Below are positions 1-64,000 of a DNA stretch of 64,000 nucleotides, piece by piece (position 1 is the stretch's first letter; each line of letters begins with the position of its first letter). Location of the stretch: positions 124,001-188,000 of the forward strand of contig NZ_KI530755.1 of the NCBI RefSeq assembly GCF_000488255.1, written 5' to 3'. A model generated the notes under the pieces. It saw only the letters and a program-made list of their open reading frames with translations, did no database searches and was not told the DNA's origin. Source of the stretch: Acinetobacter indicus CIP 110367. Its GTDB lineage: Bacteria; Pseudomonadota; Gammaproteobacteria; Pseudomonadales; Moraxellaceae. A program made the translations under genes and the position numbers.

Positions 1-133
1 TGAAATGATTGTACCGCAGCATGGTACCGCGTTTGTGGGCAAGGAACGGATTAACCAGTTCCTGGACTGGATTGAAACGCTGGAATGTGGTGTCGACCTG
101 ATGGATGAGTCGGTATTTACCTGCCCGACTTAA
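1..133 (+). CDS. C-terminal end of a metallo-beta-lactamase-fold (flavodiiron/ODP-like) protein, partial
   Basis: The window opens inside a gene. Reading from base 2 gives 43 residues ending at TAA 131-133. The tail starts EMIVPQHGTAFVGKE and goes on to a run resembling FLDWIETLECGVDLM. The PQHG signature followed by a short helix recalls the last metal-ligand segment of the oxygen-binding diiron (ODP) branch of the metallo-beta-lactamase fold, where a His follows a Pro-x dipeptide. That family assignment is inference from a short tail. Only the end of the protein is visible, so length and active-site completeness cannot be judged. No terminator follows before the next gene. Confidence 0.45.
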   Translation, partial: EMIVPQHGTAFVGKERINQFLDWIETLECGVDLMDESVFTCPT

Positions 134-222
134 GCCAAAAAATCGCGTAAAAAACTGAAAAAATAACTTGAGTGTAAAAACAACATTTTTTATATTTTCT
201 TCCCCAAAAAAACTCTTTTTTG

Positions 223-606
223 ATGACGAGAATTTTAACAATGTTGTCTCAAGTTGCTTCCTCAGATGCGTGTCTTAGCTGCGGCGCATGCTGCACCTAT
301 TTTAGAGTTTCATTTTACTGGGCAGAAGGCATTCCCATGCCTGAGCATTATACTGAACCGGTAAATGCACTCTATTCATGCATGAAAGGGACCAATCAGG
401 CCAATCCGCGTTGTATTGCGCTGGAGGGAACGGTCGGACAACAGGTCAGCTGCTCTATGTACGAGCAGCGCAGTTCCAGTTGCAAAGAGGTACAGATTGC
501 CGATGAGCAGTGCAATAAGGCACGCCGTGCGCATAACCTGATTCCTTTAGTGCTGGTCGAAGCGGCCAATGATGGCCAGGACCCGGATTTTGACCGGGTC
601 AGTTAA
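223..606 (+). CDS. YkgJ-family cysteine cluster protein
   Basis: Small cytoplasmic protein of about 127 residues with the YkgJ-type (CxxCxxCC) cluster near the N-terminus, seen here as CLSCGACCTYFRVSF. Further Cys residues follow at intervals (SCMKG, RCIAL, SCSMYEQR, SCKEV, QCNKA), the pattern expected of proteins thought to bind zinc or an iron-sulfur cluster. The biochemical role of the family is not established. The start is uncertain: TTG 220, ATG 223 and ATG 241 are in frame and none has a strong ribosome binding site. ATG 241 would still keep the whole Cys cluster. The gene stands alone and ends in a clear terminator. Confidence 0.8.
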   Translation: MTRILTMLSQVASSDACLSCGACCTYFRVSFYWAEGIPMPEHYTEPVNALYSCMKGTNQANPRCIALEGTVGQQVSCSMYEQRSSSCKEVQIADEQCNKARRAHNLIPLVLVEAANDGQDPDFDRVS

Positions 607-638
607 AGACTTCAGCATCCAGATGCTGTTATCGTAGA

Positions 639-663
639 AAAGCAGGCCATGGCCTGCTTTTTT
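639..663 (+). terminator. Rho-independent terminator after the YkgJ-family gene
   Basis: Stem AAGCAGGCC/GGCCTGCTT with almost no loop bases, followed by a run of six T. It lies 30 bases past the stop codon. Confidence 0.8.
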
Positions 664-750
664 CATCAGCAAACTCATCCGAATTGTCAGGATGTGCGGA
701 ATAAATAATTATTTATGCAATAACAAATGAAATTTATAGCAAGATTTGTT

Positions 751-756
751 TATAAT
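751..756 (+). promoter_or_regulatory. Probable -10 box of the guaB promoter
   Basis: A perfect TATAAT lies 30 bases before the guaB ATG, downstream of an AT-rich stretch. No good -35 box is visible at 16-18 bp (the best is TGAAAT). Transcription from here would give a leader of only about 23 nt. Confidence 0.4.
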
Positions 757-758
757 AG

Positions 759-2252
<1,494 letters not shown>

Positions 2253-2273
2253 TTTTTGGTAATTCGCCTTATA

Positions 2274-2304
2274 GAAAAGCCGTCATAAATGTGACGGCTT
2301 TTTT
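2274..2304 (+). terminator. Terminator after guaB
   Basis: Stem AAAGCCGTCA/TGACGGCTTT with loop TAAA, followed by T's, 22 bases after the guaB stop. Confidence 0.85.
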
Positions 2305-2378
2305 AATTTTGGTGTAAAGTAAGCGTGTTGAAACAGGATGATGAAAATCACCATAACCCTATAAGAAGTGAGTAAGAC

Positions 2379-3716
2379 ATGAGTTATTTTGGAACCGATG
2401 GTATACGTGGCAAGTTTGGGGAGCTTCCAATTACACCAGAGTTTGCATTGAAACTAGGTTTCGCGGCAGGTAAAGTTTTAAAAAAATACAGCAAGAAAAA
2501 TAAACCGATTGTGGTACTGGGCAAAGATACCCGTCTGTCAGGTTATATTCTGGAATCGGCGCTACAGGCTGGTCTGAACGCTGCCGGTATTTATGTACAT
2601 TTACTGGGGCCATTGCCGACCCCCGCGATTGCACATTTAACCCGTGCCTTACATGCCAGTCTGGGCATTGTCATTTCTGCATCGCATAACCCGTATTTTG
2701 ATAACGGGATTAAATTCTTCTCCAGCGAAGGCAAAAAACTGCCGGATGAACTGCAGGAAGCGATTAATCAAGAACTCGAAAATGAAATTCAGATTGAAGA
2801 TAACGCCAATCTGGGTAAAAGCTTCCGCGTTAAAGACTCTGCCGGACGTTATATCGAATTCTGTAAATCGACCTTTCCTTATCACTTTGATCTGAACCAT
2901 TTAAAAATTGTGGTCGATTGTGCCAATGGTGCAGCCTATAACGTCGGTCCGGCGGTATTTAAAGAACTGGGTGCCAAGGTCATTCCGCTATATAACACCC
3001 CAGATGGTCTGAATATTAATGAAGATTGTGGTTCGACCCATCCGGAACAGTTACAGCAGGCGGTGGTAGAACATCAGGCGGATTTGGGCATTGCCTTTGA
3101 TGGCGATGCTGACCGGGTAATTATGGTCGACAAAAATGGTGAGCAGATCACCGGTGATCATATCCTGTATATTCTGGCGACACAGGCTAAAAACAAACCG
3201 GCAGGTATTGCCGGAACCGTCATGAGCAATATGGCACTGGAACTGGCGTTAGAAAAAGCCGGAGTCGAGTTTGTTCGCGCCAAAGTTGGTGACCGCTATG
3301 TATTGCAGGCGCTTGAGGAAAATGGCTGGAATATCGGCGGTGAGCCATCGGGCCATGTCCTGACTCTGGATAAAAGCACCACTGGTGATGCGATTATTGC
3401 TGCATTACAGGTCTTAACCGTCATGGTAGAGCAGGGCAAAGCCCTGCATGAACTGGTTGCCGATTTTAAACTGTTCCCGCAAGTGCTGGTGAATGTACGT
3501 TTAGAGGCCATGTTTGACCCGTATGCCGTGCCCGCTTTAGTGGAAGAATTTGGTAAAGCAGAAGCGCAGCTGCAAGGCCGTGGCCGTATCCTGATTCGTA
3601 AGTCAGGCACTGAACCGGTGATTCGTGTAATGGTCGAAGGGGATGACCAGCAGGAAGTGACCGTACTGGCCAACCATCTGGCCGATGCCGTGCGTCATCA
3701 TGCGATTGCTGCCTAA
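2379..3716 (+). CDS. glmM: Phosphoglucosamine mutase
   Basis: Converts glucosamine-6-phosphate to glucosamine-1-phosphate for UDP-GlcNAc, hence peptidoglycan and LPS synthesis, in the cytoplasm. It has 445 residues, normal for GlmM. The N-terminus [12 protein letters not shown] is the family signature. The phosphoserine loop [12 protein letters not shown] puts the catalytic Ser at residue 102. The Mg loop [12 protein letters not shown] lies near 240-250, the sugar-binding GGEPSGH near 325, and the C-terminal phosphate-binding loop [13 protein letters not shown] near 405. It is the first gene of a tight run with pdxH (12 bp gap) and recJ (no gap), so the three are probably co-transcribed. Confidence 0.98.
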
Positions 3717-3727
3717 GGGGAGTATAG

Positions 3728-4384
3728 ATGTCTGATTTAATTAAAGACTTAAGTGAATTACGTTTAAGCTATCAAAAAGGCGAGCTGCATGAGTCAGCCG
3801 CTTTGGCTGATCCTCATCAGCAGTTCTTAAACTGGTTTAATCATGCACTGGAAATCAAACTGCATGAACCCTATGCCATGTCTTTGGCCACAGCCAATGC
3901 GCAGGGCCGTCCGCATGTGCGTACCGTGCTACTGCGCGGTGCAACCGAACTTGGTTATGACTTTTATACCAACTATGACAGCCAGAAAGGCACCGACTTA
4001 CTGGAAAATCCTTATGCGGAATTGCTGTTTTACTGGCCGGAACTGGAACGCCAGATTCGGGTTAGCGGCCGGGTGAGTAAAATTCCGGAGGAAGAGTCGC
4101 ATCTGTACTATAACAAGCGTCCACGTGACAGCCAGATTGCGGCGCATATCAGTACCCCGCAAAGTGGTGTGATTGCCAGCCGTGAAGCGTTGCAACAGCG
4201 TTTTGCACAGCTTGCTGCCCAGGTGGGTGAGCAGGATGTACTGAGCAAGCCGGAATTCTGGGGCGGTTATCGTCTGGAACCGGATTATTATGAATTTTGG
4301 CAGGGGCGCCCGAATCGTTTACATGACCGTTTAAGTTATGAAAAAACCGATGGGGCATGGACACTGCAACGATTGATGCCTTAA
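3728..4384 (+). CDS. pdxH: Pyridoxamine 5'-phosphate oxidase
   Basis: FMN-dependent oxidation of pyridoxine/pyridoxamine 5'-phosphate to pyridoxal 5'-phosphate, cytosolic. It has 218 residues, the standard length. It shows the split-barrel FMN-binding fold: MSLATANAQGRPHVRTVLL at about 50-70, then FYTNYDSQKG and LERQIRVSGRV. The family C-terminal block ending QGRPNRLHDRL is present (residues ~195-205). GGAG lies just before ATG 3728. Its TAA (4382-4384) abuts the recJ ATG, indicating translational coupling. Confidence 0.97.
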   Translation: MSDLIKDLSELRLSYQKGELHESAALADPHQQFLNWFNHALEIKLHEPYAMSLATANAQGRPHVRTVLLRGATELGYDFYTNYDSQKGTDLLENPYAELLFYWPELERQIRVSGRVSKIPEEESHLYYNKRPRDSQIAAHISTPQSGVIASREALQQRFAQLAAQVGEQDVLSKPEFWGGYRLEPDYYEFWQGRPNRLHDRLSYEKTDGAWTLQRLMP

Positions 4385-6088
4385 ATGTCGAATATACAGA
4401 TTAAACAACGACCTTTTCTGACACGCCCTGAAAGTTTTCAGGGCGTGACGCCGTTGATTGCCCAGATTTTGGCGCGACGTGGTGTGCAATCCGAGCAGGA
4501 ACTGGAACTGAAGCTGAAATACTTGCTGGCGCCGACCATGAAAGGGCTGGATCAGGCCATTCAGCTTCTGGATCAGGCCATTGACGAGCACAAAGAGATT
4601 GTCATTGTCGGTGATTATGATGCCGATGGTGCCACTAGTACCGCCTTAATGGTACTGGCCTTGCGTGAATTGGGTGCCAAAGTGCAGTATCTGGTGCCGG
4701 ACCGGTTTAAATATGGGTATGGCCTGACTCCGGCAATTGCCGATCTGGCCTTTACCCGTTTTCAGCCTGATTTATTAATTACCGTTGATAATGGTATTTC
4801 CAGTCATGCCGGCGTGGAACGGGCGCAAGCACATGGTATGCAGGTTATTATTACCGACCATCACCTGACTACCAAAGCCACACCAGCGGCGGATGCCGTC
4901 GTCAATCCAAACCAGCTCGGCTGCGAATTTCCAAGTAAAGCCTTGGCGGGCGTCGGGGTAGCATTTTATGTCTTGGCCAACCTGTCCAGCTATCGTAAAA
5001 AACAAGGCAAATCCAGTTCCAACCTGACCCAATATCTGGATCTGGTGGCCTTGGGCACCTATGCCGATGTGGCCAGTCTGGACTATAACAACCGTATTCT
5101 GGTGGATGCCGGACTGAAAAAAATCCAGCAACATCTGTGTCGGCCGGGAATTTCAGCACTGCTGGATATAGCCGGACGAGAGGCAGCCAGCCTAAAAGCC
5201 CAGGATTTAGGTTTTGTGTTGGGACCACGGATTAATGCCGCGGGCCGAATGGAAACCATGGATATTGGTATTGAATGTCTGCTGGCCAATGATGCACAAA
5301 CTGCTTATCGCTTCGCTGAACAGTTAAACCAGTTAAATGTAGAGCGTCGTCAGGTTGAAGGGCAGATCAAGCAGGAAGCATTGCAGGAACTGGAAAAAAT
5401 CCAGCTCGATGCTAGCGAACTGCCTGCGGCCTTAATCATGTTTGAGCCGCACTGGCATCAAGGGGTGATTGGTATTGTCGCAGGTCGGCTGAAAGAACAG
5501 TTCCATCGCCCGAGTATTGTGTTTGCGGCTGATGAAGATGGTATTCATATTAAAGGGTCGGCACGTTCCATTGATGGTATTCATATCCGTGATGCGATTG
5601 AACAGGTAGCCGAGCAGTATCCACATTTGGTCAGCCATTTTGGCGGACATGCGGCCGCGGCCGGACTGACCATTCAAAAAGCCCATTTTCAGGAATTTAG
5701 GCAGATTTTTGAACAGCTGATTGCCAGCATGGACCCTGAGCTGTTTCAGGCCACCTTATGGACCGATGGCGAATTGCCGGTAGAAGATTTTCATCTAGAC
5801 ACTGTGCATACCTTGCAGCACTTGGCGCCGTGGGGGCAGAAATTTCCACCGCCAATTTTTGAGGGACAATTTCAGATTGTAGATTATCGCTGGTTAAAGG
5901 ATAGCCATTTAAAGCTGCGTCTGGCTTTAAATAACGGGCAGGTATTAGATGCAATTGCTTTTAGCGCCAAAGATAAATTTGCATTTGACCCAATGCAGGA
6001 TAGCGTGCATTTGGTTTATGAACTGGAACGCAATGAGTTTAATGGTAACGTCAGCTTACAGCTGCGGATTTTGCACTTACAACAATAA
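4385..6088 (+). CDS. recJ: Single-stranded-DNA-specific exonuclease RecJ
   Basis: 5'-3' ssDNA exonuclease used in RecF-pathway recombination, mismatch repair and base excision repair. It has 567 residues, close to E. coli RecJ. DHH-family motifs are intact: VGDYDADGATST near 73-84, TVDNGIS near 137, ITDHHLTT near 158, then GPRINAAGRM near 280. The DHHA1 domain carries SHFGGHAAAAGLTI near 420, and a C-terminal OB-like domain completes the protein. ATG 4385 immediately follows the pdxH stop. In many gammaproteobacteria recJ is followed directly by prfB. Here two porin genes on the other strand separate them. Confidence 0.97.
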   Translation: MSNIQIKQRPFLTRPESFQGVTPLIAQILARRGVQSEQELELKLKYLLAPTMKGLDQAIQLLDQAIDEHKEIVIVGDYDADGATSTALMVLALRELGAKVQYLVPDRFKYGYGLTPAIADLAFTRFQPDLLITVDNGISSHAGVERAQAHGMQVIITDHHLTTKATPAADAVVNPNQLGCEFPSKALAGVGVAFYVLANLSSYRKKQGKSSSNLTQYLDLVALGTYADVASLDYNNRILVDAGLKKIQQHLCRPGISALLDIAGREAASLKAQDLGFVLGPRINAAGRMETMDIGIECLLANDAQTAYRFAEQLNQLNVERRQVEGQIKQEALQELEKIQLDASELPAALIMFEPHWHQGVIGIVAGRLKEQFHRPSIVFAADEDGIHIKGSARSIDGIHIRDAIEQVAEQYPHLVSHFGGHAAAAGLTIQKAHFQEFRQIFEQLIASMDPELFQATLWTDGELPVEDFHLDTVHTLQHLAPWGQKFPPPIFEGQFQIVDYRWLKDSHLKLRLALNNGQVLDAIAFSAKDKFAFDPMQDSVHLVYELERNEFNGNVSLQLRILHLQQ

Positions 6089-6090
6089 AA

Positions 6091-6114
6091 AACCGCTCCA
6101 GTGAGCGGTTTTTT
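6091..6114. terminator. Bidirectional terminator between recJ and the porin gene
   Basis: Stem ACCGCTC/GAGCGGT, with a run of A on the left and T on the right, so it can stop both recJ (plus) and the convergent porin gene (minus). Confidence 0.8.
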
Positions 6115-6131
6115 ACTTTTAATCTAAAAGA

Positions 6132-6965
6132 TTAGAAGCGGAATGTACCGTTGATACCAATTGAGTCTGCACCATCAGTTGTTGTGTAATTTACACCTGC
6201 AGCAATTGCTGGAGTAAAGAATTTTTGAGCACGAACTGAGAATACAGCATCAAAATCATCTAAAGTCGCATCATTTACTGATACACCGACACTTAAGGTT
6301 GGATCAATATAAAGATCAGCAGCTACACCATACGCTGTTTCATCACCGAAACCAGCTGCAGCTTCGAAGTTTGCATAATGGTTGCCTACTAAAGTTACAT
6401 ATTTAGCGCGTAGCGTCACAGCAGTATCGTCAGCTAAGGCAGTAGACGTACTCAGAGTATTAATAAAACCTTTTTTAGCTGCTTGTTGAGCATCAATATT
6501 TTCTTTTGAAACGCCAGCAGCTAAAAGTAAGCCATTGATAGGTAAATAACCTGCTTCAATAGCATAACCAGTATTGTCATCAGATGCTGTGCCGAACTCT
6601 GTTTCTACAGTAACTTCTGCACGATTGATGCTACCTGCAACATAGAATTGAGAATTCGGAATAAAGAATTCACCATTGATACCTACCGTATCAATTTCAA
6701 GTTCAGCACCTTCATCTTCAATGCTAGCATTTGCATACGCTAAACCAATGTTACTTGCTTTACCTAAAAACGCTGCCTCGGCAAGCGGAGAATTTTTAAC
6801 TTGAACCCCATTTAAATAGTATTTTCCACCAATAGAAAATGTATCTACATCACCTAAGTTGTCGATATCTGTATTTTCATATCCAGCGTTGATTTCAGCT
6901 TGATAAGCGTGTGCAGTTCCTAGGCTGGCAATAAGTGCTGTAGCAAGAGCAAGTTGTTTAAGCAT
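6132..6965 (-). CDS. Outer-membrane porin of the Omp33-36 type (paralogue 1)
   Basis: A 277-residue predicted outer-membrane beta barrel. It has a signal peptide of about 20 residues ending GTAHA, then YQAEINAGYE. Alternating polar/apolar strands follow and the protein ends in GTFRF, the C-terminal Phe used by the BAM machinery. The segment SPLAEAAFLGKASNIGLAY matches the same place in the Omp33-36 homologue at 31331-32218 (GPLAEAAFLNQASNFSLAY), so the genes are paralogues. The substrate is unknown. Its start codon is preceded by AGAGAGAACTCT. Its codon use differs somewhat from recJ, as is common for abundant surface proteins. Confidence 0.85.
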   Translation of the reverse strand: MLKQLALATALIASLGTAHAYQAEINAGYENTDIDNLGDVDTFSIGGKYYLNGVQVKNSPLAEAAFLGKASNIGLAYANASIEDEGAELEIDTVGINGEFFIPNSQFYVAGSINRAEVTVETEFGTASDDNTGYAIEAGYLPINGLLLAAGVSKENIDAQQAAKKGFINTLSTSTALADDTAVTLRAKYVTLVGNHYANFEAAAGFGDETAYGVAADLYIDPTLSVGVSVNDATLDDFDAVFSVRAQKFFTPAIAAGVNYTTTDGADSIGINGTFRF

Positions 6966-7082
6966 TTAGAGTTCTCTCTTTGTTATAAAAATATGACTGT
7001 TTGATGAACAGTTGTAACAAATTGTACAGTTTATATTCGCTCAGTCAATGTGCAAAAACTACCTAAATGCTTCTTATCAGTG

Positions 7083-7115
7083 CAAAAAACCCATCCGAAG
7101 ATGGGTTTTTTTACG
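7083..7115. terminator. Terminator downstream of porin paralogue 2
   Basis: Stem AAACCCATC/GATGGGTTT with loop CGAA and T's on either strand. It serves the minus-strand porin that ends at 7137 and separates it from paralogue 1. Confidence 0.75.
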
Positions 7116-7136
7116 ATTTATGCGTTTTTATACAGA

Positions 7137-7913
7137 TTAGAAGCGGTATTTCGCTGCTACACCAAAGCGGTTGTAGTCGTTGCTACCTGCTTCACCGAAA
7201 CCGACACGACCTTCAAGGCTGACTTGTGGGGTGAAGAATTTACGGGCATTGATACCAAACTCGCTGTTGTCGTTCAGATCATTGTTGTAATAATCTGCAC
7301 CGATACTTAGGGTTTTATCAATGTAGTAATCTGCTGCTAAGTTATATTCGTCCAGATCACCGAACGCTGCACCGGCTTCAAGGTTAATGTCTTTACCATT
7401 GCTTAAAGTGGTGACATATTTGGCACGTAAGGTAGGGTCTACACCGTCATCATGGTCATTGTCCCAACCTTTCACACCTGCGGCAATTAACAGACCTGGT
7501 GCTGGTAAATAACCCACTTCGGCACCATAGGTGGTCAAGTCATTGTCGAAGTCATCATTGTCTTTTAAATCATGACCATTAACATTACCGCTCAAGTAGA
7601 AATCTGAGTTTGGTACAAAGTACTCAGCACCTACGCCATAACGATGCGCTTCACCATCACCTACTTCATCATATTGATATTGCGCACTTACGTTGCTGGC
7701 ACGATCAAGGAAGGCTGCTTCTGCCAAAGGCGCATTACGCGTTTGAACAGGGTTAAAGTAATAGGTACCATCTACACCAAAAGAACCACTTGTGCCGCCA
7801 TGATCTGGATCAATTAATCCTGCAGAAGCACCAATTTCAGCTTGGTATGCATGTGCTGTACCTGCGACTGCGAATACAGATAAAAGTGCTGAAGCAATTG
7901 CTAGTTTTTTCAT
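7137..7913 (-). CDS. Outer-membrane porin of the Omp33-36 type (paralogue 2)
   Basis: A 258-residue predicted outer-membrane barrel. A signal peptide ends TAHA before YQAEIGASAG. The body is acidic, with loops rich in Asp and Asn, and the C-terminus AAKYRF ends in Phe. The shared block NAPLAEAAFLDRASNVSAQY makes it a paralogue of the genes at 6132 and 31331. The Asp-rich loops (for example DDGVDPT, NNDLNDNSE) could favour cations, but that is conjecture. It has its own promoter region and terminator, so it is not obviously co-transcribed with paralogue 1 although both lie on the minus strand head to tail. Confidence 0.85.
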   Translation of the reverse strand: MKKLAIASALLSVFAVAGTAHAYQAEIGASAGLIDPDHGGTSGSFGVDGTYYFNPVQTRNAPLAEAAFLDRASNVSAQYQYDEVGDGEAHRYGVGAEYFVPNSDFYLSGNVNGHDLKDNDDFDNDLTTYGAEVGYLPAPGLLIAAGVKGWDNDHDDGVDPTLRAKYVTTLSNGKDINLEAGAAFGDLDEYNLAADYYIDKTLSIGADYYNNDLNDNSEFGINARKFFTPQVSLEGRVGFGEAGSNDYNRFGVAAKYRF

Positions 7914-8424
7914 GGATCTTACCCCTCTGAAATCAGGTTGACTGTTTAATTTTTTGTTACAACTTCAGTCTAGGCCAAATAAAATTTTGGTCAATCCAGC
8001 AAAAGTTACCGCATTGTTTCAGCTGTAATATTGTGTAATTGATTAATTTTAAGATATTGATAAATAAGAGAAAATAATTAATGTTTTGTTTTATTAAAAG
8101 TATGGAGATTCTGTGAATTTAGGTCAATTTGTATAATTTTTGCGCTGTATTATAAGTTATGATGTGGCTTTGTAAAACCCTTTTGCGAAAGATGAAAAAT
8201 TTCATTTTTATCAATTCGAAAGCCCAGAACGGGCAATTAAACCGAATTTTAACGTGGTTTTTTTGATTTTTCTTCTAGTTTGCTGGTTTCTGTTGGTTCG
8301 GTTCATCACGGCCGTCTAAGTTTATATCCATCATTTTAGCTAAGCGGATGCAGGCGCCTCTTACTCCTGATTGGCTCTATGCTACAATACACGGGTTTTA
8401 TCGATATTTTTTGAGAGCATTCAC
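7914..8424. other. Gene-free AT-rich interval upstream of porin paralogue 2 and prfB
   Basis: About 510 bases without a credible coding frame. It must hold the minus-strand porin promoter and the prfB promoter. TATAAT at 8131-8136 and TACAAT near 8385 are -10-like. A small hairpin (GCCC/GGGC near 8221-8235) is followed by a T-rich stretch around 8265. It is too weak for me to call a small RNA. Confidence 0.5.
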
Positions 8425-9520
8425 GTGGAAATTAATCCTTATCTAAACCAGCTAAAAGACTTGAACGAACGTGGTCAAACACTACGGGGGTATCTTTGAC
8501 TACGATCTTAAAAAAGAGCGTTTAGAAGAAGTTCTCCGTGAATTGGAAGATCCGGCCATCTGGAATGACCAGAACCGCGCCCAAGCCATGGCCAAAGAAA
8601 AAGGCGAGCTTGAGAACGTCCTGAATGTATTAGACGGTCTGGCAACACAGCTCGAAGATGCACAGGCGATGCTGGATCTGGCGGTGGAAGCCGATGAAGA
8701 AGCCATGCTGGAAGATGTGCAGGCCGAATTGAGCGCCGCTAAAGAAGAGCTGGCAAAACTTGAATTTCGCCGGATGTTTAACAATCCAATGGACCCGAAC
8801 CCGTGCTATGTCGAAATTCAGGCCGGTTCTGGCGGTACCGAAGCACAGGATTGGGCTTCAATGCTGCTACGTATGTATATGCGCTGGATTGAGCGTCATG
8901 GCTTTAAGGCTGAGCTGATGGAAGAATCAGACGGTGATGTGGCTGGGATTAAATCTGCGACCATTCGTGTGGAAGGCGAGTATGCCTATGGCTGGTTGCG
9001 GACTGAATCGGGTGTCCATCGTTTGGTGCGTAAGTCACCATTTGACTCGGGTAACCGCCGTCATACTTCATTCTCTGCAGTGTTTGTTTCGCCTGAAGTA
9101 GATGACAATATTGAAATTGAAATCAATCCGTCAGATGTCCGTACCGATACCTATCGTGCATCGGGTGCCGGTGGTCAGCACATTAACAAAACTGACTCTG
9201 CCGTGCGTTTAACCCACATTCCAACCGGTATTGTGGTGGCCTGTCAGAACCAGCGTTCACAACATGCCAACCGTGACCATGCCTGGAAACAGTTACGTGC
9301 CAAACTCTATGAACTGGAGATGAACAAACGTAACGAAGCTGCGCAAGCGCTTGAAGACTCGAAGTCTGATATTGGTTGGGGAAGCCAAATTCGCTCTTAT
9401 GTATTGGATGATTCACGTATTAAAGACTTGCGTACAGGCGTGGAAACTTCAAATACAGGTGCGGTTTTAGATGGTGATTTAGACAAGTTTATTGAAGCTA
9501 GTTTAAAACAGGGTCTATAA
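8425..9520 (+). CDS. prfB: Peptide chain release factor 2, with programmed +1 frameshift
   Basis: RF2 recognises UGA and UAA and triggers peptide release. Translation starts at GTG 8425 ([19 protein letters not shown]), runs 24 codons to an in-frame TGA at 8497-8499, and resumes +1 at GAC 8498 ([13 protein letters not shown]). The joined protein is about 364 residues, matching E. coli RF2 (365). The stop-codon recognition motif SPF is in [15 protein letters not shown] and the catalytic GGQ in [15 protein letters not shown]. The frame that opens at 8471 has no proper RF2 N-terminus, which is why I chose 8425. Expression is autoregulated: low RF2 lets the ribosome pause at UGA and shift. Confidence 0.96.
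8482..8500 (+). promoter_or_regulatory. prfB programmed frameshift site
   Basis: CGGGGGT, an internal Shine-Dalgarno-like element, is followed by ATCTTTGAC. This is the canonical arrangement in which CTT in the P site slips +1 at TGA-C. The spacing from GGGGG to CTTTGA matches the E. coli site. Confidence 0.95.
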
Positions 9521-9597
9521 GTTAGGGTCTGTCAGATCCTAATGAGCCTGCCCAATTTAGTGAAGTTGCTTAAAAAATTTATATAAATCGTAAAAAA

Positions 9598-9613
9598 TCG
9601 ATATTAATATCGA
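9598..9613. promoter_or_regulatory. Probable operator palindrome of the ArsR-type regulator
   Basis: Perfect 16-bp palindrome TCGATATTAATATCGA, 63 bases before the regulator start. ATCGT (9588) and ACGAT (9620) repeat symmetrically outside it. ArsR-family dimers bind such dyads over their own promoter, so autorepression is the likely use. Confidence 0.55.
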
Positions 9614-9675
9614 AAAAATACGATATATTAAGGACAGCTGCTGAATTGGGCTTATATTTACGAATATGTGTCTGA

Positions 9676-9978
9676 ATGATGGATGTCGATTTAATTTTTA
9701 AAGCCTTAGCCAATCCTACCCGTCGGCAAATTTTAGAATGGTTAAAAGCACCAGAACAATTTTTGTCGATCGATGAGTGTGGCGACTTTAAGCGTGGCGT
9801 ATGTGCAGGACACATTGAGCGTTTGGGCAATGTGTCGCAATCGACCATGTCAAATCATTTATCGGTACTGCAACAGGCAGGTCTTATTCGTGCAGAAAAA
9901 TACGGACAATGGTCATATTTTTCTCGAAATGAAGCACTCATTCAGCAATATGTCGAATATTTAAAACACTCACTTTAA
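9676..9978 (+). CDS. ArsR-family HTH transcriptional regulator
   Basis: A 100-residue winged-helix regulator. IFKALANPTRRQILEWL is the typical ArsR helix 1-2, and VSQSTMSNHLSVLQQAGLI is the recognition helix and start of the wing, followed by KYGQWSYFSRNEA. The usual ELCVCD metal site is absent. Instead ECGDFKRGVCAGHIERL carries two Cys at about residues 34 and 42, which could sense metals, redox state or electrophiles. It lies 20 bp upstream of an alkene reductase on the same strand, so it probably controls that gene. ATG 9676 and ATG 9679 are both possible starts. The palindrome at 9598 is a likely operator. Confidence 0.85.
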   Translation: MMDVDLIFKALANPTRRQILEWLKAPEQFLSIDECGDFKRGVCAGHIERLGNVSQSTMSNHLSVLQQAGLIRAEKYGQWSYFSRNEALIQQYVEYLKHSL

Positions 9979-9998
9979 CTGTGAGATTAGAGGCAAAA

Positions 9999-11078
9999 AT
10001 GGCTGAATTAGACTCTCCTTTGGTTTTGGGTGATCTTCATCTTAAAAACCGTGTCGTGATGGCACCTTTAACCCGCAATCGTGCCAGCGATGATCGTATA
10101 CCTACGCCAATGATGGTTGAATACTATGCGCAACGTGCAAGTGCTGGCCTGATTATTTCTGAAGCCACAGTGATTTCTGAAGAAGCCAATGGCTATTTAA
10201 ATACTCCAGGATTGTTTACCGATGCTCAGGTCGAAGGCTGGAAAAAGGTCACTCAAGCGGTTCATGACAAGGGCGGTCTGATTGTTGCCCAGCTTTGGCA
10301 TGTTGGTCGTGTATCGCATCCGGATCTGTTAAATGGTGAAACACCAGTCTCTGCAAGTGCAGTACAACAAGCGGGTCATGTCAGCTTGTTACGTCCAAAA
10401 CGTCCATACGTTACGCCACGTCCTTTGGAAGTTTCTGAAATTCACGCGATTACCGAGCAATATAAACAGGCAGCGATACGTGCCAAAGACGCCGGTTTTG
10501 ACGGGGTAGAACTGCACGCGGCCAATGGCTATTTAATTGACCAGTTCCTGCAAAGCAAGACCAACCAGCGTGAAGATCAGTATGGCGGTTCAGTTGAAAA
10601 CCGTGCCCGTTTCCTGCTGGAAGTGGTGGATGCCTTGATTGAAGTCTGGGGTGCCGGTCGTGTGGGTGTACACCTTGCACCGCGCGGTGATGAGCATGAT
10701 ATGGGCGATGATGATCCACGTGAAACATTTGGCTATGTGATGCAGGAATTGGGTAAACGCCAGATCGCGTTTTTCTTTACCCGTGAATATTTGGCAGAAG
10801 ACAGTATTTCCGAGTATATGAAACAGCGTTCAGGTGGTGTTCCCTACATTGCCAATATGCGTTTAAGCCGTGCCGATGCGATTGAACTGCTGGCTTCGGG
10901 CAAAGCCGATGCCGTGTCTTTTGGTAAGGCTTATATTGCCAACCCGGATTTATATGAACGTCTGCTGGATGATGCACCGCTAAATGATTTGCAGCTGGAA
11001 ACCATGATTGGGGTGCAGGGTGCAGCAGGCTATACCGATTATCCAACTCTGGCTGAAAGCGTGGTGAATGCCGACTAA
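9999..11078 (+). CDS. Alkene reductase / NADH:flavin oxidoreductase (Old Yellow Enzyme family)
   Basis: FMN-dependent reduction of activated C=C bonds (enals, enones, N-ethylmaleimide) and sometimes nitrate esters, with NAD(P)H, in the cytosol. It is about 359 residues from ATG 9999, which has AGAGG five bases upstream; an in-frame GTG at 9981 lacks this. Family blocks: NRVVMAPLTRNRA near the N-terminus, AQLWHVGRVSHP, the substrate-binding pair in DGVELHAANGYLIDQFL, and NQREDQYGGSVENRARF. The RMSP-type segment is not standard, with HLAPRGDEHDMGDDD in its place. The preceding ArsR-type regulator suggests electrophile-inducible expression, comparable in logic to NemR-NemA. Confidence 0.9.
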   Translation: MAELDSPLVLGDLHLKNRVVMAPLTRNRASDDRIPTPMMVEYYAQRASAGLIISEATVISEEANGYLNTPGLFTDAQVEGWKKVTQAVHDKGGLIVAQLWHVGRVSHPDLLNGETPVSASAVQQAGHVSLLRPKRPYVTPRPLEVSEIHAITEQYKQAAIRAKDAGFDGVELHAANGYLIDQFLQSKTNQREDQYGGSVENRARFLLEVVDALIEVWGAGRVGVHLAPRGDEHDMGDDDPRETFGYVMQELGKRQIAFFFTREYLAEDSISEYMKQRSGGVPYIANMRLSRADAIELLASGKADAVSFGKAYIANPDLYERLLDDAPLNDLQLETMIGVQGAAGYTDYPTLAESVVNAD

Positions 11079-11184
11079 AGCAGCCGCGTTGTTGCTTTGC
11101 TTTTTTATTTGGAGCCATATCCATTAACATGCGGATAGGGCTCTGTTATATTCTCAGGGCAAAAAATCAGTTTGAGGCATCTCT

Positions 11185-12465
11185 TTGGCTACTCCGTTTT
11201 GGTATAACGCAGCGTTATCTGTTCTAAAACCGTTGTATCGGTCGCGTATTAAAAAGCGGGCCGAGAGTGAAGCGCAGTATCAGCAGGAAATTGTAGAGCG
11301 TTTCGGGCCATTTCAGCCGCCGAAAAATCTGCAGGCGATCTGGTTTCATGTGGTCTCGGTGGGAGAAACCAACGCGGCCCAGCCTTTAATTGAACATTAT
11401 TTAAAAGCCGGTCATCCGGTGCTGGTCACCAACACCACCAAAACCGGACAGGCACGGGCTAAATCTCTCTTTTTAAAAGCACCGTATGAGGCGCTGTTTC
11501 AGGCAGTGTATTTACCAGCCGACCAGAAACATCTGATTGCCGATTTTTATCAGAAATATCAGCCGAAATTATTATTGTTGATGGAAACCGAGCTGTGGCC
11601 GAACCTGATTGATCAGGCCAAAAACTTCCATGTGCCGTGCCTGTTGCTGAATGCACGGCTGTCCGAAAAATCGGCCAAAGGCTATGCCAAAGTCTCCGGC
11701 CTGACCCGGGCGATGTTGCAGGGTTTGACGCAGCTGTTGGTGCAAGATCAGGCCTCACATAGCCGCTTTGTAGCACTGGGTGCAGTTGCTGAACAGACCC
11801 AGGTGGTGGGCAGTATTAAATTTGATATTAGTGCACCGCCTGCTTTTATTGAACAGGCCAACATGTTGCAGCAGGACTGGCAGCTGGCAGGCCGTAAAGT
11901 GATCACACTGGCCAGCACCCATGCTCCAGAAGAAAAAGATGTGCTGGCCGCGTTAAAACCAGCCCTGATGGCAGATCCGGCACTGGTTTGTATTGTGGTA
12001 CCGCGCCATCCGGAACGTTTTGATGACGTCTTTCACGCGGCACAGGCCTTGGATTTGCGTACCCAACGCCGCAGTTTGGGACAAACTATTGAAGCGGATA
12101 CCCAGGTCTATCTGGCAGATTCAATGGGTGAGATGTGGCTATGGTATGCACTTAGCCAAGCTTGTTATGTCGGCGGTTCTTTAAATGAACCGGGTGGTGG
12201 GCATAATATTCTGGAGCCGATTGCGCTGCATGTGCCGACCATTCTGGGCAAGAATTATTTTAATTTTCAGACCATTGTTGATGAGTTTCTCGACGCTCAA
12301 GCGGTGGTGGTGGTAGAGAATGCTGAACAAGCGGCACAGACCATGCTGGAGATCTTATCGGATTCCTCCAAAGCACTGGCTTTAAATACCGCAGCACAAA
12401 AGATTATGCAGCAGAATCAGGGTTCACTGGCAAAGCATATTTCGGTGATTGATCAATATCTTTGA
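11185..12465 (+). CDS. waaA: 3-deoxy-D-manno-octulosonic acid (Kdo) transferase
   Basis: Transfers Kdo from CMP-Kdo to lipid IVA at the inner membrane during LPS/LOS core synthesis. It has 426 residues, the normal WaaA length. It starts with TTG 11185 (MATPFWYNAALSVLKPLY), preceded by TGAGG at a good distance, and no better ATG is available. Family features are IWFHVVSVGETNAAQPLI near 53, the METELWPN motif near 133, CLLLNARLS, and the sugar-nucleotide site with YVGGSLNEPGGGHNILEP near 335. The N-terminal hydrophobic helix is the monotopic membrane anchor. It stands alone. Confidence 0.95.
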   Translation: MATPFWYNAALSVLKPLYRSRIKKRAESEAQYQQEIVERFGPFQPPKNLQAIWFHVVSVGETNAAQPLIEHYLKAGHPVLVTNTTKTGQARAKSLFLKAPYEALFQAVYLPADQKHLIADFYQKYQPKLLLLMETELWPNLIDQAKNFHVPCLLLNARLSEKSAKGYAKVSGLTRAMLQGLTQLLVQDQASHSRFVALGAVAEQTQVVGSIKFDISAPPAFIEQANMLQQDWQLAGRKVITLASTHAPEEKDVLAALKPALMADPALVCIVVPRHPERFDDVFHAAQALDLRTQRRSLGQTIEADTQVYLADSMGEMWLWYALSQACYVGGSLNEPGGGHNILEPIALHVPTILGKNYFNFQTIVDEFLDAQAVVVVENAEQAAQTMLEILSDSSKALALNTAAQKIMQQNQGSLAKHISVIDQYL

Positions 12466-12660
12466 TGCTATTCTGATGGGTAAAGAAGCTGATTTTCATG
12501 GATTTACGAGATCAGATTCAAACCGGGCCTTCTCTTTATAGATTTAATACCAGGAGCTCTGCTTTCTTTTACTTTTGTTTCGGCAAAAGGAGTCCTGCCT
12601 CGGACCGTTGTGGATGACGTTTCCGCCTATCCAGTGATGGATTTGTTGAGTTATTTTTTT

Positions 12661-13371
12661 ATGAATATTGTCCTTCTTGATCCTCGCCAAACTGAATCTG
12701 AACTGTGGTCGATTAGTTCAACGCGGCAGTTAGCGCATTTGCAACAGCATCTGGATATTCAGGTTGGTGATACCCTGAAAGTTGGGATTCGTGAAGGCAA
12801 ACGGTATCTCACGGAAATTATCGAAATTACAGAAAAAACGGTTCGTCTTAAACCGTTAAAAGAAGAAGCTGTGCCAGCGAAATTGCCAGTAACGTTAATT
12901 GTGGCTTTACCACGTCCGAAAGTGCTGCGCCGTTTAATTATGGATGCAGTCACAGTCGGGGTGGAAAAAATTATCCTGATGCATAGCTATCGGGTCGATA
13001 AAAGCTACTGGCAGACGCCATTTTTACAGCAGCTGGAGCATTATATTGAACTGGGGCTGGAGCAGGCTGGCGATACCATTGCACCAAAAGTTGAACTGTA
13101 CAAACGCTTTAAACCCTTTGTTGAAGATATTTTACCGGGTCTGATTAGCGCCGATTGTCCCGCCTATGTGGCACATCCCTATGCAGAGATGCGCATGCCT
13201 GCTGCGATTCAGCATCCCTGTAGCATTGTGATTGGGCCGGAAGGTGGTTTTATTCCTTATGAGGTCGATCTTTTGATACATAACGGCTGCCAGGCGGTGA
13301 GTCTGGGCAACCGGATTATCCGTACAGAAACCGTGATTCCGTATGTGCTGGGACGTTTATTTAGCCTCTGA
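12661..13371 (+). CDS. rsmE: 16S rRNA (uracil1498-N3)-methyltransferase
   Basis: SPOUT-class S-adenosylmethionine methyltransferase that modifies U1498 of 16S rRNA. From ATG 12661 (MNIVLLDPRQTESE) the protein has 236 residues, the usual length. An in-frame upstream GTG at 12610 adds 17 residues with no family counterpart and is rejected. An N-terminal PUA-like domain (residues 1-70) is followed by the trefoil-knot domain: LIVALPRPKVLRRLIMDAV, VIGPEGGFIPYEVDLL near 190 and SLGNRIIRTETV near 215. The last 15 bases overlap the convergent mscS-type gene. Confidence 0.93.
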   Translation: MNIVLLDPRQTESELWSISSTRQLAHLQQHLDIQVGDTLKVGIREGKRYLTEIIEITEKTVRLKPLKEEAVPAKLPVTLIVALPRPKVLRRLIMDAVTVGVEKIILMHSYRVDKSYWQTPFLQQLEHYIELGLEQAGDTIAPKVELYKRFKPFVEDILPGLISADCPAYVAHPYAEMRMPAAIQHPCSIVIGPEGGFIPYEVDLLIHNGCQAVSLGNRIIRTETVIPYVLGRLFSL

Positions 13372-14394
13372 GCTGTCTGCCACGGAAGGATCACCGCGAT
13401 AGACTTTCACTTCCTGCACCGGGTAAGGAATAGAAATGCCTTGTTCGGCAAAGCTTTGAATGACTTCTTCCTGGATTTTACTGATTGATGCCGCGCTATT
13501 GGTTTCGCTGGTGTTGATCCACCATTGCACGCGTAAATTGACCGAGAAATTGGCCAGCGCATCGACATTAACGCTAAATTCCGGCTGGGTCAGAATGGTC
13601 GGGTCACGTTTCAGAATGCACATCACCAGATCTTTGGCTTTCTGAATGTCATCTTCATAGCCAATGCCGACCACAAATTCGCAGCGGCGGCGTGGAAAGG
13701 CAGTATTGACAGTAATGGCGCTGGTATAGACCGTGGCATTGGGAATCACAATGCGGCGACCATCGGCCGAGCGTAAAAAGGTGGCGCGAATCTGGATATC
13801 TTCGACCGTACCTTCTAATCCATTCACCAGAATGCTGTCGCCAATCTTAAAGGGCTCACCCAGTAAAATCAGCACGCCGGAAAGCAGGTTCTGGAAAATA
13901 TCCTTAAAGGCAAAGCCAATGGCAACCGAGCCAATCCCGAGGGCACTCATCAGCTGGCTTGGGGTAAAACCAGGAATGGCAATCACCAGACCAATTAAGA
14001 AACCGAAGAAGATAATCACCGAACTGCCAACCCGGTTCAGTACCAGCACCAGATTTTGCCGGGTATAACTGCGGTTGGATAAGGTTTTTTTCACAAAAAA
14101 TTTAAACAGCTGGGCAATCAGCCAGAAAATCAGAATCACGCCAAGCGCGATCAGGAAATAGGGCACACGCTCCCAGAAGCCTTCCATGATTTTATCAATA
14201 GCAGAATAGGCATCATTGTATTTATGGGTATGTTCAATGACTTTCTGGGTGGTTTTTTCCGTGGCCTGTTGAATCAGCTCGGAAGTTTCTTGGGTGACTT
14301 CGCCCAGTTGGGTTTTTTCTTCAGCCACGAATCTGCCAGTCCTCAGCAATAAAATTGTATTTTGCCTGAAATCCGCCCGGATTTTAATAAACAT
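13357..14394 (-). CDS. Small-conductance mechanosensitive channel (MscS family)
   Basis: Inner-membrane channel of the MscS fold that opens under membrane tension to release solutes. Up to 345 residues are encoded. Three hydrophobic segments lie at about 75-105, 125-150 and 150-185. The last is the pore helix, with the Gly/Ala pattern QLMSALGIGSVAIGFAFKD. Then comes the beta domain (GDSILVNGLEGTVEDIQIR) and the alpha/beta cytoplasmic vestibule (YEDDIQKAKDLV). The start is doubtful: GTG 14328 (VAEEKTQLGE) would remove 22 residues that do not look native. It overlaps the rsmE end by 15 bp, tail to tail. Confidence 0.9.
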   Translation of the reverse strand: MFIKIRADFRQNTILLLRTGRFVAEEKTQLGEVTQETSELIQQATEKTTQKVIEHTHKYNDAYSAIDKIMEGFWERVPYFLIALGVILIFWLIAQLFKFFVKKTLSNRSYTRQNLVLVLNRVGSSVIIFFGFLIGLVIAIPGFTPSQLMSALGIGSVAIGFAFKDIFQNLLSGVLILLGEPFKIGDSILVNGLEGTVEDIQIRATFLRSADGRRIVIPNATVYTSAITVNTAFPRRRCEFVVGIGYEDDIQKAKDLVMCILKRDPTILTQPEFSVNVDALANFSVNLRVQWWINTSETNSAASISKIQEEVIQSFAEQGISIPYPVQEVKVYRGDPSVADSSEAK

Positions 14395-14548
14395 TCTGCA
14401 AGCGTGCTGCCGATTTTTGCAAAGTACACTGCGGTTTTGACTGCAAGCGGGTGGTTTTTATAGATAAAGCTACTGCTCTTATACTGAAAAGTACGACAAA
14501 GACATTGAATCTGCTGGTGTATCTGTGCTTAAAATTAAATCAATCGCT

Positions 14549-14565
14549 ACGACCAAAGCATGATT
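14549..14565 (+). promoter_or_regulatory. Putative acetate-regulon site upstream of acs
   Basis: ACGACCAAAGCATGATT lies 123 bases before the acs start. The core ACGACCAAAG recurs upstream of DUF485-actP (24717) and, with one change, of the gene ending at 20747 (20876). It is a candidate target of the LuxR-type response regulator at 19264. Confidence 0.45.
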
Positions 14566-14671
14566 GTGGTGGAGAAAAAATAAGCGTCATACTGCTGATA
14601 TGCAGAAATAAAAAATCAAGAATGTGGCATACATCGCGTGATGAGATGAGAGAAGATCAAGGAAGTATAAT

Positions 14672-16615
14672 ATGAATGAGATCTATCCTGTACCCGAAGA
14701 ATTTAAGAAAACTGCGCGTACCAACGAGGCAGAATATTTCGAACGTTATCAGCAATCCATTGAACAACCCGACGAGTTCTGGGCCGAGCAGGCCAAGCGT
14801 CTGGACTGGATTAAACCGTTTACCCAGGTCAAAAATACCAATTATGATCCGGACAATTTCAAGATTGAATGGTTTGCCGATGGCCAGCTCAATGTCAGTG
14901 CCAACTGTCTGGACCGGCATTTAAAAGAACATCCTTATAAACCGGCAATTATCTGGGAAGGTGACCACCCTTCACGGCATAAAATTATTTCCTACCGCGA
15001 GCTGTACGATGAAACCTGCCGCTTTGCCAATGTGCTGAAAAAAAATGGCGTCACCAAAGGCGACCGCGTAGTACTGTATATGCCAATGGTGTCCGAGGCG
15101 GCCATTGCTATGCTGGCCTGTGCCCGGATTGGTGCGGTACATTGTGTGGTGTTTGGTGGATTCTCTCCAGATTCGCTGGCCAGCCGGATTGAAGACAGTC
15201 AGGCCAAACTGGTGATTACTGCGGATTCGGCCATGCGTGGCGGCAAGCCGATTTATTTAAAGGCCAATGTCGATCAGGCCCTTACTGTGGCCGGTACAGA
15301 GTCGGTGCAGAATGTGATTGTGGTCCACCGGACCGGTAACCCGATTGAAATGAAAGCCGGGCGTGACCTGTGGTATCACATGGAAATCATGACGGTCAAT
15401 GAAATTTGCCCGCCTGAGCCAATGAATGCTGAAGATCCGTTATTTATTTTATATACCTCTGGTTCGACCGGTAAGCCGAAAGGAGTGCTGCACACCACCG
15501 GCGGTTATCTGACCTATGTCAACAGCACCTTCCGTGAAGTTTTTGATATTAAACAGGATGATGTGTTCTGGTGTACCGCTGATGTCGGCTGGGTGACCGG
15601 GCATTCCTATGTGATTTACGGGCCATTATCGAACGGCACCACCACGGTGATGTTTGAAGGGGTGCCGCAATATCCGACCTGGGCGCGCACCGGACATTTG
15701 ATTGATAAACACAACGTCACGATTTTATATACCGCACCCACTGCGATTCGCGCCATGATGCGTGAAGGTGACAGCTTTGTACGGGAAAGTGACCGCAGCA
15801 GTCTGCGTCTGCTTGGTTCGGTCGGTGAACCGATTAACCCGGAAGCCTGGAACTGGTACTACACCGTGGTCGGTGAAAGCCGCTGCCCAATTGTGGATAC
15901 CTGGTGGCAAACCGAAACCGGCGGGATTCTGATGTCGCCGCTGCCAGGGGCAACACCACTGAAACCAGGCTCGGCCACGCGTCCGCTGTTTGGGGTACAA
16001 CCGGCTCTGGTTGATGCTGAAGGCAATGAGCTGGAAGGCGAAGCCGAAGGTAACCTGATTATCAAGGATTCCTGGCCGGGGCAAATGCGCACCATCTGGG
16101 GTGATCCGGCTCGCTTTATTGAAGCCTATTTTGCCACCTATCCGGGCAGTTACTTTACCGGAGATGGCGCGCGCCGCGATAAAGATGGCTATTACTGGAT
16201 TACCGGCCGGGTCGATGATGTCCTGAATATTTCCGGACACCGTTTGGGCACGGCTGAAATTGAAAGTGCGCTGGTGGCACATGATGCGGTGGCCGAAGCC
16301 GCGGTGGTAGGCATGCCGCATGATATTAAAGGTCAGGGCATTTGTACCTTTGTTACCTTGCAAGCCGGCGTGACAGAAAGTGATGAGCTGCGTACCGAAC
16401 TGGTCAACTGGGTCCGGAAAATTCTGGGGCCGGTGGCCACTCCAGATGCGCTGCATTGGGCGCCGGCTTTACCAAAAACCCGTTCCGGTAAAATCATGCG
16501 CCGGATCTTGAGAAAAATTGCCGCCAATGAGCTGGATAGTCTGGGCGATACCTCAACCCTGGCAGAACCACAAGTGGTAGATCAGCTGATTGCCACGGTG
16601 CAAGCCAGCCGTTAA
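14672..16615 (+). CDS. acs: Acetyl-CoA synthetase (acetate-CoA ligase, AMP-forming)
   Basis: Activates acetate to acetyl-CoA through acetyl-AMP in the cytosol, the high-affinity route of acetate use. It has 647 residues, normal for Acs. The P-loop is [19 protein letters not shown] near 265. [20 protein letters not shown], and [18 protein letters not shown] are the adenylate-forming motifs. [11 protein letters not shown] places the catalytic and acetylation-sensitive Lys at 607. Upstream, 277 bases hold the putative regulator site at 14549. The regulator, sensor kinase and acetate permease genes lie within 12 kb. A terminator follows at 16628. Confidence 0.97.
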
Positions 16616-16627
16616 AAAATAAATATT

Positions 16628-16657
16628 AAAATACCGCCTCTCGCAGGCGGTATTTTT
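16628..16657 (+). terminator. Terminator after acs
   Basis: Stem ATACCGCCT/AGGCGGTAT with loop CTCGC, then TTTT, 12 bases after the acs stop. Confidence 0.85.
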
Positions 16658-16751
16658 ATGCTGAAAGCCGTGTAGCATAGCTGGACACGATGCGAGCACA
16701 ACAGCCAGCTCCACCCACGACAAAACCATTGATCAAGGATATGATTTTCAG

Positions 16752-17930
16752 ATGAACCCGACTACGGCCACTGTTTTAGACCCGCTTGAAATTGCCCGGC
16801 AACTGGCTCACCAGTTTGCCCAGACCGCTGCTGAACGTGACCGGCAGGGCGGTAATCCCAAAGCGGAGCGTGATCTGATTCGCCGTAGCGGGTTGTTGAG
16901 TTTATCAATCCCGACAGAATATGGCGGGCAGGGTGCAACCTGGCCGACCATATTTAAAACGGTCCAGATTTTGGCACAAGCGGACAGCTCCTTGGCGCAT
17001 GTCTATGCATTTCATCATTTACTGATTGCCACCGTGCAGCTGTTTGCCCAGCCCGCACAATATCAGCACTGGTTACAACAGACAGTTCAGCAGCAGCTGT
17101 TCTGGGGCAATGCCCTGAATCCGCTGGATCGGCGTACCACGGTCACACCGGTTGCAGATTCTGAATATCTGTTTCAGGGCGATAAAAGCTTCTGCTCCGG
17201 TTCGGTCGATTCAGACATGTTGCTCTGTTCCGGTTATGATGCGACCGGCAGGCTTTTGATTGCGGTGATTCCGAGTACCCGGAGCGGCGTTCATTTTCTG
17301 GGTGATTGGCACAATATGGGACAGCGCCAGACCGATAGCGGCACGACCCATTTTGAACAGGTGCGTGTTCATCAACATGAATTGCTGCTGAATCCCGGAC
17401 CGCTAAGTACGCCTTATGCCAGTTTGCGGCCACTGATTGCACAACTGATTTTTGTGCATCTGTTTTTGGGTGTGGCCGAAGGGGCATTTGAAACCGCGAT
17501 TCAGAGCGTGCAAGGTCAAAAAGCCTGGTCCAAATCTCGGGTCGAGCAGGCGGTGGATGACCCGTTTATTCAACGGCATTGTGCCGAGTTTTATCTGCAG
17601 CTAGAAAGTGTCCGGCTTTTGGCAGATAAAGCCGTGCAGAGTGTGCAGCAGGCTTGGCGCATCGGACCGGAACTCACGGCTGAACAGCGCGGTGAAGTAG
17701 CGGTGGCCATTGCTACGGCCAAAATTGCCTCGACCAATACCTCTTTATATATTACCGAGCAGATGTTTCAGGTAATGGGCGCACGGGCCACCACCGCCCA
17801 GCTGAATCTGGACCGTTTCTGGCGCAATGTGCGTACTCAGACCCTGCATGATCCGGTGGATTATAAATATCAGGAACTGGGTGAATGGGTGCTGACTGGC
17901 AAAGTGCCAGATCCCAGTTTTTATTCTTAG
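16752..17930 (+). CDS. Acyl-CoA-dehydrogenase-fold flavin monooxygenase (SfnB/DszC-like)
   Basis: A 392-residue cytosolic protein of the acyl-CoA dehydrogenase superfamily. It resembles the group that uses reduced FMN to oxidise organosulfur compounds (SfnB/SfnC, DszC) rather than true acyl-CoA dehydrogenases. Evidence: the N-terminal helical domain SGLLSLSIPTEYGGQGATW, the beta domain NMGQRQTDSGTTHFEQVRV, and the C-terminal RFWRNVRTQTLHDPVDYKY, whose HDPVDYK block is typical of this branch. The usual acyl-CoA dehydrogenase catalytic Glu is not evident. It converges on an MsuE-like FMN reductase, which would supply FMNH2. The substrate is not determinable here; sulfone or sulfonate oxidation is inference. 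Confidence 0.75.
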   Translation: MNPTTATVLDPLEIARQLAHQFAQTAAERDRQGGNPKAERDLIRRSGLLSLSIPTEYGGQGATWPTIFKTVQILAQADSSLAHVYAFHHLLIATVQLFAQPAQYQHWLQQTVQQQLFWGNALNPLDRRTTVTPVADSEYLFQGDKSFCSGSVDSDMLLCSGYDATGRLLIAVIPSTRSGVHFLGDWHNMGQRQTDSGTTHFEQVRVHQHELLLNPGPLSTPYASLRPLIAQLIFVHLFLGVAEGAFETAIQSVQGQKAWSKSRVEQAVDDPFIQRHCAEFYLQLESVRLLADKAVQSVQQAWRIGPELTAEQRGEVAVAIATAKIASTNTSLYITEQMFQVMGARATTAQLNLDRFWRNVRTQTLHDPVDYKYQELGEWVLTGKVPDPSFYS

Positions 17931-17981
17931 GACTAAAACCGCTTCATTCTCATTTCATTGAGTCAGATAAAATGAAAAAAT

Positions 17982-18003
17982 CCCTCAAGCCGAGTCTTGA
18001 GGG
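17982..18003. terminator. Bidirectional terminator between the monooxygenase and the FMN reductase
   Basis: Stem CCCTCAAG/CTTGAGGG with loop CCGAGT. It is flanked by A's on the left (giving a U run for the minus strand) and by few T's on the right. Confidence 0.55.
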
Positions 18004-18156
18004 AAAAATAAGGGGCCTGTTGTTGTGTTTATTTGATCCGGCATTGCAGCGATGTTTCGCTGCAAGCTTGCGGATCCAGGCTGCTGCAAGCCTGAATCCG
18101 CAGGATCAATGGCCAAGACTTCACTCGGAAGAAGGGAATGCCAGCGGGTCAGCCAA

Positions 18157-18888
18157 TTACGCGACTTGCGGTTTGACCTTGTTCTGATGCAGACGCGATT
18201 CTGCTGCATCCAGACTAGGTACTGCAGCAGAAGGTAGTACTTCATCCTGCTCAATCTGTTTATTAATGCCCAGGTTCTGGTTGGCCTGCTGGGTTTTACT
18301 TTTCACCACTTCGGCGCGCTGGCCTTTGGCCGGTGCCCATTCCAGAATGGGCAGGGCGCGTGCCACAGCCAACGTAATCCGGTCACGCAGGGCCTCGCTA
18401 TAGATGGTGTATTCCAGGGTAAAGTCACGGTCTGTGGCATAGACACCAATAGGCAAGGTTTGCGCCTGGAAAAAGCTGAATAACGGACGCAGCTGATGCT
18501 CCAGTACCAAGGCATGGCGATCACTACCCCCCGATGCCGCCAGTAATACCGGTACATCTACCAGCGCAGTCTGTTCGACAAAATCAAAGAAATGTTTGAA
18601 TAGACCGGTAAAGGAGGCGCGATATACCGGTGTACCGACAATTAATGCATCCGCTGCTTCAACGGCAGCCAGATCATCCTGCACGCGCTGTGGTAACTGC
18701 TTGCGGTAAATGGCACCGCCCAGCAAAGGGGCAATTTCACTGAATTTAATAAAATGCACCTGAATCGGGGTGGCTTCGCCCAGTTCATCAATAATGGCTT
18801 GCACCAAAGCTTCGGTTTTAGACGGATGATTTAAGCCGCCCGATACTGCGACAATATTGAGCGGTTTGGTTGAATTGAAAACAGACAT
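18157..18888 (-). CDS. NAD(P)H-dependent FMN reductase (MsuE-like)
   Basis: A flavodoxin-like reductase of about 243 residues that gives FMNH2 to two-component monooxygenases. The start is ATG 18888 (MSVFNSTKPLNIVAVSGGL) with AGGTAAG upstream; in-frame codons to 18936 are not needed. Flavin phosphate loop: VSGGLNHPSKTEALVQ. Further motifs are VGTPVYRASFTGLFKHFFDF near 80-100 and LLAASGGSDRHALVLEHQLRPLF (given in two parts here: LLAASGGSDRH, ALVLEHQLRPLF). The tail of about 45 residues (PAKGQRAEVVKSKTQQ and on) is longer than in most homologues and Gln-rich. It converges with the monooxygenase at 16752, its likely partner. Confidence 0.85.
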   Translation of the reverse strand: MSVFNSTKPLNIVAVSGGLNHPSKTEALVQAIIDELGEATPIQVHFIKFSEIAPLLGGAIYRKQLPQRVQDDLAAVEAADALIVGTPVYRASFTGLFKHFFDFVEQTALVDVPVLLAASGGSDRHALVLEHQLRPLFSFFQAQTLPIGVYATDRDFTLEYTIYSEALRDRITLAVARALPILEWAPAKGQRAEVVKSKTQQANQNLGINKQIEQDEVLPSAAVPSLDAAESRLHQNKVKPQVA

Positions 18889-19263
18889 AGGCTTACCTGA
18901 ATTGTGGTTGATCTCGGAATGTCTGTTATTAATCAATAGTTGAATTACCCTGTAAAATAAGCAAATACAGAAAAGTTATCTGTTTTTCAGATAACTTTAA
19001 AATGAGCAATTAATAACCAAATTTAATGAAATAAATAATTGAAATTTATACTTATATGCGACTCAGATAAGCATCTGAATCAGGCTGATAAATGTTATAT
19101 CAAAATCAGATTTCCTATCTCAGATTTAAGAAAATGTAAGAAAATATGAATAATCGGACAAAAAATCTCGTTTAAGCCAAAAATAGTTCACTCTTGCATA
19201 TCCTTAACCGCATTTGTATGGGTAGAATAGGAGCCATTGTGCACAAGATCTCTCACGTCACTT
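18889..19263. other. AT-rich divergent promoter region between the FMN reductase and the response regulator
   Basis: About 375 bases with no coding frame. The ATAACTTTAAAATGAG and AAAATAGTTC stretches are AT-rich. No convincing repeat, terminator or operator was found. Confidence 0.5.
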
Positions 19264-19914
19264 ATGAATATTTTAATCGTTGATGATCATCCGCTGTTTC
19301 GTCATGCTTTAATTCAGGCTGTACGCTATAGCTTACCGCAAGCTCAAATTCATGAAACTGCTGCAGTCAATGAATTCTATGAACGTTTAGAAAAAGGACC
19401 TGAACCTGATCTTGTTCTCCTCGATTTAAATTTGCCAGGCGCTTCGGGTTTCTCGGCGCTGGTGCATGTGCGTGCACAATATCCTTCAATTCCGATTATT
19501 GTGGTGTCGGCACATGAAGAAGTGTCGATTATCCAGCGTGCCATTGCGCACGGTGCCATGGGCTATATTCCAAAATCTGCCCATCCAAGCCATATTGGCG
19601 AAGCGATTCGTCAGGTGCTGGAAGGGGAAATCTGGTTACCGCCAAACCTGCCGGCCAATGTCAATTTTGACCCGCGTGCTGCCGATGAAACTGCACTGGC
19701 AGAGCGGATTCAGTCCTTAACGCCGCAGCAGTTCCGTGTGTTGATGATGGTGGCTGAAGGCTTGCTGAATAAACAGATTGCCTATGAACTGGATGTTTCT
19801 GAAGCGACCATTAAGGCACACGTGACGGCGATTTTCCGTAAACTGGGCGTACAAAACCGTACCCAGGCGGTATTGGCGATTAATGCGCTGAATATTGAAG
19901 AAAAGAAAATCTAA
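19264..19914 (+). CDS. LuxR/NarL-type response regulator (ErdR/CrbR-like), probable acetate regulator
   Basis: A 216-residue DNA-binding response regulator. ATG 19264 gives the expected MNILIVDDHPLFRHAL; the in-frame TTG at 19237 is rejected. The receiver domain has the acidic pair DD at 6-7, phosphoacceptor Asp54 (LVLLDLNLPG), the switch Ser in VSAHEE and Lys in YIPKSA. The C-terminal HTH (residues ~145-205) includes LTPQQFRVLMMVAEGLLNKQ and ATIKAHVTAIFRKLG. It lies near acs and near the SSS-type hybrid kinase at 21153-24641. MxtR/ErdR and CrbS/CrbR pairs of this architecture are known to control acs in Pseudomonas and Vibrio; equivalence here is inferred. A terminator follows. Confidence 0.85.
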   Translation: MNILIVDDHPLFRHALIQAVRYSLPQAQIHETAAVNEFYERLEKGPEPDLVLLDLNLPGASGFSALVHVRAQYPSIPIIVVSAHEEVSIIQRAIAHGAMGYIPKSAHPSHIGEAIRQVLEGEIWLPPNLPANVNFDPRAADETALAERIQSLTPQQFRVLMMVAEGLLNKQIAYELDVSEATIKAHVTAIFRKLGVQNRTQAVLAINALNIEEKKI

Positions 19915-19930
19915 ATATTGAAAAATATAT

Positions 19931-19958
19931 AAAAAGGACATCAAATGATGTCCTTTTT
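19931..19958. terminator. Terminator after the response regulator
   Basis: AAAAAGGACATCA/TGATGTCCTTTTT hairpin with very short loop, symmetric, so usable by the response regulator and by the convergent gene ending at 19980. Confidence 0.85.
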
Positions 19959-19979
19959 GTTTTGCAGATCGGCTAAGGC

Positions 19980-20747
19980 TTAAGCCAGACAATCCTGTTT
20001 TGGTGTGGCATCGGTACAGAACAGCGGATTCAAAGCGCATTGCAATTCATCAATCTGTTCCTGAGTCACATAGTCCTGAGATTTTAAGTAGTCGGCAATA
20101 CGGTCATCGCGCAGGCTTAAAAATGCCGGATCATAGACGCCTAAATCGACAAATAGCGCGGCAGTTTCCAGACTGTTAAAACGGTCCAAATAGACATCAT
20201 TGCCATACATCAGGAAGATATGATCTTCATGGGAATGAATATCCACACCTAAACGCTGTGCCAGTTCATGCGGCGGGGTTTTGATAAACAGTAAATCGGA
20301 CAGTTCATCAAACTGGCTGGTATCGAGTTCGGTTTTATCGGTTTTGACTTTGCCGAGCCAGGCTTTAAATACCAGGACCGCACCACCGCGCAGCAGCATG
20401 CTCCAGATCTGGTGACGGGTGGTGGCACCAAGACAGTCACATTCAGTTTCCAGCGAACGCAGCAGTTTCTGTTCCTGTTCAGACAGTTTTTCAAACAGGC
20501 CCAGTCCTTGTGGTTTATAGGCTGCCGGACTAAATACATCAAAATGTAGTTCATCAAAGACCTGTAAGGCCAGCGGTACAGCAGTTTGATAAATGGTATT
20601 CAGGGCTTCAATATGCGCATGTTCTAATTTGCTGTGCTGAAACAGGGTTTTCCAGTCGATGGCCGGCAACAGGGCATTGGCGCCATACTGACGGTGAAAC
20701 TGTTGGTTCTGCTCATGACCTTGCTGTACTGCGCTTGAAAGACTCAT
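19980..20747 (-). CDS. Hypothetical protein, possible acetate-regulon member
   Basis: A 255-residue soluble protein I do not recognise. The start is ATG 20747 (MSLSSAVQQGHEQNQQF) with AGAGGAG eight bases upstream. There is no signal peptide and no membrane segment. The sequence is mostly helical in character and acidic. Notable parts are IDWKTLFQHSKLEHAHIEAL, ECDCLGATTRHQIWSML, LLRGGAVLVFKAWLGK and a C-terminus with three Cys (LQCALN, LFCTDA, QDCLA). It sits between the response regulator and the hybrid kinase. ACGACTAAAGTCTAA, 130 bases upstream, matches sites before acs and actP, suggesting a role in the acetate response. The function is unknown. Confidence 0.8.
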   Translation of the reverse strand: MSLSSAVQQGHEQNQQFHRQYGANALLPAIDWKTLFQHSKLEHAHIEALNTIYQTAVPLALQVFDELHFDVFSPAAYKPQGLGLFEKLSEQEQKLLRSLETECDCLGATTRHQIWSMLLRGGAVLVFKAWLGKVKTDKTELDTSQFDELSDLLFIKTPPHELAQRLGVDIHSHEDHIFLMYGNDVYLDRFNSLETAALFVDLGVYDPAFLSLRDDRIADYLKSQDYVTQEQIDELQCALNPLFCTDATPKQDCLA

Positions 20748-20875
20748 CAAAAAACTCCTCTAGGCTGGATGATGATCAGCTCCGGACAGGACGTTCAGGG
20801 GCTCATCTCCAGACTAAACACTGATCTTTTCTTTTTAATGTCTTTTTTATGCGCGTATTGCCACATATCAGATAT

Positions 20876-20890
20876 ACGACTAAAGTCTAA
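20876..20890. promoter_or_regulatory. Putative acetate-regulon site upstream of the 255-residue hypothetical gene
   Basis: ACGACTAAAGTCTAA on the plus strand. GACT-AA-AGTC is a dyad. It lies about 130 bases upstream of the minus-strand gene starting at 20747, at nearly the same distance as the similar sites before acs and DUF485-actP. Confidence 0.45.
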
Positions 20891-21105
20891 TGTGTATTTT
20901 TTAATCAAAAAATAATTTTAAAAATCATAAGATTAAAATTTTGTAACCAGGTATACAGCTGTACACTGAGATTTTTGGTAGCCTTTGCCATAGTAAATAA
21001 TTCAATGGAATTTTCTGCCAATGGCTGTCAGGCAGATAGCGCCTGTTTTGAGCAGTTTTGCCTAGCGGGCTGCAATAAATCGCCATTTTCAGGCCCAAAA
21101 TACAA

Positions 21106-21140
21106 AACCTCTTTGTTACCGAAGCCGCAAAGAGGTTTCA
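21106..21140 (-). terminator. Terminator of the hybrid sensor kinase gene
   Basis: On the minus strand GAAACCTCTTTG pairs with CAAAGAGGTTTT around loop CGGCTTCGGTAA, followed by a T-rich tail, 13 bases after the stop. Confidence 0.7.
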
Positions 21141-21152
21141 AAATATGTCAGC

Positions 21153-24100
21153 CTAAGCTGAAATTTTCAGACCGGATAACCAGGCTCGCAAGGAGGCCGG
21201 TTTCAGCGGTTTTTTCAGCAACACGATATTCAGCTCTTTTAGACGCTGCGGTAATTCCGGATCCGAATCGGCGGTAATTAATGCCACTGGTACATTTTCC
21301 TGACGGTTGGCCAGAATAAAGTCCAGACCGACTTTATTGTTATTTAAATGCTGATCGACCAGCCAGACCTGAATATTTTCCTGCTGGATAATCTCCAGGG
21401 CCTGTTCCGGTTCGGTGGCTTTAAAGACCTGATAGCCCCATTTGCCCAATAAGGTCGCCATGCCTTCTAAAATGGTTTCATCATTATCCAGACACAGAAT
21501 TTTATAGGCCTTGGTTTTCAGCGGTACGGCCTGAACCGGTGCAGCCACGGCTTTAGGTGCATCCACCACCGGTACTTCAATCATGAAGCAGGAGCCCTGT
21601 CCGAGAGTGGAATAGACATAGACCGGATAATCCAGCAGGTTGGTCATACGCTGCACAATGGCCAGACCGAGGCCCAGACCCTGTTCACCCCACGGCGAGG
21701 TATGGCCGCAACGTTCAAATTCCTGGAACAGTTTAATGCGCTGTTCTTCGGCAATGCCGGGACCGGTATCCCAGACCCCGATGCGGATATGCTGCGGACG
21801 CTGTGCAGAACGTAATACCCCGACCACGACTTTGCCTTTGGCGGTATAACGCAGTGCATTGCTGACAAAGTTTTGGATAATCCGGCGAATCCATTGCGGA
21901 TCGGTGTCAATCCAGAACTGGGCATCATGCACGGCAAACTGGATGCCACGCTGTGCAGCAATGGATTTAAATTGCAGTTCCAGATCACTGAGCAGGTCAT
22001 GCAGTGGATAAGGCTGACGTTTTGGCTGAATAGTGCCGCCTTCTAAACGGGCAATATCCAGCAGTGCAGACAGCATGCTTTCAGCCCCATGCAGCGCACG
22101 ATCCAGCTGCTGCAAGGTTTTACGGTCATCATCCGACTGGATGCTTTGCTCTAGCGCGGTACTGAACAGACGGGCTGCGTGCATCGGTTGTAATAGGTCA
22201 TGACTGGCCGCGGCAATAAAGCGGCTCTTGGACATATTGGCCTTGTCGGCCTGTTCGCGCGCCAGCTGCTGTTCGGCCAGGGCATCGGCCAATTGCTGGG
22301 TACGGTCTTGTACACGTGCTTCAAGGACCGCTTCATTTTCACGGAAGGCGGTAATATCGGCAAAGGTGGTCACGAAGCCACCGCCTTCAATCGGATTACC
22401 GCGCATTTGAATCACGCGGCCATCTTTACGGATACGTTCAAACTCATGCGCACTGCCGACTTTCATCCAGTGAATCCGTTTACGCACGTGTTCTTCCACC
22501 GAGCCCGGGCCACATTCGCCGCGCTCGGCGTTATAGCGGATCAGGTCGGCAATTGGACAGCCGACATAGACAATATCTTTTGGATAATCAAACAGTTTCA
22601 GATATTGATTGTTCCAGGCCACCAGACACATGTTTTCATCGACCACGCTCACCCCTTGGGTCATGTGGTCGATCATGGTCATGATCAGGTTCTGGTTAAA
22701 GCGCTGCCATTGGGAGGCCTGGTCAAGAATATTGGCGACCTGACCTAGCGCCAGACCATTGTTGACCATCGCCGTGGTGAGCAGGGTTCGCGCCGATGCC
22801 GCGCCAATGGTGCCGGCCAGGTACTGTTCGGTAAAACGCCACCACATGCCGTTGGCATTGCTGTTTTCATTCAGCACCACATTATTCTGTTCACTGAACT
22901 GCCGGAAGGCCTGCATGGTTGGCTCATCGCCGGTAATGCGTTTGGCCAGCGTAATCAGGTCACCGACTTTTAAACGCGCCACATCCTGATGCGAATAGCT
23001 GACTTCATTGCTGGTGGTGTGCGATGGCAGCGGCTTGGTTTCATAGTAGAAGAAACTTTCAGCCTGAATCTGTTCAGCCACACTCGGGCGGAATATGCGC
23101 GATACCCAGACATACAGCAATAGGTTCAGACCAAGTGACCAGACCACACCATGTGTCAGCGGCGCAAATGATTCAAAACCTAACAGCGCTTCCGGACGTA
23201 AGCCATTAATACCAAATGGCCCCACAGTTAAATAATACTGGGTAATCGCCGAGAACTGTTCTGGCAGACTGCGTAAAACCGTTGGCCAGAGCAGGGTATA
23301 GGCCCACATGATAAAACCGACAATCAGGCCGGCATAGACGCCCTGTTTACTGCCGCCGCGCCAGTACAGCCCGCCAATCAGGGCAGGGGAGAACTGCGCT
23401 ACCGCACTAAAGGCCAGTAAACCGAAGACCGAAAGCTGGTCAATATCATTAAAGAAATGGAAGAACAGGAAGCCAAGCAGCATCACCGCCAGAATACAGA
23501 TGCGGCGGGTGAATTTCAGCACCAGTGGCAACCGTTTGTCATGACGCGAAATCAGGCCCGAGCGCCACAGCGCCGGCATGATCAGGTCATTACTGAGCAT
23601 GATCGACAGCGCCACTGAAGACACCAGCAACATCCCGGTTGAAGCCGAAAAACCACCCAGGAAGGCCAGTAAGGTCAGCCATTCCTGATTATAGCTGAGC
23701 GGTAAGGACAGCACCGCGACATCCGGAATCATCAGATATTGCGGCGCGGCATGTAAGGCCCAGCTGGCAATTGGAATAATCGCGATGGTGGTTAAAATCA
23801 GATAAACGGCAAACCAGCGCCGTGCCCCGCGAATATGTTTTTCATCGCGTAATTCGACCACCGCCACGTGGAACTGGCGTGGCAAGCAGATAATCGCCAG
23901 TGCGGCCAGCAGGGTTTGCACCCAGAAAGTTTCCGGTACGCCCAACAGCTGCACTTCATGGAAGGTCTGGGCCACATCATTGCTGATCTGCTTCAGGTTA
24001 TCGGCCGATTCAAAGACAAAGAAACCGGCCACACAGAGCAGGGCAAACAGCTTGACGAAAGATTCAAAGGCCACCGCCAGCATTAAACCGCCGTGCTGTT

Positions 24101-24641
24101 CGGTGTTGGCAATTTGCCGGGTGCCAAACAGCATCGCCAGAATTGCCAGCAGCGCGGTTAAAAACAGTACACCATTGGTGGTACTTTCGACATGGGTGGT
24201 CTGATCCAGAATTACGGCAGCACTTAAGGCAATTGCGCGTAACTGCAGGGCCAGATAGGGAATAATCGCAATGACTGCCAGAATGGTCACCAGCGAGGCC
24301 AGGGCACCACTTTTGCCATATCGCGCTGCCACGAAGTCGGCAATCGAGGAAATGGCATGATGTTGCCGGACCCGACCCAAACGGCGCCAGATGTCATAGC
24401 CAACCGCCACGAACAAGAGCGGCCCTAAATAGATCGGCAGGAAGATAATGCCTTCACGCACCGCTGCACCAGTGGCCCCGTAAAAGGTCCAGGATGAACA
24501 GTAGACGCCCAAGGTCAGACTGAACAGCAGCATACGACCGCGCGTACTGAGGCGGCTCGCATGTTTTTCACCAAAAAATGCACAAATAAAAAGTAATGCA
24601 ATATAAAGGGCTAACACCCCGATAATCAGCCAGCTGTTCAT
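21153..24641 (-). CDS. Sodium:solute symporter-fused hybrid histidine kinase (MxtR/CrbS type)
   Basis: A 1162-residue inner-membrane sensor. Residues ~1-510 form an SSS-family transporter-like domain with about 13 hydrophobic helices (start MNSWLIIGVLALYIALLF). A PAS domain follows near 645-760 (MIDHMTQGVSVVDENMCLVA). The HisKA box AAASHDLLQPMHAARLF has the phosphorylated His at 814. The ATPase has N box NFVSNALRYT, G1 VWDTGPGIAEEQ and G2 GLGLGLAIVQRM. The C-terminal receiver (KILCLDNDETILEG) has acceptor Asp1096 in WLVDQHL. This layout is that of MxtR/CrbS, which with a LuxR-type regulator controls acetate scavenging. It is divergent from DUF485-actP and ends in a terminator at 21106. Confidence 0.93.
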   Translation of the reverse strand: MNSWLIIGVLALYIALLFICAFFGEKHASRLSTRGRMLLFSLTLGVYCSSWTFYGATGAAVREGIIFLPIYLGPLLFVAVGYDIWRRLGRVRQHHAISSIADFVAARYGKSGALASLVTILAVIAIIPYLALQLRAIALSAAVILDQTTHVESTTNGVLFLTALLAILAMLFGTRQIANTEQHGGLMLAVAFESFVKLFALLCVAGFFVFESADNLKQISNDVAQTFHEVQLLGVPETFWVQTLLAALAIICLPRQFHVAVVELRDEKHIRGARRWFAVYLILTTIAIIPIASWALHAAPQYLMIPDVAVLSLPLSYNQEWLTLLAFLGGFSASTGMLLVSSVALSIMLSNDLIMPALWRSGLISRHDKRLPLVLKFTRRICILAVMLLGFLFFHFFNDIDQLSVFGLLAFSAVAQFSPALIGGLYWRGGSKQGVYAGLIVGFIMWAYTLLWPTVLRSLPEQFSAITQYYLTVGPFGINGLRPEALLGFESFAPLTHGVVWSLGLNLLLYVWVSRIFRPSVAEQIQAESFFYYETKPLPSHTTSNEVSYSHQDVARLKVGDLITLAKRITGDEPTMQAFRQFSEQNNVVLNENSNANGMWWRFTEQYLAGTIGAASARTLLTTAMVNNGLALGQVANILDQASQWQRFNQNLIMTMIDHMTQGVSVVDENMCLVAWNNQYLKLFDYPKDIVYVGCPIADLIRYNAERGECGPGSVEEHVRKRIHWMKVGSAHEFERIRKDGRVIQMRGNPIEGGGFVTTFADITAFRENEAVLEARVQDRTQQLADALAEQQLAREQADKANMSKSRFIAAASHDLLQPMHAARLFSTALEQSIQSDDDRKTLQQLDRALHGAESMLSALLDIARLEGGTIQPKRQPYPLHDLLSDLELQFKSIAAQRGIQFAVHDAQFWIDTDPQWIRRIIQNFVSNALRYTAKGKVVVGVLRSAQRPQHIRIGVWDTGPGIAEEQRIKLFQEFERCGHTSPWGEQGLGLGLAIVQRMTNLLDYPVYVYSTLGQGSCFMIEVPVVDAPKAVAAPVQAVPLKTKAYKILCLDNDETILEGMATLLGKWGYQVFKATEPEQALEIIQQENIQVWLVDQHLNNNKVGLDFILANRQENVPVALITADSDPELPQRLKELNIVLLKKPLKPASLRAWLSGLKISA

Positions 24642-24715
24642 AATACCCGCGGTGTATTTATCTCGCGTTATAATACTCTATTCGTGAACGCATCAGTTTG
24701 AATTGCTCAAAATTT

Positions 24716-24732
24716 AACGACCAAAGTCTAAA
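24716..24732 (+). promoter_or_regulatory. Putative acetate-regulon site upstream of DUF485-actP
   Basis: AACGACCAAAGTCTAAA lies 109 bases before the DUF485 start and 75 bases from the divergent hybrid kinase start. It shares ACGACCAAAG with the acs upstream region and CAAAGTCTAA, one base off, with the site at 20876. Confidence 0.45.
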
Positions 24733-24825
24733 TTACAAGCACCCTATAAACTTGTTAGTTTTCATCATGAATATAATTCGAATTAAAAATTACGCCTAAG
24801 GCTGGGCGTTTCAAGGAGTAAAACT

Positions 24826-25158
24826 ATGGATGAGGCTCAAGTAGATCGAATTCTACACAATCCAAAATTCAAAGAAATGGTTGCAAAAAAGCGTAATCTT
24901 AGCTGGACGCTTACCGCAATCATGTTAATCGTTTATGTCGGCTTCATGTTGTTAGTTGGCTATAACAAAGAGTTTCTATTATCTTCCATTTCTGGTGGCG
25001 TGACGACCTGGGGTATTCCACTGGGTCTGGGCATCATCGTGTTATCTTTCATTTTGTGTGCAGTGTATTCCTATATTGCGAATAACAAGCTGGATCAACT
25101 GAATGAAGAAGCAATGCGTGAAGTAGAAGCAATTGCACAACAAAAAGGACAAGACTAA
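24826..25158 (+). CDS. DUF485 small membrane protein (YjcH-like)
   Basis: A 110-residue inner-membrane protein of the YjcH type nearly always found directly before act[18 protein letters not shown] is the conserved N-terminal cytoplasmic block. Two membrane helices lie near 28-50 ([18 protein letters not shown]) and 65-92 ([20 protein letters not shown]). A short charged tail follows. Its stop is one base before the actP start, so the two are co-translated. It probably helps the permease fold or work, but the role is unproved. AGGAG precedes ATG 24826. Confidence 0.93.
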
Positions 25159-25159
25159 G

Positions 25160-26875
25160 ATGAAATGGACTTCATTGAAGGCGCAAGCTGCTGCAGCTTC
25201 AGCGTTGATGATGTCAGGTATGGCTTTTGCCGCACCTGATCTGGGCGCAGCAGAACAACAAGCCACCAACTGGCCTGCAATTATCATGTTCCTGATCTTT
25301 GTGGGTGCGACCCTGTTCATTACCAAATGGGCGGCGAAACAAACCACCAATACCAAAGACTTCTATACTGCCGGTGGTGGTATTTCAGGTTTCCAAAACG
25401 GTCTGGCTATTGCCGGTGACTATATGTCGGCTGCGTCTTTCCTGGGTATTTCCGCCATGGTGTTTATGTCAGGCTTCGACGGCTTGCTGTACTCACTGGG
25501 CTTCATGGTGGGCTGGCCAATCGTATTGTTCCTGATTGCAGAACGTTTACGTAACCTGGGTAAATACAACCTGTCTGACGTAGTTTCCTTCCGTTTATCA
25601 GAAAAACCGGTACGTACCCTAGCAGCATTCAGCTCGCTAGTCGTTGTCGCGTTCTATCTGATTGCACAGATGGTGGGTGCAGGTCAGCTGATCAAACTGC
25701 TGTTCGGTCTGAACTATAACATCGCGGTTGTGCTGGTTGGCTTATTGATGATGGCTTATGTCATGTTCGGCGGCATGCTGGCAACGACCTGGGTACAGAT
25801 CATTAAAGCGGTACTGTTACTGTCTGGTGCAACCTTCATGGCCTTCATGGTAATGAAAGGCGTGGGCTTCAGCTTCACCAACATGTTTGAACAATCAATT
25901 CAGGTGTTCTCGAAGGTACATGACCTGAGCCTGGCTGATGCAGCCAATATCATGGGTCCAGGTAGCCTGGCATCTAACCCGATTGATGCGATCTCACTGG
26001 GTCTGGCATTAATGTTCGGTACTGCAGGTTTGCCACACATCCTGATGCGTTTCTTCACGGTAAAAGATGCCAAAGAAGCACGTAAATCTGTTGTGGTTGC
26101 AACCGGCTTTATTGGTTACTTCTACCTGTTAACCTTCATCATTGGTTTCGGTGCGATCCTGTATGTGGCTAATAACCCGCAATTCCTGGATGTTGCGAAA
26201 ATGGCAGTTACTGGCAAGTTAGAACTTGTTGGTGGTAACAACATGGCTGCGGTGCACTTGTCTGATGCAGTTGGTGGCGACTTGTTCATGGGCTTCATTT
26301 CAGCAGTAGCATTCGCAACAATTCTTGCGGTAGTTGCTGGTTTGACATTGTCTGGTGCTTCAGCAATCTCACACGACTTGTATGCTAACGTATTCAAGAA
26401 AGGTCAAACGACTCCTGAATCTGAGCTTCGCATGTCTAAAATTGCAACTTTAGGTTTAGCGATCTTCGCGATGATTCTGGGTATTCTGTTCGAGAAACAA
26501 AACGTTGCGTTCATGGTCGGTTTAGCATTCTCTGTAGCAGCATGTGCAAACTTCCCAGTACTTGTACTATCTATGTTCTGGAAAGGCTTAACGACTCGCG
26601 GTGCAGTGATTGGTGGGGTAGCAGGCTTAGTTGCAGCAGTCACCTTGATTGTATTGTCTAAAGCAGTTTGGGTAGATACGCTTCAAATTTCTGACACACC
26701 AATCAACCCATTCAATGGTCCTGCGATCTTTGCAATGCCACTTTCATTCTTCTGCTGCTGGTTGTTCTCTATCACTGACAACTCTGCGCAAGCACAAGCT
26801 GAACGTAAAGCATTCGATGCACAGTTCGTACGCTCACAAACGGGTATTGGTATCTCAGGTGCATCTGATCACTAA
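25160..26875 (+). CDS. actP: Cation/acetate symporter
   Basis: Sodium:solute symporter of the ActP group that imports acetate and other short monocarboxylates across the inner membrane. It has 571 residues from ATG 25160 ([17 protein letters not shown]), one base after the DUF485 stop. In-frame codons upstream lie inside that gene and are rejected. An N-terminal signal-like hydrophobic segment ends near AFAAPDLG, as in ActP. Then come about 13 helices with family blocks [20 protein letters not shown] and [29 protein letters not shown] near 405 is a conserved SSS block. It is paired functionally with acs at 14672 and ends in a strong terminator. Confidence 0.96.
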
Positions 26876-26892
26876 GATGAGCAGGTATGCCA

Positions 26893-26919
26893 TAAAAAAG
26901 CCCCGCAAGGGGCTTTTTT
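26893..26919. terminator. Bidirectional terminator between actP and the 299-residue hypothetical gene
   Basis: Stem AAGCCCC/GGGGCTT with A's left and T's right. It touches the stop codon of the minus-strand gene at 26918. Confidence 0.85.
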
Positions 26920-27817
26920 ATGGCTGCGGTTTTTGCTTGCTGGCCCAGTAGGCCTGTAGTTTGCGATATAACGGTGATTCTTTTTCAAACCAGGTGGCTT
27001 TGGCATTCAGTAACAGCTTGGCGACCAGGTAGGCACCCGTGACCTGACCGACCACCGGTAGACCCAACAGCAGACCAATAAAGGCAATTTTACTGACCTT
27101 GATGCCAGATACTTTGGCCGCCATCCATTTAAATTCTGACCAGCTGATTTCCTGCTGCTGATAGCGCCGGAACAGTTCATAAATTGCCAGTGAAACACTG
27201 GCCACGGAGATGGCCGGAAAGTAGTCCCAGAAATGTTCATCATTCGGGTCTTTGGCGGTGACAATCACATCAATCGCATCTTCCACACTCTGGGTCAGCT
27301 CTTTGGTGCTGAGACCAGAACTTTCCAGACCCAACTGTGTCGCGATTTCTTCAGTGGTAAGCAGCGTTTCTTCAGGAGGGGCAGCAATCCAGTCTTTTCC
27401 GGTGCCAGTACCTTCGATGACTTTTAGTTGCAATTGCCAGCTTTCACCACTGTGCTGATCGGCCAGAAGCACATCAAAATCGGTATGGTCGCGCTGGTCC
27501 AGATACGCGGCATACAGACTGTCGCCATCTTCATGGTCCAGCCGTACAAATTCCATGTCATGCAACATGCCTTTGACCGTCGATACCAGCCCGACAATCT
27601 GCTGTTCATCAAAACCCTGTAAATAAGCCTGAATATCTTCCAGAGGGGCGTTTGCCAGTTCAGCATGGCTGCGTCTTAATGCAGCCAGTACCGCCTGATC
27701 CGCTTCAGTCAGTTGCGGCGTGCGCGCGTTCCAGGCCAGTTTGGCCAATACGGTGGTGATGGCCAGTGCATCAAAATTTTTACGGAGATAGTGAATCGGA
27801 GAGGACGATCGGGTCAT
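26918..27817 (-). CDS. Hypothetical protein with C-terminal hydrophobic region
   Basis: A 299-residue protein not recognised. The N-terminal 200 residues look soluble, acidic and partly helical (for example LTEADQAVLAALRRSHAELA). The C-terminal part has a membrane-like stretch IAFIGLLLGLPVVGQVTGAY near 245-270 and ends basic. There is no signal peptide. It begins three bases after the stop of the DUF697-like gene at 27821, so the two form an operon and probably work together, perhaps at the inner membrane. Beyond this the sequence gives no function. Confidence 0.75.
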   Translation of the reverse strand: MTRSSSPIHYLRKNFDALAITTVLAKLAWNARTPQLTEADQAVLAALRRSHAELANAPLEDIQAYLQGFDEQQIVGLVSTVKGMLHDMEFVRLDHEDGDSLYAAYLDQRDHTDFDVLLADQHSGESWQLQLKVIEGTGTGKDWIAAPPEETLLTTEEIATQLGLESSGLSTKELTQSVEDAIDVIVTAKDPNDEHFWDYFPAISVASVSLAIYELFRRYQQQEISWSEFKWMAAKVSGIKVSKIAFIGLLLGLPVVGQVTGAYLVAKLLLNAKATWFEKESPLYRKLQAYWASKQKPQP

Positions 27818-27820
27818 GGC

Positions 27821-28378
27821 TTAATCCTCTGGCTGTTGCAGCTGCTCTGCCTGAGCTTGTCCCTGCTTTTTCCCTTGCTGGAATGCCTGTTTCCATACCG
27901 CTTTAATGCGTTCCTCACTGAGCTTTTCATTGCGGGCTTTATGAGAAAAATACAGATCGGCCACTTTCATAATCGCAAAAGTCAGGCCGTAGACCAGCGG
28001 AATGGTCAGCAGGCCGCCAAAGCCAAAGGTCACGGTTTTCCAGACCCCCAGTGCAATCTGCTGCGCGGCGATGCCCAAACCGACCAGCCCGATCAGTTCT
28101 TTGACCCAGTCCAGCGCTTCATTGTCGGTCAGTTTAATGCCGTGAATGGCAGCAATCCGGCTGGCAAAGTAGCCCTGTAAAGGCGTCAGAATCAGAATAT
28201 CGGCAAAAGGCAGGGGCTGAATGGCGACACCGGCACAGGTGGCACAGGCCAGATGGGTGATTTTGGCAATTTTTTTATCCTGAGAAAGGTCATCCCGGAA
28301 TTCAATCTGGGTGATTTCTTGACGTACTTTTTCTGTAATTTTCATACAAAGGAGTGATCTGTCTGCGCTTTTAAGCAT
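27821..28378 (-). CDS. DUF697-like membrane-associated protein
   Basis: Up to 185 residues. The pattern CAGVAIQPLPFADILILTPL, then YFASRIAAIHG and a Gly-rich amphipathic segment (LIGLVGLGIAAQQIA), resembles the DUF697 domain. That domain often follows GTPase domains or occurs alone in the inner membrane. A second hydrophobic segment (TIPLVYGLTFAIMKVADLYF) precedes a charged Gln/Lys-rich tail. The start may be ATG 28345 (MKITEKVRQEITQ), which matches the domain better than 28378; neither has a clear ribosome binding site. It is divergent from the channel-like gene and upstream of the 299-residue gene in one operon. The role is unknown. Confidence 0.7.
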   Translation of the reverse strand: MLKSADRSLLCMKITEKVRQEITQIEFRDDLSQDKKIAKITHLACATCAGVAIQPLPFADILILTPLQGYFASRIAAIHGIKLTDNEALDWVKELIGLVGLGIAAQQIALGVWKTVTFGFGGLLTIPLVYGLTFAIMKVADLYFSHKARNEKLSEERIKAVWKQAFQQGKKQGQAQAEQLQQPED

Positions 28379-28381
28379 GCT

Positions 28382-29125
28382 ATGGTAATCAGAACAAAAA
28401 AGAAAGTGATGTCCGCATTACACCAAGATACCCAGGATGTGCCCATGCAAGCATTCATTGATTTATGGAAAGGATTCCGGCTGTTGCCTTCGGCCTGGCT
28501 GCTGTTAATGCAGTTTTTTATTCTCGTATTGTCGCTGCTTAGCCATCATGCCACCTATCGCGTGCTGATCTGGATGCTGGGTGTGGTGGTATTGCTGTTA
28601 ATTGCCAAAGTCATTCGCCAGACCCCGATGTTTACTTTTTTAGGGCTGAGCTTTGTCACGGGCGCCTTGTTCTTTTCTCTGCTGATTGTGCTGGGGGTTA
28701 ATAACCCGACCGTGCTGGTGATTAGTCATGCCTTTGAAGCCGCGGCCTATTTAAGTGCGGCCTATGGTTTGCTGCGTTATATGTTTGAAGACCGTTACCT
28801 GACTCGCGATGAACTGTTTGCCGCCGGCGCAGTATTCACCTTAATTGCCTGGGCGTTTGCCTTTGTTTACAATATTTGCCAGATACTGGATCCTTCCAGT
28901 TTTTATCATCCGACCCAACCAGATTTACAAAGCTGGCTGGATCTACTGTTTCTGAGTTTCAGTTTGCAGTCTGCCACCGGCCTGTCTGACCTGATGCCGA
29001 TTGGTCCGGCAGTACGGGTGATTGCCATGCTGCAAATGTTTTGCGGGGTGATGTATCTGGCCTTAATTGTTTCCCGGCTGATTGCCCTGCAATACATTCG
29101 TCATTTGCCCAGAAATAAAGATTAA
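28382..29125 (+). CDS. Ion-channel-like membrane protein (two-helix pore type)
   Basis: Up to 247 residues. The likely start is ATG 28409 (MSALHQDTQDVPM) rather than 28382. About six hydrophobic segments are visible. The last pair brackets a pore-like loop (LLFLSFSLQSATGLSDLMPI) followed by a helix, CGVMYLALIVSRLIAL. This is the layout of the two-helix ion-channel domain, but the K+ filter TVGYGD is replaced by ATGLSDLMP, so potassium selectivity is doubtful. It is divergent from the DUF697-like operon, with only 3 bases between annotated starts, so the two promoters must overlap the coding starts or be shared. Substrate unknown. Confidence 0.65.
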   Translation: MVIRTKKKVMSALHQDTQDVPMQAFIDLWKGFRLLPSAWLLLMQFFILVLSLLSHHATYRVLIWMLGVVVLLLIAKVIRQTPMFTFLGLSFVTGALFFSLLIVLGVNNPTVLVISHAFEAAAYLSAAYGLLRYMFEDRYLTRDELFAAGAVFTLIAWAFAFVYNICQILDPSSFYHPTQPDLQSWLDLLFLSFSLQSATGLSDLMPIGPAVRVIAMLQMFCGVMYLALIVSRLIALQYIRHLPRNKD

Positions 29126-29297
29126 TCATCGGCTTGGGCTATTGTGTTACAGCAGTTCAATAGTGTTTCTGCTGCGAGAGGACTAAGCTGTGCGCGAGTT
29201 TAAGCTCACGACACTCATCTTTTGTTCACCTTTGCGGTGAATGCTGCCCGGACCTAAAGCGTCTGTCTATCATCTTTAAAAATAAAATGGGGGAGTT

Positions 29298-31265
29298 ATG
29301 CCTTCCGAAAAATTGCCCTGGTGGGGCAATATCAATCCGAATGTATTTATCAGTACGGTCGCGGTTATTGCGATTTTTCTGGCGGTGGTGCTGTTGGCGC
29401 CCAATAGTTTTGAACTGCTGACCCAGCGCATGAACCAGTGGATTACTGATTCTTTTAGCTGGTTCTATGTACTGTCAGTGGCGGTATTCCTGATTCTGCT
29501 GATTTATATTGCACTGTCCGATATGGGCAAAATCAAGCTCGGTCCGGACCATAGCCAGCCGGAATATCATCAGGGTTCCTGGTTTGCGATGCTGTTTACC
29601 GCCGGGATGGGCATTGGCCTGATGTTCTTTGGCGTGGCTGAACCGGTGATGCACTATGTCTCGCCACCGGTCGGTGAGCCGGCCACCATCCAGGCAGCGC
29701 AGCAGGCGATGCGTATTTCTTTTTTCCACTGGGGTATTCATGCCTGGGCCATTTATGCGCTGGTCGGGTTGGCACTGGCTTATTTTGCTTACCGGCACAA
29801 TCTGCCGCTAAAAGTCCGTTCGGCCTTGTATCCGCTGATTGGCTCAAAAATTTACGGCCCACTCGGAGATGGGATTGATACCTTTGCCACGCTTGGCACT
29901 GTCTTTGGAATTGCCACCACTTTAGGTTTTGGTGTGACCCAGATCAATTCGGGGCTGAATTATTTATTCGGTATTGAGCAAAGTGCCAGTACCCAGATGA
30001 TCCTGATTATTGTGGTCAGCAGCATGGCGTCTTTGTCGGTGTTTTTTGGCTTGGACAAAGGTATTAAACGGCTGTCAGAGCTGAATCTGGTGCTGGCGGT
30101 GGTGCTGCTGTTATTTGTATTTATAACGGGGCCGAGTATCTATTTACTACAAACCACCATTCAGAATATTGGTCAGTATGCCTCGAATCTGTTTCATATG
30201 ACCTTCAATTTATATGCCTATCAACCGAGTGGCTGGATTGGGGGCTGGACCATCATGTACTGGGCCTGGTGGATTTCCTGGTCGCCATTTGTGGGACTGT
30301 TTATTGCCCGGGTGTCCAAAGGACGCAGTATCCGTGAATTTATTGTGGGAGTAATGCTGATTCCAACCGGTTTTACTTTGGTCTGGATGGGTTTTATGGG
30401 CAATGCCGCGCTGAATAGCATTTTGCATGAGGCGAACCTGCAACTGATGACCGCGGTACAGCAGGATTCCTCGGTGGCCCTGTTTGAGTTTTTAAGTAAT
30501 CTGCCTTTTGCTTCCATCATGAGTCTGCTGGCGACCCTGCTGGTGATGCTGTTTTTTGTTACTTCGGCAGATTCGGGTGCGCTGGTCACAGATTTTCTCA
30601 CTGCAAAAACAGAACATTCTCCGGTCTGGCAACGGCTGTTCTGGACCGTGTTGATGGCGGTGCTGGCGATTATTCTGCTATTGGCAGGTGGCCTGAGTGC
30701 GCTCCAGTCGGCCACCATTATGAGTGCCTTGCCATTTACCTTCATTCTGCTACTGATGTGCTGGGGCCTGCTCAAAGCCCTACGGCTAGATGTCACCAAA
30801 ATGAACGCCTTGCAGGAAGCTCGGATTACGCCGCGTGCCATTCATAATCCACGCAGCTGGCAACAGCGTCTGGGGCTGATCATGCATTATCCGCATAGCC
30901 AGGCCGAGGTGGAACAGTATATTCAGACTCAGGTACAGCAGGCTTTTGAGAATATTCAGAAGGAGTTCCAGAAGCGGCATCTGACTGTGTCGATTGATTC
31001 GCTAGCAGATGGCCTGCGTTTAAAGGTCGATCATCAGCATGAGATTAACTTTATTTATCAGGTGGTGTCCCGTGAAACTGTGCCGCCGAGCTTTATGCCA
31101 GAAGTTACGGCCGATGCACCATTTTATCAGGCCGAGGTATTTTTAAGAGAGGGCGGGCAGAACTACGATGTAATGGACTGGACCCAGGAAGATTTACTGC
31201 AGGATATCCTGGATCAATATGAACGGCATTTATATTTCCTGAGTATTGTACGTAGTCCGGAATAA
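29298..31265 (+). CDS. BCCT-family transporter (betaine/choline/carnitine type)
   Basis: A 655-residue inner-membrane symporter for quaternary ammonium compounds. ATG 29298 follows GGGGGAG. Twelve helices fill residues ~15-510. Family motifs are GMGIGLMFFGVAEPVMHY near 104, FHWGIHAWAIYALVGLALAY near 140, and WTIMYWAWWISWSPFVGLF near 320 with the substrate-binding Trp cluster. A cytoplasmic tail of about 130 residues follows, as in choline transporter BetT, where it takes part in osmotic activation. No bet genes are adjacent, so the substrate (choline, betaine or carnitine) is open. Confidence 0.93.
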   Translation: MPSEKLPWWGNINPNVFISTVAVIAIFLAVVLLAPNSFELLTQRMNQWITDSFSWFYVLSVAVFLILLIYIALSDMGKIKLGPDHSQPEYHQGSWFAMLFTAGMGIGLMFFGVAEPVMHYVSPPVGEPATIQAAQQAMRISFFHWGIHAWAIYALVGLALAYFAYRHNLPLKVRSALYPLIGSKIYGPLGDGIDTFATLGTVFGIATTLGFGVTQINSGLNYLFGIEQSASTQMILIIVVSSMASLSVFFGLDKGIKRLSELNLVLAVVLLLFVFITGPSIYLLQTTIQNIGQYASNLFHMTFNLYAYQPSGWIGGWTIMYWAWWISWSPFVGLFIARVSKGRSIREFIVGVMLIPTGFTLVWMGFMGNAALNSILHEANLQLMTAVQQDSSVALFEFLSNLPFASIMSLLATLLVMLFFVTSADSGALVTDFLTAKTEHSPVWQRLFWTVLMAVLAIILLLAGGLSALQSATIMSALPFTFILLLMCWGLLKALRLDVTKMNALQEARITPRAIHNPRSWQQRLGLIMHYPHSQAEVEQYIQTQVQQAFENIQKEFQKRHLTVSIDSLADGLRLKVDHQHEINFIYQVVSRETVPPSFMPEVTADAPFYQAEVFLREGGQNYDVMDWTQEDLLQDILDQYERHLYFLSIVRSPE

Positions 31266-31277
31266 TCATTTCTTTCA

Positions 31278-31313
31278 AACAAAAAAAGACGCTCATAGAG
31301 CGTCTTTTTTACA
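31278..31313. terminator. Bidirectional terminator between the BCCT gene and the Omp33-36 porin
   Basis: Stem AGACGCTC/GAGCGTCT flanked by A's and T's, serving both convergent genes. Confidence 0.85.
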
Positions 31314-31330
31314 TCAGTTTCTAAATCAGA

Positions 31331-32218
31331 TTAGAAACGGAATTTAGCATTTAAGCCAACAGTTTGAGTATCTACTGCTGCATTTTCAGCGTTAGCATTT
31401 ACATAGCTTGCGCCAACTGCAACTGCTGGAGTGATGAAGTAGTTTACGTTTGCACCCCAAGCTGAATCAATTAGGAAATCACCGCTAGTTTCAGCATAAG
31501 AAGCACCTACGCTAAGAGCAGGCGTTAAGTAAAGATCAGTTTTCAGGTTGTACGCTGTGCTTTCACCGTAAACAAGGCCAGTTTCAAAACCGATTGCCAT
31601 GTTTGTACCATCAATTGCACCCACGTATTTAGTACGTGCAGTAATAGCATCTTGATCTTCATTGATTGTTAATGCTTCACCAACGGCTTTAACTGCACCA
31701 TTTGCAAGTGTACCGAAGGCATCAACAGCCATTGTGTCAGCAATGCTGGTATAACCTACAGCAACCAGAAAGTTTGGTGCTAGCAATGCACCCACTTCTA
31801 ATGCATAGCGGTCGCCATTGTCATCAGCAGTAAATTCATTTTTGCCATCGTTGTGCGTGTGGCTATAAGAAGCGCTTGCATAGGCTGGAACGAATTTTGT
31901 CGGAATGTAAGCTTCAGCTTTAGCACCGTAAACATGAGATTCTACATCTGAACGACCACCTTCACGTGGCGCATCGTATTGACCATATTGGTAAGCTAAA
32001 GAAAAGTTAGATGCTTGGTTTAAAAATGCAGCTTCAGCTAAAGGCCCTTTAGTTGAATCAACATTTTTGAAGTAGTAAGTACCTTGAACTGCACCAGTAA
32101 AGTTTTGATCGTTTTCAGTTGTATCTAGGAATTCTGATTGACCTTGAACTTCAAATTGGTACGCTTGAGCACCGGTCATGGCTAATAATAAAGCTGTGGC
32201 TAAACCGAGTTTTTTCAT
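31331..32218 (-). CDS. Porin Omp33-36 homologue
   Basis: A 295-residue outer-membrane barrel closely resembling the Acinetobacter baumannii porin Omp33-36, which forms water-permeable pores and is linked with carbapenem uptake and host-cell damage. The start is ATG 32218 (MKKLGLATALLLAMTGAQA), giving a standard signal peptide followed by YQFEVQGQSEFLD. Codons up to 32254 are rejected. Distinctive shared blocks are GAVQGTYYFKNVDSTKGPLA, NFLVAVGYTSIAD, TARTKYVGAIDGTNMAIGF and YNLKTDLYLTPALSVGASY. The C-terminus is NAKFRF. Paralogues lie at 6132 and 7137. In known strains loss of this porin lowers carbapenem susceptibility; no truncation is seen here. Confidence 0.92.
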   Translation of the reverse strand: MKKLGLATALLLAMTGAQAYQFEVQGQSEFLDTTENDQNFTGAVQGTYYFKNVDSTKGPLAEAAFLNQASNFSLAYQYGQYDAPREGGRSDVESHVYGAKAEAYIPTKFVPAYASASYSHTHNDGKNEFTADDNGDRYALEVGALLAPNFLVAVGYTSIADTMAVDAFGTLANGAVKAVGEALTINEDQDAITARTKYVGAIDGTNMAIGFETGLVYGESTAYNLKTDLYLTPALSVGASYAETSGDFLIDSAWGANVNYFITPAVAVGASYVNANAENAAVDTQTVGLNAKFRF

Positions 32219-32668
32219 GATAGTTACCAGTTTTGTTAAAAATGGATTAAACAATAGGCATTGTATTGTAACAATTTATTAAGTCAATGAAGACAAAGGA
32301 GATTATTTAGTTGAGTAATTGCTCTAAAATGTGCATGGGCGAAAAAGTAGTCAATTGATAAATCTGTTGTCAACCTAAAAAGTGTATAAAGAACAAGCGG
32401 CTAAATCTCATTTGCGAAAGAAAAGTGTTTGCTGCCTCACTTTTCTTTATAGTTAATATGAATTGATTCAATATAAATTATCTATAAAAGCAATCTAATA
32501 AAAATGTGAAAAGCAGCGCATAAAGCTTAAAAAATGAAACTTAAGACCAGGATTATGTAGCTGAAATTGATAATGCTTTACTTTTTTTCTACGTTTTCTG
32601 GTTTTTATAGGTCTAAATTCGCTGACTATTAATACTGGTTAAACTAAAAGTAGACTATTTTAATAGGC

Positions 32669-32697
32669 TTTACAAAAAGTGTGATGAGTATCATAAT
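32669..32697 (+). promoter_or_regulatory. Sigma-70-type promoter of a candidate small RNA
   Basis: TTTACA (32669-32674) and CATAAT (32692-32697) separated by 17 bp, each one mismatch from consensus. The predicted start is near 32704, with no gene following before a terminator. Confidence 0.45.
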
Positions 32698-32703
32698 GGC
32701 TAG

Positions 32704-32858
32704 ATAAAGTTATACCGTTTGGTCGGCTTTATCGAAATTGTGATTTCGGTCATGATTTTTCTTGATGCAGGACTAGAGGTTAGAGGAACTGCACTGAGAT
32801 TCTCCACAAAGTTTTACTTTTTATATGCCCAGCTTTCCCCAAGGCTGGGTTTTTTTTA
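32704..32858 (+). ncRNA. Candidate small RNA between omp33-36 and the diguanylate cyclase
   Basis: A transcript of about 150 nt is predicted from the promoter at 32669 to a Rho-independent terminator (CCCAGCTTT, loop CCCC, AAGGCTGGG, then eight T's; 32828-32858). An internal hairpin CGAAAT/ATTTCG lies at 32733-32748, and two GGA motifs (CAGGAC, GAGGAA) follow. The only open frame (ATG 32752, 38 codons) reads through the terminator stem and has no ribosome binding site, so coding is unlikely. I recognise no known RNA family. An untranslated leader or a remnant of a lost gene are the alternatives. Confidence 0.4.
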
Positions 32859-32967
32859 TGCCTGAATCCTGTAGTCAGGATTAAAAACCGCTTAAGTATA
32901 AATTTATGGTGCACTATATTGGTGCAATATTTCTTGAATTAAAAAGCGCTATTGAATATATGACCAT

Positions 32968-33006
32968 AAAAAAATCCCGGTTTTCAACGAAAACCGGGAT
33001 TTTTTA
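32968..33006. terminator. Strong symmetric terminator
   Basis: ATCCCGGTTTT/AAAACCGGGAT with loop CAACG, A's before and T's after. No gene ends nearby on either strand, so what it terminates is unclear. Confidence 0.7.
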
Positions 33007-33442
33007 GCCAAAATTTGCGGGAAAATTTAAAATTCTGCTGAGGAATATCTAAAGTCGCCCCAATGCGGTGCATTATGCACTTATTTGATGCAGCTGTAAA
33101 ATGTTTTCTTTAATTTTTTATACAATTTTTAAAACCTTATTTTTATTATATAAATCATTGGCTTATATTTAATTTTTAAGAGAATGCAATCTCGGTTGCC
33201 CTTCAAAAAAAATAGAAACTTACTCTAATTTCGTCGGTTTTTATTCAATTTAATCAATAAATTTGTTAACCTTGTCACAATTTTTTAGTTATCTTGCTGA
33301 TTTATTCGACTTATAGTTGAATGAACGCTACCGCTGTCCTGTTATTTTTTCCTCAGCAGTGTGGTCATCCGCTTCAGGTCGTTGCTCTGCCTTTGTTGAT
33401 TCAATACGTTCAGTTCATGCTCATGGTAGTGAGGTTATAAAC

Positions 33443-35149
33443 ATGTCCCATCGCTTGCATTCAGAGAATACTAAGCAGCGTCTGTTTATTTCTATGCTCA
33501 TTATCATCCTGTCGATTCTGTTTATTTCGGTTCCGGTGACGCTGAAGAGTTATCGCTCTTATCAGCAGTCCGATGTGGTGCTGACCGAAATTTCAGTCTT
33601 ACGTCATGTGGCCGATCTGGCCAATGAGATTTCACGCGAACGTGGTCCGGCCAATAAGGTCATGTCCAGTACTCCAGATGAACTCAGTGCCAACCTGAAA
33701 GAGCTGACCCTGTTTCGAGAGCGGGTCGATCTGCAGATTGAACACACCATGCAATTGTTAAATAGCGCCGGTTTTGCTGCACAGGCCAATGCCTTGACCA
33801 CCGATTTAAAACCGGCTTTGGCAAAAGGACGTGCTGCGGTGGATGCCTATGCTGCACAACCCTATGCCCAGCGCAGTTCAGCACAGCTGGATCAGGCCAT
33901 TCAGGCCATGTTTCGTGCCTGGGATGAAGTCTATGAGGTGCTGAAGCATGTCATGATGCAGTCGGAAGGCAAAAAGACCATGCTGTCGGAGTCCTATAGT
34001 CTGATTCTGGTACTGGCCGATTTACGTGATCAGGCCGGACGTCTGGCCTCGACGATTATGGCGGCCGTGACTTTTAAAGAACCAATTCCTGAACTGAACC
34101 TGGCTTATTCCTTACAGAGCCAGCGGCAATCTTATTATTTATGGGATCTGATCAACTCGATTCAGCCTGAACAGCACAAAACGCCTGAATACCTGGGACT
34201 GCATCAACAGGTTAAACAAAAATATCTGGATCAGGGGGTTCCTATTGTCAGCCAGCTGATTGAAGAAAGTCTGCATGCGCGCCCGTATTCGTTAAGTGGG
34301 ACTGAACTGACCCTGAATATTGTCGATAAATTTACGACGGTGGTGAATCTGCAGAAATATCTGCTGGATTATAGTGTCTGGCTGGCCCAGCAGGAGCGTC
34401 ATGCTGCCTGGCAGCAGTTTATTCTGACGCTGTCGGTGTCGATTATTTCTTTGCTGGCGGCGCTGTTTACCATGGTCTATGCGCGTTTTAAGGTATTTAA
34501 ACCTTTAATTGAAGCGCGGGATCTGATTTTAGAGTTATCTGAAGCCCAGCCGCAGACGGCCACAGCTCCAGATTCCTCACCCACCTCTTTATTTGCTGCG
34601 CTCAAGCAGTTGCAGACACGTTTGGCTGAACGGGATTTGCTGGAATTCCAGCTACGCAATATGGCCAATACCGATACCCTGACCGGGGTTTCCAATCGTC
34701 TGGCGCTGGAAGAATATATTCAATATCTGAATCAGAATCCGGACAAGCTCCATCAAACCGGTTTAATTATTATTGATATTGATGACTTTAAAGAGGTCAA
34801 TGATCAGTATGGGCATATTGTCGGTGACCGGGTGATTCAGGGAATTGCCGAAGTGTTAAAACACAGTGTGCGTTCATCTGATCTGATTGTGCGTTATGGG
34901 GGCGATGAATTCCTGATTCTGATTGAGCAGATTGATCTGGACGGGGCCTTGAGTATTGCCGAGAAATTACGTCAGGAAATTAGCCAGAATGTTCTGACCC
35001 TGCCGGGACTGGACACGCCGTTAAATATTTCTGTCAGTGCCGGGGTCGCCGCAGATGCAGGCAGCTGGATGGAACTGTTTGGCCGGGCAGATCACTCCTT
35101 ATTTAAGGCCAAAGAGAAGGGGCGGAATAGGGTGGAAAGTATGCTCTAA
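33443..35149 (+). CDS. Membrane-bound diguanylate cyclase (GGDEF)
   Basis: A 568-residue inner-membrane enzyme that makes cyclic di-GMP from two GTP. ATG 33443 follows GTGAGG. In-frame codons back to 33317 give no sensible sequence and are rejected. The first membrane helix is near 15-38. A periplasmic sensor of about 300 residues includes LANEISRERGPANKVMSS, similar to the conserved block of nitrate/nitrite-sensing (NIT-like) domains, but the ligand is not known. The second helix is near 320-345. The GGDEF domain starts at LTGVSNRLALEEY. The active site GGDEF is at 486-490 and the inhibitory site RSSD at 477-480, so product inhibition is expected. No EAL domain. Confidence 0.9.
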   Translation: MSHRLHSENTKQRLFISMLIIILSILFISVPVTLKSYRSYQQSDVVLTEISVLRHVADLANEISRERGPANKVMSSTPDELSANLKELTLFRERVDLQIEHTMQLLNSAGFAAQANALTTDLKPALAKGRAAVDAYAAQPYAQRSSAQLDQAIQAMFRAWDEVYEVLKHVMMQSEGKKTMLSESYSLILVLADLRDQAGRLASTIMAAVTFKEPIPELNLAYSLQSQRQSYYLWDLINSIQPEQHKTPEYLGLHQQVKQKYLDQGVPIVSQLIEESLHARPYSLSGTELTLNIVDKFTTVVNLQKYLLDYSVWLAQQERHAAWQQFILTLSVSIISLLAALFTMVYARFKVFKPLIEARDLILELSEAQPQTATAPDSSPTSLFAALKQLQTRLAERDLLEFQLRNMANTDTLTGVSNRLALEEYIQYLNQNPDKLHQTGLIIIDIDDFKEVNDQYGHIVGDRVIQGIAEVLKHSVRSSDLIVRYGGDEFLILIEQIDLDGALSIAEKLRQEISQNVLTLPGLDTPLNISVSAGVAADAGSWMELFGRADHSLFKAKEKGRNRVESML

Positions 35150-35221
35150 ACCGTAAATTAAAATAGAAAAATATTTTAAATATATATCTTGATATTTTTC
35201 AGGTGAATCTAATAACAAAGA

Positions 35222-35243
35222 AAAGGGCTCCTCAGAGCCCTTT
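35222..35243. terminator. Bidirectional terminator between the diguanylate cyclase and uvrA
   Basis: AAAGGGCTC/GAGCCCTTT hairpin immediately before the uvrA stop codon on the other strand. Confidence 0.8.
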
Positions 35244-35247
35244 CATT

Positions 35248-38079
35248 TTATTTTAACATCGGTTTCAGGAATTTTCCGGTATGGGAGGCTTTCACTTTCA
35301 CCACCTCTTCCGGGGTACCTTCGGCAATAATCATCCCGCCGCCGGCACCGCCTTCCGGGCCTAAATCCACAATCCAGTCTGCGGTTTTAATCACATCCAG
35401 ATTGTGTTCAATCACCACAATGGTATTTCCCTTGTTGCGCAGCTCATGCAGGATGTCCAGTAGTTTGGCAATGTCATGGAAATGCAGGCCAGTAGTCGGT
35501 TCATCCAGCACATACAGGGTTTTACCGGTATCCCGCTTGGCCAGTTCGCGTGCCAGTTTGACCCGCTGCGCCTCACCGCCAGATAAGGTGGTGGCTGACT
35601 GACCCAGACGGATATAGCCTAAACCGACCTGATTCAAGGTTTCCAGACGGCGGTGAATCACCGGAATGGCATCAAAGAAATGCATGGCATCTTCGACCGT
35701 CATTTCCAGCACATCGGAAATATTTTTGCCTTTGTAATGCACTTCCAGGGTTTCGCGGTTATAGCGTTTGCCATGGCAGGCATCACATGGCACATACATA
35801 TCTGGCAGGAAGTGCATGGCGACTTTAATCATGCCATCACCTTCACAGGCCTCGCAGCGTCCGCCTTTAACGTTAAAGGAGAAACGGCCTGCCGCATAAC
35901 CGCGGCCTTTGGCTTCAGGTGTCTGGGCAAACAGTTCACGAATCGGGGTAAACAGACCGGTATAGGTGGCCGGATTGGAACGCGGGGTACGGCCAATCGG
36001 ACTCTGGTCAATATCTACCACTTTATCCAGAAATTGCAGTCCTTCAATGGTGTCAAACTTTTCCGCACTGAGCGTGGTGGCGCCATTCAGCTGGGTTGCG
36101 GCCAATGGCAGTAGGGTACGGTTAATCAGGGTTGATTTGCCCGAACCGGATACCCCGGTAACACAGGTCATCACGCCTAAAGGCAGGGTCAGATCGACAT
36201 TTTTCAGGTTATGGCCACAGGCACCCATCAGCTTGATCTGTTCATCCGGTTTAGGTGGCTGAGTGCGCTGTTTTGGTACTTCAATCTTGAGCTTGCCCGA
36301 CAGGTATTGACCGGTCAGAGAGTTGGCATTGGCCGCCAGTTCCTGATAGGTCCCTTCGGCAATCACATTCCCGCCATGTACGCCGGCGCCTGGCCCGATA
36401 TCAATAATATGGTCTGCGGCGCGAATCGCATCTTCATCATGTTCGACCACCAGTACAGTGTTGCCCAGATCACGCAGGCGAATCAGGGTTTCCAGCAGGC
36501 GGTCATTATCACGCTGATGCAGACCAATAGACGGTTCATCCAGCACATACATCACGCCCATTAAACCGGCACCAATCTGCGACGCCAGACGGATGCGTTG
36601 GGCCTCACCACCCGAGAGCGTTTCGGCAGAGCGTGACAGACTCAAATAGTTCAGGCCGACTGAGACCAGAAAGTGCAGACGTTCACGGATTTCCTTAAAA
36701 ATCTTGTCGGCAATTTCGCCTTTGGCACCTTCCAGATTTAGGTTCTGATAGTAATGCTCGGCGTCACCAATCGACATTTTGGTAATCTGGCTGATGGTTT
36801 TGTCTTTGACTCGCACATGACGCGAAATTTCATTCAGACGTGAACCATCACAGGCATCACAGGCGGCATTGGAGAGATACTGCGCCAGGTCATCGCGGAC
36901 ATAATTACTTTCCGTTTCACGATAGCGGCGTTCCAGATGTGGCAAAATTCCTTCAAACGGCTGTACCCGGTTGTGACGACGACCACGTTCATCGACATAG
37001 CTCAGGTCAATTTTTTCCCGGCCACTGCCGTAGAGGAATTTTTTCTGGGTGTCTTTGTCCAGTTCATTCCAGGGCGTATCCAGCGAAAAATCATAATGAT
37101 CGGCAACTTTTTGCAGCATGCCATAATAATAAGGACGCTGACGGTCCCAGCCACGAATTGCACCCTGGCTTAAAGAAAGTTCCGGATTGGGAATGAGCTT
37201 GTCGGCACTAAAATGGCTTCGTGTGCCCAGGCCATCACAGACCGGACAGGCACCAAACGGATTGTTAAATGAAAACAGGCGCGGTTCCAGTTCGGCCACG
37301 GCACGGTCACATTCCGGGCAGGAGTGTTTGGCCGAGAACACCCGGTCCGGATGTTCACCTTTCATCCACGATAAAATCGCAATATCTCCACCTAAACGTA
37401 AAGCGGTTTCAAAACTTTCGGCAATACGGTTGCCCAAATCATCCCGGACTTTAAAACGGTCGACCACCACTTCAATACTGTGTTTTTTCTTTTTGTCCAG
37501 TTCTGGCGGCGGATCAATCTCCATGATTTCGCCATCTACCCGGGCACGAACAAAACCCTGGCTTTGCAGTTGTTCAAACAGATGGGTATATTCGCCTTTA
37601 CGTTCACGTACCACGGGTGCTAACAGCAGCAGGGCGGTACCTTCTTCCAGACCTTTAACCACATCGACCATTTCAGACACGGTCTGCGCCACCATCGGCA
37701 AGTCATGTTCCGGACAGTAGGGCGTACCCACGCGTGCATAGAGCAGACGTAAATAGTCATAAATTTCGGTAATGGTGCCGACGGTAGAACGCGGGTTGTG
37801 ACTGGTCGATTTCTGCTCAATGGCAATGGCCGGACTTAAGCCTTCAATCGAGTCGACTTCCGGTTTTTCCATTTGTGACAGGAATTGGCGCGCATAGGCC
37901 GAGAGCGATTCGACATAACGGCGCTGCCCTTCGGCATACAGGGTATCGAAAGCCAGGGAAGATTTACCTGAACCGGAAAGTCCCGTAATCACCACAAACT
38001 TGTCGCGTGGAATATCAAGGTTCACATTCTTCAGGTTATGGGTACGTGCGCCTCGAATACGGATATGACTTTGGCTCAT
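35248..38079 (-). CDS. uvrA: Excinuclease ABC subunit A
   Basis: ATP-dependent damage-recognition subunit of nucleotide excision repair. It has 943 residues, normal for UvrA. The first Walker A is [20 protein letters not shown] near 30. A zinc finger CPECDRAV and CPVCDGLG lie near 255-280. The first ABC signature [12 protein letters not shown] is near 490. The second Walker A is [17 protein letters not shown] near 645, the second zinc module CEACEGDG and CDACHGKRY near 740-765, the second signature [13 protein letters not shown] near 830, and Walker [14 protein letters not shown] near 855. It is monocistronic. No SOS box was looked for with confidence, as Acinetobacter lacks a standard LexA. 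Confidence 0.98.
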
Positions 38080-38328
38080 GCAATGATCCTAGAAAATTCA
38101 TTTAAAACCTCTATATGATAGCGCATGAAAAATGTTCAAGTGCAGGCTTAAGGTATTTCTACGTCAAATTATGTCGGTTGATTGCAAATAAAGGCCAAGA
38201 TCTGAAAACGACAAGGATAAAAAATTGTCAGGATAAAGAATGTAGGGATCAAAGCGCACAAGAATGAAAGAGAGCTGTCGGCCCTTGTGCAAGTCTGCTG
38301 ATCTTGCACCAGGGCGAGTAATCAAAGA

Positions 38329-39006
38329 TTAGTTGCTGCTGTCCAGTCCCGGCCAGTTACGCTGTGCATAGGCACTGTCCCAGAACAGCCATTCCAGTTC
38401 AGCAGCACGGGTATAGGCCTGACGCATTTTCGCCAGTGTGTCTTCATCACAGCGCTCGGCCACGCGGTCAACCGTGGCAATCACATTGCGCACTGCGGTA
38501 TGGAATTCTTCGCCGGCATAGGTATCGACCCAGGCCTGATACGGGTTGTTGGCGGCCGAGTTACCGACAATATCTTTACCGACTTCGGCATAAATCCAGA
38601 AACATGGCAATAATGAGGCCAGCACCACCGGATAGCTTTCTGACCAGGCAGTGGCAACCAGATAACTGGTGTAATGATGGCAGGCCAGGGTCAGCGGTGT
38701 ATTTTCAAACTGTTCTTTGCTAATGCCAAAATCCTGCATAAAGCCGTTATGTAGCGAACGTTCCACCACAATCGCCACCTTGGCGGCTTCGGCAAACTGG
38801 ATCACATCATCAGCATCAAAGGCTTTGGCAGCACACACCGCCAGCGCGCGACCATAGGCCAGTAAATAATGCGCATCCTGAATCACATAGTGGCTAAAGG
38901 CCTCACGACTTAGGCTGCCTTGCGCCAGCTCCTGGTTAAAGGGCAGGGCCAGGGTGTTTTGATACAGTTCTAAATTCTGTTGCCACAATTGTTCAGAAAA
39001 ACGCAT
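38329..39006 (-). CDS. tenA: TenA-family thiaminase II / aminopyrimidine aminohydrolase
   Basis: A helical-bundle enzyme of the TenA family, which hydrolyses 4-amino-5-aminomethyl-2-methylpyrimidine to recycle thiamin pyrimidine. It has about 225 residues from ATG 39006 (MRFSEQLWQQNLELYQNTL), with AGGA seven bases upstream; codons to 39042 are not needed. Motifs are FSHYVIQDAHYLLAYGRAL near 50, CHHYTSYLVATAW near 120, the conserved segment FWIYAEVGK near 147, YAGEEFHTAV near 175, and the C-terminal ELEWLFWDSAY, where family members carry the catalytic Glu. No thiamin genes adjoin. Downstream, GTGCAAG/CTTGCAC pair around 38287-38309 but lack a clear U run. Confidence 0.88.
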   Translation of the reverse strand: MRFSEQLWQQNLELYQNTLALPFNQELAQGSLSREAFSHYVIQDAHYLLAYGRALAVCAAKAFDADDVIQFAEAAKVAIVVERSLHNGFMQDFGISKEQFENTPLTLACHHYTSYLVATAWSESYPVVLASLLPCFWIYAEVGKDIVGNSAANNPYQAWVDTYAGEEFHTAVRNVIATVDRVAERCDEDTLAKMRQAYTRAAELEWLFWDSAYAQRNWPGLDSSN

Positions 39007-39162
39007 GTCCGGTTCCTGTAAAGCATCAAGATCAATGCCCAAAGACTAGCATACTTGCGCCGCAAAGATGAGCGGCTTTGATTTGTATCAGAATAAACAA
39101 AAAAGCATACGAAGTGTTTTGGCATCGTCATGAAAAAGCGTCATAATAGCGGCCATATCTCT

Positions 39163-39240
39163 ATCGCCGAGGTCCTGCATCTCTTCAGCAGGATGCACGC
39201 GGCGCATTCGGTGTAATTCAAGTTTAATATTTACCGAATT
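39163..39240 (+). promoter_or_regulatory. Structured leader upstream of the TerC-superfamily gene
   Basis: Nested pairing is visible: CGCCG with CGGCG enclosing TCCTGC with GCAGGA, then ATTCGGT with ACCGAAT 18 bases on. TerC-type genes are often under Mn-sensing leaders, but the conserved loops of yybP-ykoY are not recognisable here. A regulatory leader is inference. Confidence 0.35.
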
Positions 39241-39273
39241 TCTTTATCTAATAATGTCATAGGTCGATTTGTC

Positions 39274-40356
39274 ATGATGAAACATTTTGGTTTCTCTATT
39301 GCATTTACGATCGTGTGTCTCGGTTTGTCTGCTTATTGGGGCTATACCCACGGCCCGGAAGCAGGCCTGAAAACCATGTTCACAGCACTGACCATTACGG
39401 CCATTCTCGCCATTATGGAAGTGTCGTTATCGTTTGATAACGCGGTTGTTAACGCATCAGTCCTGCGCGGTTGGGACCATTTCTGGAAAATGCTGTTCCT
39501 GACGGTCGGGATTCTGATTGCCGTATTCGGTATGCGTTTAATTTTCCCGGTGGTGATTGTTGCCGTCACAGCCGATATGGGCATGATGGAAGTGGTGCAG
39601 CTGGCACTGAATAATCCGAAAGAATATTCGGCCAAATTAATGGCGCATCATCCTGAAATTGCAGCATTTGGTGGTGCCTTCCTGTTAATGGTGTTCCTGA
39701 ACTTCTTTCTCGATGATGAAAAAGACACCCACTGGTTCCGCTGGATTGAGCGCCGTTTATCCAATCTGGCCAGCGTACCGGCCATGTCGGTCTTTATTGC
39801 GCTGGTGGCCTTGCTGATCATGGCGGCCAATGTGGTCGAAGATAAACGTCTGGTGGTGACCATGGCCGGCATCTGGGGTATCGTGATCTATATTGGCGTA
39901 CAGGTATTGAGTCATTTACTGGGTGGCGAACCTGAAGTCGATGAAAATGGCAATGCAATCCGCCATGATGAAAATGGCGTACCGACCGGTGTGGTGAAAG
40001 CCGGTATTGGTGGCTTCTTGTATCTGGAAGTGCTGGATGCCTCGTTCAGTTTTGACGGTGTGATTGGTGCTTTCGCGATTACTTCGGATGTGGTGATCAT
40101 CATGCTGGGTCTGGCGATTGGCGCGATTTTCGTGCGGTCGATGACCATTTATCTGGTAGAAAAAGGCACCCTGGATGCTTATATTTATCTGGAACATGGT
40201 GCGCATTATGCGATTGGTGCACTGGCCTTTATCATGATTGCCAGCGGAACCGGTTTACACGTCCCGGAAGTGGTCACCGGCCTGATTGGTGTGGCCTTTA
40301 TTGTCTGGGCGGTATTTGCCTCAATTCAATATAAAAAACGTCAGGCACTGCACTAA
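39274..40356 (+). CDS. DUF475 / TerC-superfamily integral membrane protein
   Basis: A 360-residue inner-membrane protein with about nine helices. Hallmarks of the TerC superfamily are acidic residues inside helices: ITAILAIMEVSLSFDNAVVN near 40-60 with FDNA, and LEVLDASFSFDGVIGAFAIT near 250-270 with FDGVIGAFA. A hydrophilic loop (GGEPEVDENGNAIRHDENG) sits between. Members act in metal-ion export (Mn, Ca) or metal loading of exported proteins. DUF475 itself is uncharacterised, so the ion is open. Two ATG codons (39274, 39277) are possible. The leader upstream looks structured. A terminator follows at 40377. Confidence 0.88.
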   Translation: MMKHFGFSIAFTIVCLGLSAYWGYTHGPEAGLKTMFTALTITAILAIMEVSLSFDNAVVNASVLRGWDHFWKMLFLTVGILIAVFGMRLIFPVVIVAVTADMGMMEVVQLALNNPKEYSAKLMAHHPEIAAFGGAFLLMVFLNFFLDDEKDTHWFRWIERRLSNLASVPAMSVFIALVALLIMAANVVEDKRLVVTMAGIWGIVIYIGVQVLSHLLGGEPEVDENGNAIRHDENGVPTGVVKAGIGGFLYLEVLDASFSFDGVIGAFAITSDVVIIMLGLAIGAIFVRSMTIYLVEKGTLDAYIYLEHGAHYAIGALAFIMIASGTGLHVPEVVTGLIGVAFIVWAVFASIQYKKRQALH

Positions 40357-40376
40357 GTTGCAGTCTGATCGGAAGA

Positions 40377-40402
40377 AGGTGCAAGCAATTGCACCTTTTT
40401 TT
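40377..40402 (+). terminator. Terminator after the DUF475 gene
   Basis: AGGTGCAA/TTGCACCT hairpin with loop GCAA-like bases and seven T's, 20 bases after the stop. Confidence 0.85.
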
Positions 40403-40508
40403 ATGACTGGTAGTTCAGATGCAGAATATTGTGCTGAATATCGCAGCATCTGCAGCATGAATGATGTAGGATATTCGCATACAAAATTGTTGCACTTAGC
40501 CTATTGAT

Positions 40509-41873
40509 ATGATGAATGCCTTAGAACGCCGTTCAACTTTTGCCTTAAGCAGTATTTTTGCCTTACGCATGTTGGGTCTGTTCATGATTATTCCGGTTTT
40601 CTCGGTGGCAGGGCAATCCTATCAATATGCAACCCCGACCTTAATTGGTCTGGCGGTTGGGGTGTATGGTTTGACCCAGGCCATCTTACAGATTCCATTT
40701 AGCCTGATTGCTGATCGCTATAGCCGTAAACCGCTGGTGGTGCTTGGACTGTTACTGTTTGCTTTAGGCGGTGCCATTGCTGCAATGTCAGAGACCATTT
40801 ATGGGGTCATCATTGGCCGGGCCATTGCCGGTGGCGGCGCAGTCTCTGCCGTGGTGATGGCTTTACTGGCCGATGTCACCCGGGAAGAACAGCGCACCAA
40901 AGCCATGGCCATGATGGGCATGAGTATTGGTTTATCCTTCGTGATTGCCTTTAGTGCCGGGCCGTGGCTGACCGGACTGGTTGGTATTTCCGGGCTATTC
41001 TGGGTGACCACCATTATGGGACTGGTAGCAATTGCCATGTTGCTGCTGGTGCCTAAAGTCACGCGCTATCATCGTAATTTCCAGCAGGGCTATTTGCTGC
41101 AACTCAAACAGGTGCTAAAAATGGGCGATTTAAACCGCCTGCATCTGTCAGTTTTTACCCTGCATTTACTGCTAACGGCGATGTTTATTTATGCACCACC
41201 GCAGCTGATTGAATATGCCGGTTTGCCATTGTCCAGCCACGGCTGGGTGTATTTGCCGCTGCTGGTGCTGAGTCTGTTTTTTGCCTTCCCCAGTATTATT
41301 CTGGCGGAAAAATATCGCAAAATGCGCGGTATTTTCCTGACCGCGATTGGTGGGATTATTCTTGGCCTGATCGTGATGATTTTTGGTTTTGAATCTAAAT
41401 ATATCCTGCTGATTGGACTGGGCTTGTTCTTTATTGCCTTTAACGTGATGGAAGCGCTGTTACCATCCTGGTTATCGAAGGCGGCACCGATTCAGTCCAA
41501 AGCCACTGCAATGGGCGTCAATGCCAGCAGCCAGTTCCTCGGTGCCTTCTTTGGCGGCATGATTGGCGGGCAACTGTTACTGCTGAATAACACGGCGATG
41601 GGTTGGAGTATTCTGACCGCAGTTGCTATAATTTGGCTGCTGATGAGTTTTGGTCTGGCCCAGCCGCGTTATCTGTCGTCGATGGTATTTCGCCTGCCTG
41701 AGGCCAAACAAACGGATGAGTGGACTTCTCAACTTTTGGCCATTCATGGTATTGAAGAAGTCGTGGTGATGTCTGAACAGCAAGTTGCCTATATAAAAGT
41801 CGATAAACAGCAAATTGATGATGCTGCGCGACAACAATTAACGCACTTGTTGGGTAAAGAGGTAGCCATTTAA
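40509..41873 (+). CDS. MFS transporter, YajR-like, with C-terminal YAM domain
   Basis: A 454-residue major-facilitator transporter, the same length as E. coli YajR. Twelve helices fill residues 1-390. Motif A is DRYSRKPLVVLGLLL near 71. Motif C-like is SAGPWLTGLVG near 156. The last 60 residues (TSQLLAIHGIEEVVVMSEQQ onward) form a ferredoxin-like YAM domain as in YajR. The transported substrate is not established for the family. The ssb gene follows after 51 bases with no terminator between, so read-through is likely. Confidence 0.9.
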   Translation: MMNALERRSTFALSSIFALRMLGLFMIIPVFSVAGQSYQYATPTLIGLAVGVYGLTQAILQIPFSLIADRYSRKPLVVLGLLLFALGGAIAAMSETIYGVIIGRAIAGGGAVSAVVMALLADVTREEQRTKAMAMMGMSIGLSFVIAFSAGPWLTGLVGISGLFWVTTIMGLVAIAMLLLVPKVTRYHRNFQQGYLLQLKQVLKMGDLNRLHLSVFTLHLLLTAMFIYAPPQLIEYAGLPLSSHGWVYLPLLVLSLFFAFPSIILAEKYRKMRGIFLTAIGGIILGLIVMIFGFESKYILLIGLGLFFIAFNVMEALLPSWLSKAAPIQSKATAMGVNASSQFLGAFFGGMIGGQLLLLNNTAMGWSILTAVAIIWLLMSFGLAQPRYLSSMVFRLPEAKQTDEWTSQLLAIHGIEEVVVMSEQQVAYIKVDKQQIDDAARQQLTHLLGKEVAI

Positions 41874-41924
41874 GCATAACTCTTATAAAGTAAATAATAG
41901 AAACAAATAGGAAGAATACAGCTG

Positions 41925-42491
41925 ATGCGTGGTGTAAATAAGGTCATTTTAGTTGGTACTTTAGGTCGAGATCCAGAAACAAAAACTTTCCCGAATGGTG
42001 GCTCGCTTACTCAATTTTCCATTGCCACCAGTGATGCGTGGACCGATAAAACCACCGGTGAGCGTAAAGAGCAAACCGAATGGCACCGTATTGTGCTGCA
42101 TAACCGTTTAGGTGAAATCGCGCAGCAATACTTACGCAAAGGTTCAAAAGTCTATATTGAAGGTTCATTGCGTACCCGTCAGTGGACCGATCAGAATGGT
42201 CAGGAACGCTACACCACAGAAATTCGTGGCGAGCAAATGCAGATGCTGGACTCTGGTCGTCAGCAAGGTGAGCAGGGCGATAATGGTTTTAGCCAGCCAC
42301 GTTTTAACAATAACCAGGGCGGTGGTTATAGCAATAACAACCAGGGTGGCTATGCGCCGCAAGCTCAAGGTGGTTTTAACAACAATAATGCTGGTGGTGG
42401 CTATGGCAACCAGGGCGGTTATCAGCAACCGAAACCAGCTCCTGCTGCAACACCTGCACCTGCAGATTTGGATGATGATTTACCGTTCTGA
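41925..42491 (+). CDS. ssb: Single-stranded DNA-binding protein
   Basis: Essential replication and repair protein that coats ssDNA as a tetramer. It has 188 residues: an OB fold at 1-110 ([55 protein letters not shown]), a Gly/Asn/Gln-rich linker at 120-165 with repeated NNQGG units, and the acidic tip DLDDDLPF that docks partner proteins. It is the last backbone gene before the accessory region. A 10-bp-stem terminator follows at 42559. Confidence 0.98.
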
Positions 42492-42558
42492 CACCTACTA
42501 GAGACTATGTTTTGTAAAGTTTATAAAATTATTCTTTATTAGTAGTTAGTTACAAAAG

Positions 42559-42597
42559 AAATTTACAGATACTAGAAATGGTTCTGTAAATTTTTTT
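42559..42597 (+). terminator. Terminator after ssb
   Basis: AAATTTACAG/CTGTAAATTT stem with a 15-base loop and T run, 67 bases past the ssb stop. Confidence 0.75.
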
Positions 42598-42649
42598 ACT
42601 TATGATCTATGATATTTAATACTTAGATATTTTGTTAAATATAACCATG

Positions 42650-42770
42650 ATGTCTGTTAAAAGATTTGTAATGAGTAGTGGTGAGAGATTCGCTGTTCTT
42701 TTGAATAGTGATGGTGTTCCTATGACTTATCCAAATTTATATATGATCATTCATTGGCACTGTTGCAAAT
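42650..42770 (+). pseudogene. N-terminal fragment of a site-specific integrase, cut by the IS6 element
   Basis: From ATG 42650 the frame reads MSVKRFVMSSGERFAVLLN, then SDGVPMTYPNLYMIIH, and enters the IS left end, stopping at TAG within it. The GVP-x-x-x-PNLY pattern is that of the N-terminal start of tyrosine recombinases found in Acinetobacter mobile elements; that is from memory of the family and only 36 residues remain. ATG 42647 is an alternative start. The remainder of the gene is not found at the other side of the IS, so DNA was lost or rearranged. Confidence 0.45.
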
Positions 42771-43574
42771 AGAGATTTGAGTCGATGATGTTCCCTTTAA
42801 AAAGTACTTAGAGACCGAAAACCCTGTTGATTAGACACACTTCACCCTGAGGCTGACCATAATAAAATGACGATGCTTGTCCTTTACGTAGTGCACGCAT
42901 GACTTCAATACCTTTAATTGTGGCATAAGCCGTCTTCATAGATTTGAATCCTAATGTGGCCCTGATGATCCGCTTTAGCTTGCCATGATCACATTCAATC
43001 ACGTTATTTTTATACTTAATCTGCCTGTGCTCAAGGTCTGGTGGACATTTACCTTCCCGTTTTAACCGTGATAAAGCACGTCCATATGTGGGTGCTTTAT
43101 CCGTGTTGATCACTTGTGGAATTTGCCACTTCTTCACATTATTTAAAATTTTTCCAAGAAAACAATATGCTGATTTGGTATTACGTCTAGAAGAAAGATA
43201 AAAATCAATGGTATCGCCACGTTGATCGACTGCACGATACAGATAAGACCATCGTCCATTCACTTTTACATAGGTTTCATCAATATGCCACGAGCTCAGA
43301 TCTGTAGGATTACGCCAATACCAGCGTAAACGTTTTTCTATTTCAGGAGCATAACGTTGAACCCAACGGTAAATAGTCGTGTGATAAACATTCACACCCC
43401 GTTCGGCCAGCATTTCCTGCAGTTCACGATAGCTAATGCCATATTTACAATACCAGCGCACAGCCCAAAGAATGATTTCGCCCTGAAAATGCCGACCATG
43501 GAAAGGATTCATATGCTGCACCTTTAGCTAAAACAGTCTTCAGCTTATTATTCGTGGTTATTTGCAACAGTGCC
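42756..43574 (-). mobile_element. IS6-family insertion sequence (IS1006/IS1007-like)
   Basis: An 819-bp element bounded by GGCACTGTTGCAAA at 42756 and its inverse TTTGCAACAGTGCC ending at 43574, the IS26-type terminal repeats. One transposase gene on the minus strand fills it. Flanking octamers (CATTCATT and CTTACTTC) differ, so no target duplication remains. This is usual when an IS6 element formed a cointegrate or deleted neighbouring DNA. Confidence 0.93.
42808..43512 (-). CDS. IS6-family DDE transposase
   Basis: Replicative cut-in transposase of 234 residues from ATG 43512 (MNPFHGRHFQGEIILWAVRW). An HTH region near 25-55 (SYRELQEMLAERGVNV, TTIYRWVQRYAP) is followed by the catalytic core: WHIDETYVK (first Asp near 80), VINTDKAPTY (second Asp near 140) and NVIECDHGKLKR (Glu near 176). 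All three acidic residues are present, so the enzyme looks active. AAAGGTG precedes the start, and GTG 43521 is an alternative. One residue, Tyr in GVNVYHTTIYRW, differs from Asp in the truncated copy at 45370. Confidence 0.95.
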   Translation of the reverse strand: MNPFHGRHFQGEIILWAVRWYCKYGISYRELQEMLAERGVNVYHTTIYRWVQRYAPEIEKRLRWYWRNPTDLSSWHIDETYVKVNGRWSYLYRAVDQRGDTIDFYLSSRRNTKSAYCFLGKILNNVKKWQIPQVINTDKAPTYGRALSRLKREGKCPPDLEHRQIKYKNNVIECDHGKLKRIIRATLGFKSMKTAYATIKGIEVMRALRKGQASSFYYGQPQGEVCLINRVFGL

Positions 43575-43575
43575 C

Positions 43576-44856
43576 TTACTTCAAAGCCAAAATTTTTCGG
43601 GCACCATTAAGTACGAATAAAGAAACCAGTATGCCAATGATTAAGTCTGGATAAGCTGATCCCGTCCACGCCACGAGTACACCCGCAAATATAACGCCCA
43701 TATTTACGACAACGTCATTCGCCGAGAAAATCCAACTGGCTTTCATATGTGCGCCATCTTCTCGATGACCAGAAATAAGATATAAGCATGTCACGTTAGC
43801 TATAAGTGCGAGCAGGCCAATAACAATCATGAGCGTTGATTCTGGCTCGCTTCCAAACATGAATCGTCTAATGACATCAACAATCACGATAACAGCAAGT
43901 AATAACTGAATCCAACCTGCGAAATGGGCTGCTTTTATTTGATATTTCGCAGCTTTTCCGACGGCATATAGCGCAATACCATAAACGGCTGCATCGGCAA
44001 ACATATCTAGAGAATCAGCAATCAATCCTGTAGACGCAGCAATAATACCGCTGATGAATTCTATAAAGAAAAGTAGAGCATTAATACCTAATAACAGTTT
44101 AAGTACTTTAGCTTGTCTCACAGGATCAGGTTCATTAGGTATATCGCCTGAAGAAAGCTGTGTTTCATCAAGTTTCGCCCCAAAACCCAGTCCTTCGAGT
44201 TTAGCCGTAATTTGCTGAATCCCTTCATTATGGAAGACTTTCAGTTTTCGATTGGGAAGATCAAAAGTAAGACCTTTAACTGCTTCAATATCTGCAAGAG
44301 CCATACGGACCATTTGCTCTTCAGCAGAGCAATCCATTTTAGGAATGGTGTAGGTACTTGTTTGCTTAGCCTGTTGATTGCTTATATAAGTTTCAGTCTT
44401 CACAAGCTTTGCACCAAAACCCAAAGCTTCAAGTTTGGTGGTTATATTTTCATCTTTTTGATTATGTAGAACCTTTAAAGAACGGTTAGGTAAATCAAAG
44501 ATGAGTTTTTGAACACCATCAATTGAAGATAGCGCCATACGAACCATCTGTTCTTCCGCAGAACAATCCATTTTGGGAACTAAGTATTCACTCATGTAGT
44601 GCGAATCTTTTAAAATATCTTCAGTGCTTAAATTTTCTTTGGGATCAGAACCATAACAGGATTGAGCGGTATCTTCACAACTGTTTGAAGTGTTACAGCA
44701 AGGAGATGAAGATTTTTTTTCTTCCTCTTCACCACAACAGCTAAGCGTATTATCACAATTCTTTGAATTGTTTGCTTCTGCAATTGATGGATGATTTTCT
44801 TGTTGAGATTTCTTATCTTCGCATGGTGTTTCTTTACTACATCCACAACCACTCAT
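43576..44856 (-). CDS. Cation efflux (CDF-type) protein with Cys-rich N-terminus and two HMA-like repeats
   Basis: A 426-residue inner-membrane protein, probably exporting Cd/Zn or another soft metal. Residues 1-75 are Cys-rich (GCGCSKETPC, LSCCGEEEE, SPCCNTSNSC). Two near-identical HMA-like domains follow (about 88-150 and 160-225), each starting PKMDCSAEEQMVRMAL and ending LGFGAKL; each has one Cys, not CxxC. The CDF core has six helices near 245-425 with ADSLDMFADAAVYGIALYAV and FSANDVVVNMG. The start MSGCGC at 44856 is preferred to 44868. Divergent from a MerR-type regulator with a typical operator. The IS6 element begins one base past its stop codon, so the native C-terminus may be slightly changed. 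Confidence 0.85.
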   Translation of the reverse strand: MSGCGCSKETPCEDKKSQQENHPSIAEANNSKNCDNTLSCCGEEEEKKSSSPCCNTSNSCEDTAQSCYGSDPKENLSTEDILKDSHYMSEYLVPKMDCSAEEQMVRMALSSIDGVQKLIFDLPNRSLKVLHNQKDENITTKLEALGFGAKLVKTETYISNQQAKQTSTYTIPKMDCSAEEQMVRMALADIEAVKGLTFDLPNRKLKVFHNEGIQQITAKLEGLGFGAKLDETQLSSGDIPNEPDPVRQAKVLKLLLGINALLFFIEFISGIIAASTGLIADSLDMFADAAVYGIALYAVGKAAKYQIKAAHFAGWIQLLLAVIVIVDVIRRFMFGSEPESTLMIVIGLLALIANVTCLYLISGHREDGAHMKASWIFSANDVVVNMGVIFAGVLVAWTGSAYPDLIIGILVSLFVLNGARKILALK

Positions 44857-44891
44857 AATTATACCCATTAAAAAAATTATAAACTTTGAAT

Positions 44892-44922
44892 ATTAGAATC
44901 CCTATAGTTACTATAGAGTCAA
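44892..44922 (-). promoter_or_regulatory. MerR-type promoter/operator of the cation efflux gene
   Basis: On the minus strand, -35 TTGACT and -10 TCTAAT are 19 bp apart. The spacer carries the dyad CTATAG-TAA-CTATAG. The over-long 19-bp spacer with a central dyad is the hallmark of MerR/CadR/PbrR-controlled promoters. The regulator would untwist it on metal binding. Confidence 0.85.
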
Positions 44923-44945
44923 GAATCTTTGGAAATACTAACTCA

Positions 44946-45338
44946 ATGCATTTAAAAATTGGTGAACTCTCTAAAAAAACCTCATGTTCAGTATTAACAA
45001 TTAGGTTTTATGAAAAGGAAGGTTTAATTCCGGAACCGGAAAGAACGGAAGGAAATTACCGCCTTTACGATGTAGGCTATGTTGAGCGAATTAAATTTAT
45101 TTTGAATTGCCGAACTTTAAATATGAGTTTGAATGAAATTCGTCAATTACTTACCTATAAAGACAAACCTGAGAAAAATTGTTCAGATGTGAATGAATTA
45201 ATTGACTTACATGTCAGTGCTATCAGAGAAAATATAATCAAGCAACAAAAGCTTATTGAACAACTATCTGATTTAAGAGGTACTTGTGATGGTTTATGTA
45301 CAATTGACCAATGTGGAGTTTTAAAAAATCTAGCTTGA
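44946..45338 (+). CDS. MerR-family metal-responsive regulator (CadR/PbrR-like)
   Basis: A 130-residue activator-repressor. ATG 44946 (MHLKIGELSKKTSCSVLTIR) is the family start; in-frame codons from 44886 overlap the operator. The winged helix is at 1-70 (IRFYEKEGLIPEPERTEGNY). The dimer coiled coil is near 80-115. Metal-ligand Cys candidates are NCSDVNELIDLH near 79 and the C-terminal TCDGLCTIDQCGVL, the pattern of CadR/PbrR. It is divergent from the efflux gene and shares the operator at 44892. Which metal is sensed cannot be read from sequence; Cd, Pb and Zn are all plausible. Confidence 0.88.
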   Translation: MHLKIGELSKKTSCSVLTIRFYEKEGLIPEPERTEGNYRLYDVGYVERIKFILNCRTLNMSLNEIRQLLTYKDKPEKNCSDVNELIDLHVSAIRENIIKQQKLIEQLSDLRGTCDGLCTIDQCGVLKNLA

Positions 45339-45369
45339 TTATCTAGACCTATGCTTTTTTCAAAAAATC

Positions 45370-45593
45370 GGCACTGTTGCAAATAACCACGAATGGTAAG
45401 CTGAAGACTGTTTTAGCTAAAGGTGCAGCATATGAATCCTTTCCATGGTCGGCATTTTCAGGGCGAAATCATTCTTTGGGCTGTGCGCTGGTATTGTAAA
45501 TATGGCATTAGCTATCGTGAACTGCAGGAAATGCTGGCCGAACGGGGTGTGAATGTTGATCACACGACTATTTACCGTTGGGTTCAACGTTAT
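45370..45593 (+). mobile_element. Truncated IS6-family element (left 224 bp)
   Basis: Starts with GGCACTGTTGCAAA, then matches the transposase end of the IS at 42756-43574 in inverted orientation, through to CGTTAT at 45593. It encodes the first ~54 residues of the transposase (MNPFHGRHFQGEIILWAVRW onward, from 45432) and then breaks off into unrelated sequence. With the intact copy it flanks the efflux gene and regulator. Confidence 0.9.
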
Positions 45594-45601
45594 ACGAATC
45601 T

Positions 45602-45630
45602 AAAAATGGGAGCCTATAGCTCCCATTTTT
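45602..45630. terminator. Terminator downstream of higA
   Basis: AAAATGGGAGC/GCTCCCATTTTT hairpin with loop CTATA. On the minus strand it lies just past the higA stop. It is symmetric. Confidence 0.8.
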
Positions 45631-45634
45631 ATTG

Positions 45635-45937
45635 TTAAACATTGAATCCTATATGTTTTCCTGTTGGAAGCTCTACATCAATACGGAGCTTCCCACCCAT
45701 TGCCTCAACATACTTTTTCATGGTTGAAATCTTAAGATCATTGCCACGATTTTCTATTGCTGAAAGCGATGGCTGTTTTATTCCCAAAGTTTCAGCAAGC
45801 TCTTTTTGAGAAATTTCGAGTTCTTCACGAATAAGATGAAGCTGATTTTCTAGCAGTAATTCATCAGCCATTTTTTGAATACGGGCTTGGCTCTCTGGAG
45901 AGCGGCTAGCTAACAATTCTTGCAGAGTCTTAGCCAT
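45635..45937 (-). CDS. higA: HigA-type antitoxin, XRE-family HTH
   Basis: A 100-residue DNA-binding antitoxin. The XRE HTH is near 38-92: REELEISQKELAETLGIKQP, then SLSAIENRGNDLKISTMKKY. The C-terminus (LPTGKHIGFNV) is short. Overlaps the toxin gene upstream by 8 bases (45930-45937), with the toxin first, the HigBA order. It should neutralise HigB and repress the operon at the dyad 46299-46318. A terminator follows. Confidence 0.88.
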   Translation of the reverse strand: MAKTLQELLASRSPESQARIQKMADELLLENQLHLIREELEISQKELAETLGIKQPSLSAIENRGNDLKISTMKKYVEAMGGKLRIDVELPTGKHIGFNV

Positions 45938-46286
45938 TAGATTTATCTCCTAGGGTAGTGAGATGAAGTTGGTATTGTTCATCTGCAATATCCAGCATGT
46001 CTTTATAAAAACGCTTTTTACCGCCTTTATCAGCAATACATAGAACAATAGCCTGTCGTAAGGGATCAAATGCGAAGAAAGCTCTTAAGGGTCTACCGCG
46101 ATGTTGAACACGCAGTTCTTTCATATTGGTAAATTTAGACTCATACACAGTATCTACTAAAGGACGGCCTAAACTCGGTCCCTGCTGCTGTAGAACAACC
46201 AGGGCAGCTAGGACCTTCTCTTGTGTAGGTTCATCTTGCTGTTCAAGCCACTGATTAAATAGATCTGTCGTAATGACAGTCCACAT
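45930..46286 (-). CDS. higB: HigB-type toxin (RelE/Gp49-like mRNA interferase)
   Basis: A 118-residue toxin of the RelE superfamily, Gp49/HigB2 branch, expected to cleave mRNA on the ribosome. Blocks are NQWLEQQDEPTQEKVLAALV, GPSLGRPLVDTVYESKFTNM, the conserved KELRVQHRGRPLRAFFAFDP and IADKGGKKRFYKDMLDIAD, where basic residues and the aromatic after KKR form the active site. It is the first gene of the pair, starting at ATG 46286 right behind the operator. HigBA pairs of this type are frequent on Acinetobacter plasmids, in keeping with the mobile surroundings. Confidence 0.88.
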   Translation of the reverse strand: MWTVITTDLFNQWLEQQDEPTQEKVLAALVVLQQQGPSLGRPLVDTVYESKFTNMKELRVQHRGRPLRAFFAFDPLRQAIVLCIADKGGKKRFYKDMLDIADEQYQLHLTTLGDKSNG

Positions 46287-46298
46287 ACCACAACCAGA

Positions 46299-46318
46299 AT
46301 ATAGATTATAGTCTATAT
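46299..46318 (-). promoter_or_regulatory. higBA operator and -10 box
   Basis: ATATAGA/TCTATAT arms around a 6-base centre. The minus-strand TATAAT (46305-46310) sits inside the dyad, 19 bases before the higB ATG. This suits autorepression by HigA. Confidence 0.6.
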
Positions 46319-46364
46319 TTTAGGGGCATTATGTTTGTTTTGCAAATGAGAAAGGATAGGCAAT

Positions 46365-46555
46365 AAAAAACCCCGGCATCCTGCCGGGGTTTTTCATATT
46401 GGGTTGCTAAGTATGACTCCTGTCTTACCTCACGTTCCTGGTGCGATCTTTCTTATTCTTGTTGTTTGGAACATCCTGTTCTCTATGGCTTCATCATAGG
46501 AAAATTCACCTCTCCTGGACAGCCGTAAAGAACCAGAATTTACGTAAGCCCAGGC
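46365..46555 (-). ncRNA. Candidate CsrA/RsmA-binding small RNA (CsrB/RsmZ-like)
   Basis: On the minus strand five AGGA motifs fall within about 140 nt: CCAGGAGAGG (46513), AACAGGATG (46474), CCAGGAACG (46436), ACAGGAGTC (46418) and the terminator loop GCAGGATGC (46378). Four lie in hairpin loops: GAAC-AGGAT-GTTC, CAC-CAGGAAC-GTG, GAC-AGGA-GTC, and CCCCGGC-AGGAT-GCCGGGG followed by six T. Such repeated AGGA loops ending in a Rho-independent terminator are how CsrB/RsmX/Y/Z RNAs titrate CsrA/RsmA. No protein frame is present. The 5' end is a guess, no clear -10/-35 was found, and no GacA upstream site (TGTAAG-N6-CTTACA) is visible. Confidence 0.5.
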
Positions 46556-46691
46556 GTACAAAATAGCCTAAATTTTATTCACAAAAAATGTGGATAATTT
46601 TAAGCATTCAAGCATTGATAAAATTTAAAAAATCGCAAAATCGACTACTTTTTAAACAAATTTATTGGCAAGAACTATCAAAACCGCTCAT

Positions 46692-46728
46692 AAAAAAGCC
46701 GACTTGTTTCAAAATCGGCTTTTTTATG
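46692..46728. terminator. Symmetric terminator hairpin
   Basis: AAAAAAGCCGA/TCGGCTTTTTT around a 12-base loop. On the minus strand it would stop transcripts from the module genes at 46809-47279. Confidence 0.7.
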
Positions 46729-46786
46729 GTTTTTAGATTTTTATGCTTTGAATAAGTATCTGATATTTATATTAATATACAAATGT

Positions 46787-46814
46787 ATTGCGTATAATCG
46801 CCATTATGTTAAAT
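46787..46814 (+). other. XerC/XerD recombination site (pdif/dif type), C/D orientation, site 1
   Basis: XerC half ATTGCGTATAA, spacer TCGCCA, XerD half TTATGTTAAAT. The XerD half equals that of E. coli dif. Its spacer is unlike those of the other four sites. Overlaps the last codons of the gene at 46809. Confidence 0.8.
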
Positions 46815-47279
46815 AGAGGTTTGTTCTTGCCATTTTTGAAGCTCATTTATAAAGTTATGAAATACTTCCATAGGTTCTAATGACGAATAATTTTCTAGTG
46901 CTAAATATAATTCATCATCATATGAAATGAGTAAATTATTCAAATTTTTATCTTCTAAATATTTTGAAATTAAAGTAATTTTTTGAAAAAAAGGATAAAT
47001 AGCCTCTTTTGACCGAATGGAAGTAAGGTGACTAAGAACATACTCATTCAGTAATGAATGGATTACATTATTTCTCGTATTTATATCAAGATCAGTGATA
47101 TGTATCTTTTTAAAATACTCAATAACCTCTTGAAGATCCGCTAAAAAACATACTTCTAAAGCTAGCTCATCTGAAGGATTAATTTCTAAAGTATCTAAAG
47201 CCCATTTTTGAATTTCTTCTGGGGATTTCAAATATAATTCTAATTCGACTTTAAATTGAATTTTATTGGCGTCACTCAT
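46809..47279 (-). CDS. Hypothetical protein in XerC/D module 1
   Basis: A 156-residue acidic, Leu/Glu/Asn-rich, helical protein, unrecognised. It starts MSDANKIQFKVELELYLKSP and has no signal peptide or membrane segment. Its size, charge and low GC resemble immunity proteins or stand-alone cargo of plasmid modules, which is only an impression. It is flanked by inversely oriented XerC/D sites at 46787 and 47302. A promoter-like TATAAT on the minus strand at 47345-47350 in the adjoining linker could drive it across site 2. The stop codon lies within site 1. Confidence 0.7.
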   Translation of the reverse strand: MSDANKIQFKVELELYLKSPEEIQKWALDTLEINPSDELALEVCFLADLQEVIEYFKKIHITDLDINTRNNVIHSLLNEYVLSHLTSIRSKEAIYPFFQKITLISKYLEDKNLNNLLISYDDELYLALENYSSLEPMEVFHNFINELQKWQEQTSI

Positions 47280-47301
47280 ATTTTTTATTTAATTTCTCTA
47301 A

Positions 47302-47329
47302 AATTAACATAATACACGTTATATGAAGC
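47302..47329 (-). other. XerC/XerD recombination site, D/C orientation, site 2
   Basis: Plus strand AATTAACATAA, TACACG, TTATATGAAGC. Read on the minus strand: XerC-like half GCTTCATATAA, spacer CGTGTA, XerD half TTATGTTAATT. It is inverted relative to sites 1 and 3. Confidence 0.75.
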
Positions 47330-47406
47330 TCTAAAAATGAGTTTATTATACTGATTTTTATATATTTTTTAAATTTTAAAACCTAGACCAGTGTCTAGGA
47401 TTTTTG
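47330..47406. repeat. 77-bp linker between XerC/D sites 2 and 3 (repeat copy 1)
   Basis: Shares AAAATGAGTTTATT, ACTGAT and TTTTTTAAATTTTA in order with 47693-47770. It ends in the hairpin CCTAGAC-CAGT-GTCTAGG (47382-47399) and T's. The second copy has CCTGGG/CCCAGG, a compensated change. It also holds a minus-strand TATAAT. Confidence 0.7.
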
Positions 47407-47434
47407 ATTTCGTACAACAACCATTATATTAAAT
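47407..47434 (+). other. XerC/XerD recombination site, C/D orientation, site 3
   Basis: XerC half ATTTCGTACAA, spacer CAACCA, XerD half TTATATTAAAT. Confidence 0.75.
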
Positions 47435-47441
47435 AGAGGAG

Positions 47442-47636
47442 TTACTCTGTTGAGTTTTCACAGTTTAGTAGCATACATTTTCCGTCAATTTTACCAACTA
47501 AGCTTATAGGTTTAGATGTTTCTCCATCATCAAAAGATATCTCAACTAATAAGTTTTGATCCTCGAAAGATTCTAATTCTTTAATTAATTGTTTGATGCT
47601 TTTACCCTGTATTACCCACTCTGGCTGTTTAGGCAT
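47442..47636 (-). CDS. Small hypothetical protein in XerC/D module 2
   Basis: A 64-residue protein, MPKQPEWVIQGKSIKQLIKE then LESFEDQNLLVEISFDDGE, unrecognised, soluble and acidic. It is the sole gene between the inversely oriented XerC/D sites at 47407 and 47665. GGGAGTAAT precedes its ATG on the minus strand, a fair ribosome binding site. The linker hairpin at 47382 would terminate it. Confidence 0.65.
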   Translation of the reverse strand: MPKQPEWVIQGKSIKQLIKELESFEDQNLLVEISFDDGETSKPISLVGKIDGKCMLLNCENSTE

Positions 47637-47664
47637 ATTACTCCCAGCTATTAAATATCTCTAA

Positions 47665-47692
47665 AATTAATATAATACACGTTATGCGAAAT
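47665..47692 (-). other. XerC/XerD recombination site, D/C orientation, site 4
   Basis: Minus strand: XerC half ATTTCGCATAA, spacer CGTGTA, XerD half TTATATTAATT. The spacer is identical to that of site 2. Confidence 0.8.
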
Positions 47693-47770
47693 TAGAAAAA
47701 TGAGTTTATTGCACTGATATTTATCTGTTTTTTAAATTTTAGACCTGGGTTGGTGCCCAGGTTTTTTTTG
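47693..47770. repeat. Linker after XerC/D site 4 (repeat copy 2), interrupted by the ISNCY element
   Basis: 78 bases homologous to 47330-47406, ending in hairpin CCTGGG-TTGGT..-CCCAGG (47744-47761) and eight T's. The ISNCY element starts exactly where site 5 would be expected. Confidence 0.7.
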
Positions 47771-49224
47771 TTATTCACCAATTAAAATGTCTATGCGAAA
47801 AACCATTTAAAATGTCCTGTTTTTAACCACAAGAGTCAAGCACAGGATTTAAATTTCTTTGTTCAATAACAGCTTTCTGAGCTTTACGGCTCGGCATACT
47901 TTTCTTGGCACGGGAACGTTTATTCTGTTTCTCCAATTCTTCATGTTGTTGCTGGATATGCGCCAGGACTGAACCTAACCGTTTATTCTCAACAATCTCA
48001 TTTTGCTGCAGCCCAGCCAATTTATTGAAGATGCTGTAGTTGAGCTTTCGTCCTTCATGCATGAGGGCCACAGTGCCATCCGGATACTCCAGAAATGAAA
48101 TGTATTGCCCAGCAAGCTTATGATTCAGCTCTGTCGGTTCAAGCAGATAAATACATTTGTCATAGGTAATCGTCAGGTTCTTGGTGACCTTACGCGGTTC
48201 CTGCCAGGTAAAAATATCATCCAGTTCAAGATCAGATTCGGTTAATGGTCGATGCAGGTTCTTTGAGTTTCGCGCACATTTGGCGAACTTCTGATTGAAC
48301 TGCTCAATAAAGCAGGGCAACCAGGCATTAGCTTGCTCAATCGAGCTGATACCTTCCAGACGCATCTCCTTGATCAAACGGTCCTGAAGGGTTCTATTCG
48401 CTCGCTCTACGCGACCTTTGGCCTGGGGTGAATTGGCGAAGATAATATCAATGTTTAACTCATTCAGAATCCGCCCAAATTGCGTGATCTGGCTGTCTTG
48501 CCTGGATTTCTGGTTGACTCTAAATACCGAGTGTTTATCGCTATAAAAGGCCAAGGGCTTGCCGTATTGCTCAATGTAGGCTCGGGTTGAAAGCATATAG
48601 TCAAAGGTCGTTTCCGCCTCACAAAAGCGCAAATGCAACAGCTTGCCAGTAGCATCATCGATATACACCAATAAACAGCACTTAGCAGCGCGTCCTTCGA
48701 ACCAGTCATGATATGAGCCATCAATCTGAATCAGTTCACCGAAGCAATCACGGTTATAACGTGGCTGATATGGACGCTTCAGGCGCTTGGATCGAGGAAT
48801 CCACAGGTCATTGGCCGTCATCCAGCGCCGAAGCGTTTCTACCGGGATATTCAGGTCAAACATGCTGCTGAGCTTCTCATGCGCCAAGGTGGGTCCAAAA
48901 CCCAGCAAATGTTCAGCAATAATGGAAAGGCACTTTGATTTTAACAAGTCATCATGGCGACGATGGCCAGGTTGACCACGACTGGCATGTGCCATACCTG
49001 AGACACCATCTTGATTGAGCTTCTGCAATAACCGGGTAATTTGACGGGTTGAAAGATTGAGGATTTCAGCAGCACGGACTTGGGTAATACGTTGATCTCG
49101 AACGTCTTGCAGAACTGCAAGCCGTTGAATTTCTTTGTCAGACATAGTGATCAGCATCTATATTTATATCCAGTCCATGGTGATAAAAACCATCATAAAC
49201 TAGACATTTTTATTGGTGAGAATA
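47771..49224 (-). mobile_element. ISNCY-family (IS1202-group-like) insertion sequence
   Basis: About 1.45 kb. The ends carry inverted TTATTCACCAATTAAAATGTCTA (left; first 20 bases TTATTCACCAATTAAAATGT) and TATTCTCACCAATAAAAATG (right, minus strand), plus extra internal AAAATGTC repeats. The true ends may extend a little further right, as another AGACATTTT lies at 49226. One transposase gene. No target duplication was recognised. Confidence 0.7.
47823..49157 (-). CDS. ISNCY-family transposase
   Basis: A 444-residue DDE-type transposase. An N-terminal HTH (VRDQRITQVRAAEILNLSTR, QITRLLQKLNQDG) and a second one (ETLRRWMTANDLW) are followed by an RNase H-like core. Acidic residues are in LIQIDGSYHDWFEG, AFYSDKHSVFRV and GRVERANRTLQDRLIKEM, so the D, D, E triad is intact. 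The tail is basic (KQNKRSRAKKSMPSRKAQKA). The start may be 49145 (MSDKEIQRLAVLQ). No frameshift, so the element could be active. Confidence 0.85.
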   Translation of the reverse strand: MLITMSDKEIQRLAVLQDVRDQRITQVRAAEILNLSTRQITRLLQKLNQDGVSGMAHASRGQPGHRRHDDLLKSKCLSIIAEHLLGFGPTLAHEKLSSMFDLNIPVETLRRWMTANDLWIPRSKRLKRPYQPRYNRDCFGELIQIDGSYHDWFEGRAAKCCLLVYIDDATGKLLHLRFCEAETTFDYMLSTRAYIEQYGKPLAFYSDKHSVFRVNQKSRQDSQITQFGRILNELNIDIIFANSPQAKGRVERANRTLQDRLIKEMRLEGISSIEQANAWLPCFIEQFNQKFAKCARNSKNLHRPLTESDLELDDIFTWQEPRKVTKNLTITYDKCIYLLEPTELNHKLAGQYISFLEYPDGTVALMHEGRKLNYSIFNKLAGLQQNEIVENKRLGSVLAHIQQQHEELEKQNKRSRAKKSMPSRKAQKAVIEQRNLNPVLDSCG

Positions 49225-49472
49225 TAGACATTTTGAATGGGTTCTAACATTTTTATTGCGTATAACAACCATTATGTTAAACATAAGTTAAATGGAGTAA
49301 ACAACTCAAATTTTGAACCAACTAAGAAGCTTTTAAAATATCATTAACTATATTGTTGGATAAGCTATTAGTTATATGCTTAAAAAAAACGTAATTGAGC
49401 CAGTAAATTCACATTTTCTTTATTACCTTACCGTGTATATTGAATAAGTTTTTATGAAACAATGAGTAAAAT
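49158..49472. other. Interval between the ISNCY transposase and mipA
   Basis: Holds the IS right end, XerC/D site 5 and about 190 AT-rich bases that must contain the promoter of the MipA-family gene. No small gene was seen. Confidence 0.55.
49255..49282 (+). other. XerC/XerD recombination site, C/D orientation, site 5
   Basis: XerC half ATTGCGTATAA, spacer CAACCA, XerD half TTATGTTAAAC. The spacer equals that of site 3. It has the same orientation as sites 1 and 3. Confidence 0.78.
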
Positions 49473-50267
49473 ATGCTTAAAAAGCTCGGATTTACTATAA
49501 TTTTATGCATTCCTATGGCTACTTTTGCTGCTGAAGATAGACAACAAAAAGGACAAATCAGTAAACCTCAAGGTTTAAGTTTAGGCATAGGTGCAGTTGG
49601 TAGTAACGGTATATATGTAGGGGAAAAAACTGAAATCACTCCTATACCTGTGATTTCATATGAAACTGAGGATTTTTTTATTCGTGGTTTATATGCAGGT
49701 GTAGAACTCTACAAAGATAAACTTCTTACCGTAAATGCGATTGCTAACATCAATATGATGAATTTAGATGTCGATGACTTAAGCACAGAAAAATTAGCTG
49801 CTAAAAATATTAGTAAATCACAATTAGAAGATCGTGATCGTAGTGTAGATTTAGGTTTAGAAAGTATTGTACGACTACCTTATGGCTTATTTTCACTACA
49901 AGCTGTCAATGATGTTGGTGGTGCTAGTGAAGGAGCAGAACTTCGCTTTAATTATCAATACTTCTGGAGAATAAATCCTAAAGTCACTCTTATGCCAAAT
50001 GCTGGAGTAGATTGGCTATCGGATAAAAGAGCAAATTATTATTATGGTATTTTAGACAGTGAAGTTGCTCGTGGTGTTGCAGCATATAAACCAAATCATG
50101 TCTTTATTCCACATGTATCTTTAGGTGCAAGTTATGCACTGACAGATAAAGTCAAATTAAGTGGTGTAGCAATGCAAAAGTTTTTACCAAGTAAAGTTCA
50201 AGATGGGCCATTAGTTGATAAAAGTGGACTCACTAATTTTTATATGGCACTGACATATAAATTTTAA
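49473..50267 (+). CDS. MipA/OmpV-family outer-membrane protein
   Basis: A 264-residue predicted outer-membrane beta barrel. The signal peptide MLKKLGFTIILCIPMATFAA is followed by a mature start EDRQQKGQ. The opening barrel block LSLGIGAVGSNGIYVGEKTE and the tail FYMALTYKF are typical of MipA/OmpV. Family roles range from murein-synthesis scaffolding to porin-like functions and metal or antibiotic tolerance; none is shown here. The gene is distinctly AT-rich compared with the core genes. It sits right of XerC/D site 5, and may be the cargo of a third module whose right site has been lost. Confidence 0.85.
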   Translation: MLKKLGFTIILCIPMATFAAEDRQQKGQISKPQGLSLGIGAVGSNGIYVGEKTEITPIPVISYETEDFFIRGLYAGVELYKDKLLTVNAIANINMMNLDVDDLSTEKLAAKNISKSQLEDRDRSVDLGLESIVRLPYGLFSLQAVNDVGGASEGAELRFNYQYFWRINPKVTLMPNAGVDWLSDKRANYYYGILDSEVARGVAAYKPNHVFIPHVSLGASYALTDKVKLSGVAMQKFLPSKVQDGPLVDKSGLTNFYMALTYKF

Positions 50268-50312
50268 GTATTGATATTTATTTTTAATAAAACGATTTTG
50301 CTAATCAATCTG

Positions 50313-50340
50313 AAGCCTAGACTCATTCTAGGCTTTTTTT
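50313..50340 (+). terminator. Terminator after the MipA-family gene
   Basis: AAGCCTAG/CTAGGCTT around loop ACTCATT with seven T's. Confidence 0.85.
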
Positions 50341-50448
50341 ATGTAATCACTTTCAATTAGTCATCATCAAGTATTTCGGTAATCCCCCCTAAAAATAATA
50401 GGATCTAAAAGTAGAATTTTCTCTTAAGATACGAGCAGGAGATTCTGC

Positions 50449-50730
50449 ATGAAAACATCTAAATTTACTGACAGTCAGATCATGTCCATCTTGAAACAGG
50501 CAGAATCTGGCACACCTGTAGCGACCCTTTGCCGTGAACACGGCATGAGTAATGCTACCTTTTATAAATGGCGTGCCAAATATGGTGGTATGGATACATC
50601 ATTAATGGCTCGACTGAAAGAGCTAGAAGCCGAAAATACCAGACTTAAAAAGATGTATGCGGAAGAGCGATTAAAGGCCGAAATCATCCAGGAAGCGATG
50701 GCAATGAGCAGCACTGCTGCGCAAGGGTAA
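50449..50730 (+). CDS. IS3-family transposase OrfA
   Basis: A 93-residue DNA-binding protein. HTH region [40 protein letters not shown], then a leucine-zipper-like helix [20 protein letters not shown]. It is joined to OrfB by a -1 frameshift near the end of this frame (around 50720-50735), as in other IS3 elements. The stop is at 50728-50730. Confidence 0.9.
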
Positions 50731-50750
50731 AGCCATCTTGCCGGCGTAAG

Positions 50751-51539
50751 ATGGCACAACAGGCAGTTGCCCAGCATGCCATTAGTATTCGTTTGGCTTG
50801 TAAAGCATTTGGCATTAGTGAAACCTGCTACCGCTATCAAGCCAAACTCAGCGATGACAATGCACTCATTGCTGAACAGCTCATTGAACTCACTGAGGAA
50901 AATTCCGATTGGGGCTTTGGTTTGTGCTTCTCGTATTTACGGCATGTTGAGAGTTGCTGCTGGAATCACAAGCGGGTTTACCGCATTTACTGTGAGTTGG
51001 CACTGAATCTGCGTATTAAACCGAGAAGAAGACTAAAACGGCATGCGCCTGAACCATTGAAGGAACCAATCCGAGAAAATCAGGTTTGGTCATTAGATTT
51101 TATGCATGATCAGCTTTCCGATGGTCGCAAGTTTCGATTATTGAATGTGATTGATGATTACCGCCGCGAAGGCCTAGCCATTGAAGCAGGGTTCTCATTG
51201 CCCACAATCAGGGTTATTCGTACGTTGAATCAATTGCTGGAGTGGAGAGAAAAACCGTTAGTGATCCGATGCTATAATGGTCCCGAATTTATCAGTCACG
51301 AATTTGTGCGCTGGGCTACTGAGCACGGTATTCGTATTGAATATATTCAACCGGGTAAGCCACAGCAGAATGCGTATATTGAACGCTATAATCGGACCAT
51401 ACGTTATAGTTGGCTGAGCAAGCATTTATTTGATACTTTGGATGAAGTACAAGATTATGCAACAAACTGGTTGTGGCATTACAACCATGAAAGACCACAC
51501 CAAGCAAACAAAGGAAGGCCACCTCTAATGGCTGCTTAA
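50751..51539 (+). pseudogene. IS3-family transposase OrfB, catalytic Asp replaced by Tyr
   Basis: A 262-residue DDE integrase-fold protein. The frame is open upstream of ATG 50751 and reads [15 protein letters not shown], so the product is normally an OrfAB fusion. Catalytic positions: Asp116 ([11 protein letters not shown]), then Tyr175 in [11 protein letters not shown] where the family has RCDNGPE, and Glu211 ([11 protein letters not shown]). The 35-residue gap from 175 to 211 confirms that Tyr175 sits at the second Asp. A single G to T change (GAT to TAT) explains it. The reading frame is intact but the enzyme is probably dead, so this copy should not move by itself. Confidence 0.8.
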
Positions 51540-51578
51540 CCTCTACTTTTAACTTCGGTTATTTATGGGAGGATTACC

Positions 51579-51847
51579 ACCCCTCATATACTGTAGATAA
51601 AGTAGGCATTCCAAATCGTAAGAATATTGCTAAAGCATTAGATACTTACAATGCGTATAGCCCTCAAGTTAAAAAAAACTTACATAGCTATATCCAAACC
51701 TTGGGCTTACCTATGGATGCAAATGGTAAATACACGATTACAGACGAAGAGTCCTTAAAGAATTTTGTATATGCCATCTAAGAGCGTTTTTACACAACAC
51801 AAGCATCTACAGAAAAGCGTTTAGCTCAGGCTTATGTTCCAGTTTAG
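51579..51847 (+). pseudogene. C-terminal remnant of an unidentified gene, with internal stop
   Basis: Immediately right of the IS3 element a frame reads PSYTVDKVGIPNRKNIAKAL, then DTYNAYSPQVKKNLHSYIQT, LGLPMDANGKYTITDEESLK, NFVYAI, TAA at 51779, then ERFYTTQASTEKRLAQAYVP and V before TAG at 51845. The smooth continuation across the stop suggests a recent nonsense change (CAA to TAA would restore it). The 5' part is absent left of the IS. I do not recognise the family. Confidence 0.5.
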
Positions 51848-52257
51848 TATATTTATTTTTCATAGCTTCCGAATTAACACTAAATTTCAGTGAGATAAAA
51901 AGTGTAAATTTTTAAGTATTTTTTATTGAATTTTTACAAAATACAATACATAATTCATTAAGTTTTTGAAATATATATATATTAATTATAATTTGGTATG
52001 TATATACTTTTTAAGGCCATCATCTAAAGCAGAAAATAAATAAAAACCCTTTGTTTTGACAAAGGGTTTTTTATTGCCTGTGTGAAAAGTAGGATCGATC
52101 AATTGAAGAAAACGATAAAAACTTCAATTGAGACAGAATATTTAGATCTATATTTCCGATTATTTTTATAAAAAAGTACTGTTTTACCGATTTATCTCAG
52201 TTTTGTATTCTAGTTTCACAAGATAAGCAATCCCCACAACGCACTGAGGAATACAGA
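51848..52257. other. Interval between the gene remnant and ahpC
   Basis: 410 AT-rich bases. The terminator AACCCTTTG/CAAAGGGTT with T's is at 52044-52073, probably the end of the lost gene. The last 180 bases hold the ahpC promoter. No further gene. Confidence 0.6.
52044..52073 (+). terminator. Terminator upstream of ahpC
   Basis: AAAACCCTTTG-TTTTGA-CAAAGGGTTTT hairpin with T run. Confidence 0.8.
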
Positions 52258-52821
52258 ATGAGTTTAATCAATACCCAAGTGAAAGCCTTTAACGCTACTG
52301 CTTACCAGAATGGTCAATTCATTGAAGTGTCTGAGCAGGACATGATGGGTAAATGGTCGGTGGTGTTTTTCTATCCTGCAGACTTTACCTTTGTCTGTCC
52401 AACCGAATTAGGCGATCTGGCTGATCATTATGCTGAATTCCAGAAAATGGGTGTTGAAATTTATGGTGTATCAACCGATACCCACTTCACCCATAAAGCC
52501 TGGCACGATACTTCAGACGTGATTGGCAAAATCCAGTATCCACTGATTGGTGATCCAACCTGGACTCTGGCAAAAAACTTTGAAGTGTTAATTGAAGCTG
52601 AAGGTCTGGCTGACCGTGGGACCTTCGTAATTGACCCAGAAGGTACCATCCAGATTGTTGAAATTAACGCTGGCGGTATCGGCCGTGATGCCCAGGAACT
52701 GCTACGTAAAGTCAAAGCAGCGCAATATGTCCATGCACACCCAGGTGAAGTTTGCCCGGCAAAATGGAAAGAAGGTGAAGCAACGCTTGCACCGTCAATC
52801 GACCTGGTCGGTAAAATCTAA
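52258..52821 (+). CDS. ahpC: Alkyl hydroperoxide reductase subunit C (2-Cys peroxiredoxin)
   Basis: Reduces hydrogen peroxide and organic hydroperoxides in the cytosol, recycled by AhpF or thioredoxin. It has 187 residues, identical in length to E. coli AhpC. The peroxidatic Cys47 is in [14 protein letters not shown], and the resolving Cys166 is in [13 protein letters not shown] near the C-terminus. [15 protein letters not shown] and the decamer-type tail are present. GAGGAA lies upstream of ATG 52258. ahpF is not adjacent. An OxyR site is likely but I did not identify one. A terminator follows. Confidence 0.97.
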
Positions 52822-52847
52822 TCCAGTTGTATTCATCTTCTGATGAA

Positions 52848-52872
52848 AATCCAGAACTCCGGTTCTGGATTT
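52848..52872 (+). terminator. Terminator after ahpC
   Basis: AATCCAGAAC/GTTCTGGATT hairpin followed by eight T's. Confidence 0.9.
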
Positions 52873-53021
52873 TTTTTGTCTGTTGAAACAGAAACCAGCA
52901 GAATCCGGATACGCCCGGATGATTCTATTCTTGCAATGCAGTATGCCAGATTTGCGCTAGCTGGCCGCACTACAAAGGCTTAACATGAAACGATCAATTC
53001 TCCTTGCAGGCGCAGGACAGT

Positions 53022-53897
53022 ATGAAAAAAATAATTGGTTTATATCGAAACAAAAACATGCACTGGGTCGGTGATGGTTTTCCGGTACAGAACCTGTTTG
53101 CTTATGACCGTTTAGGTCAGGCCATCAGCCCGTTTTTAATGCTCGACTATGCTGCGCCTTATCCGTTTGAGGCAACGACAGCGCAGCGTGGTGTGGGTTC
53201 ACATCCGCATCGTGGCTTTGAAACCGTGACTCTGGCCTATCAGGGCGCCGTCACCCATCAAGATTCGGCCGGTGGCGGGGGCACCATTCAGACGGGTGAT
53301 GTGCAGTGGATGACAGCCGGTGCCGGCGTGGTGCATGAAGAGTTTCATTCTGCCGATTTTGCCGAAGCCGGTGGACTGTTTGAAATGGTCCAGCTCTGGG
53401 TCAATTTGCCAGCCAAAGACAAAATGACCGCACCGCGTTATCAGGCCATTGCCGCTGCCGATATTCCCCGAATTGAACTGGACGATGCCGCCGGACACCT
53501 CCGGGTGATTGCCGGGAACTATTTAGGTCACACCGGGCCGGCACAGACCTTTAGTCCGGTCAATGTCTGGGATGGTAGCTTGCATAAAGATGCGCAAACC
53601 TTTGTGCATGTCCCGGTGACTCACAATGTCCTGCTGGTGGTGCTAAAAGGTGAGCTGCTGGTGAATGGCAATCAACAGGTGCAGGACAGTTCTATCGTGA
53701 TGTTTGCCCGCGATGCCGAGCCGACCATTCAGTTGCAGGCGCAGCAGGAAACACAGTTTTTAATTCTGACCGGTGAGCCATTAAATGAGCCAATTCAAGG
53801 CCATGGTCCTTTTGTGATGAACAGCAAACAGGAAATTATTCAGGCCTTTGAGGACTTTCATTCTGGTAAGTTTGGCCAAATTCCGCCGCAAAGCTAA
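53022..53897 (+). CDS. Pirin-family protein
   Basis: A bicupin of 291 residues from ATG 53022 (MKKIIGLYRNKNMHWVGDGF), with AGGACAG just upstream; TTG 53004 is rejected. The N-terminal cupin carries metal ligands in GSHPHRGFETVTLAYQG and the second set in AGAGVVHEEFHS (His, His, His, Glu). Some bacterial pirins are quercetinases, others regulate pyruvate dehydrogenase; the role here is undetermined. The C-terminal cupin ends near PLNEPIQGHGPFVMN. It follows ahpC with its own promoter region of about 200 bases. Confidence 0.93.
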   Translation: MKKIIGLYRNKNMHWVGDGFPVQNLFAYDRLGQAISPFLMLDYAAPYPFEATTAQRGVGSHPHRGFETVTLAYQGAVTHQDSAGGGGTIQTGDVQWMTAGAGVVHEEFHSADFAEAGGLFEMVQLWVNLPAKDKMTAPRYQAIAAADIPRIELDDAAGHLRVIAGNYLGHTGPAQTFSPVNVWDGSLHKDAQTFVHVPVTHNVLLVVLKGELLVNGNQQVQDSSIVMFARDAEPTIQLQAQQETQFLILTGEPLNEPIQGHGPFVMNSKQEIIQAFEDFHSGKFGQIPPQS

Positions 53898-53924
53898 GCA
53901 TTCAGCGATCCTGCTGCGAAAAGA

Positions 53925-53956
53925 AAAAAGCCTCTGATAAAAATCAGAGGCTTTCT
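53925..53956 (+). terminator. Terminator after the pirin gene
   Basis: AAAGCCTCTGAT/ATCAGAGGCTTT hairpin with short AAAA loop. Confidence 0.8.
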
Positions 53957-54330
53957 TGTTATTGCGCTGTTAAGTTTCTTGTTTTATCTCATTTGTATCA
54001 TTATCTGTAATGATTTTATGTGATGTGGTTGTCATTCTTGTGTGGAGCGTATACTAGCGGAAAGCACGCACTTTGTAAAACAACTATTCTAAAACTGGTT
54101 AATTTATACCTATTGTTTTTAAATGATTTTTAAAAATTAATAAATAAAATTTCAGGTATTTCTTATATTTACACGGGGCTTGAAAATACGTTAAAAAATG
54201 TAACAGAAGTGGCATTTTAGAACTTTATTACACTTTGTAAAAAGGGTGAATCTGGTAGTTTTTAATAGCTCATTTTGGCAAGGCATGGTTCATAATTTCG
54301 GTCAATGTTTTCATTAACGGATAAGACGTT
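53957..54330. other. Promoter-containing interval before the FAD oxidoreductase
   Basis: About 370 AT-rich bases, no gene. Repeated TTTTAAATGATTTTTAAAAA-like runs give no clear operator. Confidence 0.45.
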
Positions 54331-55629
54331 TTGGATATTGCAGTCATCGGTAGTGGCATGGCTGGGCTAGCTACCGCAAGAATTCTTAAAGATGCAGGGC
54401 ATAACATTACAATTTTTGAAGCTCTGCCTGGACGTGGAATGGACAGCCACAGTACTGAGTTTGAAGGCGGTTTAATTGACGCACCGCTGCGGGTCATGAA
54501 TCCGCATTTGTGGAAAAACACGCTCAGTTTAGCCACCTATCTGGGTATTCCGACCTTCCCGGTACGGACCTATATGGCCTGTAGCTGGTTATTTGAAGAC
54601 CGGACCGAAACCTGGTTAACCACCTCGCGTACGCGTATCGGGAATTTCCCGATTATCAATAACCGTAAAGGCTTGCAGCAATACGGCTGGCGTCTGGTTA
54701 AAGGCATGTTGCAGTTAAAAACGGCAATTGCCAAATTCTTCCGGTCGAAGAATCAGGACATTACCCTGGCTGAGTTCATCAACCAGAATGAAATTGAAGA
54801 AGTGTTCTGGCATGGCGCGGTAATGCCGGTGTTGTACACCATCTGTACCTGTAACCCGAAAACCATTGGCGAATGGCCAGCGAAGCCGCTGTTGACCTTC
54901 TTGCGTCAATTGACCGATGGTGATGCGCTGTTGCGTATTCAGGGTGGCACTCCGGCGCTGGTGAATAAGCTGATTGAAGGTATTCATATCAAGAGTGGTT
55001 CACCCATCACCCATATTAGCCAGCAAGATGATCAGGTCTATGTCAAAAATGCCGAAGGCGAAACTGCGGTATTTGACCGTGTGGTGGTGGCCACCCCAAC
55101 TACCAATATCGAGAACTTCCTCGATCGTGAACAGTTTGCCGAAGATATTGCCTTGTTAAAGCAGTTCAAGTTTGAACAGGGCGAACTGGTGATTCATACC
55201 GATAGCACAGTGATGCCGCCAAAACGCAAAGACTGGTCGGTACTGAGCTATATGATGGACCGCAAGTTTACCCGTCAGCAATTTACTGTCTGGCTAAACT
55301 CGATTGAGCCATCGCTGGTCGGTAAAACGCCGGTGTTCCAGACCTGGCGTCCGGTCACGCCTATTGATCCGAAGAAAGTCATTTCTTCTGTCACCCTGAC
55401 CCGTGCGGTGGTGGATTCAAAAACCGTGGCACTGAACAAAGAATTGCAACAGCGTCATAAAGTCGCTGATCGCAAGGTGTTCTTCTGTGGTTCATGGTCA
55501 TGTGACGGCTTGCCAATTTTAGAATCAGCCGTGACTTCAGCCATGCATATTGCAGAAATTTTTGGTGCACCGTTGCCGTTTGTGGGCTTAAAACCTAAAG
55601 TAGAGGTTGCTCCCCAACTCGGCTATTAA
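54331..55629 (+). CDS. FAD-dependent amine-oxidase/desaturase-type oxidoreductase
   Basis: A 432-residue flavoprotein. The N-terminal dinucleotide-binding fold MDIAVIGSGMAGLATARILK with acidic end FEALPG gives GxGxxG and the ribose-binding Glu. LIDAPLRVMNPHLWKNTLSL and the C-terminal VFFCGSWSCDGLPILESAV (the usual GD-x-x-x FAD motif, altered) place it with phytoene-desaturase/amine-oxidase relatives. The start is TTG 54331, as no in-frame ATG precedes the Rossmann strand. Three bases separate it from the methyltransferase, so they form an operon. Similar FAD protein-methyltransferase pairs occur in lipid-modification clusters; substrate unknown. Confidence 0.8.
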   Translation: MDIAVIGSGMAGLATARILKDAGHNITIFEALPGRGMDSHSTEFEGGLIDAPLRVMNPHLWKNTLSLATYLGIPTFPVRTYMACSWLFEDRTETWLTTSRTRIGNFPIINNRKGLQQYGWRLVKGMLQLKTAIAKFFRSKNQDITLAEFINQNEIEEVFWHGAVMPVLYTICTCNPKTIGEWPAKPLLTFLRQLTDGDALLRIQGGTPALVNKLIEGIHIKSGSPITHISQQDDQVYVKNAEGETAVFDRVVVATPTTNIENFLDREQFAEDIALLKQFKFEQGELVIHTDSTVMPPKRKDWSVLSYMMDRKFTRQQFTVWLNSIEPSLVGKTPVFQTWRPVTPIDPKKVISSVTLTRAVVDSKTVALNKELQQRHKVADRKVFFCGSWSCDGLPILESAVTSAMHIAEIFGAPLPFVGLKPKVEVAPQLGY

Positions 55630-55632
55630 TCT

Positions 55633-56457
55633 ATGCGCTGGCTTCAGGCAATTTTTCGACAGGCTCCTTCCCATAAATATGCAATCAATGCAGCGCTTTT
55701 GGGAGATCCTGCCGAGTTGCCCTGGAGCAATCTGGGCTACTGGCACTCATCTGCACAGGACTATCCGGCGGCGTGCCAGCAGCTGGCCGATCATTTGGCC
55801 GAAGCCGTTCAGTTGCAATCCACAGATCGGCTGCTCGATTTAGGCTGTGGACAGGGCGCCAGCCTGTTGCACTGGCAACAGCATTATCAACTCTCAAATA
55901 TTACCGCCGTTGAACTGCAAACGACCTGTGTCGAGCAGATTCAAGCGCGCTGGCCAGAGCTGCCCATCTATGCGCAGTCTTTTTTAAATTTAAAAAATCT
56001 CATACCTCTGGCGCCATTTGATGTGGTGCTGTGTATTGATGCGGCCTATCATCATGCTTTGAATTCATTTCTGGATGCCGTGCAACCGGTTTTAAATTCA
56101 AAAGGCCGTCTGGGTTTTCACACCCTGATATTGTCACCGCAGTTTTTAAAATCAAATACATTACAACAGCATTCTTATCGCGCTTTATTAAAGGCGGCGG
56201 ATGTGTCGTTGCCGGAACTGAAAACCGCAGTACAACTGGAGCAGTGTTTGCAGGAACGCGGTTTTACCCAGATTCAGATTGAAGATTTATCTGCACCAGT
56301 GTTAAACAGATTTGCCGAATATATCCAGCAGCTGCACTGGCCGCAGCACAGTCCAGGTCTGGACCGGATCAAGATTGCCATGACCGCAAAGCTGTGCCGA
56401 CGTTTATATAAAGATGGCTTGGTGAGATATGTGCAAGTGACCGCACACACGCAATAA
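55633..56457 (+). CDS. Class I SAM-dependent methyltransferase
   Basis: A 274-residue cytosolic protein. Motif I DRLLDLGCGQGASLLHWQQH near 75, post-I AVELQTTCVEQI, motif II FDVVLCIDAAYHHALNSFLD near 135 and motif III GRLGFHTLILS near 160 define the Rossmann methyltransferase. The N-terminal 70 residues (WLQAIFRQAPSHKYAINAAL, PWSNLGYWHS) and C-terminal helices would bind the acceptor, which is not identifiable. The NLGYWHS segment recalls methyltransferases of the cyclopropane-fatty-acid/sterol type. It is co-transcribed with the FAD oxidoreductase. Confidence 0.82.
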   Translation: MRWLQAIFRQAPSHKYAINAALLGDPAELPWSNLGYWHSSAQDYPAACQQLADHLAEAVQLQSTDRLLDLGCGQGASLLHWQQHYQLSNITAVELQTTCVEQIQARWPELPIYAQSFLNLKNLIPLAPFDVVLCIDAAYHHALNSFLDAVQPVLNSKGRLGFHTLILSPQFLKSNTLQQHSYRALLKAADVSLPELKTAVQLEQCLQERGFTQIQIEDLSAPVLNRFAEYIQQLHWPQHSPGLDRIKIAMTAKLCRRLYKDGLVRYVQVTAHTQ

Positions 56458-56518
56458 AGCAGAAAAAATAGCGCCATAAAAACAACAAAGGCCCACTAAA
56501 ATAGCGAGCCTAAGAAAA

Positions 56519-56594
<76 letters not shown>

Positions 56595-56816
56595 ATTGTG
56601 GAGTTGCATTTTACAGATTTTTAATTCGGGCGCAAGCGAAAAAATAAGCAATTAAAAGTAGGCGACAGGCGCTGTTTTATTTTTATCCAGCTCTTGTTTT
56701 CGCGCTTAAACATCGTGGAAGAGGCAAGTTTCTGCTCAAGACAACAATAGCTCACGTTCAGGGCGAGCTATTGTTTTGAATTTAAAATAAAGGGGGTTAA
56801 GTGCCGCAGAGGCGTG

Positions 56817-57044
56817 CTACTTGCTCCTTAAAATACGGTCTAAATCTTGTGCACATTCTTCAAGGGTAAAAGCCATATCGAGTTGCATTTGTGGTTTGAG
56901 TTCGTTGGCGAGAGATCTCCACTGCTCAATAAGTTTAAGGGCTTTTTGAATTTTATGTCGATTGAGGTCTTTGGCGATGGTGGGGGTATAACCACCACGT
57001 TTGGCATTTTTAATTTGTTTGACATAATTTGCGCTGTTATTCAT
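56817..57044 (-). CDS. Small hypothetical protein
   Basis: Start at ATG 57044 (MNNSANYVKQIKNAKRGGYT) with GGGAGCG upstream, giving 75 residues. The open frame continues to 57218 but that part is low-complexity and basic. The rest (RHKIQKALKLIEQWRSLANE, DMAFTLEECAQDLDRILRS) is helical and ordinary in composition. No family was recognised. It lies between two tRNA genes. Confidence 0.55.
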   Translation of the reverse strand: MNNSANYVKQIKNAKRGGYTPTIAKDLNRHKIQKALKLIEQWRSLANELKPQMQLDMAFTLEECAQDLDRILRSK

Positions 57045-57816
57045 GCTCGCTCCCGAATAGCAGTTTTTTGACTGATTGGCTTTAAACATCTTTTTTGGCA
57101 CGATTAAATGAAGAATATTTTTTAAGTTAATAGTTTTAAACAGTTGTTTATTTTGCCTATTGTTCTCCTTGTTCTGTTTAGGTCTGTGTTTAACATAGCA
57201 CAATGCTTGCTGCTGCAAAGCTTGCGAATTCTATGCCACTTTTTACTGTTTTAGCATGAGATGATGACTTTTTGTTGACATCTGTGGTTTAAAAACAGGT
57301 TGGAACTGTGGCAGGCTGTAACTTTCACATATATGCGGGCAGGATGGCATAACCCGAAGATCATGCTTAACAACCCAAGAGATGAACGGGGAGTCAGAAA
57401 AGTTGATGCTATTTTCAGCAAAGCTCGAGATGGTGCTGGAAAAATAAGCGCTTCAAGTCAATGAATTTATCAATATAGTTTTGAATTTGATAGAAAAAGT
57501 CTATCTCAGGTTTCCTATTTTATCTGTGTTAAAAACTTGACCATCCATTTAAATTTTAGGGAAGCAGATGCGATAGATGCTCTGCTTTTTCAACTATAAA
57601 TTTAAATTCAAAAGCTGATGAATTTAAAACTTAGCGGATGTATTCAGGCTCAAGTTTTTAAATTCAAAAAAATAAAAGTACTGTTGTTATTTTAAAATCT
57701 AATCCAGAAACAAGCAGATAATTTCACTGTCTGGAATTAAATAATTTTGAAAAAGCAGAAAAATCGAAGCATAAAAAAAGACCCAAATTTTACAATTTGA
57801 GTCTTTTTAAACATTC
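57045..57816. other. AT-rich 770-bp interval between the small gene and tRNA-Ser
   Basis: No credible gene. AGCAGA/TCTGCT with T's near 57560-57592 looks like a weak terminator and may be what is left of a gene. The tRNA-Ser terminator is at 57776-57808. Confidence 0.5.
57776..57808 (-). terminator. Terminator of tRNA-Ser
   Basis: Minus-strand AAAAAGACTCAAATT/AATTTGGGTCTTTTT, loop GTAA, directly after the tRNA 3' end. Confidence 0.8.
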
Positions 57817-57906
57817 TGGCGGTGAGAGAGGGATTCGAACCCTCGATACGCGTCAACGTATACACACTTTCCAGGCGTGCTCCTTCAGCCACTCGGACAC
57901 CTCACC
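57817..57906 (-). tRNA. tRNA-Ser (anticodon GGA)
   Basis: Minus strand, 90 nt with encoded CCA. Acceptor GGTGAGG/CTCACC-type pairing, anticodon loop CTGGAAA (GGA), long variable arm TATACGTTGACGCGTAT, T arm GAGGGTTCGAATCCCTC. The long variable arm is diagnostic of class II Ser tRNA. Confidence 0.96.
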
Positions 57907-58027
57907 ATAGGCCGTGGATAATACCCAAAAAAAGTCACTCTGCCAAGCTGAAACAATTGATTTGCGGAAAAACTTTTGGGCTGGTGCTATTATGCGCAAA
58001 AATACGGTCTATCCATGAAGACATTCT

Positions 58028-59908
58028 ATGCAAAGTACTGCAAAAAAAGCCGCCCTGCCTGTGATTACCCTCGCGGCACTGGGCGTAGTTTTTGGTGACA
58101 TTGGAACGAGTCCACTCTATGCCTTGCGTCAATGTTTCCTGACCGCACATCTGGCCATTTCTGAAGGCAGTGTTCTGGGGATTTTATCGCTGATCTTCTG
58201 GTGCATGATGCTGACCATCAGCTTTAAATACGTCACCATCATCATGCGCGCAGACAACAACGGCGAAGGCGGGATTATGTCGCTGCTGGCCTTAAACCTG
58301 CGTACCACCCGTATTTCCGAACAGAAGAAAATCTACCTGATTGCACTGGGCTTTATTGGTGCATCGCTGTTTTTTGGTGATGGGATTATTACCCCGGCCA
58401 TTTCGGTGCTGTCGGCGATTGAAGGGCTGAGTATTGCCACCCCGATGTTTAACCAGTGGCTGATTCCCTTATCTATCGGGATTCTGGCTGGACTGTTTCT
58501 GGTACAGCGTCATGGCACTGGCATCATGGGCACCTTCTTTGGGCCGTTGACCCTGCTCTGGTTCCTGTCGATTGGCGGGGTGGGGCTGTGGAGTATTATC
58601 CAGACGCCGTATGTGCTGGCGATGATCAGCCCGCACTGGGCCATTAACTTTGTGCTGAAACAGCCTTATGTGGCCTTTTTAACCATGGGTGCAGTCATTT
58701 TGACCATGACCGGTGGTGAAGCGATTTATGCCGATATGGGGCATTTTGGCCGCTTGCCGATCCGGATGGCCTGGTTTGTGATTGTGCTGCCATGTCTGTT
58801 ATTGAATTACGCCGGACAGGGCGCCTTGTTGCTGCGTGATCCGGACGCGATTACCAATCCTTTCTATCTGCTGGTGCCGGACTGGGGTCTGTATCCGATG
58901 ATTGCGCTGGCCACGGCTGCGGCGGTGATTGCCTCACAGGCGGTGATTACTGGCGTATTTTCGATGGTCAATCAGGCTATTCAGCTGCGTTATTTGCCGC
59001 GTTTATCGGTCAAACATACCTCAGAAGTGGAACAGGGCCAGATTTATCTACCGTTCATTAACTGGGTACTGTTTGTATCGGTGGTGATTCTGATTCTGCT
59101 GTTTGAAAACAGTGCCAATCTGGCCAGTGCCTATGGCGTAGCGGTGACCATGACCATGCTCTGCGGCACCATTTTAATTTCCATTCTGGCCTATGGTTTC
59201 TGGCGCTGGCCGGTGTGGAAAGTGCTGCTGTTTGCACTGCCTTTTTTAATTCTGGATCTGATTTTTGTCGGTTCAACCTCACTGAAAATTGTCGCCGGTG
59301 GCTGGGTACCAATTTTAATTGGTGCCATTGTATTTACCCTCCTGATGACCTGGAAAGATGGCCGTGCCTTGCTGATTCATCATCTGGAAAAAGATGCCTT
59401 GCCGATTGAGCTGTTTATTAAAAGTATCAGCATGGGCAATGACACCAAATTTGTGCCGGGCGAAGCGGTATTCTTGACTGGTACGCCGAATATCGTGCCA
59501 CATGCGATGCTGCATAACATCAAGCACAATAAGGTGTTGCATGAGCGCAATATTATGGTGACGGTGGTGACGCGCGATATTCCGTATGTGCCGCAAGAAG
59601 AGCGGGTGCAGATTGAACGGCTAGATGAACGTTTTTACCGGATTTTTATCTATTACGGTTTTAAAGATCAGCCGAATATTCCGCGCGCGTTAAAGCAGGC
59701 CTATGATGAATTGGGCTTTGAATTCGACATGATGCAAATGAGCTTCTTTATTTCACGTGAACGCATTATCAGCACAGTCGGCGAAGGCATGGCACCGTGG
59801 CGGGAAAAGCTGTTTATTTCGATGCAGCGCAATACCAGTCCGGTCAGTGACTTCTACCAGATTCCGACCAACCGGGTTGTGGAGCTGGGCAGTCAAATCC
59901 AGATCTGA
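58028..59908 (+). CDS. kup: Low-affinity potassium uptake protein Kup
   Basis: A 626-residue inner-membrane K+/H+ symporter (KUP/HAK/KT family). [19 protein letters not shown] near 20 is the family signature. About 12 helices run to residue 460. [17 protein letters not shown] near 75 and [19 protein letters not shown] near 115 are conserved. A cytoplasmic C-terminal domain of about 165 residues carries [20 protein letters not shown] and the family pattern after it. Stand-alone gene, ATG 58028, ending in a strong terminator. Confidence 0.97.
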
Positions 59909-59938
59909 TGCAACGGCGTGGTCTCAACGCAACTGCAA

Positions 59939-59971
59939 TAAAAAAACCAGAGCATAGCTCTGGTTTTTTTG
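59939..59971. terminator. Terminator between kup and the secreted protein gene
   Basis: AAAACCAGAGC/GCTCTGGTTTT with loop ATA and flanking A/T runs, bidirectional. Confidence 0.85.
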
Positions 59972-59996
59972 GAGGATAAAAGCCTAAAATGGGTCT

Positions 59997-60644
59997 TTAA
60001 TTGGCTTCATTCAGGCTTGGTGCTTCAGGTAGGGCTTGAACAGGCGCTTGCATCTGCTCAGCATCAGCTTCAGGTGCGGCCTGAATAGCAGGGTCTGCCA
60101 TTGGTGCTGCTTCTGGTGCAGCGGCTAAGGCTTCCTGGGTAACATCGGTTTCGGCTTCTATACCATTCACCGGCGCTTCAGCTGAGGAATCCATCATGGG
60201 TGCTGCATTCTGGGCGGCTTCCGCTGCAGGTGCAGTCAACTCTGCTGCGGGTGGTTCAGTAATAGGCTGTGCGCCCTGGGCCAACGGATCAGTTGACTGG
60301 CCAGCCGGTACCGGTTGTGAGGTCAGCGCTGATGCATCGGGTGCAACCGCTTGTACCGGAGCATCATGGCCTGGTACCTGGGCGGGTGCATCTGCCGGAA
60401 TCACATCCAGCTGCGGATTGGTCGGCATCGGCTGAACCACTTGCGGATTGGCTTCAGAGACAATGCGCACCTGACCGCTGGCCACGATATCCTGCAATGA
60501 ACCCGGCTGACCATTAACCGTGGTCACCACTTTGGCTTTCGATAAGCTTTCCAGGGTATCACCCGGTTGAATGGGAGGTTCGGCAAAGGCAGTTGCACTC
60601 ATTAAACCGGTAATCAGGCCGGCACCCAGTAATTTGGAATACAT
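59997..60644 (-). CDS. Secreted Ala/Pro/Gln-rich protein of unknown function
   Basis: A 215-residue exported protein. The start is ATG 60644 with GGAGGAA upstream; codons to 60659 are dropped. The signal peptide MYSKLLGAGLITGLMSATAF ends AFA before EPPIQPGDTLESLSK. A short folded part (VVTTVNGQPGSLQDIVASGQ) resembles a small barrel repeat. From about residue 65 on it is low-complexity, built of Ala, Pro, Gln, Glu and Asp with PVQ and EAAP units, so probably disordered and periplasmic. No Cys and no outer-membrane signature. Function unknown. Confidence 0.75.
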   Translation of the reverse strand: MYSKLLGAGLITGLMSATAFAEPPIQPGDTLESLSKAKVVTTVNGQPGSLQDIVASGQVRIVSEANPQVVQPMPTNPQLDVIPADAPAQVPGHDAPVQAVAPDASALTSQPVPAGQSTDPLAQGAQPITEPPAAELTAPAAEAAQNAAPMMDSSAEAPVNGIEAETDVTQEALAAAPEAAPMADPAIQAAPEADAEQMQAPVQALPEAPSLNEAN

Positions 60645-60908
60645 AGATTCCTCCATCAAATTTTTATCACACGATTTTTTCGTGAACTACCTTGGCATAT
60701 AACACTGGCCTGACACAACGCAGCACACTGAAAGCCATCCAGACTTATCATAAACTGTGTTAAAACTCTGACAGACTGTTACACAGTCACCGCCTGTACA
60801 GCGGTTTATTGTCTAATTGTTAAGCGAACAACAGCCAGAACATATACAAGCTGCAGACCCCTTGTTAAGCTCGGCCAATATGTGATTCTTATAGTTTTTA
60901 GCAGTGTA

Positions 60909-61991
60909 ATGGCCAGAAAAAAGCGCAGTACAAATCCGCCTCTCTTTCCCTTTTTTCATCAAGGAAGTTTAAAAGTTGTTTTAGGTGTGGTGGCCGCTGG
61001 CAGTTTCGCGATTGCCTTTGGACAGGAAAAAATCAGCCAGTGGATGTCCTTGACACCAAGCACTTCGAATAGTGCCTGTCTGGAACAATTTTACCGTGAT
61101 GTGCCGCCGTATTTAATTAAAGACAGTCTGCGCAAAGACAGTTATCCGCTGTGCTTTAATGGTTTTAACGTGATGTATTCCGGCGTGTCCAAAACCCCGC
61201 TGTGGGTGGCTGAAAGTCTGACCCCGGCGCGTTTAAGCCAGAAAATTCCCCGTGAAGACAGTTTCCATGAAGAAGAGCGGGTGAAAGAGCAGCACCGCGC
61301 GACCTTGGCGGATTATCGCGGTTCAGGCTATGACCGCGGACATATGGCGCCAAATGCCGATATGTCCAATAAAGCGGCACAATACGACAGCTTCTCGCTG
61401 GCCAATATGGTGCCACAAGCGCCGAAGAATAATCAGCAGGTCTGGCGTGAACTGGAAGAAGCCACCCGTGCGCTGGTGACCAAGCATAAACAGGATGTGT
61501 ATGTCATCACCGGGCCGACTTTTAGTGGCAAAAAACTGAAAGCGATTGGTAATGGGGTGATTGTTCCAACCTCGGTGTATAAAGCCATTTACTTACCTAA
61601 AACCGGCGCAATTGGCGCCTACTATGCACCGAATGACAATTCCCTGCAGGTCAAAGTGGTCAGCGTCTGTTATTTAGAAGAACAGTTGGGCATTAACCTG
61701 TTTCCGCAGCTGACCGAAGAGCAAAAACGCAATACCTATAAATTGCCGCTGACCGCCAACGCGGTAAAAGCCAATAAACCACTGGAATATTCGCATTGGG
61801 ATGCAGAAAGCCAGTGTGCTGAAGATGTTGCTCCGGAGCAGCTACAGGCCTTACAGCGTCAGTTTAAATCGGGAGGTAGCACGGCCACTGCCAGTGGTAC
61901 AACCTTGGATGCCGAAACCCAGGATGCCATCATTAAGCAGTTGATTGAGGCCTTGTTGCACTATATCTTACAGTTAATGAATAAAAGCTGA
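60909..61991 (+). CDS. DNA/RNA non-specific endonuclease (NUC family), membrane-anchored
   Basis: A 360-residue nuclease from ATG 60909 (MARKKRSTNPPLFPFFHQGS). A hydrophobic helix near 22-42 (LKVVLGVVAAGSFAIAFG) follows basic residues, so it is probably inner-membrane anchored with the catalytic domain outside the cytoplasm. The active-site motif GYDRGHMAPNADMSN puts the general-base His at 145. NMVPQAPKNNQQVWRELEEA carries the Mg-binding Asn. Two Cys pairs may form disulfides. The C-terminal ~60 residues, Thr/Ser-rich then a Leu/Ile helix, are unusual for the family. It probably degrades extracellular or periplasmic nucleic acid. Confidence 0.88.
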   Translation: MARKKRSTNPPLFPFFHQGSLKVVLGVVAAGSFAIAFGQEKISQWMSLTPSTSNSACLEQFYRDVPPYLIKDSLRKDSYPLCFNGFNVMYSGVSKTPLWVAESLTPARLSQKIPREDSFHEEERVKEQHRATLADYRGSGYDRGHMAPNADMSNKAAQYDSFSLANMVPQAPKNNQQVWRELEEATRALVTKHKQDVYVITGPTFSGKKLKAIGNGVIVPTSVYKAIYLPKTGAIGAYYAPNDNSLQVKVVSVCYLEEQLGINLFPQLTEEQKRNTYKLPLTANAVKANKPLEYSHWDAESQCAEDVAPEQLQALQRQFKSGGSTATASGTTLDAETQDAIIKQLIEALLHYILQLMNKS

Positions 61992-62061
61992 TCAGCACAT
62001 ATAAACGGCAGGATGAGCAATTGATCCTGCCACAACAACCAGCATTACGGCCGAGGTGGGT

Positions 62062-62307
62062 ATGTTTAAACCGTTTCAACATGGGACAGAATCTCATGCC
62101 ATTCATGATCTGACTGTCGAGAATGATCTGGACTGCGTGAATGTCTATGGCAATTTACAGCTCACCAAGGACCAGGCGGGTCTGGCTGCGGCTAAAGCCT
62201 TGCAGGCACTGCTGAATGAGGTGGTTGCGGCTCTGGAAAAAGAGCCAAATCTGCCTGAAAAAGTCCAGCGTACCGAAGTACGGGAAATCGAAAATCCTTT
62301 TCTTTGA
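62062..62307 (+). CDS. Small conserved-looking hypothetical protein
   Basis: An 81-residue soluble protein from ATG 62062 (MFKPFQHGTESHAIHDLTVE) with GAGGTGGG upstream; GTG 62056 is less likely. The centre (CVNVYGNLQLTKDQAGLAAA, KALQALLNEVVAALE) suggests a beta hairpin and a helix. No family known to me. It follows the nuclease by 70 bases on the same strand and may share its transcript. A terminator follows at 62314. Confidence 0.7.
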   Translation: MFKPFQHGTESHAIHDLTVENDLDCVNVYGNLQLTKDQAGLAAAKALQALLNEVVAALEKEPNLPEKVQRTEVREIENPFL

Positions 62308-62313
62308 CATTCT

Positions 62314-62338
62314 TCCTGTCTTAGAGGACAGGGTTTTT
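62314..62338 (+). terminator. Terminator after the small hypothetical gene
   Basis: CCTGTC/GACAGG stem, loop TTAGAG, then five T's. Confidence 0.65.
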
Positions 62339-62372
62339 ACGCTCTAACTAATAAACTGTTCATTTAAAATAT

Positions 62373-62396
62373 AAAAAAGCCCACCGAAGTGAGCTT
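62373..62396 (-). terminator. Terminator of aqpZ
   Basis: Minus-strand GCTCAC-TTCG-GTGGGC followed by six T: a UUCG tetraloop with one G-U pair. Confidence 0.75.
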
Positions 62397-62414
62397 GTAG
62401 GACGTGCAGCAAGA

Positions 62415-63102
62415 TTAGTCCTTCTTGCCAACCACTTTATAAATCACCGCGCCAATTACCGCACCAATCATTGGTGCAACCCAGAATAACCAGAGCTGGC
62501 TTAAGGCGGCAGTTTCTGCAAAGAACGCTACACCGGTACTACGGGCCGGGTTGACTGAGGTGTTGGTGACCGGAATACTGATTAAGTGAATCAGGGTTAA
62601 GGCCAGACCAATTGCAATTGGCGCAAAACCGGCCGGCGCACGCTGATCGGTAGCGCCTAAAATAATAATCAGGAAAAAGGCGGTTAAGACAATTTCAATG
62701 ATCAGCGCTGAAACGAGTGAATATTGCCCCGGGGATAATTCACCAAAACCATTGCTGGCAAAACCACCGGTGCCGCTAAAACCGGCCTGACCCTGGACAA
62801 TCAGGTATAAAATCCAGGCCGCGACGACAGCACCCAATACCTGGGCAACGATATACGGGAGCAGTTCTTTGGCTTCAAAACGGCCGCCGGCCCATAAGCC
62901 CAGACTCACCGCCGGGTTAAAGTGACCGCCTGAAATATGCCCCACGGCATAGGCCGCGGTTAAAACGGTTAAACCAAAGGCAATCGATACGCCAACAAAG
63001 CCAATGCCCAGTTCAGGGGAAGGCTGCAGCCAGCACGGCACTACCACAGCCGCCGAATACCAGCCAGAAGGTCCCCAGAAATTCTGCACAATATTTATTC
63101 AT
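62415..63102 (-). pseudogene. aqpZ: Aquaporin Z, interrupted by a one-base frameshift
   Basis: Water channel of the inner membrane. ATG 63102 opens [20 protein letters not shown] then SAVLAAAFP and hits TGA because of one extra base in a CCCC run (63016-63019). In the next frame the protein continues [20 protein letters not shown] to the end. Both NPA boxes are intact (HFNPAVSLG and SVNPARSTG), and six helices are visible across the joined frames, total about 229 residues. A start further in the second frame would lack helix 1. Either the gene is broken, or the run was miscounted in sequencing. ATG 63108 is an alternative start. Confidence 0.85.
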
Positions 63103-63205
63103 TTTCATGTCTTCAGAATTTTATTTATGTGATGAAAATTATAAAGTGTGAAATATATCACACTATTTTTGTAAAATACTCTTTTTTTATACGCTTCAAA
63201 TTAAA

Positions 63206-64000
63206 CTAAAAAGATGAAAGATTGATTAAGTTGTTCTGACGCCATTGCTGTGGCGTGTGCTGGGTCCATTGTTTAAAGGCACGCTGAAAGGCACTCTGTT
63301 CCGAATAGCCGAGCAGCAGGGCAATTTCCTGTAGGCTTAAATGTGGATCTTTTAAATATTGTTCGGCCAGTAAGCAGCGTACTTCCTGAATCCGTTGTTG
63401 ATAGGTGGTGCCTTGCTGCTGTAAATGCCGTTGTAACTGCCGTACTGACAAATTCAGCTGCTGGGCAATATGTTCAATCTGGTACATATTGCGTTGTAAA
63501 CCGGTCAGAATCGCCTGCTGTAAACGGTGGTCAATCTGGGTGGAATTTGGCAGTTTTTCCAGCAGAGCCTTGGCCTGTTGGAGCAATAAATGCTGTAAGG
63601 TCTGATCCCCCTGATAAAAGGGTTTGGACAGCTCCTGCAACGGCATTAGCACCTGGGTTTTTTCCTGGGAAAAACGTACCTTGCAATGAAAATACTGCTC
63701 ATACAGCGCCACATGCCGTGGCGCCGGATTCTGGAAATGTACTTCATGCAGGCAAATATCCTGAAACTCCATAAAATGTTTCAGGAACTCCACCATCAGC
63801 GCAATGGCAATTTCATTGGTCAGTTGCGTGGTCATGGTCGGCGGCAGGTCAGCCCAGCGAATGGAGAGATAATTACCTTGCACTTCCACCTGTAACGGAC
63901 TGCCGTCGTAGACCAGCCGGTGAAAGTCATGATAGCGTTGCAACGCTTCGCCCAGATTGTCACAGGACAGGGCAATATAGGCAATAATGCCCAGATGTTT
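63206..64000 (-). CDS. AraC-family transcriptional regulator, 5' end outside the window
   Basis: At least 264 residues; the frame stays open to the window edge. The C-terminal double HTH is complete: IEHIAQQLNLSVRQLQRHLQ, QQGTTYQQRIQEVRCLLAEQ and the second helix pair LSLQEIALLLGYSEQSAFQR AFKQW (helix ends AFKQWTQHTPQQWR). The upstream part (HLGIIAYIALSCDNLGEAL, RYHDFHRLVYDGSP) matches the N-terminal arabinose-binding-like domain of the group that senses amino acids or aromatic ligands. The inducer is not known. It is 100 bases upstream of aqpZ on the same strand but separated by an AT-rich promoter region. Confidence 0.88.
   Translation of the reverse strand, partial: KHLGIIAYIALSCDNLGEALQRYHDFHRLVYDGSPLQVEVQGNYLSIRWADLPPTMTTQLTNEIAIALMVEFLKHFMEFQDICLHEVHFQNPAPRHVALYEQYFHCKVRFSQEKTQVLMPLQELSKPFYQGDQTLQHLLLQQAKALLEKLPNSTQIDHRLQQAILTGLQRNMYQIEHIAQQLNLSVRQLQRHLQQQGTTYQQRIQEVRCLLAEQYLKDPHLSLQEIALLLGYSEQSAFQRAFKQWTQHTPQQWRQNNLINLSSF

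Follow-up and report, generated by a model that had tools for sequence, protein, structure and literature searches.

A plasmid-type dif-module fragment between ssb and ahpC of Acinetobacter indicus CIP 110367 and a putative RsmY-like CsrA-sponge RNA in its outer C module

The dif (pdif) modules of Acinetobacter Rep_3/OrfX plasmids, as described in PMC13141974, share 28-bp sites, alternating C and D modules, toxin-antitoxin modules and an identical-spacer rule with the locus analyzed here, which differs in being chromosomal, in lacking a rep gene and in having damaged ends. Chromosomal dif-module arrays have already been published for Acinetobacter (PMC6449649, PMC10132070, PMC12907356), including plasmid fragments with pdif sites reported in PMC10132070, and the present array is a further example. 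In the accounts given in PMC12907356 and PMC6449649, such islands also combine plasmid-like modules with extra dif sites, but they carry mainly resistance or adaptive genes, whereas this one encodes metal efflux, a HigBA-like pair, two proteins of unknown function and MipA.

The window is a 64,000-nucleotide stretch of the A. indicus CIP 110367 genome (NZ_KI530755.1:124,001-188,000), and the array of alternating 28-bp XerC/XerD sites lies within its ssb-ahpC interval. Its features, in window coordinates, are as follows.

43560..46786, no strand: leftmost C module, its left end an IS6-family element instead of a dif site; matched on plasmids
45370-45593: IS6-family remnant inside the leftmost C module
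46365..46498, minus: predicted gene for an RsmY-like small RNA of the CsrA-sponge type; the modelled span runs from a -10-like TATGAT to the terminator
46543..46560, minus: GacA-box-like palindrome TGTACGCCTGGGCTTACG preceding the RNA gene, ending 44 nt before the -10
46787..46814, plus: dif-like site 1, C/D, spacer TCGCCA; pattern scan
46809..47279, minus: orf156, cargo of module 1 (D module), 156-aa protein of unknown function; homologues in genomes
47302..47329, minus: dif-like site 2, D/C, spacer CGTGTA; looser scan, XerC arm GCTTCATATAA
47330..47406, no strand: 77-bp C module, no ORF, terminator-like hairpin
47407..47434, plus: dif-like site 3, C/D, spacer CAACCA; pattern scan
47442..47636, minus: orf64, cargo of module 2 (D module), 64-aa protein of unknown function; homologues on plasmids
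47665..47692, minus: dif-like site 4, D/C, spacer CGTGTA; pattern scan
47693..49254, no strand: C module between sites 4 and 5, a relative of the 77-bp module, split by an IS
47769..49249, minus: IS1202-family (ISAba32-cluster-like) IS, 1,481 bp, transposase of 444 aa at 47823-49157
49255..49282, plus: dif-like site 5, C/D, spacer CAACCA; pattern scan
49283..50377, plus: D module 3 with a gene of the MipA/OmpV family (49473-50267) and no right dif site; plasmid match
50751-51539: IS3-family transposase following the mipA module (208.1 bits over cut-off)

Four of the five sites (46787, 47407 and 49255 on the plus strand, 47665 on the minus strand) fit the pattern ATTTCGTATAA-N6-TTATGTTAAAT with up to three mismatches; the average over 100 dinucleotide shuffles was 0.00 matches. 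Site 2, whose XerC arm has diverged, was found by a looser scan; a poor candidate at 56780, appearing at the loosest setting alone, was left uncounted. All five have the 11+6+11 bp architecture of dif modules and alternate in orientation. Genome-wide, the pattern occurs with 0-1 mismatch at 21 places, four of them in the window. With up to three mismatches it occurs 46 times and its backward reading 38 times; most of the looser matches are therefore background. The main chromosomal dif is likely the site at G000:C1:803558 (spacer TGTATA). The positions, orientations and spacers given in the original prediction were thus reproduced by the scans, and the ORF positions bear out its 156-aa gene between sites 1 and 2 and 64-aa gene between sites 3 and 4. 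Its third module, which begins at site 5 with mipA and has no right site, was likewise recovered, and the IS3-family transposase adjoins the break. The array proved longer than proposed: the five sites stand, but the set reads C-D-C-D-C-D, and the IS and the module left of site 1 had been overlooked.

A search with positions 46700-47770 matched, in part, 846 plasmid records, 844 of them from Acinetobacter, in agreement with the predicted plasmid enrichment of the sites. The surrounding interval also varies among relatives, as had been anticipated. In seven of the 21 Acinetobacter ahpC loci compared, ssb lies no more than 5 kb upstream, which makes them informative (the other 14 cannot be judged); the island is absent from all seven, with no orf156, orf64, transposase gene or mipA in any of them. 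The ssb-ahpC gap is about 165-315 bp in the three relatives with the most similar AhpC versus 9.8 kb here. Plasmid copies and island-free relatives together support the idea of a plasmid-like array lodged between these genes, i.e. a plasmid-type dif-module fragment that would have been inserted there.

The modules differ in where their relatives are found. The leftmost C module carries genes for an HMA/cation-efflux protein (minus strand), a CadR-type regulator (plus; 214.7 bits over cut-off), a HigBA-like antitoxin and toxin (minus) and the small RNA (minus); its IS6-family match scored 276.7 over cut-off. At least 80% of it is covered by 38 plasmid records, with 99-100% coverage and 97.0-98.1% identity among the matches listed (12 of 38), and pAhaem2126chf has an identical gene order. 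The label HigBA-like is based on Pfam matches (Gp49/HTH_3) and on the naming of related genes in pMSHR_A204; in NCBIfam the toxin gene (45930-46286) has no match and the antitoxin only one, to HipB, below cut-off.

Module 1 occurs in other Acinetobacter genomes; Acinetobacter plasmids carry module 2 and also the mipA module. Orf156 is present in 28 of 175 genus genomes, its own included, and in its four closest relatives the homology begins at a dif-like site on the site 1 side or runs through it, and stops either where site 2 would lie or 10 bp before that point. In one of them (L118) the match spans 46787-47326 and the counterpart of site 2 retains the XerD arm alone, while in L117 and L119 it ends 10 bp before site 2. 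Three plasmid-collection records, one of them 4.1 Mb long, encode proteins with 31-40% identity to the module 1 product. The orf64 protein is encoded by five Acinetobacter plasmids at 95-100% identity and by nine plasmid records of other genera at less than 60%. In A. soli and A. nosocomialis plasmids module 2 aligns over 47400-47690, almost exactly from site 3 to site 4. The mipA module is 99.7% identical to pApiA45Pb, the sole plasmid record found, where C/D and D/C sites enclose it. Homology that ends at the sites was thus seen for module 2, the mipA module and, in L118, module 1. Neither orf156 nor orf64 has a Pfam family above cut-off or an NCBIfam match; the "Imm42" label seen among plasmid matches is that of a neighbouring gene rather than of orf64. 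Relatives of the 77-bp C module, 76-77 bp long, were identified in four loci (L113, L264, L283 and L286), and its hairpin recurs in modules of this size. An integron-like reading, with such modules as shared promoter and terminator for D-module genes, was rejected as a general rule: among ten loci, the genes keep no constant direction with respect to the site types.

The IS between sites 4 and 5 corresponds fully to the IS1202 family as delimited in PMC10132070 (about 1.48 kb, imperfect 24-26-bp terminal inverted repeats, 5-bp duplication, location 5 bp from XerC, transposase of 441-457 aa). Its inverted repeats match at 20 of 26 positions, the duplication is TTTTT, XerC of site 5 lies 5 bp away, and the transposase matches NCBIfam ISNCY with 483 bits. 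No essential difference from the ISAba32 cluster, as presented in that source, was seen. Both outer dif sites of the set are missing.

Within the leftmost C module, 289 bp from site 1, lies a gene for a probable RsmY-like RNA with AGGA loops and its own terminator, the predicted transcript covering about 46365-46490. It resembles the RsmX/RsmY/RsmZ (CsrB) RNAs in its AGGA hairpins, terminator, GacA-type box and several copies per genome, but is carried by plasmid Xer modules and scores under the Rfam cut-off. The RsmY model (RF00195) matches the window copy with E=1.4e-4 and 31.5 bits, short of the gathering cut-off of 57; among 13 other loci it matches four at E<0.1. Our own model gives the window copy, which is among its building sequences, 157 bits.

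The conserved structure was chosen on alignment A1, the 30 distinct sequences of a 38-row alignment that excluded ten loci duplicating others or the window (L002, L010, L011, L013, L018, L020, L025, L115, L145 and L152) and BLAST pieces shorter than about 100 bases. In these 30 sequences 95.4% of cells are paired. Ten pairs changed on both sides versus 3.8 after shuffling (24 versus 5.0 cells), on the same alignment on which the structure was chosen; sliding the structure by 1-3 columns left at most three covarying pairs. RNAalifold recovered the terminator, hairpin 1 and, for hairpin 3, the outer stem; we placed the inner stem and hairpin 2 by hand. Covariation points to several GGA-loop hairpins with conserved pairing (hairpins 1 and 3, and the terminator), hairpin 2 being weak, with pairing in 57-85% of its cells; four of the 30 sequences have lost hairpin 3. 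The transcript fold has z = -3.96; folded alone, the window copy forms hairpin 3 and the terminator, but bases from hairpin 1 pair with bases from hairpin 2 in place of those two hairpins. Its loops read CAGGA, with no ANGGA, and hairpin 2 of some relatives has AAGGA; GGA at the loop top is given as the minimum in PMC9928087. Copies of the RNA contain 3-8 GGA, compared with 22 in E. coli CsrB (cited in PMC11882849).

GacA-type boxes have the motif TGTAAG-N6-CTTACA. A box that agrees at 9 or more of the 12 positions lies 43-47 nt before the -10 in 98 of 101 RNA copies (at 44 nt in 87 of the 98), against 7.4% of 2,020 control windows, so that the upstream box of the CsrB/RsmX-Y-Z class is present at the motif level. 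The genome encodes one csrA and a GacA/UvrY-like regulator (271.7 bits versus a cut-off of 280).

Of 400 matching plasmid records, 378 contain at least 80% of the RNA. Twenty plasmid loci were picked by similarity to the window RNA: 19 came from 30 spread match rows (18 by match and CP000522 whole, leaving 11), and pMSHR_A204 was added by choice. In 16 of the 20 (15 of 19 without the hand-picked plasmid) the RNA points away from the XerC end of a site, at a distance of 289-303 bp. Of 81 copies, taken at nearly all same-genus places at E ~1e-13 or better and some weaker ones, 23 have a site within 700 bp upstream; its XerC end faces the RNA in 21, of which 18 are at 274-304 bp. The other 58 have no such site and 37 of these are on contigs longer than 300 kb, which makes many of the copies ordinary chromosomal loci. 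On the tree the dif-linked copies group together, with 16 changes versus about 30 when shuffled. Four copies stand alone between two sites, in modules of 435-448 bp, and one is on pAB1 of A. baumannii ATCC 17978 (CP000522, 10791-10919). A HigBA-like pair or vapBC follows the RNA in the same direction in the window and many plasmid loci, and in pMSHR_A204 the RNA precedes higBA2 in a C module; in other plasmids a Fic protein or NadS/RelE is encoded next to it on the opposite strand.

In the open-licence literature we found no published description of this module RNA, though an A. baumannii transcriptome list may include it. Small RNA, non-coding, promoter and terminator are not mentioned in the main text of PMC13141974, and the ORF-less module of pMSHR_A204 described there is a D module without a match to the RNA. 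RsmA-regulating RNAs predicted in Acinetobacter ADP1 (PMC5568370) and RsmY/RsmZ model matches in A. johnsonii Aj2199 (PMC4993456) may or may not belong to the same family. RsmQ, according to PMC9928087, likewise lets a plasmid act on the Csr/Rsm system of its host, but it is a CsrA-family protein, not a putative antagonist RNA.

We assign a probability of roughly 80% to the joint reading, drawn from sequence comparison, of a plasmid module fragment between ssb and ahpC whose outer C module carries an RsmY/CsrB-like putative CsrA sponge. Chromosomal XerC/XerD may still act on the array, most likely on site pairs 2/4 (CGTGTA) and 3/5 (CAACCA), and recombination there would excise pairs of modules, since the paired sites share orientation. 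Judging from its motif, the palindrome would be bound by GacA, switching on the RNA, whose AGGA hairpins, given the motifs and structure, may bind CsrA dimers and draw CsrA off its mRNAs. The RNA family is chromosomal across the genus and would have been adopted as the standard head of many C modules, so that plasmids would add to the host's CsrA-sponge dose.

Several other explanations of the array were considered. That the sites arose by chance or serve chromosome dimer resolution is scarcely credible: chromosomes do carry one such site, and a likely main dif was located, but chance predicts none, and here five alternating sites occupy 2.5 kb and delimit segments copied elsewhere. An array that grew in the chromosome and supplied modules to plasmids would fit the mostly genomic relatives of module 1, with its few distant plasmid records, and the stretches examined around distant relatives of orf156 (L120-L126) and orf64 (L149, L150), which have no dif-like site. 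We regard this as improbable in view of the relatives without the island and of the left C module, module 2 and mipA module found on plasmids at 95% or more. A more serious, if still doubtful, alternative holds that the modules are relics of a plasmid, dead and fixed in the chromosome, with sites that no longer recombine; the missing outer sites, the interruptions by IS1202-family and IS3 elements and the diverged site 2 speak for it, while the spacers remain identical within pairs 2/4 and 3/5, and such pairs recombine in plasmids according to PMC13141974.

For the RNA, the competing view is that it is a base-pairing (Hfq-type) regulator or the leader of the adjoining toxin-antitoxin genes rather than a CsrA sponge. 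The frequent toxin-antitoxin pair downstream in the same direction is consistent with this, as are the lack of ANGGA in the window copy and its fold, which differs in part from the covarying hairpins. We nevertheless consider it unlikely, because the RNA has its own terminator, its neighbours in other plasmids lie on the opposite strand, four copies have no companion gene between their sites, and the constant parts are AGGA on covarying stems and the GacA-type box.

The array is one more well-bounded example of a published phenomenon, and the RNA matters more. On the reading of a CsrA sponge, we think it rather probable that C modules took up a host GacA-controlled putative CsrA-sponge RNA as their standard head, and that plasmids in their hundreds, clinical A. 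baumannii ones among them, raise or tune the CsrA-antagonist dose. In A. baumannii csrA is reported as critical for growth on rich medium (PMC12802169) and pAB3 conjugation as controlled by GacS/GacA (PMC10746170); a CsrA-titrating plasmid RNA would therefore link what plasmids carry to metabolism, to virulence and to the spread of plasmids. Since pAB1 of the laboratory strain ATCC 17978 carries a copy, the RNA can be searched for in existing data. If the reading is true, small C modules that show no clear protein gene would in some cases not be empty.

Pattern scans of the window confirmed the original prediction of five 28-bp dif-like (pdif) XerC/XerD sites between 46787 and 49282 (sites 1-5, starting at 46787, 47302, 47407, 47665 and 49255). 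Modules are named by the arms that lie inside them (PMC13141974): sites 1-2 and 3-4 bound D modules (XerD arms inside), while sites 2-3 and 4-5 bound C modules.

Features of the module array
Before site 1: leftmost C module, left end cut; cation-efflux protein, CadR-type regulator, HigBA-like toxin-antitoxin pair, small RNA
Site 1 to site 2: D module 1; cargo of 156 aa (orf156)
Site 2 to site 3: C module, 77 bp
Site 3 to site 4: D module 2; cargo of 64 aa (orf64)
Site 4 to site 5: small C module resembling the 77-bp one, with an inserted IS
47769-49249: this IS, 1,481 bp; 20/26 terminal bases matching, TTTTT duplication
Right of site 5: D module 3; mipA
50751-51539: IS3-family transposase (208.1 bits, above cut-off), right of the mipA-module break

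The 76-77-bp C modules (47330-47406 and 47693-47768) are ORF-less, contain a terminator-like hairpin and have relatives in four other fetched loci; 846 plasmid records partly match the region containing them.

According to PMC13141974, pdif sites have been seen to recombine when their spacers are identical and, in two events, when these differ at one position. The spacer is CGTGTA at both site 2 and site 4 and CAACCA at both site 3 and site 5, and orientation is the same within each pair. The published identical-spacer rule predicts that a C+D pair could be excised via sites 2/4 or 3/5. The spacer of site 1, TCGCCA, was found again by a dif-pattern scan of the strain's own genome (G000:C10:265462). 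Allowing at most one mismatch, 21 places on eight contigs of the same genome fit the dif pattern, including the likely main chromosomal dif (G000:C1:803558-803584, L005), whose spacer, TGTATA, is that of most dif sites in the tables of PMC10132070. Across the D modules of ten loci for which there are gene tables (25 modules in all), 24 have one site whose spacer ends in GTA and one whose spacer does not, an arrangement that would prevent a module from being inverted by its own two sites.

The proposal that a plasmid-like array is lodged between ssb and ahpC is supported both by plasmid copies of the modules and by relatives without the island. Coverage of the left C module (43560-46786) reaches at least 80% in 38 plasmid records; among the matches listed (12 of the 38), it is 99-100% at 97.0-98.1% identity. 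Module 2, present in 7 of 175 genus genomes (own included), was matched in plasmids of A. nosocomialis, A. soli and A. pseudolwoffii, and in the first two species the match is limited to 47400-47690, which nearly coincides with the stretch from site 3 to site 4. Module 1 is rarer, with relatives in 28 of the 175 genomes (own included) and three records in the plasmid collection (31-40% identity). Its best four other relatives share 94, 89, 85 and 82% identity, the last containing internal stops. On the site-1 side, all four matches either start at a dif-like site or extend across one. Towards site 2, two of them end where that site would lie (with the XerD arm alone retained in one) and two stop 10 bp before it. 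No dif-like site was found near distant orf156 or orf64 relatives in the fetched loci (L120-L126, L149, L150), so both genes also occur outside modules.

Comparison of the ssb-ahpC interval among related genomes revealed ssb within 5 kb upstream of ahpC in 7 of 21 Acinetobacter ahpC loci, and none of these seven holds orf156, orf64, the transposase or mipA. Homology to seven relatives breaks at 42323-42492 and returns at 52044-52146. The island is thus an insertion. It represents a further member of a known phenomenon, since extra dif sites and modules have been published for Acinetobacter chromosomes (PMC6449649, PMC10132070, PMC12907356).

The element at 47769-49249 ends 5 bp short of the site 5 XerC arm. 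The transposase (444 aa) reaches 483 bits against the NCBIfam ISNCY model. These features match the IS1202 family, whose members target both pdif and dif sites (PMC10132070). The predicted content of modules 1 and 2 was borne out, as was a third module with mipA and no right site, that site having been lost beside the IS3-family transposase. Over 49283-50377, the mipA segment shares 99.7% identity with pApiA45Pb (A. pittii), the sole matching record in the plasmid collection searched. In that plasmid a C/D site with spacer TAGCCA and a D/C site with spacer GGTGTA enclose the module. In the window, the shared sequence breaks off three bases short of where the latter would lie; an intact mipA module survives outside the window. 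The metal-efflux genes lie between a full IS6-family element (42756-43574) and an IS6-family remnant (45370-45593); an IS1008-bounded structure with pdif sites has been reported in A. baumannii (PMC10132070).

Homology to the left of site 1 continues across a stretch without a likely gene. A cmscan search gave an RsmY match on the minus strand (46367-46490, E = 1.4e-4), whose 31.5 bits lie below the Rfam cut-off (gathering score 57); weak RsmY matches were present in 4 of 13 other loci. When 30 distinct copies were aligned, AGGA or GGA proved conserved at four places (window copy: GAACAGGATGTTC, CACCAGGAACGTG, GGTAAGACAGGAGTCATACT and, in the terminator, CCCCGGCAGGATGCCGGGG); the window copy has no ANGGA. 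RNAalifold recovered hairpin 1, the outer stem of hairpin 3 and the terminator, and the remaining consensus structure was added by hand. In the completed structure, 10 pairs changed on both sides versus 3.8 in shuffled alignments (24 cells versus 5.0), and at most three such pairs remained once the partners were shifted by 1-3 columns; support for hairpin 2 is weak. In a fold of the window transcript by itself (z = -3.96), hairpin 3 and the terminator form, and hairpins 1 and 2 are partly paired with each other. The sequence of this RNA and its conserved structure are established.

The motif TGTAAG-N6-CTTACA, which we take to be a GacA-type box, was sought in the 110 nt upstream of -10 (the start of the covariance-model span), with at least 9 of 12 positions matching. 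It is present in 98 of 101 copies, ending 43-47 nt ahead of -10 (87 at 44), versus 7.4% of 2,020 control windows from the same loci. PMC7911923 gives a related box from Pseudomonas. In the strain, searches yielded a single csrA match and a GacA/UvrY-like regulator scoring slightly under the family cut-off. We infer that the RNA is transcribed under GacA control, binds CsrA and is beneficial. Upstream of the box (46570-46600), most aligned copies contain an inverted repeat of the TATCCMCA-N6-TGKGGATA type, which in some copies resembles two DnaA boxes.

The covariance model detected eight strong copies in the strain's own genome.

Small RNA copies in the source genome
C11:6843-8731: three copies, chromosomal cluster
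C1:5818: one copy
Window, C14:140894, C14:31159, C1:77412: four copies beside dif sites

Similar clusters occur in three other genomes (G015, G059, G035). Among 119 genomes sampled from the family, no match outside the genus was better than E 8e-6, and 23 of 26 same-genus genomes among the matches listed had E below 1e-7. At the DNA level, 152 of 175 genus genomes (own included) contain relatives. Among plasmids, 400 records match the RNA (378 over at least 80% of the length; 395 from Acinetobacter). Two phage-collection records named Acinetobacter phage MD-2021a (CAKLQF020000013, CAKLQH020000009) carry full-length relatives at four places each and may be mis-binned host DNA.

Linkage to Xer sites was surveyed in 81 copies from 64 sources, with distances taken from the XerC end to -10. 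A dif-like site lies within 700 bp upstream of 23 copies, its XerC end facing the RNA in 21 (18 at 274-304 bp, three at 140-200); none was found within this distance for the other 58, 37 of them on contigs longer than 300 kb. In plasmid loci a D/C site occurs at 289-303 bp in 16 of 20 cases (exceptions: L268, L276, L277, L279). Downstream neighbours vary (HigBA-like pairs, vapBC, Fic, NadS/RelE and others). In four loci (L204, L226, L229, L251) a C/D site follows 11-18 bp past the terminator, delimiting modules of 435-448 bp whose longest ORFs have 44-79 codons, the 79-codon one starting with TTG. On a tree of 101 copies, whose fine branching is unsure because of the few columns, the dif label requires 16 changes versus about 30 when shuffled. 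The window RNA is identical to a copy on a plasmid of Acinetobacter sp. WY4.

RsmA-regulating RNAs have been predicted in the ADP1 chromosome (PMC5568370), and matches to RsmY/RsmZ models were reported for A. johnsonii Aj2199 (PMC4993456). The open-licence literature searched yielded no account of RNA copies in dif modules or plasmids. The new aspect, judged from sequence, would be a mobile, GacA-boxed, CsrA-sponge-like candidate RNA at a fixed place in Xer modules.
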